Below are positions 1-35,821 of a stretch of 35,821 bases of DNA, piece by piece. The position numbers and the translations under genes are program-made. The notes below the pieces were generated by a model that worked only from the letters and a program-made list of their open reading frames with translations, did no database searches and had not been told where the DNA came from. The stretch spans positions 1-35,821 of the IMG/VR virus record IMGVR_UViG_3300034159_000120, one strand, 5' to 3'. How positions within the stretch are numbered: position 1 is the stretch's first letter; each line of letters opens with the position of its first letter. Origin of the DNA: a virus.

Positions 1-83
1 ATCTGCTTCATGGCGGGCGACTCCATCAGCTCGCTCACCAAGCCCGCAATCTCTTCGTCGTTCATCGGCGTGTCGTCAGGCAT
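1..83 (-). CDS. Partial small phage protein (3' end off window)
   Basis: Only the first 27 codons are visible. The product begins MPDDTPMNDEEIAGLVSEL and the gene runs off the left edge. A GGGAG ribosome binding site lies about 8 bases upstream of the ATG, and the start overlaps the last 22 bases of the upstream gene (62-400), as expected inside a tight operon. If the two window ends are joined as a circle, the frame closes after one more codon, giving a 28-residue acidic peptide directly ahead of the small terminase gene. I do not recognise the product. Confidence 0.55.
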   Translation of the reverse strand, partial: MPDDTPMNDEEIAGLVSELMESPAMKQ

Positions 84-400
84 TGCTGCACTCCCATGGT
101 GTCGTGGTTAGTCGATCTCGCGGCATCCGCCTCGCACAGGGCCCGGGCGCCTTCTGCCGTGTCGCAGTGGCCGAGGAGCTCGAAGCGCTGAGGCACATGC
201 TCTCCGAGCCCATAGCGCTCCTTGTGGCGCTCTCCCGCCCAGTGCGGCTCCTGACCCTTGGCGAAGGCGTGATAGGACCATCCAGGGGCCGCGTCGGGGC
301 ACCAGGCGCCGAATCGCCAGCTGTCCGCGGTGCGATAGGCCGTCACGGTGTAACCGGAGTATGTGGTTTCACAGTAAGCGCTCACCCGAGTCCAGAGCAT
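62..400 (-). CDS. Conserved-looking small phage protein, unknown function
   Basis: This encodes 112 residues, rich in Trp, Tyr and Cys in the first two thirds (for example YCETTYSGYTV and WRFGAWCPDAAPGW), which looks like a compact folded domain rather than a shadow frame. The ATG lies just left of the iteron region, with AGGTGG about 9 bases upstream. The gene sits between the replication gene and the terminase genes on the same strand, a common place for small phage accessory or nuclease-like proteins, but I see no catalytic motif. The last 22 bases overlap the next gene. Function is unknown. Confidence 0.7.
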   Translation of the reverse strand: MLWTRVSAYCETTYSGYTVTAYRTADSWRFGAWCPDAAPGWSYHAFAKGQEPHWAGERHKERYGLGEHVPQRFELLGHCDTAEGARALCEADAARSTNHDTMGVQQCLTTRR

Positions 401-530
401 AGCGGTTATCCACCTTGGTCCGACCTAGTCGAAACGGTCCAACCTTGGTCCAACCTAAAACAAGGTTGGACCAGCGTAAGGCATTGATACTAATAGCATG
501 GTCCAACCTGTCCAACCTGTAGCGCATATT

Positions 531-578
531 TCTCGCACGTATGCGCGCATCACGCATCACGCATACGCACGTGCGAGA
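531..578. repeat. Imperfect inverted repeat inside the iteron region
   Basis: TCTCGCAC (531-538) followed by GTATGCG (539-545) is mirrored by CGCATAC (560-566), GCAC, then GTGCGAGA (571-578). The right arm carries a 4-base insertion, so the structure has a bulge. It separates the left and right iteron groups and is followed by an A-rich run (579-592). A duplex-unwinding or strand-opening element of the origin is a reasonable guess. Confidence 0.5.
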
Positions 579-599
579 AAATTGCAAAAAAACCGCCGA

Positions 600-709
600 G
601 GTTGGACCAGCCCAATAACGGCGCGGCTTACAGCTGGTCCAACCTTGGTCCGACCTCAAGGCAGGTTGGACCGGCCCAACAACGGCGCGGCTTACAGCTG
701 GTCCAACCT
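600..709. repeat. Two 46 bp direct repeats with inverted iteron ends
   Basis: Positions 600-645 and 664-709 are near-identical 46 bp units, with two differences (positions 609 and 616 of the first copy), spaced 64 bp start to start. Each unit begins with GGTTGGACC and ends with GGTCCAACCT around a shared core containing AACGGCGCGGCTTACAGC. Each unit is therefore a paired, inverted initiator-type site. Confidence 0.75.
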
Positions 710-744
710 CGGCGCGATTTTCGAGAGGTTGGACCAAATCGCGA

Positions 745-2466
745 TCAGAAGGGCGGAAGATCATCGTAATCCCCCTTCGATGCAGTCGAATTTAGATCGC
801 AGCTGGAGAGCAAGAGATACCCCGGGCGATACCCGCGCACCCGCTCTCCTTCAACCCACGGCCGCGTGCCCGTCCACCCCAGCGACTGCACGATGATCCC
901 CACCCGGGTCTGCTCCGGCCGCTTCATGTCCTTGGCCGCCATCCCCAGGGCCTGCTCCATGATCGTGTCCATGCTCACGAACAGCCCCGGGCGCCCTTCC
1001 GGCCGGCAGGATCGCAACCGAGTCGCGAGGAACGCCTGTATCCGCGTCTCCCACACATCCCCCGCCACGCGCTCCTGTTGCTGCTCCCCGATGGTCGCTT
1101 TCTCTTCGGCCGTCTCCTCCCACCACCGCTCGCCCAGGGCGAAACGCGCTTGCGCCTCAGCCCAGAGTTGATCGCGGTCCGCTTCGATTCCCTGGAGATC
1201 GATTTCCCCGCAGGCGACCGGCCAATAGCGCCGGTTGCCCGTCATGTCCTGGAGATACTCGCGCTGGTTGGTGGTGCCCGCCATGACCGATTGGCGCGGG
1301 AAGCGACCCAGCCGATGGCCATAGGGCAGGCGGAAACGATCTTCCGCCGAGGAGAAATAGGCTTTCGCCGTGCGCATATCCGCTTTATTCAACGCATCCA
1401 ATTCGGCCAGCTCGATACACCAGACCCCTTGCATCGATAGCATCGCGTCTTTCGACCCGATATCGATCCGCGTATCGGAGAACCAGGCAGACGAATACAA
1501 CATCTTCAACACAGTCGATTTGAGAATACCCTGCAATCCTTCCAAGATCAACACGTTATCCGCCTTACACCCGGGCCTTCGCACCCGCGCCACGGACTGG
1601 ATCATCCACCACGGACCGACCAGCGACAGATAGCGATCCAAGGCCACGCGCTGGGCGTCCGTCAAGCCCGGATCGCTCGCCGCATCGCCCGCGCCGACAT
1701 AGGTCTGCAACCACGAATGCAGCCGCGGCTGCCCGTCCCACACCAGGCGATCCAAATACTCGCGCACCGGGTGAAACGTATTCGCCAGCGCCACCCCCAG
1801 CACCGCATCCGCGATATCCGTCTTCTTCGGTTCGAAGCCCCACGTGCCGGCCAGCCAATGCCGCAGCTCCGTATCGTGTGCATCGGACCATTCCCCCCGC
1901 GAAGCGTGAGCAACCGGAGGGTCCTTGCGCGCCACGATCCGCTGAGCGAAATCGTCCCAAGCAATGACCCCCGACCAGGCGGGGACATTCTCCAGGATCA
2001 ACCGAATATTGAAGGCCGTCGGGCGCCAGGCGCCCTTCTCGGTCTGCATCCGCCGGTCGCGCCAGTCGGGCTCCCCGGGCGGGGAATCGGCCGGACCGCC
2101 CGGAGGAGGCGCCCCATGGCCGCCGCCTTGGCCCTTCTCCCCCTTCTTGCGCTTGCGCGCCGGCTTCGGTTCCAGGTCGGGGCTCGCGCCCGGATCGGCA
2201 ACCGCCGCGTCCGAGCCCCCCTCTGGCGACAATCCCGGCCGAAGAATCAGCCCGGAGCGCGTATGGATGACGTTCTCGTGCTTCTCGATCCAATTGCCCG
2301 CACCGTCTTTGTAAACCGCGTGGGCTTGCGCGGTGGGCGACGTCTGAATAAAGCGCTCGCCAAACCGATCCATCCAAACGACCGACTCCCCGTCGAGCCG
2401 CCGGATCGTATCCACGCGCTCCATCTGCGCGGCCAGTCCCGATGTCTCCACCGGGCCTTCGCTCAC
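745..2466 (-). CDS. VapE-family replication primase/helicase (virulence-associated E)
   Basis: This encodes 573 residues. The central C-terminal half carries the VapE/D5-like P-loop ATPase core: a Walker A of the form GLQGILKST at about residues 310-318, a Walker B-like WCIELAELD at about 349-357, and the family signature GTTN...TGNRRYWPV at about 397-417. The N-terminal third is Pro/Lys-rich linker (about 85-135). VapE proteins replace DnaB/primase in many temperate phages and satellites. I chose GTG 2466 because it overlaps the TGA of the upstream gene as GTGA; a longer frame exists but would cover the neighbouring gene. Iterons follow directly downstream, supporting a replication role. Confidence 0.9.
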   Translation of the reverse strand: MSEGPVETSGLAAQMERVDTIRRLDGESVVWMDRFGERFIQTSPTAQAHAVYKDGAGNWIEKHENVIHTRSGLILRPGLSPEGGSDAAVADPGASPDLEPKPARKRKKGEKGQGGGHGAPPPGGPADSPPGEPDWRDRRMQTEKGAWRPTAFNIRLILENVPAWSGVIAWDDFAQRIVARKDPPVAHASRGEWSDAHDTELRHWLAGTWGFEPKKTDIADAVLGVALANTFHPVREYLDRLVWDGQPRLHSWLQTYVGAGDAASDPGLTDAQRVALDRYLSLVGPWWMIQSVARVRRPGCKADNVLILEGLQGILKSTVLKMLYSSAWFSDTRIDIGSKDAMLSMQGVWCIELAELDALNKADMRTAKAYFSSAEDRFRLPYGHRLGRFPRQSVMAGTTNQREYLQDMTGNRRYWPVACGEIDLQGIEADRDQLWAEAQARFALGERWWEETAEEKATIGEQQQERVAGDVWETRIQAFLATRLRSCRPEGRPGLFVSMDTIMEQALGMAAKDMKRPEQTRVGIIVQSLGWTGTRPWVEGERVRGYRPGYLLLSSCDLNSTASKGDYDDLPPF

Positions 2467-2684
2467 CGCGTCCCATCCTGTCCGCGATGCGTCACTTCCC
2501 GATGCGACCGAATACACAGCTTCGCCCGCCAGAGCACCTCCCAGGCCGCATGGACCAGGTGCCAGGCCAGCCACAGCCGCCCGACCGCGCGCGTTTGGGG
2601 AGACACCACCAGCTCCATCACGATCCACGCCACCGACTGGGGCCGCAAGACAACGAGATCCGGGACCGCGGGCGCGTCATCCAC
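2463..2684 (-). CDS. Small phage protein of the replication operon
   Basis: This encodes 73 residues from a GTG that overlaps the stop of the preceding gene by 8 bases, and its TGA overlaps the GTG of the VapE gene by 4. The middle is hydrophobic and Trp-rich (VAWIVMELVV, LWLAWHLVHAAWEVLW), with a basic C-terminus. It could be one amphipathic helix or a short membrane-associated segment. The perfect coupling on both sides is the main reason for accepting it. Function is unknown. Confidence 0.6.
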   Translation of the reverse strand: MDDAPAVPDLVVLRPQSVAWIVMELVVSPQTRAVGRLWLAWHLVHAAWEVLWRAKLCIRSHREVTHRGQDGTR

Positions 2685-3216
2685 GGCGGCGACTCTTGCG
2701 TGTTCGTTCGGGGACTGCCGGAATTGGCAGCGGGGCATCGAAGTCGGGTTGACCGAACAGTGACCGACCGGTCGCCCGGGCATGCGCCTCGCGTAATTTC
2801 GCCTCTGCCTGAGCGCGACGGGCCGCCACCCGGGCCAGCTTGTCTTCTTCATCCTTGGCTCGCCGTGCGGTCAGCTCCTGGAGCTGCTTCCGGTTGAGGA
2901 CGGCGTGCGAGTTGCTCCCCTCATTCTTGGGCGCCTCCAACTCCGCATCCGCGCGATGCCCGACGGCACACCGGCTGCACCGGGCCGATTGTGTGCAGCG
3001 CAGTTGCGTCAACTCGCTATGCGTCATCTGGCCCGCGGTTTCGCAGCATGAGCGATAGATCTCATACACCGTGCCGTGCGAACCGGCCCACGGCCCCAGC
3101 ATCGCGCGGACGTGGGCATATCCGTAGACCTTGTCCTCGTGTTGGGTGCGCTCCTGCTGGATCGGCCCGCGCTTGCGGGGCGCGGGGACGGCATCCGGCT
3201 TTGCCGAGGCCGTCAT
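2677..3216 (-). CDS. Conserved phage protein with Cys cluster and charged helix
   Basis: This encodes 179 residues from ATG 3216; a GTG at 3249 would add 11 residues. The middle has a CxxC-like cluster (RCTQSARCSRCAVGH), which could bind zinc, followed by a long Lys/Arg/Glu/Ala helix (RRAKDEEDKLARVAARRAQA) likely to form a coiled coil. It lies between the Cro-like gene and the replication gene, where phages often keep small DNA-binding or replication accessory proteins. I do not recognise a named family. Confidence 0.7.
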   Translation of the reverse strand: MTASAKPDAVPAPRKRGPIQQERTQHEDKVYGYAHVRAMLGPWAGSHGTVYEIYRSCCETAGQMTHSELTQLRCTQSARCSRCAVGHRADAELEAPKNEGSNSHAVLNRKQLQELTARRAKDEEDKLARVAARRAQAEAKLREAHARATGRSLFGQPDFDAPLPIPAVPERTRKSRRRG

Positions 3217-3417
3217 CGCCACACCCCCGCCGCGTCGCCGGCCAGACACGCGGCGGACACCGAACCGTCATGAACGGGCGAAACGAACGGGCAGAGAAAT
3301 GGCGACATAAAGGTTCCCGGATTAGCGGGCGGTTAGGGCGCCGGGCGCGGCGCCGATTTCGGCGAGGGCTTCACAGCCAGGCCCCATGGCCCAGCACATG
3401 ATCGGCAGGGACATCCG

Positions 3418-3438
3418 AAAAAAAACCCGCGACCGGGT
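3418..3438 (-). terminator. Short rho-independent terminator after the Cro-like gene
   Basis: Read on the minus strand, a 5 bp stem (ACCCG/CGGGT, 3438-3434 with 3429-3425) with a 4-base loop is followed directly by eight T. The stem is short, so it may be leaky, attenuating early leftward transcription between the Cro-like gene and the replication genes. The rest of the 3217-3483 gap holds no gene I can support; a 30-codon frame there has no ribosome binding site. Confidence 0.5.
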
Positions 3439-3483
3439 GCGATGCCGGGGCGGGCTGGGAGGAGCAAGAAGCGAGAAATGAGG

Positions 3484-3693
3484 TCACGCCGCGCAATCCT
3501 CGTTTTCCGTTTCTATCTCGCTTAATGCAGAAAGCAAGTTCTGAACGGATTTCAGTCCGGGAGATTCGTATCTACCGCATGCAAATTTGCTAATCCAACT
3601 AATTGACATGCCTGATTTTTCTGACAGCAATCCATACTGCCCGCGAAGAGCGGCAACCCTAGCCCTAAGAGTGGCGAGATCGATGGTTTCCAT
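3484..3693 (-). CDS. Cro-like helix-turn-helix regulator
   Basis: This encodes 69 residues, divergent from the CI-like gene at 3761. Residues about 18-45 form a helix-turn-helix (LSEKSGMSISWISKFACGRY), giving the size and place expected of a lambdoid-type Cro. The region is noticeably AT-richer than its neighbours. Its start lies only 13 bases from operator O1, so it is likely repressed by CI and in turn binds the same operators. No strong Shine-Dalgarno is visible before ATG 3693. Confidence 0.8.
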   Translation of the reverse strand: METIDLATLRARVAALRGQYGLLSEKSGMSISWISKFACGRYESPGLKSVQNLLSALSEIETENEDCAA

Positions 3694-3705
3694 ACAAATC
3701 AGGCT

Positions 3706-3719
3706 AGCACTTTAGTGCT
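3706..3719. promoter_or_regulatory. Operator O1 of the phage switch
   Basis: The palindrome AGCAC-TTTA-GTGCT lies in the 67 bp Cro/CI intergenic region. It shares the half-sites AGCAC/GTGCT and the 4-base spacer with three further sites at 3729, 4157 and 4188. The repeat is seen directly; binding by the CI or Cro product is inferred from position. Confidence 0.8.
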
Positions 3720-3726
3720 GGCTCGG

Positions 3727-3744
3727 CAAGCACCCTTGTGCTTG
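3727..3744. promoter_or_regulatory. Operator O2 of the phage switch
   Basis: CAAGCAC-CCTT-GTGCTTG is a perfect palindrome with 7 bp arms, the most symmetrical of the four sites. Its centre lies 23 bp from that of O1, roughly two helical turns, which suits cooperative binding of dimers. It sits just upstream of the CI ribosome binding site (GGGAGG), so occupancy would also autoregulate CI. Confidence 0.8.
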
Positions 3745-3760
3745 TTCGGGAGGTCAGGAT

Positions 3761-4120
3761 ATGAAGATGGACGGAAACACCCGAGCGGCCATCGCCCGCA
3801 ACGTAAAAATGCTTAGAGAATCAATATCTCTAAGCCAATCTCAGCTTGCCGCAAAAGCCGGCATCGGCCAAACGTCAATCTCCAACATGGAGCAACCGGA
3901 CGGGAAGAGCCCCACATCCGACACACTAGATAGTGTGGCGCACGCACTCAGAGTCCCCCCTTGGGTTCTTATGCTTCCCAACATCCCATCCGATCAAGGG
4001 ACGTTGAAACAGCTGGAAAAGTTGGCTCTCACCTATATCGCAGTCAACGATGATGGCCGCCGTACCATTGACACCATCGCGGAAGCCGAAGCCCGATACT
4101 TCTCCCAGCTGATCGCCTAG
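3761..4120 (+). CDS. CI-like XRE-family phage repressor
   Basis: This encodes 119 residues with a clear XRE helix-turn-helix at about residues 14-66 (LRESISLSQSQLAAKAGIG, QTSISNMEQ). The tail of about 50 residues is too short for a LexA-like self-cleaving domain, so induction probably does not use RecA-stimulated autocleavage. The antirepressor gene downstream would supply an alternative route. A strong ribosome binding site (GGGAGGTCAGGA) precedes the ATG; a second ATG two codons later is possible. The gene is flanked on both sides by operator pairs. Confidence 0.88.
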   Translation: MKMDGNTRAAIARNVKMLRESISLSQSQLAAKAGIGQTSISNMEQPDGKSPTSDTLDSVAHALRVPPWVLMLPNIPSDQGTLKQLEKLALTYIAVNDDGRRTIDTIAEAEARYFSQLIA

Positions 4121-4156
4121 CCCCAAGCCCCGGGGCGAAAGGCCCCAACCCGTTCT

Positions 4157-4170
4157 AGCACTTTCGTGCT
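4157..4170. promoter_or_regulatory. Operator O3 ahead of the antirepressor
   Basis: AGCAC-TTTC-GTGCT has the same 14 bp architecture as O1 and O2 but lies 36 bp after the repressor stop codon and about 130 bp before the antirepressor start. This suggests that the repressor directly shuts off the antirepressor promoter. Confidence 0.75.
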
Positions 4171-4187
4171 TGCGCTCGCCCGTGTCT

Positions 4188-4201
4188 AGCACTATAGTGA
4201 T
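4188..4201. promoter_or_regulatory. Operator O4 ahead of the antirepressor
   Basis: AGCAC-TATA-GTGAT is the fourth copy, with one base off in the right half-site and so presumably the weakest. Its centre is 31 bp (three turns) from that of O3. Confidence 0.7.
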
Positions 4202-4301
4202 TGCGTCGCCGCTGAAACGCTCGCCCCTCTGCTGTGCAGGAGCACCACGCAAGGGCCGAAACACAGGCGACGCCACGATCAACCTACCCCCAGGAGCCCC
4301 C

Positions 4302-5096
4302 GTGACCGACCACCCCCACCTGATCCCCGTCCCCTTCCGCGGCGCCACCCTGCACCTGGTCGACCACAACGGCGAGCCCTACGCCGCCATGCGTCCCATC
4401 GTTGAGGCGATGGGGTTGGCGTGGCAAGGCCAGTTCGACAAGATCAAGACCCGATACTCGACCTGCGTCATGGAAATCATGACGCAGCTCCCCGGGGACG
4501 TTCAGCGTCGTTCCTTGACCTGCCTTCCGCTGCGCAAACTCGCCGGTTGGCTCATGACCATCCACGCCAACAAAGTCGCCCCCGAGTTGCGCGCCACCAT
4601 CCGCGCCTACCAGGCCGAGTGCGACGACGCCCTGTGGGACTACTGGACCAAAGGCCGGGCCACCCGACCCCGGAGCCCGGAATCGTACAGCCCCGCCTAC
4701 TACCGAGACCCCTCCTTCAATCCCTCCGGCAGCCCTTACCTTGCCGATTCGCGCCGTCGGGGCGATCCGTTGGCCTACCAGGTGGTGCGCCGCGCCGTCA
4801 ACAGGAAGGCCAACGCCCTCAGCCGCGACGCCTTCGAGCACAACCGCGACATCCTTGAAGACGCCATGCGCCGCGAAGGCAACCTCGGAGACCCCGAGGC
4901 CGCCCTCGACTGGCTCCGCCGTTTCGGTTCCGACCATGGGCAGCAGAACCTGTTCGATGTCGAACTGCTGCGCCGCGTCGCCACCCAAGCCGCCGCCGCT
5001 TGCCAGACCCTGGAACGGCAGCAAGAGACCCTCGATCAGATCATGGATTCGATGGCGTGGGAGGAGTGGGAGGAGGGGGATGAGTGGGAGTCTTGA
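4302..5096 (+). CDS. P22-type antirepressor (P22_AR_N domain)
   Basis: This encodes 264 residues. The first about 115 match the P22_AR_N fold: IPVPFRGATLHLVDHNGEPY, then AMRPIVEAMGLAWQGQFDKI, then LPLRKLAGWLMTIHANKV and a helix ending in ALWDYWTKG. The C-terminal half is helical and different from P22 Ant. Antirepressors of this family bind and inactivate a phage repressor, so this gene probably triggers induction. GTG 4302 is chosen because AGGAG lies 7 bases upstream; longer frames start inside the operator region. Two operators upstream indicate repression by the CI-like protein. Confidence 0.88.
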   Translation: MTDHPHLIPVPFRGATLHLVDHNGEPYAAMRPIVEAMGLAWQGQFDKIKTRYSTCVMEIMTQLPGDVQRRSLTCLPLRKLAGWLMTIHANKVAPELRATIRAYQAECDDALWDYWTKGRATRPRSPESYSPAYYRDPSFNPSGSPYLADSRRRGDPLAYQVVRRAVNRKANALSRDAFEHNRDILEDAMRREGNLGDPEAALDWLRRFGSDHGQQNLFDVELLRRVATQAAAACQTLERQQETLDQIMDSMAWEEWEEGDEWES

Positions 5097-5103
5097 GGCT
5101 AAC

Positions 5104-5574
5104 ATGAAAAAGATCTTGAATTTCGGGCCGGAGCTTTTCAGAAAGTTTGCGGATTGCAAGACATATTCATTACATGGGGTTCTTTATTCCGAACTTTCGA
5201 GATTGGTCGATCATGGGTTCATTGCCGACCGGGCTTGTGTCTGGGGAGAATCGCTGGATGGTCATGAGCTGGCCGTTGTGGCGCGCACCTATTGTAGCGA
5301 CAAAGAAATAGACGACCCTCCAGAAGGATTGCGCTGTATCCGCTTGCCAAAGGTTGTTATGGGCCCAGACGATCCCGGTACAGCGATTGCCGTTGTTGTG
5401 ACAGGCGCGACGCCAGCCGCAGAAAGATTGTTGACTGCGTTTACGTCTATGCCGGCAGACATGCTCACATTCGCTATTTCGCTGGAACTGCAACATCAAG
5501 GCTATGCCATTGCTTTAACAACCGGAGATATTCCAAATTATCCGGCGGTTAAGATTATTAAGATGGAAGAGTGA
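5104..5574 (+). CDS. Unknown AT-richer protein downstream of the antirepressor
   Basis: This encodes 156 residues from an ATG preceded by GAGG, seven bases after the antirepressor stop. Base composition is clearly lower in GC than the flanking genes, suggesting recent acquisition. The sequence alternates hydrophobic strands (AVVVTG, LTFAISLEL, YAIALTTGD) and looks like a small alpha/beta domain. No catalytic motif or membrane segment is evident. Co-transcription with the antirepressor is likely. Confidence 0.75.
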   Translation: MKKILNFGPELFRKFADCKTYSLHGVLYSELSRLVDHGFIADRACVWGESLDGHELAVVARTYCSDKEIDDPPEGLRCIRLPKVVMGPDDPGTAIAVVVTGATPAAERLLTAFTSMPADMLTFAISLELQHQGYAIALTTGDIPNYPAVKIIKMEE

Positions 5575-5583
5575 AGACAAAAT

Positions 5584-5607
5584 AGTTTTAACACGCGCGT
5601 TAAAACT
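5584..5607. repeat. AT-rich perfect inverted repeat between operon genes
   Basis: AGTTTTAAC (5584-5592) and GTTAAAACT (5599-5607) flank ACGCGC. The 9 bp arms are perfect and the arms are AT-rich, unlike a usual terminator stem, and there is no T run. It lies between the stop at 5574 and the ribosome binding site of the gene at 5634, so an operator for a regulator other than CI is possible. Confidence 0.5.
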
Positions 5608-5633
5608 TCTTGACCACCCCCAGGAGCCACCCC

Positions 5634-6002
5634 ATGCCCCCTCCTTCCCTAGCCCAAACCCTCGGCGAGCTGGACGCCGGCTCGTTCGAGTCCCAAGCCA
5701 GCGCCGCCCTCCGCGACATCGCCAAAGCCGTGCGCGACCACGACGAACGCCGCGGCAAGGCCAAGGGCCAGCTCTGCATCAAGATCGCCTTCGAGCGCAG
5801 CAAGGGCAGCGGGCAGCTCTTGGTCACCCACACACTCACCTACAGCCGCCCCACCGAGATCGGCGAGCTCTCCGAGAAGAGCACCGGCAGTACTCAGATG
5901 TATTGCAGCGCGGAGGGGGCGTTGTCCGTCCTACCCGAGGCCCAAGGCCGCTTCGACTTCGACACCGCGATCCCGACCCTTCGCCAGGAGACCAAGCCAT
6001 GA
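5634..6002 (+). CDS. Hypothetical phage protein paired with the DUF2303 gene
   Basis: This encodes 122 residues. CAGGAG lies 7 bases upstream of ATG 5634, and the stop overlaps the next start as ATGA. The N-terminal half is helical (SQASAALRDIAKAVRDHDER) and the middle has strand-like segments (GQLCIKIAFERS, GQLLVTHTLTY). The coupling to the DUF2303 gene suggests a shared role. Function is unknown. Confidence 0.8.
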   Translation: MPPPSLAQTLGELDAGSFESQASAALRDIAKAVRDHDERRGKAKGQLCIKIAFERSKGSGQLLVTHTLTYSRPTEIGELSEKSTGSTQMYCSAEGALSVLPEAQGRFDFDTAIPTLRQETKP

Positions 6003-6808
6003 GCGCCCCCACCATCGACTTGACCCTATTGCGCGACATCATCTCCGGGGGCCTGAACCCGGCCGAAGGGGTCTGCCTGATCCCGGACGGATACAAGCTC
6101 GCCGACCTGGAGCAGTACCAGGCGCAACCCAACGCGCTGCGCGGGACCTATCACGCGCGCACCATCGCCGAGTTCGCGCGCTACGTCCTGGAGCAGGACA
6201 GCCTGCGCTATGCCCGGATCTTCCTGGACCCCGAGGCCATGAGCGCCGTCGCTCGCCTGGACCACGGCAACGCGGGCGATCCCGGTTGGGGCCGCCACCG
6301 GGCGGCGGTCAAGCTGGCCTCCCCGCCCGCGTTCGAGGCGTTCATGGAGATCGCCGCGGCTCCGGTGACCCAGACGTTGCTGATCGACTACGTGATCGAC
6401 TGGGCAGACCACCTGGAGTTCAGCGCCGCGGGTGCCGAGGCCCCGTGGCAGGAGATGAAACCCGCCGCCGCCGTCCAGGCCCTGCGCAAGGTCTCCACCG
6501 AGGTCCATCGCGACGCCACCCACACCCAAACCGACACCGCCCGCGAGCGCTCCGTCCTGGAGAAGTCCGCCATCGTGTCGACCCCACCGCTCTTGCTGCG
6601 CTGGTCCGGCATCCCGGCCGAGGGTTTATCCGAGATCGGCATCCGCGCCCGGTTGGTCTATTTGCCCAAAGACCCGCCACAGATCCGCGTGCGCCCCATC
6701 GCTCTAGCCGAGCTCCGACAGAATATGGCAGACGAGTTCCGGGACCAGGTGCGGGCGGCGATTGCAGAGGCGGCGCCGGTGCATATCGGTGTTTTTGCGG
6801 ACAAATAA
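5999..6808 (+). CDS. DUF2303 family phage protein
   Basis: This encodes 269 residues. It has the layout of DUF2303: a start with TIDLTLLRDI and PDGYKLADLEQY, then the TFAEF-like segment (here HARTIAEFARYV), a central ARLDHGNAGDPGWGRHRAAV stretch, and a C-terminal beta region (LRWSGIPAEGLSEIGIRARL). The family is common in temperate phages near early or recombination genes, with no proven function. A fragment resembling its codons for RWSGIPAEGL reappears 240 bases further on beside a CRISPR-like repeat (6842-6872). Confidence 0.85.
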   Translation: MSAPTIDLTLLRDIISGGLNPAEGVCLIPDGYKLADLEQYQAQPNALRGTYHARTIAEFARYVLEQDSLRYARIFLDPEAMSAVARLDHGNAGDPGWGRHRAAVKLASPPAFEAFMEIAAAPVTQTLLIDYVIDWADHLEFSAAGAEAPWQEMKPAAAVQALRKVSTEVHRDATHTQTDTARERSVLEKSAIVSTPPLLLRWSGIPAEGLSEIGIRARLVYLPKDPPQIRVRPIALAELRQNMADEFRDQVRAAIAEAAPVHIGVFADK

Positions 6809-6810
6809 AA

Positions 6811-6839
6811 GCGGTAAAGGGGACAGGCCCCTTTACCGC
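6811..6839. repeat. 12 bp stem hairpin after the DUF2303 gene
   Basis: GCGGTAAAGGGG and CCCCTTTACCGC form a perfect stem around ACAGG. It starts two bases after the stop codon. There is no T run, so it is not a classical terminator, though it may protect the mRNA end. The GGGGACAGG-containing form resembles REP palindromes spread by RAYT transposases; that resemblance is from memory. Confidence 0.65.
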
Positions 6840-6841
6840 CC

Positions 6842-6915
6842 GCGCTGGACCGGCATCCCGGCCGAGGGCCTGTTTCAATCGTTTCAATCCACGCCCGACT
6901 CGCATCGGGCGATAC
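6842..6915 (-). CRISPR. Single CRISPR-like repeat with spacer-like fragment of a DUF2303 gene
   Basis: The repeat, written on the plus strand, is 6881-6915: GTTTCAATCCACGCC, then stem CGCCCGA/TCGGGCG with a 6-base loop, then ATAC. On the minus strand it ends in ATTGAAAC, the 8-base crRNA handle of type I-C and several III/I-B repeats. The handle plus one base is duplicated (6872-6880). Next to it, 6842-6872 matches 6598-6628 of the DUF2303 gene at 27 of 31 bases; it would code RWTGIPAEGL against RWSGIPAEGL, partly with different codons. It therefore looks like a spacer taken from a related phage. No cas genes are present. Confidence 0.65.
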
Positions 6916-6962
6916 CGGAACCGAAGTCCCGATACGATCATTGTATATGCGGAAGAAGCCCC

Positions 6963-7151
6963 ATGCCATCCATCCGAGACCGCGATGTATTGTTGATTGT
7001 CCCCGCGATGATCTTCGGCGTGGTCTTGGGATTGATGGCGCTCTTCGGTGTCGTCAACACCCTGGCCGCCATCGGCGCCGCGACAATCGCCGGAATGATC
7101 GGGGTCGGTCTCATCGCCTGGGCAATGCAGCCCAACGACCGGGATAACTAG
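6963..7151 (+). CDS. Small two-span membrane protein
   Basis: This encodes 62 residues with two hydrophobic helices (about residues 9-29, VLLIVPAMIFGVVLGLMAL, and 34-55, TLAAIGAATIAGMIGVGLIA) and a short charged C-terminus. AGAAG lies 5 bases upstream of the ATG. It starts after the CRISPR-like element and is two bases from the next gene. Size and topology would allow a holin or a superinfection-exclusion protein, but it lies away from the lysis genes, so the role is open. Confidence 0.7.
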   Translation: MPSIRDRDVLLIVPAMIFGVVLGLMALFGVVNTLAAIGAATIAGMIGVGLIAWAMQPNDRDN

Positions 7152-7153
7152 CC

Positions 7154-7738
7154 ATGCCAACCGTCGCCCCCGATCTACGACCTTTGGCCTGGACCTCCTG
7201 GATCACCGACCCGGAGCGCTTCGATGCCCGCCGTGGGGACGACCGGTTCATCGTGTCTTCCGACGACGGCGCTTGGACGTGGGTGGTCGAGCGCGTGCTT
7301 TCCACCCACGGCGAAGGCGTTGTAGCGAGAGCGTGTGGCGAGGCATGGAGCCTCGAGGACGCCCAGCAAGCCGCCACCGGGCATCGCTGGGAAGAGATCG
7401 CCCTGACCTACGATCACCCGACCGGGCAGGAGACCGTCTGGATCAGCGGAGATACCCTCCTGCCCGACCCCAACCAGCGCACCTGGACCGCCTGCCTGGA
7501 CGGCGATCGCGCGCAGATCCACCTCTCCGGGGTCCGCCGAGAGCTGGATCGCCCTTGGTATTGGTCGCGCCACTGCGCCCAGGCCGCCGAGCTGCTCGCC
7601 CTGTGCGGGGATCGCCTGCACGGCTACGCCGCGACCCGGGAGACGGCCATGATCGCGGCCATCGAAGCCCCGGACCAATTGCGGCGGGCGGCCGCGGCAT
7701 TCTTGGCGCAGTGGCGGACGGACCGAGAACTGCTGTGA
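7154..7738 (+). CDS. Hypothetical phage protein, Trp-rich
   Basis: This encodes 194 residues beginning two bases after the previous stop; its TGA overlaps the next GTG as GTGA. Trp residues and strand-like segments (WISGDTLLPD, WTACLDGDRAQIHLSGV) suggest a beta domain, followed by a helical C-terminus (AAELLALCGD to FLAQWRTDREL). No recognised family. It belongs to a run of tightly coupled accessory genes. Confidence 0.75.
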   Translation: MPTVAPDLRPLAWTSWITDPERFDARRGDDRFIVSSDDGAWTWVVERVLSTHGEGVVARACGEAWSLEDAQQAATGHRWEEIALTYDHPTGQETVWISGDTLLPDPNQRTWTACLDGDRAQIHLSGVRRELDRPWYWSRHCAQAAELLALCGDRLHGYAATRETAMIAAIEAPDQLRRAAAAFLAQWRTDRELL

Positions 7739-8040
7739 CCGACGCTTGCGGATTCGGCGAGAACTACGGCGACGGCGCCGATGACGAGAACGGCACCGAG
7801 GTCATCCTGGTGACACTGGCAGGCTACCTGCGCGACAAAGAGTCCCTGTCCCGGTTGGAGTCCATTGCCGACCGCCTGGCCGTCGCCACCATGGCGCTTG
7901 CGGGGGTCTTGGGCGACAACCGGCGGAGCTTACTCGACATTTCCGACGAGTTGAGAGATGCCCAAAACGCGTTGGACGACTTCGCGCGCTATGGGGAGGA
8001 GCTGGCGGCAGAGGCGGAATTTGGGGGGAAACGCGAATGA
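7735..8040 (+). CDS. Hypothetical acidic helical protein
   Basis: This encodes 101 residues from a GTG overlapping the preceding stop, ending with an ATGA overlap into the next gene. The mid and C-terminal parts are predicted helical (TLAGYLRDKESLSRLESIAD, DISDELRDAQNALDDFARYG) and strongly acidic. Start choice rests on the GTGA coupling. Function is unknown. Confidence 0.65.
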   Translation: MTDACGFGENYGDGADDENGTEVILVTLAGYLRDKESLSRLESIADRLAVATMALAGVLGDNRRSLLDISDELRDAQNALDDFARYGEELAAEAEFGGKRE

Positions 8041-8330
8041 CGTACCAACCCGTAGGATGCGGTGACGAAGGAACCGCATCGTTCGCTGGCGATGCGGTTC
8101 CTTCGTCGCCGCATCCTACGGCATTGCATGGGGTCGCCTTGGAACCGCTTATTAACTGGCTTGAGCGCCAGAACGGGGCAATTCTCTACGTTCACTCCGA
8201 TGGACGTATCACGCTGCGCCTTGGGCCGTTTGGCTCGGATCTGGCGAGATCCGACCAGGAAGAGAAAAAGATCACTGGTCAGGGAATGATTGATACGCTT
8301 GAGAAAGCGCGGTCCGCTTTTCCAAGCTAA
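8037..8330 (+). CDS. Hypothetical protein with a palindromic repeat inserted in frame
   Basis: This encodes 97 residues, coupled by ATGA to the previous gene. Residues about 6-28 (VGCGDEGTASFAGDAVPSSP and on) are encoded entirely by the 72 bp palindrome at 8050-8121. The rest (LEPLINWLERQNGAILYVHS, then a short strand-rich segment) looks like ordinary coding sequence. Either the palindrome has inserted and stayed in frame, or the true start lies after it (for example GTG 8131) and only the latter part is made. Confidence 0.55.
   Translation: MTYQPVGCGDEGTASFAGDAVPSSPHPTALHGVALEPLINWLERQNGAILYVHSDGRITLRLGPFGSDLARSDQEEKKITGQGMIDTLEKARSAFPS
8050..8121. repeat. 72 bp near-perfect palindrome (REP/MITE-like)
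   Basis: Two 32 bp arms (8050-8081 and 8090-8121) pair at 31 of 32 positions around an 8-base loop. The outer part is CCGTAGGATGCGG, and inside each arm is a smaller GATGCGGT/ACCGCATC inverted repeat. A half-length relative occurs at 32897-32936, so this is a dispersed element rather than a local hairpin. Confidence 0.8.
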
Positions 8331-8357
8331 CAGCGTTGAACCCGGCGAGCTACCCTT

Positions 8358-8570
8358 ATGAACGCAGAGCTATCCGACTGGGCAGACCGCGCCGCGGCGC
8401 TCCTGTCCGAGATCCTGGAAGAAGCCATCCGTTCGAGCGGAGACGGGGCCAGCCATGACATTGCCGTCGCACTGCAAGAGTATTCGGACATCAAGAACGG
8501 CCGCCCGACCTGGCGGACGCGGCTGAGCGCTACTCCAGACCGCGAAAAGACCACGCTCGATAGCCTATAG
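8358..8570 (+). CDS. Small hypothetical protein
   Basis: This encodes 70 residues. The N-terminal half is one amphipathic helix (ELSDWADRAAALLSEILEEA) and the C-terminus is basic. A weak GAG lies about 9 bases before the ATG. Spacing of 27 and 11 bases to its neighbours fits the accessory gene string. No family recognised. Confidence 0.55.
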   Translation: MNAELSDWADRAAALLSEILEEAIRSSGDGASHDIAVALQEYSDIKNGRPTWRTRLSATPDREKTTLDSL

Positions 8571-8581
8571 CGACCGACCCA

Positions 8582-8767
8582 ATGACGACCCCACGCTATT
8601 ACATACCAGATGACATCGACATCGATTACATCGAGACGATTTGCCTTGATTTGAAATTGGGGTTTGAAGACTTCTTGGACAACGAGTATTCGGAAGAAGG
8701 ATACGCCCGGGTGCTAGATGCCATCATACATCTGGCGGCATTGCTCGACACATTGTCTCCGGATTGA
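8582..8767 (+). CDS. Small acidic hypothetical protein
   Basis: This encodes 61 residues, very acidic (DDIDIDYIETICLDLKLGFE, DNEYSEEGYARV) with a helical, hydrophobic C-terminus. Codon use is less GC-rich than its neighbours. Small acidic phage proteins often act as DNA mimics or inhibitors, but nothing here proves that. The ribosome binding site is weak. Confidence 0.55.
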   Translation: MTTPRYYIPDDIDIDYIETICLDLKLGFEDFLDNEYSEEGYARVLDAIIHLAALLDTLSPD

Positions 8768-8773
8768 AAATCC

Positions 8774-8989
8774 ATGTTCGTCTCCCCCACCGACATCGCC
8801 ACCCTCACCGGCTACAAACGCCAGGCGTCCCAAATCGCCTGGTTGCGCGCGCACGGCTGGGTCTTCGAGATCGGGGCGGACGGCCGCCCGAAGGTCTTGC
8901 AGTCCTACGCCGAGCGCCGGTTGGGCGGAGTAGACTCCCGGCCCCGAGAACCCAAGTTAAGGCTACCCGGCACCCGCCAATCGGCATGA
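8774..8989 (+). CDS. DUF4224 domain protein
   Basis: This encodes 71 residues. It matches the DUF4224 pattern of a short winged-helix-like domain: FVSPTDIATLTGYKRQASQI, then WLRAHGWVFEIGADGRPKVL. The family is usually found next to phage integrases and is thought to bind DNA, perhaps as an accessory to excision or regulation. It lies 1.2 kb before the integrase here. ATG is 6 bases after the preceding stop. Confidence 0.8.
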   Translation: MFVSPTDIATLTGYKRQASQIAWLRAHGWVFEIGADGRPKVLQSYAERRLGGVDSRPREPKLRLPGTRQSA

Positions 8990-9070
8990 GTCGCCACCGC
9001 AAGACAGCCGAAGCGATGGAACTACGGCCATTATTAACGTTTTGATTTATAACTTATTGTTAGGTGATTT

Positions 9071-9952
9071 TTGGACACGCAAGAACTAACGAAAGCCGAA
9101 ACAGCAAGAGCTTCAATTCTATTAACGGAAATTGCTAAGAAGTCCTTTGCAATATTAAAGAGTGAAATTTACACTAACTATCATTATGCAAAAATTTATG
9201 ATTGCATAGATAGAGTTATTAGCCAAATAATTACAATTGAATGTAATAAGATCCTATCGGCAGTTAAAATAAAACCTGCGCAGTTTTACGCAGAAGCAAA
9301 GGCAGAGGAAGCGCGAAAGCACGCAGAAGCAAAAGCAAAGGAAGCGCGAAAGCACGCAGAAGCAAAAGCAAAGGAAGCGCGAAAGAAGGCAAGAGCGATT
9401 CTTGCATCCGAGTTGCACACAGCAAAATCAACCCTTCGTAGATTGAAGAAAGAAATTCAGAACGCAGAGGTTATAGCCGCAAAAACGGTAGAAGAACATG
9501 CAAAGCAAAAACGCAAGCTTCAGGCACAACGACTATTATCGTCAAGAGCAAGACTTAAAGCGTTACGCGAAGCCGAAATAATTGCATCGTCCGCATGGGC
9601 GTCTAACTTGCGAAAGATCGTTGAGGAAGATAGTTCGAATTATTATCCATCCCCGCCTCCGGGATTATTCTCGCCAAACAAGGATGGTTTAGGATTTCCG
9701 GCGCATTCGGGAATATACTTTATTTGGTCAGGAAACATTGTTGAATATGTTGGGCAAAGCGTTAACTTGGCATCGCGGCTTAGACTAGGAAATCATCATG
9801 TCATTAAGCCAGAACATAAAATATCATTTTTGCTATTCCCGAAACGAGATCTTACATGGGCTGAAAATTATTACATCGGTGCATTACGCTGTCCACTTAA
9901 CTACGGAATTGCATCCTCTCACGCCAGAGCTGATGCAGCGTTACGTACCTAG
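9071..9952 (+). CDS. GIY-YIG nuclease with long coiled coil (AT-rich moron)
   Basis: This encodes 293 residues. Residues about 75-170 are a Lys/Glu/Ala coiled coil including three 11-residue tandem repeats. The C-terminal about 80 residues form a GIY-YIG domain: GIYFIW and EYVGQSVNLASRLR carry the GIY, YVG and catalytic Arg elements, and a Glu in WAENYYIGAL follows. The start is TTG 9071 with AGGTG 4 bases upstream; no Met follows in the N-terminal region. The strong AT bias against a GC-rich genome marks recent transfer. GIY-YIG proteins are nucleases, including homing and anti-phage enzymes; this one may restrict rival phage DNA. Confidence 0.8.
   Translation: MDTQELTKAETARASILLTEIAKKSFAILKSEIYTNYHYAKIYDCIDRVISQIITIECNKILSAVKIKPAQFYAEAKAEEARKHAEAKAKEARKHAEAKAKEARKKARAILASELHTAKSTLRRLKKEIQNAEVIAAKTVEEHAKQKRKLQAQRLLSSRARLKALREAEIIASSAWASNLRKIVEEDSSNYYPSPPPGLFSPNKDGLGFPAHSGIYFIWSGNIVEYVGQSVNLASRLRLGNHHVIKPEHKISFLLFPKRDLTWAENYYIGALRCPLNYGIASSHARADAALRT
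9290..9385 (+). repeat. 33 bp tandem repeats inside the nuclease gene
   Basis: Copies start at 9290, 9323 and 9356 (the last is 30 bp). Copies 2 and 3 are identical over 30 bases, and copy 1 differs at two positions. They code the 11-residue unit AEAKAKEARKH and lengthen the coiled coil in whole heptad-compatible steps. Confidence 0.85.
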
Positions 9953-9988
9953 CAACGAACTCGACAGATGACACCCCGTGAGCAGATC

Positions 9989-10348
9989 ATGATCGAACCC
10001 CTCGTGCTCACCATCAACCAAGCGGCCGAGGCCCTCGCCGTCGGCCGCGCCACGATCCGCAAAATGATCGCCGACGGACAACTCCCCGCCGTGCGCGTGC
10101 GTTCGGCCGTGCGGATCGCACGCGCCGACCTTGAGCGATTCGTCGGACACGGCGAGTCTCGCGCCCTCACGGCTACGCAGGATGAGGCAGCATGCCAAGA
10201 CACAAACGCGACCAAGACGGAATCTACCGGCGCCCCGACTCGCCGTACTGGTGGGCCACGATTACGGACCCCCGCGGCGGATCGACTCGGCGATCTACTG
10301 GCGTTCGCGCCGCCGAGGACCCGGAAGGGATCCAGGCACAAGCCGTAA
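9989..10348 (+). CDS. Excisionase-family helix-turn-helix protein
   Basis: This encodes 119 residues from ATG 9989, or 126 from ATG 9968, which lacks a ribosome binding site. The first about 55 residues are a MerR-like excisionase fold: LTINQAAEALAVGRATIRKM, IADGQLPAVRV, and RIARADLERFV. The Arg-rich C-terminal part overlaps the integrase start by 157 bases in another frame and may be poorly conserved. Position before the integrase supports a directionality factor (Xis). Confidence 0.75.
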   Translation: MIEPLVLTINQAAEALAVGRATIRKMIADGQLPAVRVRSAVRIARADLERFVGHGESRALTATQDEAACQDTNATKTESTGAPTRRTGGPRLRTPAADRLGDLLAFAPPRTRKGSRHKP

Positions 10349-11319
10349 GATCGGGGTGGATCGCGCAAGGCCCGGCGCCCGCACCGACAGCCGGGCGCAC
10401 CTTCGAGGACCTCATGATCCTCGCCCTGCCCGAGCGCCGCGCTCGCGGGTGCGATTGGAGCAACGACCAAAGTGTTGTGCGGATGCTTCGTACAGCGCTT
10501 TCCGGACGCGACCTGGCGACGCTCACCGGGGCGGATGTGCGCGGATATATCGCCGTTCGCACCGGCGCCGGACTCTCGCCCGGGGCGCTGAACAAAGAGC
10601 TTGGATTGATGTCGGCCACGACGAACTGGGCCAACCGCGAGCTTGAGTGGGGCCTGCCGAACCCTTGGCAGGGGCGGCGACTGCGCGAGCCAACCGGGCG
10701 GACTCGGTATCTCACCCGCGACGAAGCTGAGGCCCTGTTTGTATCTGCTGACAAGAGACGCGACCGATACCCGTGGATCGCCGATTTCTGCCGCCTGTGC
10801 GTATTCACCGGCTTAAGGTCTGGTGAGGCCCTGGGCCTGGAGTGGTCGCGCGTCGACCTGACGGCTCGACGGATCTCCTTCTTTGCCGCAGACCAGAAGT
10901 CCAGAAAGCGCGGCGCGATCCCGATCAACGAATCCGCTCGCGCGGCCCTGCTTACCCGGGCCAGCTACCGGGCCGAGCACTGCCCGGGGTCGCCTTGGGT
11001 CTTTTTCCGGAAAGATGGCAGCCGGGTGCAAAGTATACGCAAAGGGTTCGACGCATCGGCCGCCGACGCCGGCCTCGAGGATTTGCACCCGCACGACCTG
11101 CGGCGAACCTTCGGGTCCTGGCTCGTGCAGTCGGGGGTTGGGATCGAGCGCGTCTCGGAGCTATTGCGCCACGGGGACGTGCGGATCACGGCCCATGTCT
11201 ATGCCCATCTGCGGCCCGGAGATTTGGCGGAAGCCGCGCGAGTTTTGGACGCGAGCCCGGTACAGGGTTTCACGCCAGGGTTTCACGCGCCCGGCGATAA
11301 TAAAAAATCCGCTGACTAA
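10192..11319 (+). CDS. int: Tyrosine integrase (phage site-specific recombinase)
   Basis: This encodes 375 residues. The catalytic set is visible: Arg209 in TGLRSGEAL, His301 and Arg304 in HDLRRTFG, His327 in LLRHGD, and the nucleophile Tyr337 in HVYAHLRPG. The N-terminal about 170 residues hold the arm- and core-binding domains (DGIYRRPDSPYWWATI). It integrates the phage by recombining attP with the host attB. A tRNA 3' fragment lies 23 bases after its stop, as expected of integrase-attP pairs. The start overlaps the excisionase frame. Confidence 0.95.
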   Translation: MPRHKRDQDGIYRRPDSPYWWATITDPRGGSTRRSTGVRAAEDPEGIQAQAVRSGWIAQGPAPAPTAGRTFEDLMILALPERRARGCDWSNDQSVVRMLRTALSGRDLATLTGADVRGYIAVRTGAGLSPGALNKELGLMSATTNWANRELEWGLPNPWQGRRLREPTGRTRYLTRDEAEALFVSADKRRDRYPWIADFCRLCVFTGLRSGEALGLEWSRVDLTARRISFFAADQKSRKRGAIPINESARAALLTRASYRAEHCPGSPWVFFRKDGSRVQSIRKGFDASAADAGLEDLHPHDLRRTFGSWLVQSGVGIERVSELLRHGDVRITAHVYAHLRPGDLAEAARVLDASPVQGFTPGFHAPGDNKKSAD

Positions 11320-11325
11320 GCGGAT
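11302..11325 (-). terminator. Terminator at the end of the late operon
   Basis: On the minus strand, ATCCGCT (11325-11319) and AGCGGAT (11313-11307) form a 7 bp stem around a 5-base loop, followed by a run of T. It would stop leftward late transcription arriving from the tail hub gene. The hairpin contains the integrase stop codon. Confidence 0.75.
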
Positions 11326-11342
11326 GTATATAGAGTGTTTTT

Positions 11343-11392
11343 TGGTGGGCGCGGCAGGGATCGAACCTGCGACTTCCCCCGTGTGAAGGAGC
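11343..11392 (-). other. attP core: 3' half of a tRNA-Val (CAC) gene
   Basis: On the minus strand the sequence runs from the anticodon arm (GCTCC, loop TTCACAC, GGGGG) through the T-arm (GCAGG-TTCGATC-CCTGC) to the acceptor strand CGCGCCC, A, CCA. No D-arm or 5' acceptor strand is present, so it is not a working tRNA gene. Phages that integrate into tRNA genes carry exactly such a 3' part to restore the tRNA. The anticodon loop fits valine CAC. AT-rich DNA to 11460 could hold integrase arm sites. Confidence 0.85.
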
Positions 11393-11525
11393 GTTTCTGC
11401 AATATATATATTTTCATTTCAATATCTTACGCAGTAATCGAAGCCGGTCCCGCGCCTAAAGATCAACGTAAGTTATTGAACATGTCTCGGCTGTTTCACG
11501 CACACTTTCACGCACAGATTTGCTT

Positions 11526-13742
11526 TCACACCTCAATCTCCACTCCCTCCATCTCCGGCGCCGCCCCCTCGATCCGCCCGCCGCGCACCCACACCACGTC
11601 GCCCTCGGTGCCCTCCCCGCGCACCCGGAGGGTCCCGCCGCCGATGGGGCTGACTTGGACGGTGCCGTCCGCATAGACGTCGGCGATCTCGCCGACCAGG
11701 AGCGGGTCGTCCGGGAGCAGGCGTTTCCACTTGGCCCACACGTTGGGGGTTTCCTCGCCGAGGGTGAGGGTCTGGCGCACGGCCGGGGCGGAGCTGCTGG
11801 CGCTGACGGAGACGCCGTTGACGATGCCGCGGATGTCGCCGGTCTCCCCGGAGAGCTCGACCGCGAGGAGGTCCCCGATGTTGACCAGGGGGAACAGGCC
11901 GCCGAGGGGGATAGAGAGGGAGCGGATCTCGGGCTGCATGTGTTGGGCGGCGAGCAGGCGGGAGCCGAGCAGGCGGGCGCCGTCCGCGTGGGTGATCCAG
12001 GGGTGGGCGACGGTGGGCGCGGCGCGATCTCCGGCGGACCCCGCGCGGATGACCCGGGCGAGCAGGCCGCCGACCTCTAGGCCGTGGACGTAGACGGCGT
12101 TGGCCTGGCTCGGGACGGACTGGCGCCGGGCCAGGGTCATGATGGCGGAATCCGGGACGATCAAATCCGGATCCGCCGCGGCGAAGTCCCACGGTAGGAC
12201 GGGGTAGCGCGGTTGCACGGTGAGCGCCTTGGCGGCCATGGCGGGCACGATGACGAGCCCGACCTCCGCGGCGGCGGCGTGCATGGCTTGGATGGGGGTG
12301 GCGTTTTGCCAGCTCCAGGCGCCCGCCGGCAGAAGCCAATCGGGGGTGCCGGGCGCGAAGGTCAGGGTCCACCCGGCGCCGAACGGCAAGCGTTCGGTCA
12401 GGGCTTGCTGGACGCTGCGGGCCTCGCCCAGGACGCCGGATTGGGGGAGCTCCGAGGGATCGGACAGCCAGGCGGTGAGCCCGCGACCGCTGGCCGCGAT
12501 GCGCCGGGTGGCGTGGGTGCGGTCCTCCGCCCAGTCCTCGACCAAGAGGTGCCAGACGTGGGCGTCGATCGATGCCTCCAGGACCACCGGAACCCCGGAT
12601 GCCGAGGCCTGGACGGCTTCCAGGGCCGTGCGCCCGAGGAGCGTCCCGGACCACTTCCAAGCCCAGGAGTCGGCATCGAGCAAGACCGATAGGGAGGCAT
12701 GTTCGATGGGGAGGCGGTCCGGGAGGCGGACGAGGGAGATGGCATGCAGCACGAGGTAGCTCCTCTGGCGCGGGATGTGGGCGGCGAGGACGAACGCGCA
12801 CCCGACGACTCCGAGATCGAGTCGGCCCCCGGTGAGCGGATAGCCGAGGCAGAGCCGGGCGGTCCAGTTGGGCTCCCAGGGGCCGGGCGGCTCGGGGGGC
12901 GGCGGGCGGCGACGTACGTACAGGCAGAGCTGCGCATAACGCCAGCTTCCGAACAGCGAGACCGGAAGGAACCCGGCTTTCTTGAAGTCGAGGAACAACC
13001 CGCGGGAGACGGGACCGCCCGCGCGCCACGATCCCGCGAGCGGCGCGGCAACGAGAGGCATGCCGCGCAGCCACGTTGTGGGGACACCATAAGCGCTCGA
13101 CCGTCCCGGCCGCCACGACGCGCCCGACCCGGCAACCGCCCGGTCGGAGGATACCCAATAGGCCGCCACCCCTCCGGGGGCCGGGCCCGCCGCGCGAAAC
13201 GCGGACACCGAGATCGACGAGCGCGTCAGCGCTTGGTGCCAGGATGAAACGCTCCCGGCGGCGGCCAGGGGGGCGCTCGCGAACGACGCTACCGTGCCAC
13301 AGTGGACCGGCATGGAGCCACGGAATTGCTCGACCGCGGGGGCGCCCACCGTCGCGGCGCCGCGCCAGGATGTCTCGCGCAGGGCTACAACATCGGACAG
13401 CAGGTTGGGATCGTAGGCGACCGACGTAAAGCTGCGGGGCGCTTGGGTGCGCGCGTACAGCCGCACCTGCCGCACGTCGCGCACCGTCCCGGACAACTGG
13501 GGAGGATGGGTGGTTTCTGCAACCCGGACCGGTTCGATTTGTCCGAGCGCACCGGACAGACGCGGGGAGCGCGTTTTGCCAGCGACGACGACGGCCGGAA
13601 CTCGGTATGCAGCGACCGCCAACTGCGGCGGACGCGTCTTGCCCTGGACGGTGACTTTCCGGTCGTTATCCGTCGCTCCTAAATCGAGGCGCCCGGTGCC
13701 GACCGGCCCGCCGAGATTGAGTGTTCCTGACCCAAGAGGCAC
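11526..13742 (-). CDS. Tail hub / baseplate-type minor tail protein
   Basis: This encodes 738 residues and is the last gene of the late operon. The N-terminus has four 21-residue repeats (TRPPQL, TRSPRL, THPPQL, TQAPRS at about residues 36, 57, 78 and 99). The C-terminal 350 residues have hub-like features: PIQAMHAAAAEVGLVIVPAM, RYPVLPWDF, and a terminal OB-like beta segment (VSPIGGGTLRVRGEGTEGD). Late position after the tape measure and large tail genes supports a tail-tip role. The start is GTG 13742 with CGGGAG 8 bases upstream. The exact fold is inferred. Confidence 0.7.
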   Translation of the reverse strand: MPLGSGTLNLGGPVGTGRLDLGATDNDRKVTVQGKTRPPQLAVAAYRVPAVVVAGKTRSPRLSGALGQIEPVRVAETTHPPQLSGTVRDVRQVRLYARTQAPRSFTSVAYDPNLLSDVVALRETSWRGAATVGAPAVEQFRGSMPVHCGTVASFASAPLAAAGSVSSWHQALTRSSISVSAFRAAGPAPGGVAAYWVSSDRAVAGSGASWRPGRSSAYGVPTTWLRGMPLVAAPLAGSWRAGGPVSRGLFLDFKKAGFLPVSLFGSWRYAQLCLYVRRRPPPPEPPGPWEPNWTARLCLGYPLTGGRLDLGVVGCAFVLAAHIPRQRSYLVLHAISLVRLPDRLPIEHASLSVLLDADSWAWKWSGTLLGRTALEAVQASASGVPVVLEASIDAHVWHLLVEDWAEDRTHATRRIAASGRGLTAWLSDPSELPQSGVLGEARSVQQALTERLPFGAGWTLTFAPGTPDWLLPAGAWSWQNATPIQAMHAAAAEVGLVIVPAMAAKALTVQPRYPVLPWDFAAADPDLIVPDSAIMTLARRQSVPSQANAVYVHGLEVGGLLARVIRAGSAGDRAAPTVAHPWITHADGARLLGSRLLAAQHMQPEIRSLSIPLGGLFPLVNIGDLLAVELSGETGDIRGIVNGVSVSASSSAPAVRQTLTLGEETPNVWAKWKRLLPDDPLLVGEIADVYADGTVQVSPIGGGTLRVRGEGTEGDVVWVRGGRIEGAAPEMEGVEIEV

Positions 13743-13766
13743 GGCGGGCGCTCCCGAGAATTGGCT

Positions 13767-14165
13767 TTAGCCTTCTTCGATCACCTGAGACATCAAAGCC
13801 GCTAAGCTCCCCTGCACGAAGTTCGCATTCTCGACGATGATCGCGGCCCCAGATCCGGTCACTCCCACATCGGCATCGGACACCGTTACCCCGGACGAAT
13901 CCAAATAGCGGCCCCATACCGGGGTGCCGTTCGCCAGGATCATCACGGGTTCCGGAATAGTCCCCGTCCATATGCCGTTTTCGACATCACCCGACGGGTC
14001 TGGAAGCTCGAATTCGCAGAGCTTGACCTGCGAGGTTACCGCCGTGTCTGACGTGGCCGGTCGCGGAGTTGTATAGAGTTGGAGCTTTCCGCCGTCTAAC
14101 CAATTGCTATGTTGGGTGGCGCGAACTTGCCGACGGGCTAAAGCTAAAGACACGTATTCGTTCAT
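13767..14165 (-). CDS. Tail-region structural protein, unknown
   Basis: This encodes 132 residues, mostly beta (KLQLYTTPRP, VKLCEFELPDPSG, TPVWGRYLDSSGVTVSDADV). GGAAGG precedes the ATG, and the gene is 24 bases upstream of the hub gene. The composition (Gly, Ser, Thr, Val) is that of a small virion component such as a tail-tip or fibre accessory protein. Confidence 0.75.
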   Translation of the reverse strand: MNEYVSLALARRQVRATQHSNWLDGGKLQLYTTPRPATSDTAVTSQVKLCEFELPDPSGDVENGIWTGTIPEPVMILANGTPVWGRYLDSSGVTVSDADVGVTGSGAAIIVENANFVQGSLAALMSQVIEEG

Positions 14166-14180
14166 ACCGTCTACCTTCCA

Positions 14181-14366
14181 TCAAGTCACATCATAATTCA
14201 TGGCTTCGTCGATCTTGCGTCGAGCGTCATCTTTATTATTTTCCGAGCTTGACCGATGGCATCCGCAGAGCATTTCTTCCTCCATAAAGTATCCATTCCC
14301 GGACAGTAACCAACGGAATCGCTTCGCGTCTGCCGCATCGCTGCGATCAAGCGGAACCTCGTTCAT
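14181..14366 (-). CDS. Small hypothetical protein of the tail module
   Basis: This encodes 61 residues from an ATG that overlaps the previous stop as ATGA; a longer frame to 14504 lies over the neighbouring gene and is unlikely. It contains DAADAKRFRWLLSGNGYFME, a pattern common in small phage proteins of unknown function, and a CGCH cluster. It is AT-richer than the flanking tail genes. Confidence 0.7.
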   Translation of the reverse strand: MNEVPLDRSDAADAKRFRWLLSGNGYFMEEEMLCGCHRSSSENNKDDARRKIDEAMNYDVT

Positions 14367-14659
14367 GGCATTGGGACCGGGGTAAGAAGATCGGAAACGG
14401 CTGCGTTCACTTGCTCGGCTGAATGATCGAACGCCATAACGAAATAGCCTTTGTCGAAATAAGCAATATAATCGAATAAATAGGACCCAGAAGACGCGCT
14501 CCAAGTTTCCCTGACAAGCCTGCCAGACCTCCTATCGAAAAGTCTTACGCGGTAAACCCCAAACAGTCCAAGACGCGATACATTTGAATATATCCTATAG
14601 GTGCCGCTGTCTTGGATGTTTGCACGCTGTCCGAAATACCCAGTCCTTACATTGGCCAC
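14363..14659 (-). CDS. Small beta-sandwich tail protein
   Basis: This encodes 98 residues from GTG 14659, chosen because GGAGG lies 5 bases upstream; a TTG at 14671 would add four residues. The core (YRVRLFDRRSGRLVRETWSA, GSYLFDYIAYFDKGYFVMAF) has the look of the carboxypeptidase regulatory-like beta domain found as stand-alone tail or fibre modules. It ends with an ATGA overlap. Confidence 0.75.
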   Translation of the reverse strand: MANVRTGYFGQRANIQDSGTYRIYSNVSRLGLFGVYRVRLFDRRSGRLVRETWSASSGSYLFDYIAYFDKGYFVMAFDHSAEQVNAAVSDLLTPVPMP

Positions 14660-14661
14660 AA

Positions 14662-15786
14662 CTACCTCCAAGGACCAGTCACATCAATCATTGCGCGATA
14701 AGTCGCATTCAACAAAATTTGCGTAAATAACGCCTTTCCTTGCGAGCTAAGATAGACGTTTCCGTCAGGTGGATAATTAACGTGCATCGGGCTATACAGT
14801 CCCGGCACAAGTCCACGGGACATTAGCCCCTCCCAGCACTCTACCGGCCAACTGCAAACCGAGTTGTCTACTAAATTTAGGCTGACAATAACGCCGTTTC
14901 CAATATTCGCGCAAGACCCATGGCTATATCTTCCGCTTGCGACAGCACCACCAATCTGGGTATAGCTCCTAGAGATAAAAGATCCTGCGTTATTGTTGCT
15001 TAATGAAAATAAATTACCATACCCAGTTGTCGTCGCTTGAGCGATTAACATACAGTTAAAAGCGTCCCCAGGCTTATAGCTTAAAAAATCCCCAAATGAG
15101 ATATTTGGAGACCAGTTAACATTGTCTAATTTGCAGAAAATGAAAAACATTTTAGAATCGGAACACACCCGCCAGGGGCGCGCCGAAGCATTAGCCGTAT
15201 CGCTCTTTCCAAAAAAAAGACTTCCTGTCGTTGGAGCCGGACCGGTCCCTGAATTAATCCCTGTCATCGCCTCATACATGACGAGCGTCGGATACTGCGC
15301 CGGGGTGTCGTCAACGCGCAGATAGCATCCGGTCGCCGTGATATCGGACGACTTATAGGCCGCAAGATTCGTCCCTGAGAATGCCTTGGTCCATCCAGCA
15401 GGCGCGTGCTTTACGCTAATTGTTCCAGCCGCTGACCCATCTGGAATGGCTACCCCACACTCCCAGGTCAGCACCGTAGTGCTAGAAACCGTTACCCGCC
15501 ATTCTTTATTCAAAGCGGAAAGCGCCCCGGTTACTCCCGAGACTACCGCAACGATACCGACATCGACGCTTGAAGCTGCACCAGGATTCACAAGCCCATG
15601 CCCTGCGGAAACCGTCAGAGTAGCCACCCCACTGACGACGACAAGGCTTGAAGCGACAACCGACCCGAATCCGTTAATCAAGCAAGCGTCCAGGACCCCA
15701 ATCAAGGCCCCAGCCGTGCCGCTCATAACCGGCGCCCCGGTCATTGTCGAATCGAAGTATTTAACGCTGGTGTCTCGAATGGTCAC
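14662..15786 (-). CDS. Putative tail fibre / receptor-region protein
   Basis: This encodes 374 residues from GTG 15786. The N-terminal 140 residues are Ser/Val/Gly-rich beta repeats (SSLVVVSGVATLTVSAGHGL). The C-terminal part is lower in GC than other late genes and resembles a variable distal domain (GYGNLFSLSNNNAGSFISRS). Position downstream of the giant tail protein, plus local base bias, suggests a host-recognition component subject to exchange. No enzymatic motif is visible. Confidence 0.7.
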   Translation of the reverse strand: MTIRDTSVKYFDSTMTGAPVMSGTAGALIGVLDACLINGFGSVVASSLVVVSGVATLTVSAGHGLVNPGAASSVDVGIVAVVSGVTGALSALNKEWRVTVSSTTVLTWECGVAIPDGSAAGTISVKHAPAGWTKAFSGTNLAAYKSSDITATGCYLRVDDTPAQYPTLVMYEAMTGINSGTGPAPTTGSLFFGKSDTANASARPWRVCSDSKMFFIFCKLDNVNWSPNISFGDFLSYKPGDAFNCMLIAQATTTGYGNLFSLSNNNAGSFISRSYTQIGGAVASGRYSHGSCANIGNGVIVSLNLVDNSVCSWPVECWEGLMSRGLVPGLYSPMHVNYPPDGNVYLSSQGKALFTQILLNATYRAMIDVTGPWR

Positions 15787-15831
15787 GATTACACGCCCCT
15801 AACTTCTAATTCGACAGTCATTGCGAGCAAC

Positions 15832-18800
15832 TTAGGCATCTACATTTCCTATCAATAGAAGCTCGAATTTGTCGATGGCAGACATCGGGTCCCCCGGCTG
15901 AACCGCCCGCACCACGTCGATGGGATAGCACGCGCCTGCCACGTTGAAGCGCAGACAGTTGCCGGTCGCCCACCCGATCCCCCACCCGCGATAGTCGATT
16001 TTGAAGTACGGCTCTCCGGTCAGCGTATTGATCGGCTCGCAGTTTGTGTTGACCGAGCCGATCCCGATAATCCCGAGGTTCTCGCCGATGACGCGGAAGT
16101 CTGTCGAGCTGGTGAACTGCACCAGGAACCGATCCGGGTAGGCCGACTCGTTCGTAACCGCGATGGGGAAAAGGGCGTTGTTGTACTGGGCGAGCGGGGC
16201 CGATCCGATCAAGACATCCGACCAGACGTTGGTCCACGTCGCTTGGGCGAAGACCCCCGCGACCCGTGCCTGCAGCGTCCCGATGTAGACCACGCCGCTG
16301 AGGTACGACTCGCCGCTTGGATAGTCGTGCGTGGTCGGCCCCAACAAAGCGACCGTGCCGTTGATGTCCGCCGAGCGGATGCGCCGCAGATCGGCGACGG
16401 AATGATGGATGGCATAGGGACTGGTGAACCCGTCGAGCGGAAGCGGGTCGGCCATCGTGAGCGTGCCGAGCTCCCGGTTGAGCGTGAACAGGTCTGACGC
16501 CAGCCGAAGACCGGCGCTGTCCTCGATCACCACCCGATACAGCCGGGTGCGCCCGCAGTCGATGACCTGCCCGGCGGCCAGACTCGATGCCGCCAGGGAA
16601 TCCGTATGGTGGACCAGGGCCAGCATCCCGGGGCGCAGGATCAGCGCCTTGCCGTCCGGAGGGAGCTTGGCCGCGTTGACCCCGAGGAGGTCGCTGTCGG
16701 GCGGCATGTAGGTCTGGCCAACCGCGTTGTAGATAATCGAGTCGGACAGGACCAGCTGCGGCTTCCAGATGCTGTTGACGCCTTCGATGTCTTCGGTCGC
16801 GTCCGGGTCGTACCAGTCCGACGCCAGCTCTTCCGGGGTCAGGGCGGAGACCGGCCGGTAGTGCCCGAACCGGGCGACCACGACACCGAACAGCGGGTCG
16901 ACTTGGATCGTGGCATCCGTGTCCTGCAGGTAGCCGTCCTCGTCGACGGTCTTGCTCTTGGGGACCCCCTCCAGGGTGACCCACCGCAGCTGCAGCGAGC
17001 CCGAGCGGATGGGCGAGATGACCGTCGCGAAGACCGCGAGCGAGACGGGATGGGCGCCGATCTGGGTCGTGAGCGCATCCAGGGTGACCGCGGGCGATCC
17101 GCCAGAGACCCAGGAGGTAATGCGGGCGACACCGGTCGCCGCGTCCAAGGTGCCGGCCAGCGTCCCTACCCCGGTCGTGGCGCTCGGGTCGCGGTAGATG
17201 ACGCCGGCCGTTTGCACATAGACGGCCCCGGCCAAACGAAAGCGTAGGCTGTTGGGCGCGATGGTCTCGCCCCAGGCCATGCTGAGGTCGATCTCCAGGG
17301 CCAGCAGAGTGGATGTCTCGGTGACCGTGGAGTCGCTTTCGACGGGGCGGTATTTCACCGTGATGTCCCCGTTCGAGAAGATGGCATCGCAGGCGGTCAT
17401 GACGTTGCCGACATACCACGTCGAGTACCCCAAGAATGTTCCCGCGTTGCGGTGGCTCTTGTAGGTCGGGACCGGATAAGCCCCGGTGTAATCCGGGAAC
17501 CACGCCAATATCCCGCCGGTATAGTTGACCGATCCGTTCGTCCCGCCGGTCACCACCAGCACGCCGGCCGCGTTGTCGCGCACCCGCTTGGTCACTTCGA
17601 TGGGTTGGCCGCGCGAGTCGACGACGACTTCCCCCTCTTTGGTGATAACAACCGGGTAGTCGATCTCGACCATCCCGTGCCGCGGGGGAGACGCCAGTGT
17701 CAGGTGAATGGACCCGTCAGGCTCGCGCGCAGGCGACGAGAACGACTCGCTGGTGACAGGCCCATGGGCATAGGTGATGCTCAGCTGCGTACCGGAAGGC
17801 GGGAGGGCGCTCGGGCGAATCTCGTAGAAGCCGTCCGAATACCGGATGGTCCCCACCCCGCCGGTCCCCGCCAGCACCCCGGCGCTGTTGTCGGTCAGGG
17901 TGTAGGTCGTCCCTCCGACCGTCCAAGAGGCGCTGATCGTCCCGGGCGCGGTTCCCGCGTTGGCCAGGTGCCCGCGCCAGACCGGAGACGCCAGTGCCTC
18001 GCCGCCGCGGGCCACCGTGGTGACCGGTACGCCCCAGGTCAGCATGATCGCGCTGTCGACGTCCGGAAGGGCCCCCAGGGTGAGCTGCACCGTGCCGGTC
18101 GTGAGCGACAGCACGCCGGACCCGTAGGAGCTATTGACGCCGGTCATGACCCCGTTGCCGGCATCCTCGAGGCTGTACCAGGTCCCGGCTGCGCGATAGG
18201 ACACCCGCAGACTGCCGGGCGACGGGATGGGTTCGAGCGTCGTCACATAGACGAAGCCCTGATTCTCCAGGGTGACCGGGATCATGTCCGTGTCGCCGAC
18301 CCGGATCGGGGCCGCGGCCGGTTTCCAGGTTGCGGTCTTCGAGTTCGTTCCGTAAGCCGGGCAGGACGCGTTCCAAGTAACGACGCCGGCCGAGTAGTTG
18401 ACCGATCCGACCACCGTCGCCCCGAGCAGCACGGACCCGGCCACGTCGACGATGGTCGAGCCGGACACAGAGATCGACAGCGTCCCCGGGTAGATGCCGG
18501 ACCCAAGGAACCAGGACTTGGTCGGCCCGATGCAATCGAGGGCGGTCGTGACTGTGACGGTCCCGGTATTGGCCAGCACCAGGGTCGTGATCGAGGCCGC
18601 GGGGGTCGTGTCCGCAATGGGGGTCTCGGCCAATGCCGTCGGGATGACCGGCGAATAGAGGTTGGCGACTTTGACCGAATAGTCCCCGAAGGCCGCGGGG
18701 GCGGTCAGCGCCTTGATGCCGACCATCTCCACGGCATAGGGGTCGTAGTTGGAGTCGTAGATCCCCGTTGTCGGCGCCGTCGTCGGGGTCAGGCGCTGAG

Positions 18801-19392
18801 GCTCCATCCCGACGTAGGTGTGCTGGATCGGCTCGGCAATCTCCAGGACCACCTGCTTGATGTAGTAGTCGCCCTTGTCGTCGGTGAGCTTCAAGTCGGA
18901 CGTGATAACCCGGGTGATCCAAATCACTTCCGAGTATCCGGACGCAACCAGGAACATCCGCCCGTTGACCGTCGGCAGGACGGCTTCCGGTTTTTGCCAG
19001 AGGGTAATCGAGCGCGTCCCATGGCTCCACAGATAGCCGTTCCACCGGCCGCCGCGGATGATCGCCCCTTCCAGCCTGCCGACCAGGGCCGAGCGTTCGT
19101 CGTAGAAACTGCCCGTGGAGAAAGCGAGCACGGACACGCCGGCCCCGGTCGGCGGGGAGAAGATGGCGAAACCCGAATCGAGATATTTGTCGGTGTCCGC
19201 GGACTTCACCAGGGCATAGACCTTGCGGATCGAGATGTCCCCGGCCGCGTAGTCGACGTCCGAGATATCGTCGAAGATCTGGTTTTCGATATCGGCAACG
19301 ATCTCGGTGCCGGTCATTCGACCGCCGCCATCTGGCTGGTCGGTCATGCGCTCGGATTTATAGAACCGCAGGCTGTTGGCTGTTATCGCCAC
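15832..19392 (-). CDS. Very large tail protein with Ig-like beta repeats
   Basis: This encodes 1186 residues from GTG 19392, with GAGGG 9 bases upstream; ATG at codon 16 is an alternative. Almost the whole length is beta-rich, with recurring segments of the kind GSVNYSAGVVTWN, GSVNYTGGILAWF, IRYSDGFYEIRP and FGVVVARFGHYRPV, spaced through the protein. It lies between the tape measure and fibre/hub genes, where central tail-tip or distal tail proteins are found. The function is structural by inference. Confidence 0.8.
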   Translation of the reverse strand: MAITANSLRFYKSERMTDQPDGGGRMTGTEIVADIENQIFDDISDVDYAAGDISIRKVYALVKSADTDKYLDSGFAIFSPPTGAGVSVLAFSTGSFYDERSALVGRLEGAIIRGGRWNGYLWSHGTRSITLWQKPEAVLPTVNGRMFLVASGYSEVIWITRVITSDLKLTDDKGDYYIKQVVLEIAEPIQHTYVGMEPQRLTPTTAPTTGIYDSNYDPYAVEMVGIKALTAPAAFGDYSVKVANLYSPVIPTALAETPIADTTPAASITTLVLANTGTVTVTTALDCIGPTKSWFLGSGIYPGTLSISVSGSTIVDVAGSVLLGATVVGSVNYSAGVVTWNASCPAYGTNSKTATWKPAAAPIRVGDTDMIPVTLENQGFVYVTTLEPIPSPGSLRVSYRAAGTWYSLEDAGNGVMTGVNSSYGSGVLSLTTGTVQLTLGALPDVDSAIMLTWGVPVTTVARGGEALASPVWRGHLANAGTAPGTISASWTVGGTTYTLTDNSAGVLAGTGGVGTIRYSDGFYEIRPSALPPSGTQLSITYAHGPVTSESFSSPAREPDGSIHLTLASPPRHGMVEIDYPVVITKEGEVVVDSRGQPIEVTKRVRDNAAGVLVVTGGTNGSVNYTGGILAWFPDYTGAYPVPTYKSHRNAGTFLGYSTWYVGNVMTACDAIFSNGDITVKYRPVESDSTVTETSTLLALEIDLSMAWGETIAPNSLRFRLAGAVYVQTAGVIYRDPSATTGVGTLAGTLDAATGVARITSWVSGGSPAVTLDALTTQIGAHPVSLAVFATVISPIRSGSLQLRWVTLEGVPKSKTVDEDGYLQDTDATIQVDPLFGVVVARFGHYRPVSALTPEELASDWYDPDATEDIEGVNSIWKPQLVLSDSIIYNAVGQTYMPPDSDLLGVNAAKLPPDGKALILRPGMLALVHHTDSLAASSLAAGQVIDCGRTRLYRVVIEDSAGLRLASDLFTLNRELGTLTMADPLPLDGFTSPYAIHHSVADLRRIRSADINGTVALLGPTTHDYPSGESYLSGVVYIGTLQARVAGVFAQATWTNVWSDVLIGSAPLAQYNNALFPIAVTNESAYPDRFLVQFTSSTDFRVIGENLGIIGIGSVNTNCEPINTLTGEPYFKIDYRGWGIGWATGNCLRFNVAGACYPIDVVRAVQPGDPMSAIDKFELLLIGNVDA

Positions 19393-19404
19393 GATGTGCT
19401 GCCC

Positions 19405-22113
19405 TCAGGTGGATGCGAGCCCCGAGCGCCGTATGGCATCCAGCAGGGCGTTATCCTGCCCCTCGGGCAGGTCTAAGTGAGCGGTCTTGCCACCGGACAC
19501 CAGCTCGACGCGCACGGTGCGGAAGGCTCTGCGCGGCTCTCTCTCCGCGGCGGCGGCGGATTCCGGTGGGGCAGTGGCGGCGGCCGGTTGGCGTTGAGCG
19601 TCTTCTTTCGCCCAGATGGCGCGGACTTCGGCGAGCTTGTCGCCAATAAAGCGGCTTCTGTCCCCGGTGCCGCCGCGGGTGCGCTGAAACAGATAGTCGG
19701 CCAAGTCCTTCTCGCGACCTTTGTTCGTTGGGGTCTGGCCGAATTGCTTGGCGAGGTTCTCGGCGTTCCAGCTCGCGGCCCACGCGGTGGCCCCCGCCGT
19801 CGAGAAATTGTTCGCCGCTTCGGCCTTCTTGGCTTCCGCATCGGCCCCGGCCTGGCGTGCGCCGGCATCGCGTTCGGCTTCGTCCGCGGATCGTCCCGTG
19901 GCGTTAGCCACCTCATCCGCGGCGGCGGCCAGGGCCTGCTCGTGCCGCAGCGCCTCCTTGGCCGCATCCGCCTCCAGTTGTTTGGCGCGCGCGGCCTGTT
20001 CCGCCGCGGCCACGGCGGCGCGGGTCTCCAGACTGGTATCGCCCTCCGCCTGTGCCTGCCGAAGCAGGGCAAGGGCCAGGGCTTGGGCCGCATCGGCTTC
20101 CTCGCGCTTGGCCTGGGCGTTGGCCTTGGCGGCACGGATGCTGGCCCACGCGACCTCGTCGCCCAGCCGGGCGGCTTCCGCGGCATCCCCGCGGGCGATG
20201 GCTTCCGCGCGCAGGTTTTGCATGTGGGTCACCCGAGCATCGCCCTCGGACTGGATGAGGCCAACGGAGCGACCGCGGATTTCCAGCTCCAGTTGGGCGG
20301 CTTCGATGGCGATGCGCCGCGCGTTGGATTCCTCTTGGATGCGCCGCGCCGACTCGGCTTTGGCTTGCGCTTCGGTTTGGGCGGCCGCGGCGGCTTGGGC
20401 GGTGGCGGCGGCGTGGGCTTCGGCCACCGGGACGGCGGCTTGGGTAGCGGCCGTCAGGGATGCCTGACCCGCCGCGGCAAAGTCGGCCGAGGCGCCCAGG
20501 GCGTCGAGCGCATCGGCCGTGATGCCGACCGATTGGGTGGCGGTCTGGGCATTGGCGGCGAGGGTTTGGGTGCCGGTCGTTTGGGTGCCGACCATGCGCA
20601 GGAACGCATCGCCCGACGCGGCGAAGTGTTGTTGGGACGCGGCGCTGAAATCCGCCCAGGCTTGCCCGGCGGTATCCGCCGCGGCGCGGGCCTTGAGCGC
20701 CGTCTGGTCTTGAGCGAGCCCGACTTTGTTGGCGCCCTCCACGATGGAGGCATAGGCGGACAGGACGGTCGTGGCCAAGGCGGAGAAGGCCGCGCCGACC
20801 GCCTCGACCGTGGCGCGGAAGCCGTTCCAGATCCCGGAGACGGCCGCGACCACCCGGGCGGAGGCTTCCCCAACCGCTTCGATCTTGGCCCGCGCCCCAT
20901 CCAAGGCGGCGCCGGCCCGGGCGGCGAAGTCGGCCAGGTTCTGCGCAACGGCGGCCAGGTCGAAGGAGCCGACGAACTGCTTGGCAGCGGCTACGGCGGC
21001 CTCGAACGCGGAGACGATGGACGCACGGAAGGTGTCGAGCTGCCCGGACTGCACCCAGGCCCGCAAGGACGCGGAGACGGAGCGGATCTCCCGCTCCAGG
21101 GGTCCGAGGAGGGATTCGCCGACCTTGGTCTTGATGCTGTCCCACAGCTTGCCCAGCTCCCCGAAGGCCCCGAACAGGTTGTCCTGCATCGCCGCGGCGG
21201 CCTTGGCGGCTTCCCCGCCCATGCCGGCGATCTTGTCGCGCAGTCCGTCGACGCCTTGCCCGCCGGACGCGACCAGGGCCCGCAGTCCCGGGCCGGCCTC
21301 GGTGCCGAATGCCAGGATGGCCTTTTCGGCGGCCGGGGTGCCGGCGGCCAACGCGTCCAGGACGGTGGAGAGATCCCGGGAGGTGACGCCCATGCCGGAC
21401 AGGGCGGCGCTGGCTTTGCTGGCCGGGTCCTGTAATTGGGAAAAGATGGAGTTAAGCGCGGTGCCGGCCCGGCTGGCGTCGATTCCCGAATTGGCCATGA
21501 TGCCGACGGCGGCGGCGGCCTGTTCGATGCTGTAGCCGGCGGCTTTGGCCATCGGCCCGGCATAGGAGAGGGCTTCGGCCAGGGCTTTGACGGAGGTGTT
21601 GCTGGCGTTGGCACCCGCGGTGAGGGTGTCGGCGACCCGGCCGGCTTCTTGGGCGGACAACCCGAAAGCGCCGAGCTGGGCGGTCACGATGCCGGCGGAC
21701 TCACCCACCTCCAGTTGAGCGGCCGCGGCGAGGTTGAGGACCGGGGGCAGGGAGGCGATGACCTCTTGGGCGCTCTGGCCCGCCCGGGCGAGCTCGATCT
21801 GACCCGCCGCGGCTTGGGCGGCGGTATAGGGCAAGGGGCTGTCGGCCACCGCTTCGGCGGCGGCCTTGAGGGCGAGCATCTCGTCTGCACTGGCCCCGGA
21901 GGTTTGCTGCAGGACGGAGAGTTGTTGCTCTAGTGAGCCCGCGGAATCGACGGCGCTCTCGAAGTAATTGGCGAGCGCCCGGCCGGTGAAGTACGCGGCG
22001 ATGGCGGCGCCGAGTTGGGTGACACGGCCGCCGACGGCTTGCAATACGCGACTGGCCCGATCTTCAGCCGCAATCAGAAGGCGGATGGCGAGGTTGTTGC
22101 TCGGGGGTGGCAT
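19405..22113 (-). CDS. Tail tape measure protein
   Basis: This encodes 902 residues, nearly all helical and Ala-rich. The N-terminal 300 residues match the TP901-type tape measure core (LEQQLSVLQQTSGASADEML, VADTLTAGANASNTSVKALA, SGIDASRAGTALNSIFSQLQ), followed by long coiled coil (about 560-760). It sets tail length. An in-frame TAA lies four codons before ATG 22113 and no ribosome binding site is visible there; instead a CRISPR-like repeat starts 16 bases upstream. Translation may depend on coupling or the site may have been altered by insertion of that element. Confidence 0.92.
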   Translation of the reverse strand: MPPPSNNLAIRLLIAAEDRASRVLQAVGGRVTQLGAAIAAYFTGRALANYFESAVDSAGSLEQQLSVLQQTSGASADEMLALKAAAEAVADSPLPYTAAQAAAGQIELARAGQSAQEVIASLPPVLNLAAAAQLEVGESAGIVTAQLGAFGLSAQEAGRVADTLTAGANASNTSVKALAEALSYAGPMAKAAGYSIEQAAAAVGIMANSGIDASRAGTALNSIFSQLQDPASKASAALSGMGVTSRDLSTVLDALAAGTPAAEKAILAFGTEAGPGLRALVASGGQGVDGLRDKIAGMGGEAAKAAAAMQDNLFGAFGELGKLWDSIKTKVGESLLGPLEREIRSVSASLRAWVQSGQLDTFRASIVSAFEAAVAAAKQFVGSFDLAAVAQNLADFAARAGAALDGARAKIEAVGEASARVVAAVSGIWNGFRATVEAVGAAFSALATTVLSAYASIVEGANKVGLAQDQTALKARAAADTAGQAWADFSAASQQHFAASGDAFLRMVGTQTTGTQTLAANAQTATQSVGITADALDALGASADFAAAGQASLTAATQAAVPVAEAHAAATAQAAAAAQTEAQAKAESARRIQEESNARRIAIEAAQLELEIRGRSVGLIQSEGDARVTHMQNLRAEAIARGDAAEAARLGDEVAWASIRAAKANAQAKREEADAAQALALALLRQAQAEGDTSLETRAAVAAAEQAARAKQLEADAAKEALRHEQALAAAADEVANATGRSADEAERDAGARQAGADAEAKKAEAANNFSTAGATAWAASWNAENLAKQFGQTPTNKGREKDLADYLFQRTRGGTGDRSRFIGDKLAEVRAIWAKEDAQRQPAAATAPPESAAAAEREPRRAFRTVRVELVSGGKTAHLDLPEGQDNALLDAIRRSGLAST

Positions 22114-22128
22114 CGTGGGTCGGGGTTA

Positions 22129-22164
22129 GTTTCAATCCACGCCAGGCGCAAGGCCTGGCGATAC
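22129..22164 (-). CRISPR. Solitary CRISPR-like repeat before the tape measure gene
   Basis: The 36 bp repeat reads GTTTCAATCCACGCC on the plus strand, has a perfect 8 bp stem (CGCCAGGC/GCCTGGCG) around a GCAAG loop, and ends ATAC. It shares both ends with the element at 6881-6915, but the stem bases differ by compensating pairs. On the minus strand its ATTGAAAC handle is followed directly by the 15-base leader and start of the tape measure gene. No second repeat is seen. Confidence 0.6.
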
Positions 22165-22180
22165 GGATTTTAATCGGTCG

Positions 22181-22507
22181 TTAAACCTCTGGATCGGTCG
22201 GCTCGGTTGAGCCTGGCGTATAGGTCGCCACTGCGGCGGCCAGCTCATTGGTTTGCGCGGCCAGACGATCGTTGATGTCGTTGACCGCGACCCAATCGCT
22301 TGCGGCAATAGCGGCATCGAGTGAAGTTTTCAGGTCTTGCAATAATAGGATGGCGGAATCGCCTGCGTTTTCGATAGCGGAAACGCGTTGGACGAGAGTG
22401 TCGAGTTTTTCGTTCATTCGTTTGATCTCTGCGGTGATATTGAAAATCGCCTGAATTGGTTTGGTTATCCAGTCCGGCGGATAGCGGCCTATGATGAAAA
22501 CCATCAT
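22181..22507 (-). CDS. Small helical tail-module protein
   Basis: This encodes 108 residues from ATG 22507, overlapping the previous TGA as ATGA. The N-terminus is hydrophobic (MMVFIIGRYPPDWITKPIQA) and the rest is helical coiled coil (IKRMNEKLDTLVQRVSAIEN, NDINDRLAAQTNELAAAVAT). Its place just ahead of the tape measure gene is that of tail assembly chaperones, but size and sequence do not prove this. No slippery frameshift sequence was recognised. Confidence 0.75.
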   Translation of the reverse strand: MMVFIIGRYPPDWITKPIQAIFNITAEIKRMNEKLDTLVQRVSAIENAGDSAILLLQDLKTSLDAAIAASDWVAVNDINDRLAAQTNELAAAVATYTPGSTEPTDPEV

Positions 22508-22926
22508 AGCTCCCAGAACATTAATTGTTCGATCACGTACTTCGTTGCCGATGTCGGATCGGCGAGTCCCGATCCGGCCAGCATCGGAACCGGGGTGCGG
22601 CGCAGGGGCTTCTTGCCGTCTTCGATCCGCGGCAGGACGGTGCGGGCCACGCCATCGTGCAGGGTGAGGGTCAGCGGTTCGGAGATATCGGCCAGCAAGG
22701 CGTCGATGGCGTCGCATTGGGCCCCGGTCAACCAGACCCAGCGGTCTCCGCCTTCCAGGGTCAGCGGCGCACCCGCCTGCTTCTCCGCGCTTTCGATGAC
22801 GATGGCGCCGGAGAGACTGTATTCCGTGCTCTGGACCATGGGGCTCCAGTTGCGCCATTCGTCCGAGGGCATGAGGTTGCCCGGGAGCGCGAGTACGGTG
22901 CTGCCCTTGGAGAGGGTATTGGCCAT
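22504..22926 (-). CDS. Conserved tail-module protein
   Basis: This encodes 140 residues from ATG 22926. The pattern (NTLSKGSTVLALPGNLMPSD, YSLSGAIVIESAEKQAGAPL, TLEGGDRWVWLTGAQCDAID, then LTLTLHDG) matches a recurring small siphophage protein between tail tube and tape measure genes. It appears beta-rich and may be an accessory tube or assembly protein. The stop is coupled to the next gene. Confidence 0.82.
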   Translation of the reverse strand: MANTLSKGSTVLALPGNLMPSDEWRNWSPMVQSTEYSLSGAIVIESAEKQAGAPLTLEGGDRWVWLTGAQCDAIDALLADISEPLTLTLHDGVARTVLPRIEDGKKPLRRTPVPMLAGSGLADPTSATKYVIEQLMFWEL

Positions 22927-22947
22927 TCCCAAAATCGCCGCGGCGGA

Positions 22948-23124
22948 TTACGCCTTGCCACACTCAAGGCAGCAAGGATGATCGGGATCGATCCATGCCT
23001 CGCAATATGCGCACTCCCTTCCATCGTCGCCGATATACGCGACGCAATCGGTCTTCCCTGCCTCGTGCTCGCATAAGGTATGTCCGCAGGAGTGGCATTT
23101 ATTCATCGAATCGACGCAAGGCAT
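22948..23124 (-). CDS. Cysteine-rich zinc-ribbon-like mini-protein
   Basis: This encodes 58 residues, short enough to be easily missed. It contains CHSCGHTLCEH, CAYCEAW and CCLECGKA, that is, three CxxC-type knuckles able to bind one or two zinc ions. ATG 23124 is chosen because AGGAGAG lies 4 bases upstream; an internal ATG at 23106 is weaker. It fills the gap between the tail tube gene and the next tail gene on the same strand. Confidence 0.75.
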   Translation of the reverse strand: MPCVDSMNKCHSCGHTLCEHEAGKTDCVAYIGDDGRECAYCEAWIDPDHPCCLECGKA

Positions 23125-23141
23125 CTCACTCTCCTACGCGC

Positions 23142-23939
23142 TTACGCGGTACGCACGCGGAATCGATACGGAGCGCCGGGAGTAAATCCGCGCACGGCGA
23201 CGCTTGGGACTAACATATCGCCGCTTAATTCGACGCGCAGATAATCGCCGCCGGTCGCATCGAATGTCCCGGCCGGGGCCAGGTTGGCACGCCAGATGTC
23301 CAGGTCCCCGATTTTCCCGCTCACCTGGTTTTTGGCCTGGCCAGTGATATGGACGTACTTATTGAGGGCGAGTCCGCCTTGGTATTGCTCCCAGGTGCCG
23401 GCCGCCGGGTGATACGAGAGCTTCATCCCGACCCCGACGGCATCGGCGTGAGTGGCTTTGATCATGCCGAGCACATGGTCGATCTCGTACTTGGTGGCGG
23501 CAACGGCCACGTCCGAGGAGGTCACAAGCGCGATCTCGGTGCCGGTGCCGGCCGCGGCGATGGCGTAGTTGGCCAGCGGGACCCACATGCCCAGCACGGT
23601 GTTGACGGCCTCTGACGCGACGGCGGCCGCGGTCTGGGTGACCTCCGAGACGGTGGCGCCCAGCGCGATCGCTTGCAGGTCCGGGGTGAAGGTGGACGCG
23701 GTCAGGGTGACCTGAGCGGTTTTTTCCGTGGGGACGGACTGCGAATCGATGGCGGCCCCTTGGGTGGATGTCATTCTGGAAATGAGTTTTTTGATCTCCT
23801 GCTCGGGCGCGGAGATCTCCAATTTCTCGTTGTTGATGAAATCGGAATAGCTCGTCGGCGGGACGGTGTCTGAGACCCAGAAACCAAAACGGGCCTCTAA
23901 TAGAGTGAATAATGGTGCAGGGGCGGTGCGTAAACTCAT
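23142..23939 (-). CDS. Probable major tail tube protein
   Basis: This encodes 265 residues. It has a beta-rich, Ala/Val/Thr-rich composition, with QVTLTASTFTPDLQAIALGA in the first half and Gly-rich strands at the end (GDYLRVELSGDMLVPSVAVR). Order (after head-tail joining and completion genes, before tape measure) and length fit a siphophage tail tube subunit. GGGAG lies 8 bases before the ATG, and ATTGAAAC just before that. The coding start MSLRTAPAPL is mirrored by spacer 2 of the adjacent CRISPR-like array. Confidence 0.75.
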   Translation of the reverse strand: MSLRTAPAPLFTLLEARFGFWVSDTVPPTSYSDFINNEKLEISAPEQEIKKLISRMTSTQGAAIDSQSVPTEKTAQVTLTASTFTPDLQAIALGATVSEVTQTAAAVASEAVNTVLGMWVPLANYAIAAAGTGTEIALVTSSDVAVAATKYEIDHVLGMIKATHADAVGVGMKLSYHPAAGTWEQYQGGLALNKYVHITGQAKNQVSGKIGDLDIWRANLAPAGTFDATGGDYLRVELSGDMLVPSVAVRGFTPGAPYRFRVRTA

Positions 23940-23960
23940 TAGATTACTCCCGTTTCAATT

Positions 23961-24122
23961 CGCTTTATCCCCGCGCGTACGGGGAACATTTAGCGGCATC
24001 CGCGGCCACATAGCCGCTGGTAGCGCGGTTCGCGGTTAATCCCCGCATATGCGGGGAACATCCCATGACGATGCGTACCGCACCCGCACCGCTCGGTTCA
24101 TCCCCGCAAGGACGGGGAACAT
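23961..24122 (-). CRISPR. Three-repeat type I-E-like mini-CRISPR array
   Basis: The 29 bp repeats are at 23961-23989, 24033-24061 and 24094-24122. All read (plus strand) CGSTT, then ATCCCCGC, a short variable loop, CGGGGAACAT; E. coli type I-E repeats have the same ATCCCCGC/GCGGGGA stem. Spacer 2 (24062-24093) is exactly 32 bp, the type I-E length; spacer 1 is 43 bp with an apparent short duplication (GCGCGGTTCGCGGTT) at its end. On the minus strand the handles are ATAAAGCG, ATTAACCG and ATGAACCG. Spacer 2 would code MTMRTAPAPL, close to MSLRTAPAPL at the start of the neighbouring tail gene. No cas genes are in the window. Confidence 0.85.
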
Positions 24123-24135
24123 TGATCTCATTCTT

Positions 24136-24567
24136 TCAGCGATTCAGCCATCGGGAGATCATCGGCCAATTGGTCCAGACTAACAATGCGACGGACCCGA
24201 TGGCGGTGAGGCTCGAGCTCCAGAGCCAGATGGCCACCGCCGGCCACCGTCGGCGGTCGCGCTCGTTGTCCAGTTGATGACCGCTGAATTCTTTCACTAG
24301 AGTGTCGATTCGCGCATCGATCCGGTCGAGCGTATTGGAGAGGCGGGTGGTCGCTTTGGTGGACTGATCGACGGAGCGGCGCGTGGCATCGTGCGCATGG
24401 GCCAATCCGTTGACCCGGTCTTCGATATGCGCCATCTGCGCGGCATGTAAGGAAATCTCCCGCGCGGTCTTGGCGGCGAGCAGCTCCACCCGCTCCAGGC
24501 GTTGATGACGCAGCGAGAACGCATGCTCCTCGGGCGGCGGACCGACCGGAGGAGGCATGGTCGGCAT
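24136..24567 (-). CDS. Holin-like coiled-coil protein with C-terminal membrane helix
   Basis: This encodes 143 residues: a Pro-rich start, a long helix with heptads (HIEDRVNGLAHAHDATRRSV, TLDRIDARIDTLVKEF), a basic patch (NERDRRRW), then one membrane span (AIWLWSSSLTAIGSVALLVW). This is the layout of XhlA-type hemolysin/holin-associated proteins. It starts in a TAATG overlap directly after the endolysin gene, so the two form a lysis cassette. Confidence 0.75.
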   Translation of the reverse strand: MPTMPPPVGPPPEEHAFSLRHQRLERVELLAAKTAREISLHAAQMAHIEDRVNGLAHAHDATRRSVDQSTKATTRLSNTLDRIDARIDTLVKEFSGHQLDNERDRRRWPAVAIWLWSSSLTAIGSVALLVWTNWPMISRWLNR

Positions 24568-25160
24568 TACGGGACACCGCCCGCCTCATGCTGCCGAGCG
24601 CGCGCATAGGCGAGCAATTCGTCGGCCAGGTCCAATAACTCTTCCGGACTGACCCGCCAATCGCGCAGGGCTTTCCATCCCCAACGGACGGCGATTTCGG
24701 CCAGGGCCCTGGCGATGATCCATTTAGTGGAGGTGACCACGCCGCCGATGGCGACCACGTCTCCCAAGGAGAAGGCGCGGACGGCCTCGCTTTGCAGCGC
24801 CACGCGAGGGGTGCCGCCCCAGCGGGCCTTATAGGGCCGACAGTCGATATGGACCCAGGAACGGTACAAGCCCAGGCCGGACACCGGCCAGCGGGTATCG
24901 CAGAAGCGATAGAGCTCGGCCGGGGAGAGGCCGGCGATCTTGATATCGGCGGCCATGCCTTTGACATGGAAGCTGCGGCTCGCCCCGCCGACTTTTTTGT
25001 TCCAGGCGGGGGACCGGTAGCCGCTGATAATGGCAACCGGGCGACCGAAGCGTTCGCGGACGGCTTCCAGCATTTCGATCAGTTTGGGATCGATTGCGGA
25101 CTGCGAGCCGTCTTTGCACTTGAATTCGCTGACGGAGAAGTGGGTGGAGAGGTCGCCCAT
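24567..25160 (-). CDS. M15-family endolysin (peptidoglycan D-Ala peptidase)
   Basis: This encodes 197 residues. The zinc peptidase motifs are clear: SFHVKGMAADI supplies His65 and Asp72, and WVHID supplies His104; SGYRSPAWNKKVGG is the conserved substrate-loop segment. It probably cuts peptidoglycan cross-links at lysis. About 80 helical residues follow the domain (LADELLAYARARQ near the end), which is longer than the minimal family. There is no signal peptide, so export depends on the holin-like neighbour. It has TAATG coupling at both ends. Confidence 0.9.
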   Translation of the reverse strand: MGDLSTHFSVSEFKCKDGSQSAIDPKLIEMLEAVRERFGRPVAIISGYRSPAWNKKVGGASRSFHVKGMAADIKIAGLSPAELYRFCDTRWPVSGLGLYRSWVHIDCRPYKARWGGTPRVALQSEAVRAFSLGDVVAIGGVVTSTKWIIARALAEIAVRWGWKALRDWRVSPEELLDLADELLAYARARQHEAGGVP

Positions 25161-25807
25161 TATGAATGCTCTTCGAGGGTGCGCGGTTGCTGTGTCGGCG
25201 GATGCGCGAAAAACCGCTCGATTTCCATCGCGCAATCGGCGAGTACATCCCGGGCCACGCACAGATCGACGAAGGCGCCATTGAGCGGTGCGCGCCATTC
25301 CGGGTGCGTCGAGACTTCGATTTCGATAGCCTGACGCCAGCACTCGCACATCTTGGCGGCGGCATGGATATCGGCGGGAGAGAAGGCTTGATGCGTGGGG
25401 TCCGGCAGCGAAGGCGCATCGGGTGGGGATTCGATTTCGATAAATTCCCATTCGAGTCCTTGCGCGTGCAGTCGGTGTGTGATCGACCGCATCTTGACTA
25501 CGGTGACCACCGCGGCCTGTTCTCGCGCCCAGGGGCCGGAGACCAATTTGAGCGTATCCGGGTCTGCAACGTACCCATCCCCGGACCGCACGATGCCACG
25601 CACATGGTCCCTGTCGGGCGGATCTTCGGCGCAGTATTCGTCCGTGGTGAGGGAGGTCTCGACCAGCCGGGTGAAGGCGTCGTGCATCTGCGCCACGGTC
25701 ATCACGACGGCGCGCATCCGGGCGTCTTCGCCGGTGGCCATTTCCAGGGTCTCCAGGTTGACGAGGTAGGCATCGCCGCGGCGGAGGATGGCGCGGTCGA
25801 GGGTCAT
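25160..25807 (-). CDS. Hypothetical protein of the head-tail/lysis region
   Basis: This encodes 215 residues, coupled by ATGA to the upstream tail completion-like gene and by TAATG to the endolysin. It contains two similar blocks (DRAILRRGDAYLVNLETLEM and GIVRSGDGYVADPDTLKLVS), suggesting an internal duplication, then a Cys-containing helical C-terminus. No known family recognised; structural or assembly role by position. Confidence 0.75.
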   Translation of the reverse strand: MTLDRAILRRGDAYLVNLETLEMATGEDARMRAVVMTVAQMHDAFTRLVETSLTTDEYCAEDPPDRDHVRGIVRSGDGYVADPDTLKLVSGPWAREQAAVVTVVKMRSITHRLHAQGLEWEFIEIESPPDAPSLPDPTHQAFSPADIHAAAKMCECWRQAIEIEVSTHPEWRAPLNGAFVDLCVARDVLADCAMEIERFFAHPPTQQPRTLEEHS

Positions 25808-26298
25808 GCGAGGTAAACCACTTGCTCGAAGGAGACGATCCAGGAGTCGATTCCGTGCAGGCCGGGACGGAATCCGCCCTTCTGTCCGTTAGAGCGTTCG
25901 GCCGGATCGACGGCAGGACCCAAGCTCCAGTCCGCCCCGCGGCGGCGGGTATGCGTGGCATCCGGGGGGAAGAGGAGGTCATCCACTTCCAATGACAATT
26001 CGCGTAAGGCGGATTGCAATTTGACCGTCTCGAATCCCAGTAAACAATGAATGTTGACGGAGAAGCGTCGCGGGCGCCGACCCATGGTGTCGGGCTGGCC
26101 GGTGTCTTCCGTATCCCACTGATCCACTTCCAGCAGCAGGGCGGGGGTTTTGATCTCCCGCTCGGCGGCACCGGTTAATTCGTCTTCCAGCTCGTATTCG
26201 CCGTATCGGAACGACGGGCCGAATTGGTCTTTGAGCGCGGCGCGCACGGCCGCGCTATAGGCGGTATAGGTGGTGGTGGTGCCGGCGGGGGGAATCAT
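25804..26298 (-). CDS. Probable tail terminator / completion protein
   Basis: This encodes 164 residues. It has the order helix (YSAAVRAALKDQFGPSFRYG) then strands (KTPALLLEVDQWDTEDTG, RRFSVNIHCLLGF) with a long helix (LQSALRELSLEVDDLL) and final strand (DSWIVSFEQVVYLA). This is the alpha/beta layout and length of gpU-type tail terminators. Position between the minor tail gene and the tube gene agrees. Coupled at both ends by ATGA. Confidence 0.7.
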   Translation of the reverse strand: MIPPAGTTTTYTAYSAAVRAALKDQFGPSFRYGEYELEDELTGAAEREIKTPALLLEVDQWDTEDTGQPDTMGRRPRRFSVNIHCLLGFETVKLQSALRELSLEVDDLLFPPDATHTRRRGADWSLGPAVDPAERSNGQKGGFRPGLHGIDSWIVSFEQVVYLA

Positions 26299-26891
26299 GC
26301 GGCGCGGTCCTCAAGTTCGAGCGCGAACCGCAGCTCTTGGGCGAGGAGGGTTTGGTAGCGTTCGGCGATCTCGGGGGCGAGAATATTGATTTTGTGAATG
26401 ATGGCATCGTGTATAGGCACTAACACGACATCGATTTTTTCAAGATTCGGATTACCGTTGCGGCCGAATTGCCGCGTTCTCTCCATGACCGCCGGACCGG
26501 TTACTCCGCGGCCCCAGGACCAGGTTCCGGGCCAGGTCGTGCGTCCCACTCGGGCGCCTTTCGTATAGCGTCCGGAGGGGGTGCGCTGGGTCCATGTGAC
26601 CTTCCCCAAGTAATGCAATTTGATGGCGTTGGTACCAATCCAAATGACTAATCCCATATCGCCTGTCCGTGTCACCCGGAACCGCACTAACGCCAACAGC
26701 GTCTTTTGCGTCGCCCCGCTGGCTTGGGCGGCCGCTCGCAGCACCTGGCGCCGGGCGAAGGTCTCCAACTTTTTAGCCGCCCGCCGTTGGGCCCGTGCGA
26801 CGCCTTCGGGCGCCCGGTCGAACCGCGCGAGGACTTCGGCCAGGGTCCCCTGGGTATCGATTCGAACAATTTCGGTGCCCAGTCCGGACAT
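26295..26891 (-). CDS. Minor tail / head-tail connector protein (gpZ or HK97 gp10-like)
   Basis: This encodes 198 residues from ATG 26891, one base after the previous stop. The N-terminal helices (LARFDRAPEGVARAQRRAAK, KLETFARRQVLRAAAQASGA) followed by a basic beta region and a long C-terminal helix (PEIAERYQTLLAQELRFALE) resemble tail-completion proteins of the gpZ type. Role inferred from order. Confidence 0.72.
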   Translation of the reverse strand: MSGLGTEIVRIDTQGTLAEVLARFDRAPEGVARAQRRAAKKLETFARRQVLRAAAQASGATQKTLLALVRFRVTRTGDMGLVIWIGTNAIKLHYLGKVTWTQRTPSGRYTKGARVGRTTWPGTWSWGRGVTGPAVMERTRQFGRNGNPNLEKIDVVLVPIHDAIIHKINILAPEIAERYQTLLAQELRFALELEDRAA

Positions 26892-26892
26892 G

Positions 26893-27264
26893 TCAGCGGT
26901 ACCGGTCCGTCTCGCTCGCCCCGCTCGCGCTGGCCGGCATGAGCTCGCAGCGGGTGAGGCCGGCGCCGTCCGGGTCCATCCGAACGATGCGGTAGGGGGT
27001 CCAGCGGATCTGGACTTCGGCCCCTTCGACGACGCCCGCCGCGGCTGCATCCTGCAACCAGACGACGGGGTTGGGCTGGCTGGTGAGCCGCCCGGTGAGG
27101 TCCACCTCCGAGCCCCATCCGCCGCCGCCGGCGGGGTCTCCGATGGGTTCGAATTCGCCGTAGACGGTGCCCAGCGCACCGGGCAGCAGGACGGCTTCGC
27201 CCCCGCCGCGGGTGGGGGAGAGCGCGGCGCGGGAGAGGCGGGCTTGGCGAGAGAGGGCGCTCAA
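26893..27264 (-). CDS. Head-tail joining protein (gpFII-like)
   Basis: This encodes 123 residues, beta-rich. It includes AVLLPGALGTVYGEFEPIGD, LTGRLTSQPNPVVWLQDAAA and GAEVQIRWTPYRIVRMDPDG, a pattern of small head-tail attachment proteins related to lambda FII. It lies directly after the head gene at 27274 on the same strand. Confidence 0.72.
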   Translation of the reverse strand: MSALSRQARLSRAALSPTRGGGEAVLLPGALGTVYGEFEPIGDPAGGGGWGSEVDLTGRLTSQPNPVVWLQDAAAAGVVEGAEVQIRWTPYRIVRMDPDGAGLTRCELMPASASGASETDRYR

Positions 27265-27273
27265 GGTCCGGCC

Positions 27274-27714
27274 TTACGCAGTGCCTTCCGCCGGCGCCAG
27301 ATGGGCCTCGCCCGCCACGCCGGTGCCATGGGTCGCGGGTAGCTCGCGGCTGCGGTATTGGATATAAGTCAGCGTCTCCGCGCAGGCGTTGGTGGCGTCT
27401 TTGTCGACCACGGCGCGCAGGTAGCGCTCGCGCGGCTGATAGATGTCGATGTATTTGATTTTGCTGTCGTCATCGTCGGCGACGGCGATTTTAGTCGCGG
27501 CCAGGTCGGCGGCATCGGTGACGGTGCCATTAGAACCTTGTTGCAGTTTTATCGCATTCACGCCGCCGGTCGCGACGGCACCGAATTGGGCGATGACGAG
27601 AAGTCCATCCCAGCCCATCATATCGATCACGGCGCCTTCACGGTCGGCGTTGCCGGTACCGTAGGCGAGGCCGACGCTAATCTTTATCTGAGCGGACAAG
27701 AAGCCGTTGTGCAT
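27274..27714 (-). CDS. Head-associated protein, possible decoration or stabilisation
   Basis: This encodes 146 residues with GGAG 9 bases upstream of the ATG. It comprises beta strands with LLVIAQFGAVATGGVNAIKL, then an acidic loop (ADDDDSKIKYIDIYQPRERY). It directly follows the capsid gene, where decoration or head-completion proteins lie. A diverged copy of its GGVNAIKLQQG codons sits in the gap upstream (27794-27831) beside a CRISPR-like repeat. Confidence 0.75.
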   Translation of the reverse strand: MHNGFLSAQIKISVGLAYGTGNADREGAVIDMMGWDGLLVIAQFGAVATGGVNAIKLQQGSNGTVTDAADLAATKIAVADDDDSKIKYIDIYQPRERYLRAVVDKDATNACAETLTYIQYRSRELPATHGTGVAGEAHLAPAEGTA

Positions 27715-27761
27715 GGAAACTCACTCCGGATAGAATCGAGTTGGGAGAGGGGACCTCTTCC

Positions 27762-27849
27762 GAATTCGCCCATTGATGGGCGTGGATTGAAACCCCTGCT
27801 GCATTTTGATGGCATTGACGCCGCTCATCGCCCGGTCAATCGACCGGGC
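27762..27849 (+). CRISPR. CRISPR-like repeat with spacer-like fragment of the neighbouring head gene
   Basis: The plus-strand repeat (27762-27793) has a stem CGCCCAT/ATGGGCG and ends GTGGATTGAAAC, matching the elements at 6881 and 22129 except for its 5' end. The next 38 bases (27794-27831) code, on the minus strand, AMSGVNAIKMQQG, against ATGGVNAIKLQQG in the gene at 27274-27714. Identity is 29 of 38 bases, with mostly synonymous changes (GTC/GTG, GCC/GCG, ATC/ATA, CAG/CAA). An 8 bp stem (GCCCGGTC/GACCGGGC, 27830-27849) then follows at a 62-base period and may be a second, decayed repeat or the capsid gene's terminator. Confidence 0.65.
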
Positions 27850-27856
27850 ACACCAA

Positions 27857-29707
27857 TCAAGTCGCCTTCGCAAAGCTCTCGCCATGCCGAACCGCCACAT
27901 CGGCATCCTGGAATGCGCGAATGACGAGCCCGCCGGACGCGGCCAGCTTGGCTTCGTCGGGCTTGATATCCAAGACGCCCCAATAGCCGACCAGAATCTG
28001 CGACCAATCCCCGAAGAGCAGGGCGTTGGTGCTCAATTGCGTGGTGCGGCGCACCGGGTAGCCATTGACGGTGCCGTTGTCGTCCATGATGAAGATGGCT
28101 TGGTTGGTCGCCTTGGGGGTGACCTTCATTTTGCCCACGACGGCCGGGGTGGTGATGTAGCCGAGCGCGCCGACTAAGGCGTTGTCGGTCTCGATTTCGG
28201 TTTCCAGTTGGACGACTTCGCCCCAAGTGGGGGTGCCGTCGGTGGTGACCGCGACGGTATTGATGGACGGATGATTGACGATGCCGCGCGGGGCCTTGAC
28301 GCCGTCGCCCTCGAAGATCGCCAGATCCAGCGCCAGGGCGCAGCCGTCGACCAGGTCCATGCGGACTAAGGCTTCGACGGACGGGCTCGATTGCTGAAGC
28401 AACCGGCGGGTCATGGCGATGCCGCCCGCAATGGTGCGCGGGGACATGGCGACCGCGCCGAATTGGATGTCGGTATCGGGCGCGTCCTCGCCTTCGCTAA
28501 TCCAGGAGAAGGTCCCGACGCTGGTTTTCTTGGGGATGCTGAGGTTCCCCACCAGTCCGGTCAGAGTGCGCACGCCCGCGGTCATGGCCACAGAGGTGGC
28601 GCGCAGGGCGTCGATAAAGAGATCCGGCCGGTGATCGGTGCCGACCAGGAAGCCGCCGTAGGTGGGGTTGCCCGCGCTCAGGGTCTCGGCGCGCTGGACG
28701 AGGGCCCCGCGACCGATGTCGGCCTGGACTTCCAGGGGGACGAAGAATCCCCGCGGGGCGCGACCGAGGCGGTCGGCGACCGCGCGGGATGCCTCCAGCT
28801 CGAAACCGGCCTTTTGCCAGTTGCCGCTGAGCGACGCGTTGCAGGCGCGCACGATGGAGAATTGCTGCGCTTCCCGCGGGCTCATGCCGATCTGCGCCGC
28901 CGGATCGGGCCAGGCGAGGGCGGGTTCTTTGGCCTTGCGCTCGGAGAGCAGGGACCAGACTTTGCCGCGGAATTCTTCGAACGACTGGCCGAATTGGATG
29001 TAGTCCTGCCCCAGGCGTTCGATGCCAAGCTCCGGGGCACGGCCCGAGGCATAGCGGGCGAGCTCCATGATGTTGGCGGTGCGCTGTCCGTCGGAGACGC
29101 CGGCGGCGGCGACGGCGAGAACGGGGAGGTTGTTGGCCGAACCTTCGGATTCGGCGGCCGGGGTCGGCTCTGGCATGGGATTCACTCCAAGTGGTGGAGC
29201 CGCGAGGGCCGCGGCACGGGCGATGCCGACGGAGGGGTCGGCGCCGCGGTCGACTAAAGAAACCTCGCGAGGTTTCCATCGCAAAGCGATGAGATAGTTC
29301 GGATCTTCGCGCACGGCTGAGATGGAGGCGCCGACGCTGGTGTCGGTGATGATGCCGTCCACACAGTCCTGATAGAGCTGACGGCCGCGCTCCGAGCGGG
29401 AGAAGCGGATGGTGCCGAGCAACCGCCCGGAGTCCAGGCGCACGTTGACGACACGGCCCACGGGGAGGTGGCGGGCGTGCATCTCTTGCACGGGGATGCC
29501 GCGGGTCTGCGCTTCGGCGATGTCGATCGCGCTCGGGTCCATGGAGAGCTGGATGGGCCCGTTCCAGGGGTCTTCGACGATGGCATCGGAGGCGAACGAG
29601 CAGGGGATTTCCAGCGCGGCGGCATCGGCCGCGGCGCGGTCGATCTGCAACGGGATCTGGGGTTCGTGCTCCCGCAGCGCGGTCAAGCGGGGGGCGATGT
29701 CAGGCAT
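27857..29707 (-). CDS. Fused prohead protease and major capsid protein (HK97 fold)
   Basis: This encodes 616 residues. Residues about 1-165 are an HK97-type prohead protease: HARHLPVGRVVNVRL carries the His (77/80) and DTSVGASI the Ser (124/128), ending EVSLVDRGAD. A linker rich in Pro, Ala and Ser follows. From about 280 the HK97 capsid domain begins (GTFSWISEGEDAPDTDIQFG, AVAMSPRTIAGGIAMTRRLL, then ALALDLAIFEGDG, and the C-terminal FGDWSQILVGYWGVLDIKPD). Start ATG 29707 overlaps the portal stop by 8 bases. The protease probably frees the capsid domain during maturation. Confidence 0.93.
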   Translation of the reverse strand: MPDIAPRLTALREHEPQIPLQIDRAAADAAALEIPCSFASDAIVEDPWNGPIQLSMDPSAIDIAEAQTRGIPVQEMHARHLPVGRVVNVRLDSGRLLGTIRFSRSERGRQLYQDCVDGIITDTSVGASISAVREDPNYLIALRWKPREVSLVDRGADPSVGIARAAALAAPPLGVNPMPEPTPAAESEGSANNLPVLAVAAAGVSDGQRTANIMELARYASGRAPELGIERLGQDYIQFGQSFEEFRGKVWSLLSERKAKEPALAWPDPAAQIGMSPREAQQFSIVRACNASLSGNWQKAGFELEASRAVADRLGRAPRGFFVPLEVQADIGRGALVQRAETLSAGNPTYGGFLVGTDHRPDLFIDALRATSVAMTAGVRTLTGLVGNLSIPKKTSVGTFSWISEGEDAPDTDIQFGAVAMSPRTIAGGIAMTRRLLQQSSPSVEALVRMDLVDGCALALDLAIFEGDGVKAPRGIVNHPSINTVAVTTDGTPTWGEVVQLETEIETDNALVGALGYITTPAVVGKMKVTPKATNQAIFIMDDNGTVNGYPVRRTTQLSTNALLFGDWSQILVGYWGVLDIKPDEAKLAASGGLVIRAFQDADVAVRHGESFAKAT

Positions 29708-31265
29708 CGGGCGGGGCCTCCTCGGGGTCCTTGGGGTCGGTGCTGAGCGCGGGGTCCTCGGGGGCCTCGGGGGCCTCGGGGGGCGCCCCCGGGACGGGGC
29801 CCGACGCCCCGGGCGGATCGGCAGCGGCGACCGGCGCGATCTTGAGGCGGGCGAGGGTCTCGAAATCTTCCGCAAGCTCCGTCCACACGTCCTCCGGCTC
29901 CAGACCGCTTTCGCGGATGATGGAGCTGATGGAGCGGGTGCGCAGGTTGACGGCGAGCTGGGACGCTTGAAGATCCTTGAGGGGATCGACCCAGGGCCAG
30001 CGGCGCCCTTGGTAGACGGCCTCGCTCAGGGCCTCGATCCGATCCAGGGAGAGGGTCTCGCCGTTGACTTGGGCAATGCGGCCGGTGCGGATGGCATAGG
30101 CCACCCAGCGCCGGTAGATGGGCTCCGAGACCCATTCGATCCACCAGCCCTGGAGGCGCATCCAGAGGTCGCGGGAGTTGAGCGCGCCGTGGCGCATGGA
30201 GGAGTAGTTGGCCTCGCGCAGGTCGTTGGAGACCGACGCAAAGTCGATCCCGAGCCCGCAAGCGATGCCGCGCAGGGCCGCACTGCAAAACTCGCCGTGC
30301 TCGGTATTGGGCCAGGACCAATCCAGGGCCTGGAGATCCCAGCCCCAGGGGACTTGTTCGATTTGCCCTGGGCGCACTTCTTGGGCGAATTGTCCGTCCG
30401 GCCCTGGCGCACCGTTCATGCCTTGGCGCGGGTCGGCATCCGGGCTTGCCACGTATTTGGCGCCCTTGACCGCCGCCATGCGGGCGGCGGTGATGGCGGC
30501 CTCTTCATAGCCGGAGAGCATTTTCATGCGACGCAGCGCGGTGCGCGCCCAGGGGACGCCGCGCGAGCCCCACACCCAATGGGGCAGGTAGACGTGGATG
30601 ATTTCGTCGGCCGGGACGCGGGTGCGCTGGCTGGCACTGTAGGTGGAGCCGTAGCCGCCCCAGGGGTTGGCCGGCTCGGAAAAGAGCCAGTAGGCGACCG
30701 GGCGGCGGCGGCGGGTCATTTCGACGCCCATGCGCACGACGTTTCCGTTCGGCAACACGGCGTTGTAGTCGATATCTAATGTTTCGGCATCGATCAGCTC
30801 GACGCTGAATCCGGTGGGGGACTCGGGGTCGCCCTCGTGCAGGCGGATGAGGACTTCGCCGTCTTGGGCGGTGGTGCGCACGCCGAGTTGGTCGAAGGCG
30901 GTTCGGCTCAGTTGGCCGGTGCAATCCCACGCGCCGCGCTTGCACTGGCGGGTCCATTCGAGCTCGATCCGCCCGGCAAGCCGTTTGTCGAACTTGCCGC
31001 TCAGGAGTTTGGGCCGGGCCTGAACGGCGATGCCTTGCAGCCCGATGACGTTGGATTCCACCAGCGTCAGGAAGTAGGACATGTGGTCGTCGTTCTGCGC
31101 GGACTCCCGCGAGCGGGCCCGCAAGGCGCGCAGGGCCGCATGGATGTCGACATCCGGCGGGGCGGAGAAGGAGGTCCAGGAGGTGAGCGCGGAGTATGCG
31201 CCGGCCCCTTCGTAGGCCCGATTGACGGTCGCCGGATGGGGCAGGATTTTGGCGGAGGAGGCCAT
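29700..31265 (-). CDS. Portal protein (lambda B-like)
   Basis: This encodes 521 residues from ATG 31265 (TAATG with the previous gene). It has the lambda-type portal pattern: RSRESAQNDDHMSYFLTLVE, NVIGLQGIAVQARP, ETLDIDYNAVLPNGNVVRMG, DEIIHVYLPHWVWGSRGVPW, and GLGIDFASVSNDLREANYSS. The C-terminal 50 residues are a Pro/Glu/Asp-rich tail without structure. The portal forms the dodecameric DNA gate and docks the terminase. Confidence 0.93.
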   Translation of the reverse strand: MASSAKILPHPATVNRAYEGAGAYSALTSWTSFSAPPDVDIHAALRALRARSRESAQNDDHMSYFLTLVESNVIGLQGIAVQARPKLLSGKFDKRLAGRIELEWTRQCKRGAWDCTGQLSRTAFDQLGVRTTAQDGEVLIRLHEGDPESPTGFSVELIDAETLDIDYNAVLPNGNVVRMGVEMTRRRRPVAYWLFSEPANPWGGYGSTYSASQRTRVPADEIIHVYLPHWVWGSRGVPWARTALRRMKMLSGYEEAAITAARMAAVKGAKYVASPDADPRQGMNGAPGPDGQFAQEVRPGQIEQVPWGWDLQALDWSWPNTEHGEFCSAALRGIACGLGIDFASVSNDLREANYSSMRHGALNSRDLWMRLQGWWIEWVSEPIYRRWVAYAIRTGRIAQVNGETLSLDRIEALSEAVYQGRRWPWVDPLKDLQASQLAVNLRTRSISSIIRESGLEPEDVWTELAEDFETLARLKIAPVAAADPPGASGPVPGAPPEAPEAPEDPALSTDPKDPEEAPPDA

Positions 31266-31852
31266 TAGCGGAATTGCACCTGAACGATTCCCGACCGCGC
31301 ACCCATGGTGCCGGCGACCAGGGCCTCTTCCGCCGCCACCCGGGCCGCGTAGTAGCGGTGCAGTTGGTGCAGCGCCGCGAGGTCGTAACGGGCCGAGCGG
31401 CCGTTGTGGGCGGTTTCGATGAGGTCGAGATCGCCCTCGGTCGCACGGCCTTCCAAGGCGGATTCGATGGCGTCGAGCATCCGCCGGGCATGGGAGACGG
31501 GGCCGGACAGGTCTTGGGTCGCGGGATCGGGGACGATCTCGACCGTCCCGGTGGCGAGCGAGCGGCGCTCGGCAATGGCCTCGCCCTCCAGGCGGGTGGC
31601 GAACAGGACCCAGTCGTAACGCCCGGCGGCCAGGAGGGCGGTGGCGGCGGGTGCGACGCTCACGCGCCACTCGGGGGCTTCGCCGCCGGTGACGGAGGCG
31701 GGGACGAGGAAGCGATCCGCCGCGCTGCGCAGAAGGTAGGCCAGCGACCAGGTGTCGGCGGGGTAGTCCGCGACGGCGACGGCGAGGCCGACCGGCCAGG
31801 TCCAGCTATCGCCGGATCGGAGGGTGGCGGGGATTGCGGTGGGGTCGCTCAT
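31265..31852 (-). CDS. Head-completion-like protein upstream of the portal
   Basis: This encodes 195 residues. The N-terminal half is beta (WTWPVGLAVAVADYPADTWS, GRYDWVLFATRLEGEAIAER). The C-terminal half is two helices (HARRMLDAIESALEGR, ARYDLAALHQLHRYYAARVA) of the kind seen in gpW-like head completion proteins. Gene order (terminase, then this, then portal) suits a head-completion role. Coupled to the portal gene by TAATG. Confidence 0.72.
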   Translation of the reverse strand: MSDPTAIPATLRSGDSWTWPVGLAVAVADYPADTWSLAYLLRSAADRFLVPASVTGGEAPEWRVSVAPAATALLAAGRYDWVLFATRLEGEAIAERRSLATGTVEIVPDPATQDLSGPVSHARRMLDAIESALEGRATEGDLDLIETAHNGRSARYDLAALHQLHRYYAARVAAEEALVAGTMGARSGIVQVQFR

Positions 31853-31965
31853 GGCCTGAAGTGTGGGCCAGGGCGTTGTTCAAAATAAGGCGAAAATGGG
31901 ACGAGTTTTGCGGTGGGTGGGGACCGGGAATCGCGGGAGATCTGCGACCGTTTCCAAGTTTTCGC

Positions 31966-32020
31966 TTGTCTATCATGTTGCTCGATAGACAACGCGGTTA
32001 AGTGTTGCTAAGATAGCAAC
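31966..32020 (+). promoter_or_regulatory. Operators of the toxin-antitoxin promoter
   Basis: Two inverted repeats lie directly before the toxin start: TTGTCTATC (31966-31974) with GATAGACAA (31984-31992), and GTTGCTA-AGA-TAGCAAC (32004-32020), which abuts the ATG. They are typical of autoregulated toxin-antitoxin operons, the HTH partner being the probable binder. The preceding 31853-31965 stretch holds no gene I can support. Confidence 0.7.
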
Positions 32021-32323
32021 ATGCCAGCGCAACGCCTCATTCACTTTAAGAAGCGCATCGCCGACGATTTGGTGAAAGAGGTCAAGGTGTGGCGCTTGCC
32101 GGAACCGCTCCCCGGCAGTGCGCACCCGTACAAGTACAGCCTGGCGTTGATCGCGAACGGCCGCTGTGTGCTGCGCTACGACAACGAGCGCGGGAAAGGC
32201 GACCACAAGCACCTGGGCGAGCTGGAAACGCCGATCGAATGGACCAGCCTTAACGCGCTGTTGGCCGATTTTGACCGCGACATTCAATGTTGGAGGCAAG
32301 CAATTGGAAACGCTGACGATTGA
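32021..32323 (+). CDS. TumE-family toxin (DUF6516)
   Basis: This encodes 100 residues: VWRLPEPLPGSAHPYKYSLA, then LIANGRCVLRYDNERGKGDH, then a short C-terminal helix (ALLADFDRDIQCW). The RYDNERGKGDHKH segment is the hallmark of TumE-like toxins. It is on the plus strand inside a minus-strand late region, with its own operators, so it is an independently expressed moron likely to stabilise lysogeny or block competitors. The start lies immediately after an operator with a poor ribosome binding site. Confidence 0.85.
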   Translation: MPAQRLIHFKKRIADDLVKEVKVWRLPEPLPGSAHPYKYSLALIANGRCVLRYDNERGKGDHKHLGELETPIEWTSLNALLADFDRDIQCWRQAIGNADD

Positions 32324-32654
32324 AGTAGCGACCGACGATGAGTTTAACGCGCGGATCGTGCGGGCCGTCGAGCGCGAGGAGCCGCAACCGCCGGGGTATT
32401 TTTTCGACACCGATGAGGCGCTGCTCGACACGCTCACGGGCAACCGCTTTGCGGTCATCAAGGCGTTGGCAGGGGCCGGCCCGCTGGGGGTGCGCGAGCT
32501 GGCACGCCGGGTGGGTCGCGATGTGCGCGCGGTCCACGCCGATGCCCAGCGGCTAACGTCCATCGGGCTGATCGACAAGACCGATGACGGCAAGCTGCAT
32601 TTTCCTTATGCGGGGGTCGATATTCATTTGAGATGGGGCGCGAAGGCAGCTTGA
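32304..32654 (+). CDS. HVO_A0114-family HTH protein, antitoxin partner
   Basis: This encodes 116 residues from TTG 32304, which has GGAGG 7 bases upstream and overlaps the toxin end by 20 bases. The C-terminal half is a winged helix (LAGAGPLGVRELARRVGRDV, RAVHADAQRLTSIGLI, DDGKLHFPYAGVDIHL). Proteins of this family pair with TumE toxins and probably repress the operon at the two palindromes upstream. Confidence 0.82.
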   Translation: METLTIEVATDDEFNARIVRAVEREEPQPPGYFFDTDEALLDTLTGNRFAVIKALAGAGPLGVRELARRVGRDVRAVHADAQRLTSIGLIDKTDDGKLHFPYAGVDIHLRWGAKAA

Positions 32655-32663
32655 GATCGGCGG

Positions 32664-32876
32664 CTAAACCTCGGACAAGGCCATAGCGAAGCGCCGTTCC
32701 TGCCGCGGCGGGCCTGAATGCTTGCGCGCATTCCCGCACATGATGCAAGAGCACGGCTTTTTGGTGTTGACGACGCGCGCCAGCCGTTTCGGCTCTTTGC
32801 CAAGATCCCGGCCCCAATAAAAGCGCCGGTTGCGTTTGAGCCGTTGGCGGTGGTGAAGCTTCAGGGCGAGCGACAT
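32664..32876 (-). CDS. Small CxxC protein
   Basis: This encodes 70 residues, very basic, with CSCIMCGNARKHSGPP near the centre, a CxCxxC knuckle known from many small phage and bacterial proteins of unknown function. It converges with the antitoxin gene, nine bases apart. Probably binds zinc. Confidence 0.75.
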   Translation of the reverse strand: MSLALKLHHRQRLKRNRRFYWGRDLGKEPKRLARVVNTKKPCSCIMCGNARKHSGPPRQERRFAMALSEV

Positions 32877-32896
32877 AGTTTTTCCCGATCAGTGCA

Positions 32897-32936
32897 GTAG
32901 GATGCGGTGAGCTTGTGAACCGCATCATTCGCGATG
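32897..32936. repeat. Partial copy of the GTAGGATGCGGT palindromic element
   Basis: It begins GTAGGATGCGGTGA like the left arm of the 72 bp palindrome at 8050-8121, with the same inner inverted repeat GATGCGGT/ACCGCATC (32901-32908, 32919-32926) but a different loop and no full right arm. It sits in the gap between the genes at 32664 and 32980. Confidence 0.75.
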
Positions 32937-32979
32937 AACGGCGGGGCTTTCCGCGCAAGACGGGTAAGCGAAACTCGCC

Positions 32980-33213
32980 TCACCGCTTCCACGAATGCAC
33001 CCACCGGTCCGCGGTCGAGCGCGAGACGCCGTAGCGCCGCTGGATGGTCGCCGGGGTGTCGCTCGGCTGCACCTCCGGCACCACGCCGCGGCGGCGGATG
33101 TAGGGCCGCGAGCCGCCCAGGCGCTGGGCGATGAGCTCGCACAGGGCCTCGGCTTGGGAGGGGGCCACTCCGGCGGCGGCGGCGATCTCCCGCAGCTCGT
33201 CGAAGAAGTCCAT
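32980..33213 (-). CDS. Mor/C-like transcription activator, short form
   Basis: This encodes 77 residues. LCELIAQRLGGSRPYIRRRG matches the Mor activator dimer-to-DNA linker region, and TPATIQRRYGVSRSTADRWV is a helix-turn-helix. Mor-type proteins activate middle or late phage promoters. It begins three bases after the terminase stop on the same strand, so it may activate late genes, though a terminase accessory role is also possible. Confidence 0.75.
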   Translation of the reverse strand: MDFFDELREIAAAAGVAPSQAEALCELIAQRLGGSRPYIRRRGVVPEVQPSDTPATIQRRYGVSRSTADRWVHSWKR

Positions 33214-33216
33214 TGG

Positions 33217-35340
33217 CTATTTCCACCCGTCGACCCAGCCCCGACCCCCGCGCGGCCGCGGTCCGCCGCGCGGGGGCACCGGGGGTGGGCTGTCCGCGGG
33301 CGGATCCTGGAAAGGCGCCGTGTCGGGAACCGAGTCGACCTGGAATGGCGCCGTCTCGGGAACCGAATCGAACAAGCGGCCTTGCCGCGAAAACACGTCC
33401 AAGCTGTCCCACTGCGCGACGGTGCGGATGTGGACTTTGATCGCCCGGGCGGCATGCTCCGCGTAGACCTCGCAGTCCAGGGCCTCGTTGGGATGGCCGA
33501 CCTTCTTGGTCCAGACCCGTTTGCCGCGCAGGGATCGGTTCGGGGCTTTGATTTCGGCGGTGATCTGCTCCCAGTAATCCTCGCGCACCCCGGCATAGGC
33601 ATGCTGGTGCCCGGCGCCGTTGGCCTCCAGGCGCCAGCGCTCCGACAGGTAGTCCTTGGCTTTGGCGGTGCCGACCAGGTGGACGCGCAGACCCCAGCGG
33701 TCGGCCTTGCTGGCCTTGTCTGCCCGCTTGGGGTCGACGGCCTTGGGCGAGGGCAGGGTGAAGATTTCCGGCTCGCCGGAGGAGGCGCCCTTGCCCGCCA
33801 TGATGGCGACGGCCGGGTACTTGCGTCGCATCGCGGTGACCCAGGCGTAGACGGCGTCGTTGGTCTGGCCGTCGGAACTGTCGATGGTGAGTGCCGAGAC
33901 GCGTAGGCTGAGCCCGTCGGCGCTGAAGTACTCGGTTCCGAACAGGATCTTTTCAGCCTCGAGCCACACCGCATCGCCGATATTGCTGACGGCCACCACG
34001 GCGGCCGGCTCGGTCCACAGGGTCAGCCAGCTTTGCCGGTCGCGCCCATGGGCCCGGATGAGGACGGACAGGCGGTTGTGCTGCACGTCGACGCCCGCGG
34101 TGAGGATGAGTCCGCCGGCGGGGACCGTGCCTTCCGGATAATCGAGGGCCGCCGCGCGCAGGTCGTCTTTGCGCGCGTGCTCTCCGCTGAATTCGTAGGG
34201 GCGCCCGTATTTGCTGTTGACGAAGACGATGAGTCTGTTCTGGTCGCCCTGGGCAGCGGCATGTTCGGCTTCCAGCTTGTCGCGCACGAACTCGGTCATA
34301 CCGACGCCGGGCAGGCAGCTGTAGGCTTCGTTCAGCTCGTGGAATCCGGCGATGCCGTTGAAGGGTCGGGTCGGGGTCCATCCGTAGTAGGGGTCGCAGG
34401 CGAGGACGGCGGCCTGGACGGTGGCGCGGATGTTTTCGTGACGCTGGTGATCGTCCCAGGCGCTGCCGCAGTGGGGGCAGACGTAGACGGCGGAATCGAG
34501 GACGGCGCGACCGTAGACGGGATGGGCCGGACCGTCGTGGTCGTGCCAGGAGACGTTGTCTAGGTCCATGACGTGCTTCTCGCCGCAATCGTGGCAGGCG
34601 ATCGGGAGTACGCGTTTGTCGGAGAGCTCCAGGCGGAACTCGACCTGTGAGAATCCCTTAAGGCTCGGGGTTCCACCCAAGATGCGCTTCACGCGCTTGC
34701 GCCGCTTGGCCCGCTCCCACAAGAGCTGGATGGCGTCGCCTTGGTCCCGGACGTTGTCCTTGGCGTCGTCCGGCTCTTCGACGAAGAGCACGCCGGCGGA
34801 GGTGGACTTGAGTTTGCGGATCTGGCCGGACCCGCCCAGCTTGAGGAATCCGCCCGGAAACCGCTTGAAGTCCGCCCGATTGCCCGCCGTGCGGGTCTGC
34901 TTGATGTTGATCCGCCGCGACAGCTCCGGGGTCGCGCTCACGATAGGAACGAGCTTTTCGTCGTGGAAGTCGCGCGCCGCGCCGTCGCTGTCGAACAGCC
35001 CGATCATGGCGCACGGGGCGGTGCAGATGCGGTTGGCCAGGTAGGCAATCAGGGCCGTGGTCCAGGCGACCTGGGCGCCCTTCATGCAGTCGATCTCCTG
35101 GACCTGCGGGTCGTCCATCGCGGCGAAGATGCCCCGCAAGTGCGGCGCGTAGTAGAGGTCGAATCGGCCGTGCGCTTCCGCGACCTCTTGGGGAAGCCGC
35201 AGGTGGTCTTCGGCGAACTCAGCCGTCGGGATCGGCTCCCGCGGCTCCCACTCGCTCGCGACCCGCAGCAGCAGCTGCTGCAGCACGGCTTGGGTAGGCT
35301 GCAATATCTCTAAGGGCACCGCGTAGGTGGTCGCGTACAT
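33217..35340 (-). CDS. Terminase large subunit (GpA family)
   Basis: This encodes 707 residues. The ATPase has a deviant Walker A (MKGAQVAWTT, about residues 86-95) and a Walker B (GVLFVEEPDD, about 183-192). A Cys4 site follows (HDCGEKH and YVCPHCGSAW). The nuclease part shows GVDVQHNRLS and ALDCEVYAEHAARAI. The C-terminal 50 residues are Pro/Gly-rich. It packages DNA into the prohead and cuts it; GpA-family enzymes usually cut at cos sites. It overlaps the small subunit gene by 122 bases. Confidence 0.93.
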   Translation of the reverse strand: MYATTYAVPLEILQPTQAVLQQLLLRVASEWEPREPIPTAEFAEDHLRLPQEVAEAHGRFDLYYAPHLRGIFAAMDDPQVQEIDCMKGAQVAWTTALIAYLANRICTAPCAMIGLFDSDGAARDFHDEKLVPIVSATPELSRRINIKQTRTAGNRADFKRFPGGFLKLGGSGQIRKLKSTSAGVLFVEEPDDAKDNVRDQGDAIQLLWERAKRRKRVKRILGGTPSLKGFSQVEFRLELSDKRVLPIACHDCGEKHVMDLDNVSWHDHDGPAHPVYGRAVLDSAVYVCPHCGSAWDDHQRHENIRATVQAAVLACDPYYGWTPTRPFNGIAGFHELNEAYSCLPGVGMTEFVRDKLEAEHAAAQGDQNRLIVFVNSKYGRPYEFSGEHARKDDLRAAALDYPEGTVPAGGLILTAGVDVQHNRLSVLIRAHGRDRQSWLTLWTEPAAVVAVSNIGDAVWLEAEKILFGTEYFSADGLSLRVSALTIDSSDGQTNDAVYAWVTAMRRKYPAVAIMAGKGASSGEPEIFTLPSPKAVDPKRADKASKADRWGLRVHLVGTAKAKDYLSERWRLEANGAGHQHAYAGVREDYWEQITAEIKAPNRSLRGKRVWTKKVGHPNEALDCEVYAEHAARAIKVHIRTVAQWDSLDVFSRQGRLFDSVPETAPFQVDSVPDTAPFQDPPADSPPPVPPRGGPRPRGGRGWVDGWK

Positions 35341-35770
35341 GCCGATCCTCTAACTCGATGTTGAACTCCGACGCGATCCCGTCGGAGATCCGATCAATCG
35401 CCGCCTCGACCGACTGCACCCCCGAGGCCGCCCAGTCGACGAGCTGCGCCTCCACGTGGCTGGCGTAGATCAGCAGGCCCAATTCCTTGCCGGTCTCCAC
35501 CTCGTTGCGCAGCGCTTTTGAAAGGCTCTCCCGCACCCGGGCTTCGGCCAGCGCCTGCTGGGCTTGCTTCCCCCCGCCACGCCCCGCCGCCGCTTCGCGG
35601 ATGTGCGCGCAGTAGTCGATCAGCCATTGGCGGAGCGTCGCCTCGGGCCGCAACACCCCGTCGGCGATCAGCTCCGACACCACCGACTGCGTAATCCCGA
35701 CCAACTCCCCCAGATCGGCTTGCAAACCAGGGATATCTAGAAACGAAAAATCCTTTCTAGACAGTCGCAT
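35219..35770 (-). CDS. Terminase small subunit (Nu1-like)
   Basis: This encodes 183 residues. The N-terminus has a winged helix-turn-helix (LGELVGITQSVVSELIADGV, then LRPEATLRQWLIDYCAHIRE), as in Nu1-type DNA-recognition subunits. A long central helix (QALAEARVRESLSKALRNEV) would allow oligomerisation. GGGGG lies 5 bases upstream of the ATG. The 3' end overlaps the large subunit start out of frame. The 51 bases to the window end hold no gene; a cos site may lie near. Confidence 0.88.
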   Translation of the reverse strand: MRLSRKDFSFLDIPGLQADLGELVGITQSVVSELIADGVLRPEATLRQWLIDYCAHIREAAAGRGGGKQAQQALAEARVRESLSKALRNEVETGKELGLLIYASHVEAQLVDWAASGVQSVEAAIDRISDGIASEFNIELEDRHVRDHLRGALRDIAAYPSRAAAAAAAGRERVGAAGADPDG

Positions 35771-35821
35771 ATTGCCCCCTATGCCCTAAACACTTTGCGC
35801 AAATCCCGCGGCTTGAATTAC

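Follow-up and report, generated by a model that had tools for sequence, protein, structure and literature searches.

We have examined a 35,821-nucleotide stretch of viral DNA, positions 1 to 35,821 of IMG/VR record IMGVR_UViG_3300034159_000120 and hereafter called the window, and find that this phage carries four CRISPR-like units, three with repeats of the I-C type (sites 1 to 3) and one with repeats of the I-E type (Table 1). Site 1 is a single intergenic repeat beside a gene of the DUF2303 family, with no other repeat within 100 bp and with a 9-nt partial repeat adjoining it; it scores 37.0 bits against the Rfam family CRISPR-DR9 (E 4.5e-5), below the gathering score of 45. The 15-mer GTTTCAATCCACGCC, at 6881-6895 in site 1, has three exact copies in the 35.8 kb, all of them intergenic, at 6881(+), 22129(+) and 27793(-). 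Read on the strand opposite to the 15-mer, sites 1 to 3 have the handle ATTGAAAC at the 3' end, and the solitary repeat folds like the cognate repeat. A first-pass annotation of the sequence had described the site 1 repeat, its handle and a duplication of the handle with one further base, and all of these are present (GTTTCAATC, repeated at 6872-6880). It had also called the repeat solitary, which is true of site 1 but not of the phage, with its four units of two subtypes; sites 2 and 3, the I-E mini-array and the sites resembling a promoter and a terminator on either side of site 1 had been overlooked.

Table 1. Features of the four units and of the genes beside them (window coordinates)
Feature	Position	Strand	Basis or remark
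DUF2303 gene	5999..6808	+	Pfam PF10065, E 1.5e-23; matching stretch 6598-6628
Site 1, terminator-like hairpin directly after the segment	6809..6841	-	Fold z -3.9; T-rich tail
Site 1, spacer-position segment, antisense to DUF2303	6842..6871	-	Compared over 6842-6872
Site 1, second handle copy GATTGAAAC	6872..6880	-	Sequence
Site 1, I-C-like repeat GTATCGCCCGATGCGAGTCGGGCGTGGATTGAAAC	6881..6915	-	CRISPR-DR9, fold, stem covariation
Site 1, upstream promoter-like site ATGGCA-18-TACAAT	6940..6969	-	Consensus match only
Site 2, I-C-like repeat, leader of tape-measure gene (19405-22113)	22129..22164	-	CRISPR-DR9, 34.4 bits (below gathering score, 45)
Gene adjoining the I-E array	23142..23939	-	Own start MSLRTAPAPL
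Degenerate I-E-like repeat, last in crRNA sense	23961..23989	-	Repeat comparison
I-E mini-array interval	23990..24032	-	43 nt against the normal 32; no target
I-E-like repeat, second in crRNA sense	24033..24061	-	Repeat comparison
I-E spacer, 32 nt, AGCGGTGCGGGTGCGGTACGCATCGTCATGGG in crRNA sense	24062..24093	-	30/32 to G001 gene start
I-E-like repeat, first in crRNA sense	24094..24122	-	Repeat comparison
Small gene after major head protein, holds site 3 matching stretch	27274..27714	-	No Pfam match
Site 3, I-C-like repeat	27760..27793	+	CRISPR-DR9, 22.6 bits (below gathering score, 45)
Site 3, 31-nt segment, antisense to GVNAIKMQQG	27794..27824	+	Diverged copy of GVNAIKLQQG, 27536-27566
Site 3, possible degenerate second repeat, which retains the hairpin but not the handle	27825..27861	+	Window's top match to the array-repeat hairpin (20/23); CRISPR-DR9, 13.9 bits, weak

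Anatomy of the four units

On the minus strand, site 1 runs from the promoter-like site (6969-6940) through the repeat, the second handle and the segment in the spacer position to the terminator-like hairpin (6841-6809). A scan of 6700-7160 gave no promoter-like or terminator-like site other than these two, both of which are consensus matches. This layout resembles that of a self-contained small-RNA gene in which a putative terminator hairpin replaces the second repeat. A noncanonical crRNA has been seen to arise from the same order of repeat, guide and terminator in the type I-E system of E. coli, there as a laboratory plasmid side product, whereas site 1 is natural and has a repeat of the I-C type (PMC5904413). 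Site 1 is known from one contig, that of this phage, because a second contig (G002), in which the I-E array is identical and sites 2 and 3 are intact, does not cover the site 1 region.

Site 2, like site 1 a single intergenic repeat with no second one inside 100 bp, is kept at the identical place in a relative of this phage, G001 (IMG/VR 3300034358_000028), and has no recoded segment beside it. Site 3 has one: its segment matches the neighbouring gene at 25 of 31 nucleotides (shuffles give at most 21) and at 9 of 10 residues, and is synonymous in six of the seven changed codons. No target was found for this segment, and a simple promoter and terminator scan gave neither kind of site at site 3 or at the I-E array. 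For an empty-site comparison of insertion at PAMs, no relatives lacking the unit were found.

The three 29-nt I-E-like repeats at 23961-24122 were met while other palindromes were being examined. Two of them bound the 32-nt spacer on either side; the longer interval that follows has no target in the window or in G001. The spacer matches the beginning of the adjacent gene as G001 has it (MTMRTAPAPL), at 30 of 32 positions and with the PAM AAG, a trinucleotide with a frequency of 1.3% in that genome; no shuffled spacer exceeds 24 of 32 there. The only mismatches fall at positions 6 and 24; AAG is the optimal PAM for type I-E interference, in which the base at each sixth position is flipped out (PMC5904413; accepted PAMs are given in PMC3764190). 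The probability that both mismatches would fall on sixth positions by chance is 0.02. The carrier's own gene matches the spacer at only 21 of 32 positions and has AAT in place of AAG. Sequence comparison thus shows an I-E spacer that suits a known relative and not its carrier, with the right PAM and mismatches predicted to be tolerated, beside an own gene that is altered.

Origin of the spacer-position segments

The first-pass annotation had also proposed that site 1 holds a fragment of a homologue's coding sequence, antisense to the DUF2303 mRNA, and not an exact local copy. Its particulars are borne out: 6842-6872 matches the phage's own gene at 27 of 31 positions, the orientation is antisense, the translation is RWTGIPAEGL against RWSGIPAEGL and the codon changes include GGC/GGT and CTG/TTA. 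Such a match is not due to chance, as just 2 of 400 random 31-mers from the window have a match of at least 27 elsewhere in it, and the best local match among 3,000 shuffles of the fragment is no higher than 22 of 31. The DUF2303 gene of G001 is 94% identical to that of this phage, and the fragment is closer to it (29/31) than to the gene next door.

These figures bear on a simple account of site 1, in which part of the DUF2303 gene was duplicated locally and drifted, and lies beside a repeat-like hairpin by chance. The own gene is indeed less than 250 bp away and matches at 27 of 31 positions, but the better match in G001 makes a simple local duplication unlikely; furthermore, the boundary of the segment falls exactly at the handle, and the arrangement is met again at site 3, at the I-E array and in other phages. 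We therefore give this account almost no credence. Origin from a homologue is supported by the closer match to G001 and backed by the same architecture, with mostly synonymous changes, at site 3, at the I-E array and in unrelated phages.

The search for a better match than the local gene thus succeeded in G001 but yielded no exact source. At the position of site 1, G001 has no such unit, and in IMG/VR neither the site 1 repeat nor the core of the fragment had an exact copy among the matches listed. The sequenced phages searched held no better match to the site 1 or the site 3 segment and no DNA relative of this phage, their DUF2303 homologues being only about 30% identical; nor did a genome contig collection and 369 Gammaproteobacteria hold a DUF2303 relative or a related prophage. 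Beside the stretch that matches the site 1 segment, the I-C PAM TTC is absent from both the own gene and that of G001, which shows GCC, and the exact target allele for site 1 is therefore still missing. A DUF2303 allele reading GAGGGCCTGAA / ...GGCCTGAA would supply the target, and we predict a TTC PAM on its other strand.

Cellular arrays and other phages

CRISPR-DR9 matches occur in 27 of 369 gammaproteobacterial genomes, typically as arrays with a spacing of 71-72 nt whose repeats read like GTATCGCCCGCTC....GAGCGGGCGCGGATTGAAAC, to be compared with GTATCGCCCGATGCGAGTCGGGCGTGGATTGAAAC at site 1. Arrays with GTATCGCC...GGATTGAAAC repeats adjoin Cas8c; Cas8c/Csd1 lies near a DR9 array in four genomes, one of which has a full set that adds Cas5d, Csd2, Cas4 and Cas1c. 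Because I-C cas genes stand beside DR9 arrays, we take the three units of this phage to be type I-C mimics; type III, considered for a repeat of 35-37 nt, was dropped on the same ground. The segments are about 31 nt long, and the spacing of I-C arrays implies 34-35. Of 274 gammaproteobacterial genomes, 6 contain the sequence CGGTTCATCCCCGCNNNNNCGGGGAACA, and four of these carry it in arrays whose spacing is 61 nt. One of them (G141) has an I-E locus with Cas7e, Cas5e, Cas6e, Cse2 and Cas1e, and a DR9 array lies some 9 kb away from where its I-E array starts, so bacteria with both repeat types exist. The spacers of the host arrays retrieved gave no match to this phage, and no cas gene was matched among the phage proteins scanned.

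In a comparison of six units from phages with seven repeats from arrays, 98% of stem pairs are kept, and both sides have changed in six of nine. This covariation bears on the possibility that the segments are scars without present function, left by repair from a host CRISPR array or by recombination between phage and array at spacer and repeat. Exact structures of protospacer, repeat and spacer are found in other sequences (L228, with 34 nt and TTC, and also L209 and L011), and site 1, with its tandem handle, is degenerate, as a scar might be. Against this, compensatory changes keep the stems paired, a diverged relative has retained site 2, and promoter-like and terminator-like sites bracket site 1, all of which argues for maintenance; in addition, the order at site 1 is repeat, spacer, gene and not gene, repeat, spacer. 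We thus consider scars a very unlikely explanation.

The segments at sites 1 and 3 have counterparts elsewhere. Because the pattern used to find units ahead of start codons introduced a bias, an unbiased sample of solitary I-C-type repeats, for which no start codon was required, was taken from IMG/VR; it covers the opening portion of the collection and is no random draw. Among the matches listed, most repeats are co-oriented with the flanking genes, and in about one third no more than 50 nt separate the end of the repeat from a start codon. A handle-anchored match of the spacer position within 300 bp was found for 9 of the 100 units listed and for 36 of 3,158 controls (1.1%), the controls being random positions of the same contigs and not matched intergenic positions; when the two sites of the window are left out, 7 of the 98 units listed have such a match (p 2.4e-4). 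Examples are L186, in which the gene end ADVSNTLMEMLLLY* is followed by the repeat and then by ADIGNTLMEMFS, TTC preceding the copy in the gene; L107, with the pair FDDAMAALRYG and IDDAMAALRYG; and G001 itself, where the end of the upstream gene is copied in recoded form (YDAA*). TTC lies near the gene copy in four of the seven cases outside the window, against a background of 10% (P 0.002), an enrichment that is suggestive only because the TTC window was picked after the cases had been seen.

Several single cases may be recorded here. At 8430-8567 of G001 (L009) a repeat, a recoded copy of a gene end, a second repeat and a partial repeat, with tandem handles, precede a start codon. In L046, L051, L091, L029, L074 and others, many in all, solitary I-C-type repeats end 0-15 nt ahead of the start codons of long phage genes, in the manner of 5' leaders. 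Units with tandem handles (GATTGAAAC repeated) occur in L152 (Treponema), L156 (Chloroflexota, by a tRNA-like sequence) and L168 (Nitrospiraceae); when sequences of this kind were sought in genomes, most proved to be chance matches and a few were real units. In L228 (reverse-complement 5680-5800) one I-C repeat lies between exact 34-nt copies, with TTC beside the first, inside a frame that reads like an IS3-type transposase; it may have arisen when a CRISPR array served as the template for repair. The structures in L209 and L011, likewise exact, are shorter.

Possible guides against relatives or possible RNA anti-CRISPRs

In three of the four units, as judged from sequence, the spacer position is shown to match a diverged homologue of the adjoining gene, antisense to that gene. 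We think it probable that site 1 is a virus-borne repeat-spacer unit, or mini-CRISPR, that mimics a type I-C repeat and serves in conflict between phages, and this phage may borrow the immune system of its host against its own relatives. The units would be transcribed and their transcripts processed by host Cas5d (I-C) or Cas6e (I-E), the processed RNAs from site 1 (-) and site 3 (+) beginning with UGGAUUGAAAC; loaded into host Cascade, these RNAs would direct an attack on related phages co-infecting the cell. Each guide would adjoin the carrier's own resistant allele, and the two would be kept adjacent because recombination separating them would cause self-targeting. Several observations speak against this reading: the searches gave no exact protospacer for site 1, TTC is missing beside its match in G001, the tandem handle should displace the guide, the segments are shorter than I-C array spacing implies, the simple scan shows neither promoter nor terminator at site 3 or the I-E array, and site 1 comes from a single contig.

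The principal alternative is that all of the I-C-type units are RNA anti-CRISPRs (Racrs), in which a solitary repeat occupies Cas5d/Cas7 and blocks the assembly of Cascade, the segment being incidental. In experiments RacrIC1 inhibits type I-C systems, and solitary repeats occur widely among viruses (PMC10651486). Like site 1, RacrIC1 is a solitary I-C repeat hairpin with a handle, intergenic in a phage and near a predicted promoter (PMC10651486). Site 1 has promoter-like and terminator-like sites of its own, site 2 lies in a gene leader without a recoded segment, stem structure is retained though stem sequence varies, and the duplicated handle at site 1 should spoil guiding. However, as Racrs the units would leave unexplained the recoded copies of adjacent genes at sites 1 and 3, which exceed chance in other phages too, and the I-E spacer with its fitting PAM in a relative. 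This phage also differs from the known Racrs in its recoded fragments of adjacent genes, its duplicated handle and its several units of two subtypes, and no anti-CRISPR protein gene was identified near its units. We thus regard the proposal that every I-C-type unit is a Racr as rather unlikely, if still the one that comes closest to the guide hypothesis.

The two functions can both hold, in different units of one phage. The tandem handle at site 1 should put the guide 9 nt from the processed handle, so site 1 is probably an inefficient guide now. In Xanthomonas, function of the I-C system is abolished when five PAM-proximal guide bases are lost (PMC8406640). Site 1 is, then, probably a weak or lost guide, and it may persist as an RNA anti-CRISPR, that is, a Racr-like decoy. 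We suggest this as a route by which solitary repeats and Racrs could arise from repeat-spacer units.

The closest known case to virus-borne guides of this kind is that of the mini-arrays of the Sulfolobales portogloboviruses SPV1 and SPV2, which are aimed at the sister virus; the carrier's own orthologous locus is mutated, and the target lies close to the array, for reasons that are unclear (PMC6858448). The I-E array of this phage shares these three properties, and those arrays, too, have one or two spacers, come without cas genes and target a close relative (PMC6858448). They differ in belonging to archaeal viruses and in having leader sequences, whereas the units described here are those of a bacterial tailed phage and have no recognised leader (PMC6858448); moreover, this phage has units of both the I-C and the I-E type, its repeats are degenerate and one unit ends in a terminator-like hairpin. 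The phage mini-arrays described by Koonin and Makarova likewise have host-like repeats and spacers that are mostly directed against related viruses (PMC11656645); what distinguishes this phage from the portion of that account considered here is the recoded target gene beside the guide and the mixture of I-C and I-E units. A bacterial phage whose units belong to two CRISPR subtypes thus shows target proximity of the kind seen in archaeal mini-arrays, and here the guides also have a recoded target gene at their side, which suggests a rule whereby a guide is linked to resistance, as in toxin-antidote pairs. A more elaborate version would make the units minimal gene drives, in which the guide cuts relatives beside the insertion point and repair spreads the guide together with the immune recoded allele. 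We judge this version quite unlikely; if true, it would account for the position of virus-borne spacers next to the gene they target.

Three other elements of the window deserve mention. A weak match to the 3' end of a beta-type tmRNA (GCAGGTTCGATCCCTGCCGCGCCCACCA) lies at 11285-11370 (-), at the end of the integrase gene, and is probably the attachment site of the phage, within a gene for tmRNA or tRNA. At 8050-8121 there is a REP-like, near-perfect palindrome of 72 nt (CCGTAGGATGCGG...), of which G001 has several similar copies at about 3400-4100. Finally, near a VapE-type gene, a 47-nt direct repeat (599-645 and 663-709, 96%) has inverted arms AGGTTGGACC/GGTCCAACCT, and its two copies are possible iterons.

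Follow-up and report, generated by a model that had tools for sequence, protein, structure and literature searches.

A leaderless, cas-less type I-E-like mini-CRISPR array in a temperate siphophage, with a spacer matching the tail gene start of a close relative

The DNA analysed here, called the window, is the whole stretch of 35,821 nucleotides of the IMG/VR virus record IMGVR_UViG_3300034159_000120. Profile searches of its 37 ORFs, which come from our own simple ORF calling, identify the carrier as a temperate siphophage. Its structural and packaging genes encode a gpA-type terminase, a lambda-type portal, a capsid protein, a phage minor tail protein and a major tail protein (phrog_807). Genes for an integrase, an HTH repressor and an antirepressor, on which the temperate character is based, are also present, together with a VapE-type helicase gene. 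Between two minus-strand genes, the intergenic gap 23940-24135 (196 nt) contains three repeats (Table 1). None of the 37 ORFs matched a cas family in Pfam-A (E 1e-3). The initial annotation of three I-E-like 29-nt repeats in a gap of this length, with no cas genes, is confirmed. The array has no leader, the first repeat (R1) lying 13 nt from the upstream gene, and no sigma-70-like promoter was found within 23900-24700. Linked cas genes and a leader are required for cellular arrays, and dispensable for phage mini-arrays. RNA folding of the gap gave a z score of -3.3, but with the repeats paired to each other in the best structure, which makes it little informative. One other contig (L003/G001) carries the same array; it is identical to the window across 23,621 of its 23,641 bases, and therefore brings no independent evidence.

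Table 1. Features of the array and its surroundings (positions in the window)
Feature	Position	Strand	Description
Major tail protein gene	23142..23939	-	phrog_807, E 4e-26; 265 aa; N-terminus MSLRTAPAPL
Own homologue of the protospacer	23911..23942	+ (crRNA sense)	21/32 identical to spacer 2; AAT, not AAG, at 23908-23910
Repeat 3 (R3)	23961..23989	-	ATGTTCCCCGTACGCGCGGGGATAAAGCG; stem of 7 bp, one pair being G-U (by eye); handle the most degenerate of the three
Spacer 1	23990..24032	-	43 nt, outside the I-E length; source not found
Repeat 2 (R2)	24033..24061	-	ATGTTCCCCGCATATGCGGGGATTAACCG; 7-bp stem (by eye)
Spacer 2	24062..24093	-	32 nt; antisense to the tail gene start of a relative; 30/32 in G002, with 5' AAG
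Repeat 1 (R1)	24094..24122	-	ATGTTCCCCGTCCTTGCGGGGATGAACCG; stem of 7 bp, one pair being G-U (by eye); handle ATGAACCG
Gene upstream of the array	24136..24567	-	143 aa; no family match; 47% identity to G002

Read on the minus strand, the 29-nt repeats have the form ATGTTCCCCG(NNNNN)GCGGGGAT followed by a handle, with three copies inside 162 nt. The handles of R1, R2 and R3 are ATGAACCG, ATTAACCG and ATAAAGCG, i.e. a full match to ATGAACCG, one change and two changes respectively. A length of about 29 nt, a 7-bp stem (stems were read by eye) and a 3' handle of the ATGAACCG type are the marks of a type I-E repeat, and all of them are found here. By eye, the 7-bp stems are intact in all three copies although the loops vary; given the differences in the loops and in the R3 handle, the array may be decaying. 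Repeat starts are spaced by 61 and 72 nt, leaving spacers of 32 and 43 nt. Spacers of type I-E measure 32-33 nt; of the two, only spacer 2, at the 61-nt spacing, has this length.

A degenerate search for the repeat motif (up to 3 mismatches) returned only these three places in the window, and none in 100 shuffles. As the motif was fitted to the three copies, the shuffles exclude chance for their mutual likeness only, and independent support for a CRISPR comes from cellular arrays. The initial annotation had set two refutation tests, and the repeats passed theirs: against 369 genomes from the class to which the nearest terminase relative belongs, the R2-spacer-R1 unit aligned in register with I-E arrays in 6. 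Five of these cellular loci were examined; they contain 27-50 repeats, which are distinguished from R1-R3 by 3-7 of 29 positions. Terminase relatives (80 of 85 loci) were at best 53% identical, in Candidatus Thiodiazotropha, with many from Pseudomonas and marine genera. No close prophage was present among the genomes of these 80 loci, and Cse1 was found in none of the 17 genomes tested out of them. Comparison of about 20 kb of the phage with the same 369 genomes did not reveal a host either; apart from the array alignments, it gave one 65% match of 794 bases, in the Thiodiazotropha genome, and other short matches.

On the plus strand, spacer 2 reads CCC-ATG... and encodes MTMRTAPAPL, while the minus-strand tail gene starts with MSLRTAPAPL. 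The resemblance described initially (20 of 29 bases the same) was recovered, and amounts to 21/32 across the full spacer. Within the window a nucleotide match of this size does not exceed chance, 100 shuffles reaching up to 23, and the peptide score, 40 versus 37, is slightly above 15 shuffles. We nevertheless count the match as real, because a relative matches at 30/32.

This relative, IMGVR_UViG_3300034358_000028 (G002, locus L004), is the only IMG/VR contig besides the identical twin of the window with the degenerate MTMRTAPAP start. It has segments of at least 350 nt in common with the window, at 72-93% identity; between the two tail proteins the identity is 90%, and no array-like repeats were seen in G002. 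A BLAST search over the collected loci placed spacer 2 at the start of its tail gene, with 30/32 identities and an E value of 1.3e-7. On the crRNA strand the protospacer is flanked by GTGAAG, i.e. with AAG at the very edge, and AAG is the PAM of type I-E. The two mismatches fall at crRNA positions 6 and 24. Cascade ignores mismatches at every sixth position; both being third codon positions, there is about 1 chance in 5 that both would be multiples of six. With this relative the initial annotation passes its second refutation test, and its proposal that spacer 2 was taken from the homologous gene of a related phage is supported; no donor matching at 32/32 was found. Against named phages, spacer 2 gave E values of 0.9 or weaker among the best 20 of 53 records. 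For spacer 1, a degenerate peptide pattern hit 12 loci including the array itself, and BLAST was run against collected loci, phages and plasmids; both returned only short, weak matches. Similarity between spacer 2 and G002 extends over 7 of 8 bases into R2 (24054-24061), on the side away from the PAM, and the end of R2 resembles the ribosome site at that place in G002.

The carrier's own copy of the target, 18 nt from the array, carries 11 mismatches out of 32, two of them in the seed (positions 2 and 3); with its AAT flank it would, judged by sequence, escape the guide. At the start of the tail gene, 8 of 10 codons differ from those of G002, versus 105/264 in the gene (P=0.011), and synonymous changes amount to 6/7 at the start versus 79/238 (P=0.006). 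This is modest evidence that the own gene start was recoded under self-targeting. The first codons of four other genes are equally altered relative to G002 (8/10 in 26295-26891, 7/9 in 26893-27264, 7/9 in 22181-22504 and 8/9 in 24136-24567), with changes that mostly alter amino acids. Local divergence may thus be all that lies behind the altered codons of the tail gene, and recombination beside a divergent gene could leave the same codon pattern.

We consider that these observations are best explained, with a probability of about 0.7, by a leaderless, cas-less phage mini-array of type I-E that lends a crRNA to the host Cascade-Cas3 and thereby excludes close relatives. From the sequence we infer transcription, processing, a host I-E system and interference, as follows. 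The array shares the direction of the late genes, in whose transcription it would be included; Cas6e of the host would cut the repeats, and the spacer-2 crRNA would be loaded into the host Cascade. Cascade would then direct Cas3 to the start of the major tail protein gene of a co-infecting or superinfecting close relative. The carrier genome would be spared, its own gene start having no AAG PAM and differing at 11 of 32 positions. The temperate gene set and the recurrence of the pattern in other phages (below) speak for this explanation. Spacer 1 counts against it, since at 43 nt it is a non-standard I-E guide, and so do the lack of Cse1 in the 17 genomes tested, the differences among the repeats, the negative promoter search, the missing 32/32 donor, the chance of mere local divergence at the own gene start, and the 12 of 19 surveyed short arrays that lack a neighbour-matching spacer.

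Arrays of this kind have been described. In the Sulfolobales viruses SPV1 and SPV2, mini-arrays are directed against relatives, own sites are mutated and targets lie near the arrays, the origins and consequences of this closeness being called unclear in that report (Medvedeva 2019, PMC6858448). Like the present array, those described there have 1-2 spacers, no cas genes, a spacer against a close relative, a mutated own site and a nearby target; they differ by leaders with promoters and an archaeal host, whereas ours is a bacterial type I-E array, leaderless and with one spacer of odd length (PMC6858448). Leaderless phage arrays, some aimed at adjacent genes of relatives, are credited to Faure 2019 (as cited in PMC6858448); as in our case, some of their spacers match such genes in close relatives and not in the carrier (PMC6858448, PMC7099407). 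As these citing papers present them, we noticed no difference in kind from the present locus (PMC6858448, PMC7099407), which adds to them an array-less relative with the I-E PAM and a diverged own allele. A modelling paper (PMC7099407) and a 2024 review (PMC11656645) treat virus mini-arrays as an established class. Carried by a virus, with two spacers, one of which matches a related virus, with an own allele that by sequence escapes it, and lacking cas genes, the locus belongs to this published class. Repeats identical to those of the host are a further mark of the class; the cellular I-E repeats examined here differ at 3-7 of 29 positions. The initial annotation gave the use of host Cas proteins against relatives as known for some archaeal viruses; the adjacency of spacer and target is less unusual than it claimed (PMC6858448). 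The interest of the present case is that it is bacterial, that a relative lacking the array has been sequenced, and that the PAM is the right one: the phage apparently steers the host CRISPR against its kin.

The divergence of the array leaves some room for an inert relic, in which repeats and spacers gained by recombination with a host array are now decaying and have no function. Repeats and handles have diverged, spacer 1 is 43 nt long, 13 nt stand in place of a leader and no promoter was found, all as such a relic would have it. However, the stems are kept in the three repeats despite the loop differences, and both the handle of R1 and the spacer-2 unit have canonical form. Spacer 2 moreover targets a close relative of the carrier, at the very locus where the array sits, something unexpected for a random host spacer; we hold a relic to be unlikely. 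Phages also carry CRISPR repeats without cas genes in intergenic gaps as RNA anti-CRISPRs (Racr), which would mimic host repeats and tie up Cas6e/Cas7, and Racr candidates are widespread among phages (PMC10651486). These are solitary repeats, and the published search, as described, drops clustered ones (PMC10651486), whereas here three repeats lie within 162 nt around a targeted spacer. Since the 32-nt spacer moreover has a PAM-flanked target in a relative, a Racr is very improbable. A crRNA that binds imperfectly is used for repression in CreA-like systems, and the partly matching own site close to the array would suit repression of the carrier's own tail gene; with its AAT flank, its seed mismatches and 11 differences out of 32, and with a better target offered by the relative, such self-regulation is scarcely credible. 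Hardly any credence is left, finally, for hairpins beside a leftover tail gene start, inverted by rearrangement, without any CRISPR: the similarity to G002 does reach 8 bases into R2 (38/41 bases overall), but the exact 32-nt spacing, the I-E handle, the in-register cellular match and the AAG exactly at the edge speak against it, and the remnant would need an inversion.

How often such arrays lie beside their targets was surveyed in IMG/VR, where two pattern scans yielded 28 contigs with I-E repeat pairs, 29 with the window. Five long arrays (L013, L017, L019, L020, L148) were set apart as a control and five duplicates (L005, L009, L022, L152, L153) were excluded. What remained, counting the window, were 19 distinct short arrays of 2-3 regular repeats, from which 24 spacers were tested. 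From L016 the 74-nt spacer was omitted, from L012 a stretch of about 120 nt that follows its extra repeat, and from L023 another motif pair, which scored below its null. The arrays had been selected by their repeats, not by targets. Seven spacers matched their own locus above 100 shuffles, six of them near the array, with gaps of 0 (L155), 71 (L015), 309 (L011), 366 (L012), 559 (L151) and 672 nt (L146). The L151 match is marginal, above its null by one base only, and without it near matches are 5/24. The seventh, in L149, is also above by one base, lies 7.3 kb away and is excluded from the neighbour matches. For L155, the match abuts the last repeat: masked at first, it was noticed in the printed sequence and counted after the mask was narrowed. 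Of the 30 spacers in the long-array control, one scored a single base above its 60 shuffles, with the match lying 3.4 kb off. The contrast, 6/24 near matches in short arrays versus 0/30 in the five long ones (Fisher P=0.005), is indicative only, as contigs with long arrays are maybe host-like, their mask was wider, and 60 rather than 100 shuffles were used. At the peptide level (12 distinct arrays, 15 shuffles), L011, L012, L015 and the window were above the null; a match in L007, one point above 15 shuffles and 1.9 kb away, was not counted. The window is thus a further neighbour case by peptide and by its relative, not by nucleotides, while 12 of the 19 short arrays have no neighbour-matching spacer. 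On this survey, proximity to the target seems to be a recurrent trait of such arrays.

The flanks of the seven own sites are AAT (window), AAG (L015), ACG (L011), CTT (L012), AAA (L151), CGC (L146) and CTT (L155). L015 alone retains AAG; it has 6 mismatches, four within the last five bases. Its array sits in the gap preceding a small gene, and two relatives, L144 and L145, have the flanking sequence of L015 without the array, with targets matching at 31/32 and 30/32, each flanked by AAG. The L015 insertion is bordered, relative to L144 and L145, by a repeated AAGTAG, akin to a short target-site duplication. In L155 the spacer spans the likely ribosome site and the start codon of the next gene; the carrier's own start abuts the last repeat, whose end, CTT, occupies the place of the PAM. 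A second short I-E repeat pair lies about 1.6 kb from the first in L155, and its spacer, tested separately, had no neighbour match. The matched neighbours include a deoxycytidylate deaminase-like gene in L011 and a KilA-N gene with a Rha-like part in L012. Degenerate patterns for the donors of the L011 and L012 spacers matched only the arrays' own loci. An extra I-E repeat (8853-8881) is found in L012 about 120 nt from the array, and within 8853-9005 (+) these 120 nt or so resemble, by eye, the 3' terminus of another allele of the adjoining KilA-N gene, as though one allele had taken the place of another next to the array. The duplicate arrays L014/L022 and L008/L009 are 99.9% identical throughout their shared stretches, so that they are uninformative on the transfer of patches.

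Array, exempt allele and target position thus come together in 7 of the 19 short arrays, of which one is a marginal case. That the weapon lies next to the exempt allele could be due to linkage or to homing. By linkage, a phage that recombines would not acquire the weapon unless the exemption came along. In a weaker form of the homing reading given next, the linkage would persist only because recombinants with the array but a sensitive allele destroy themselves. Homing would go further, phage mini-arrays being RNA-guided homing elements for which the host Cascade-Cas3 cuts a relative at the empty site of the array; repair from the carrier would then copy the array and the adjacent resistant allele into the cut relative. 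If true, this would explain why the weapon is found together with the exempt allele and the target position, both here and in as many as six other phage loci. In intronless homing of the T4 SegF type, a free-standing enzyme cuts near its own position and its own allele is exempt. An array-less target allele near the insertion point and a diverged own allele are cleanly found for L015 versus L144/L145; for the window versus G002, the target is the start of the next gene, the gaps align uncleanly and the insertion point is approximate only. Because Cas3 shreds long stretches of DNA, which could hinder repair, we regard homing as doubtful. A homing endonuclease also acts as a weapon between co-infecting phages, as one account has it (PMC11620839), and the cutting of a co-infecting relative is common to both; the present locus differs in using an RNA guide and a host nuclease, no endonuclease being encoded, with transfer of the array hypothetical. 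A limited check of the literature, covering parts of the sources, met no homing proposal for mini-arrays. Sets of phages such as L015 with L144/L145 make it testable whether exclusion alone or spread by cutting is at work.

Some further observations were made in passing. Against named phages, the repeat-spacer-repeat unit gave E values of 0.8 or weaker among the best 40 of 129 matches. Saccharomonospora phage PIS 136 (JX006077.1), at 12901-12975, matches 83% of the unit at 72% identity (E 3), in 3 places that are unannotated, and is possibly a named phage with I-E-like repeats. In the window, a gene for a TumE-like toxin (PF20126) is followed by one for an HVO_A0114-type HTH protein (PF25212) at 32021-32654 (+), on the strand opposite to the structural genes; the two are likely a toxin-antitoxin pair. 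The window and G002 also contain several direct and inverted copies of a sequence of 30-77 bp (8051-8120 and 32890-32934 in the window, about 3407-4103 in the L040 locus of G002), and the second copy in the window has short matches in three further genomes (G188, G047, G379).
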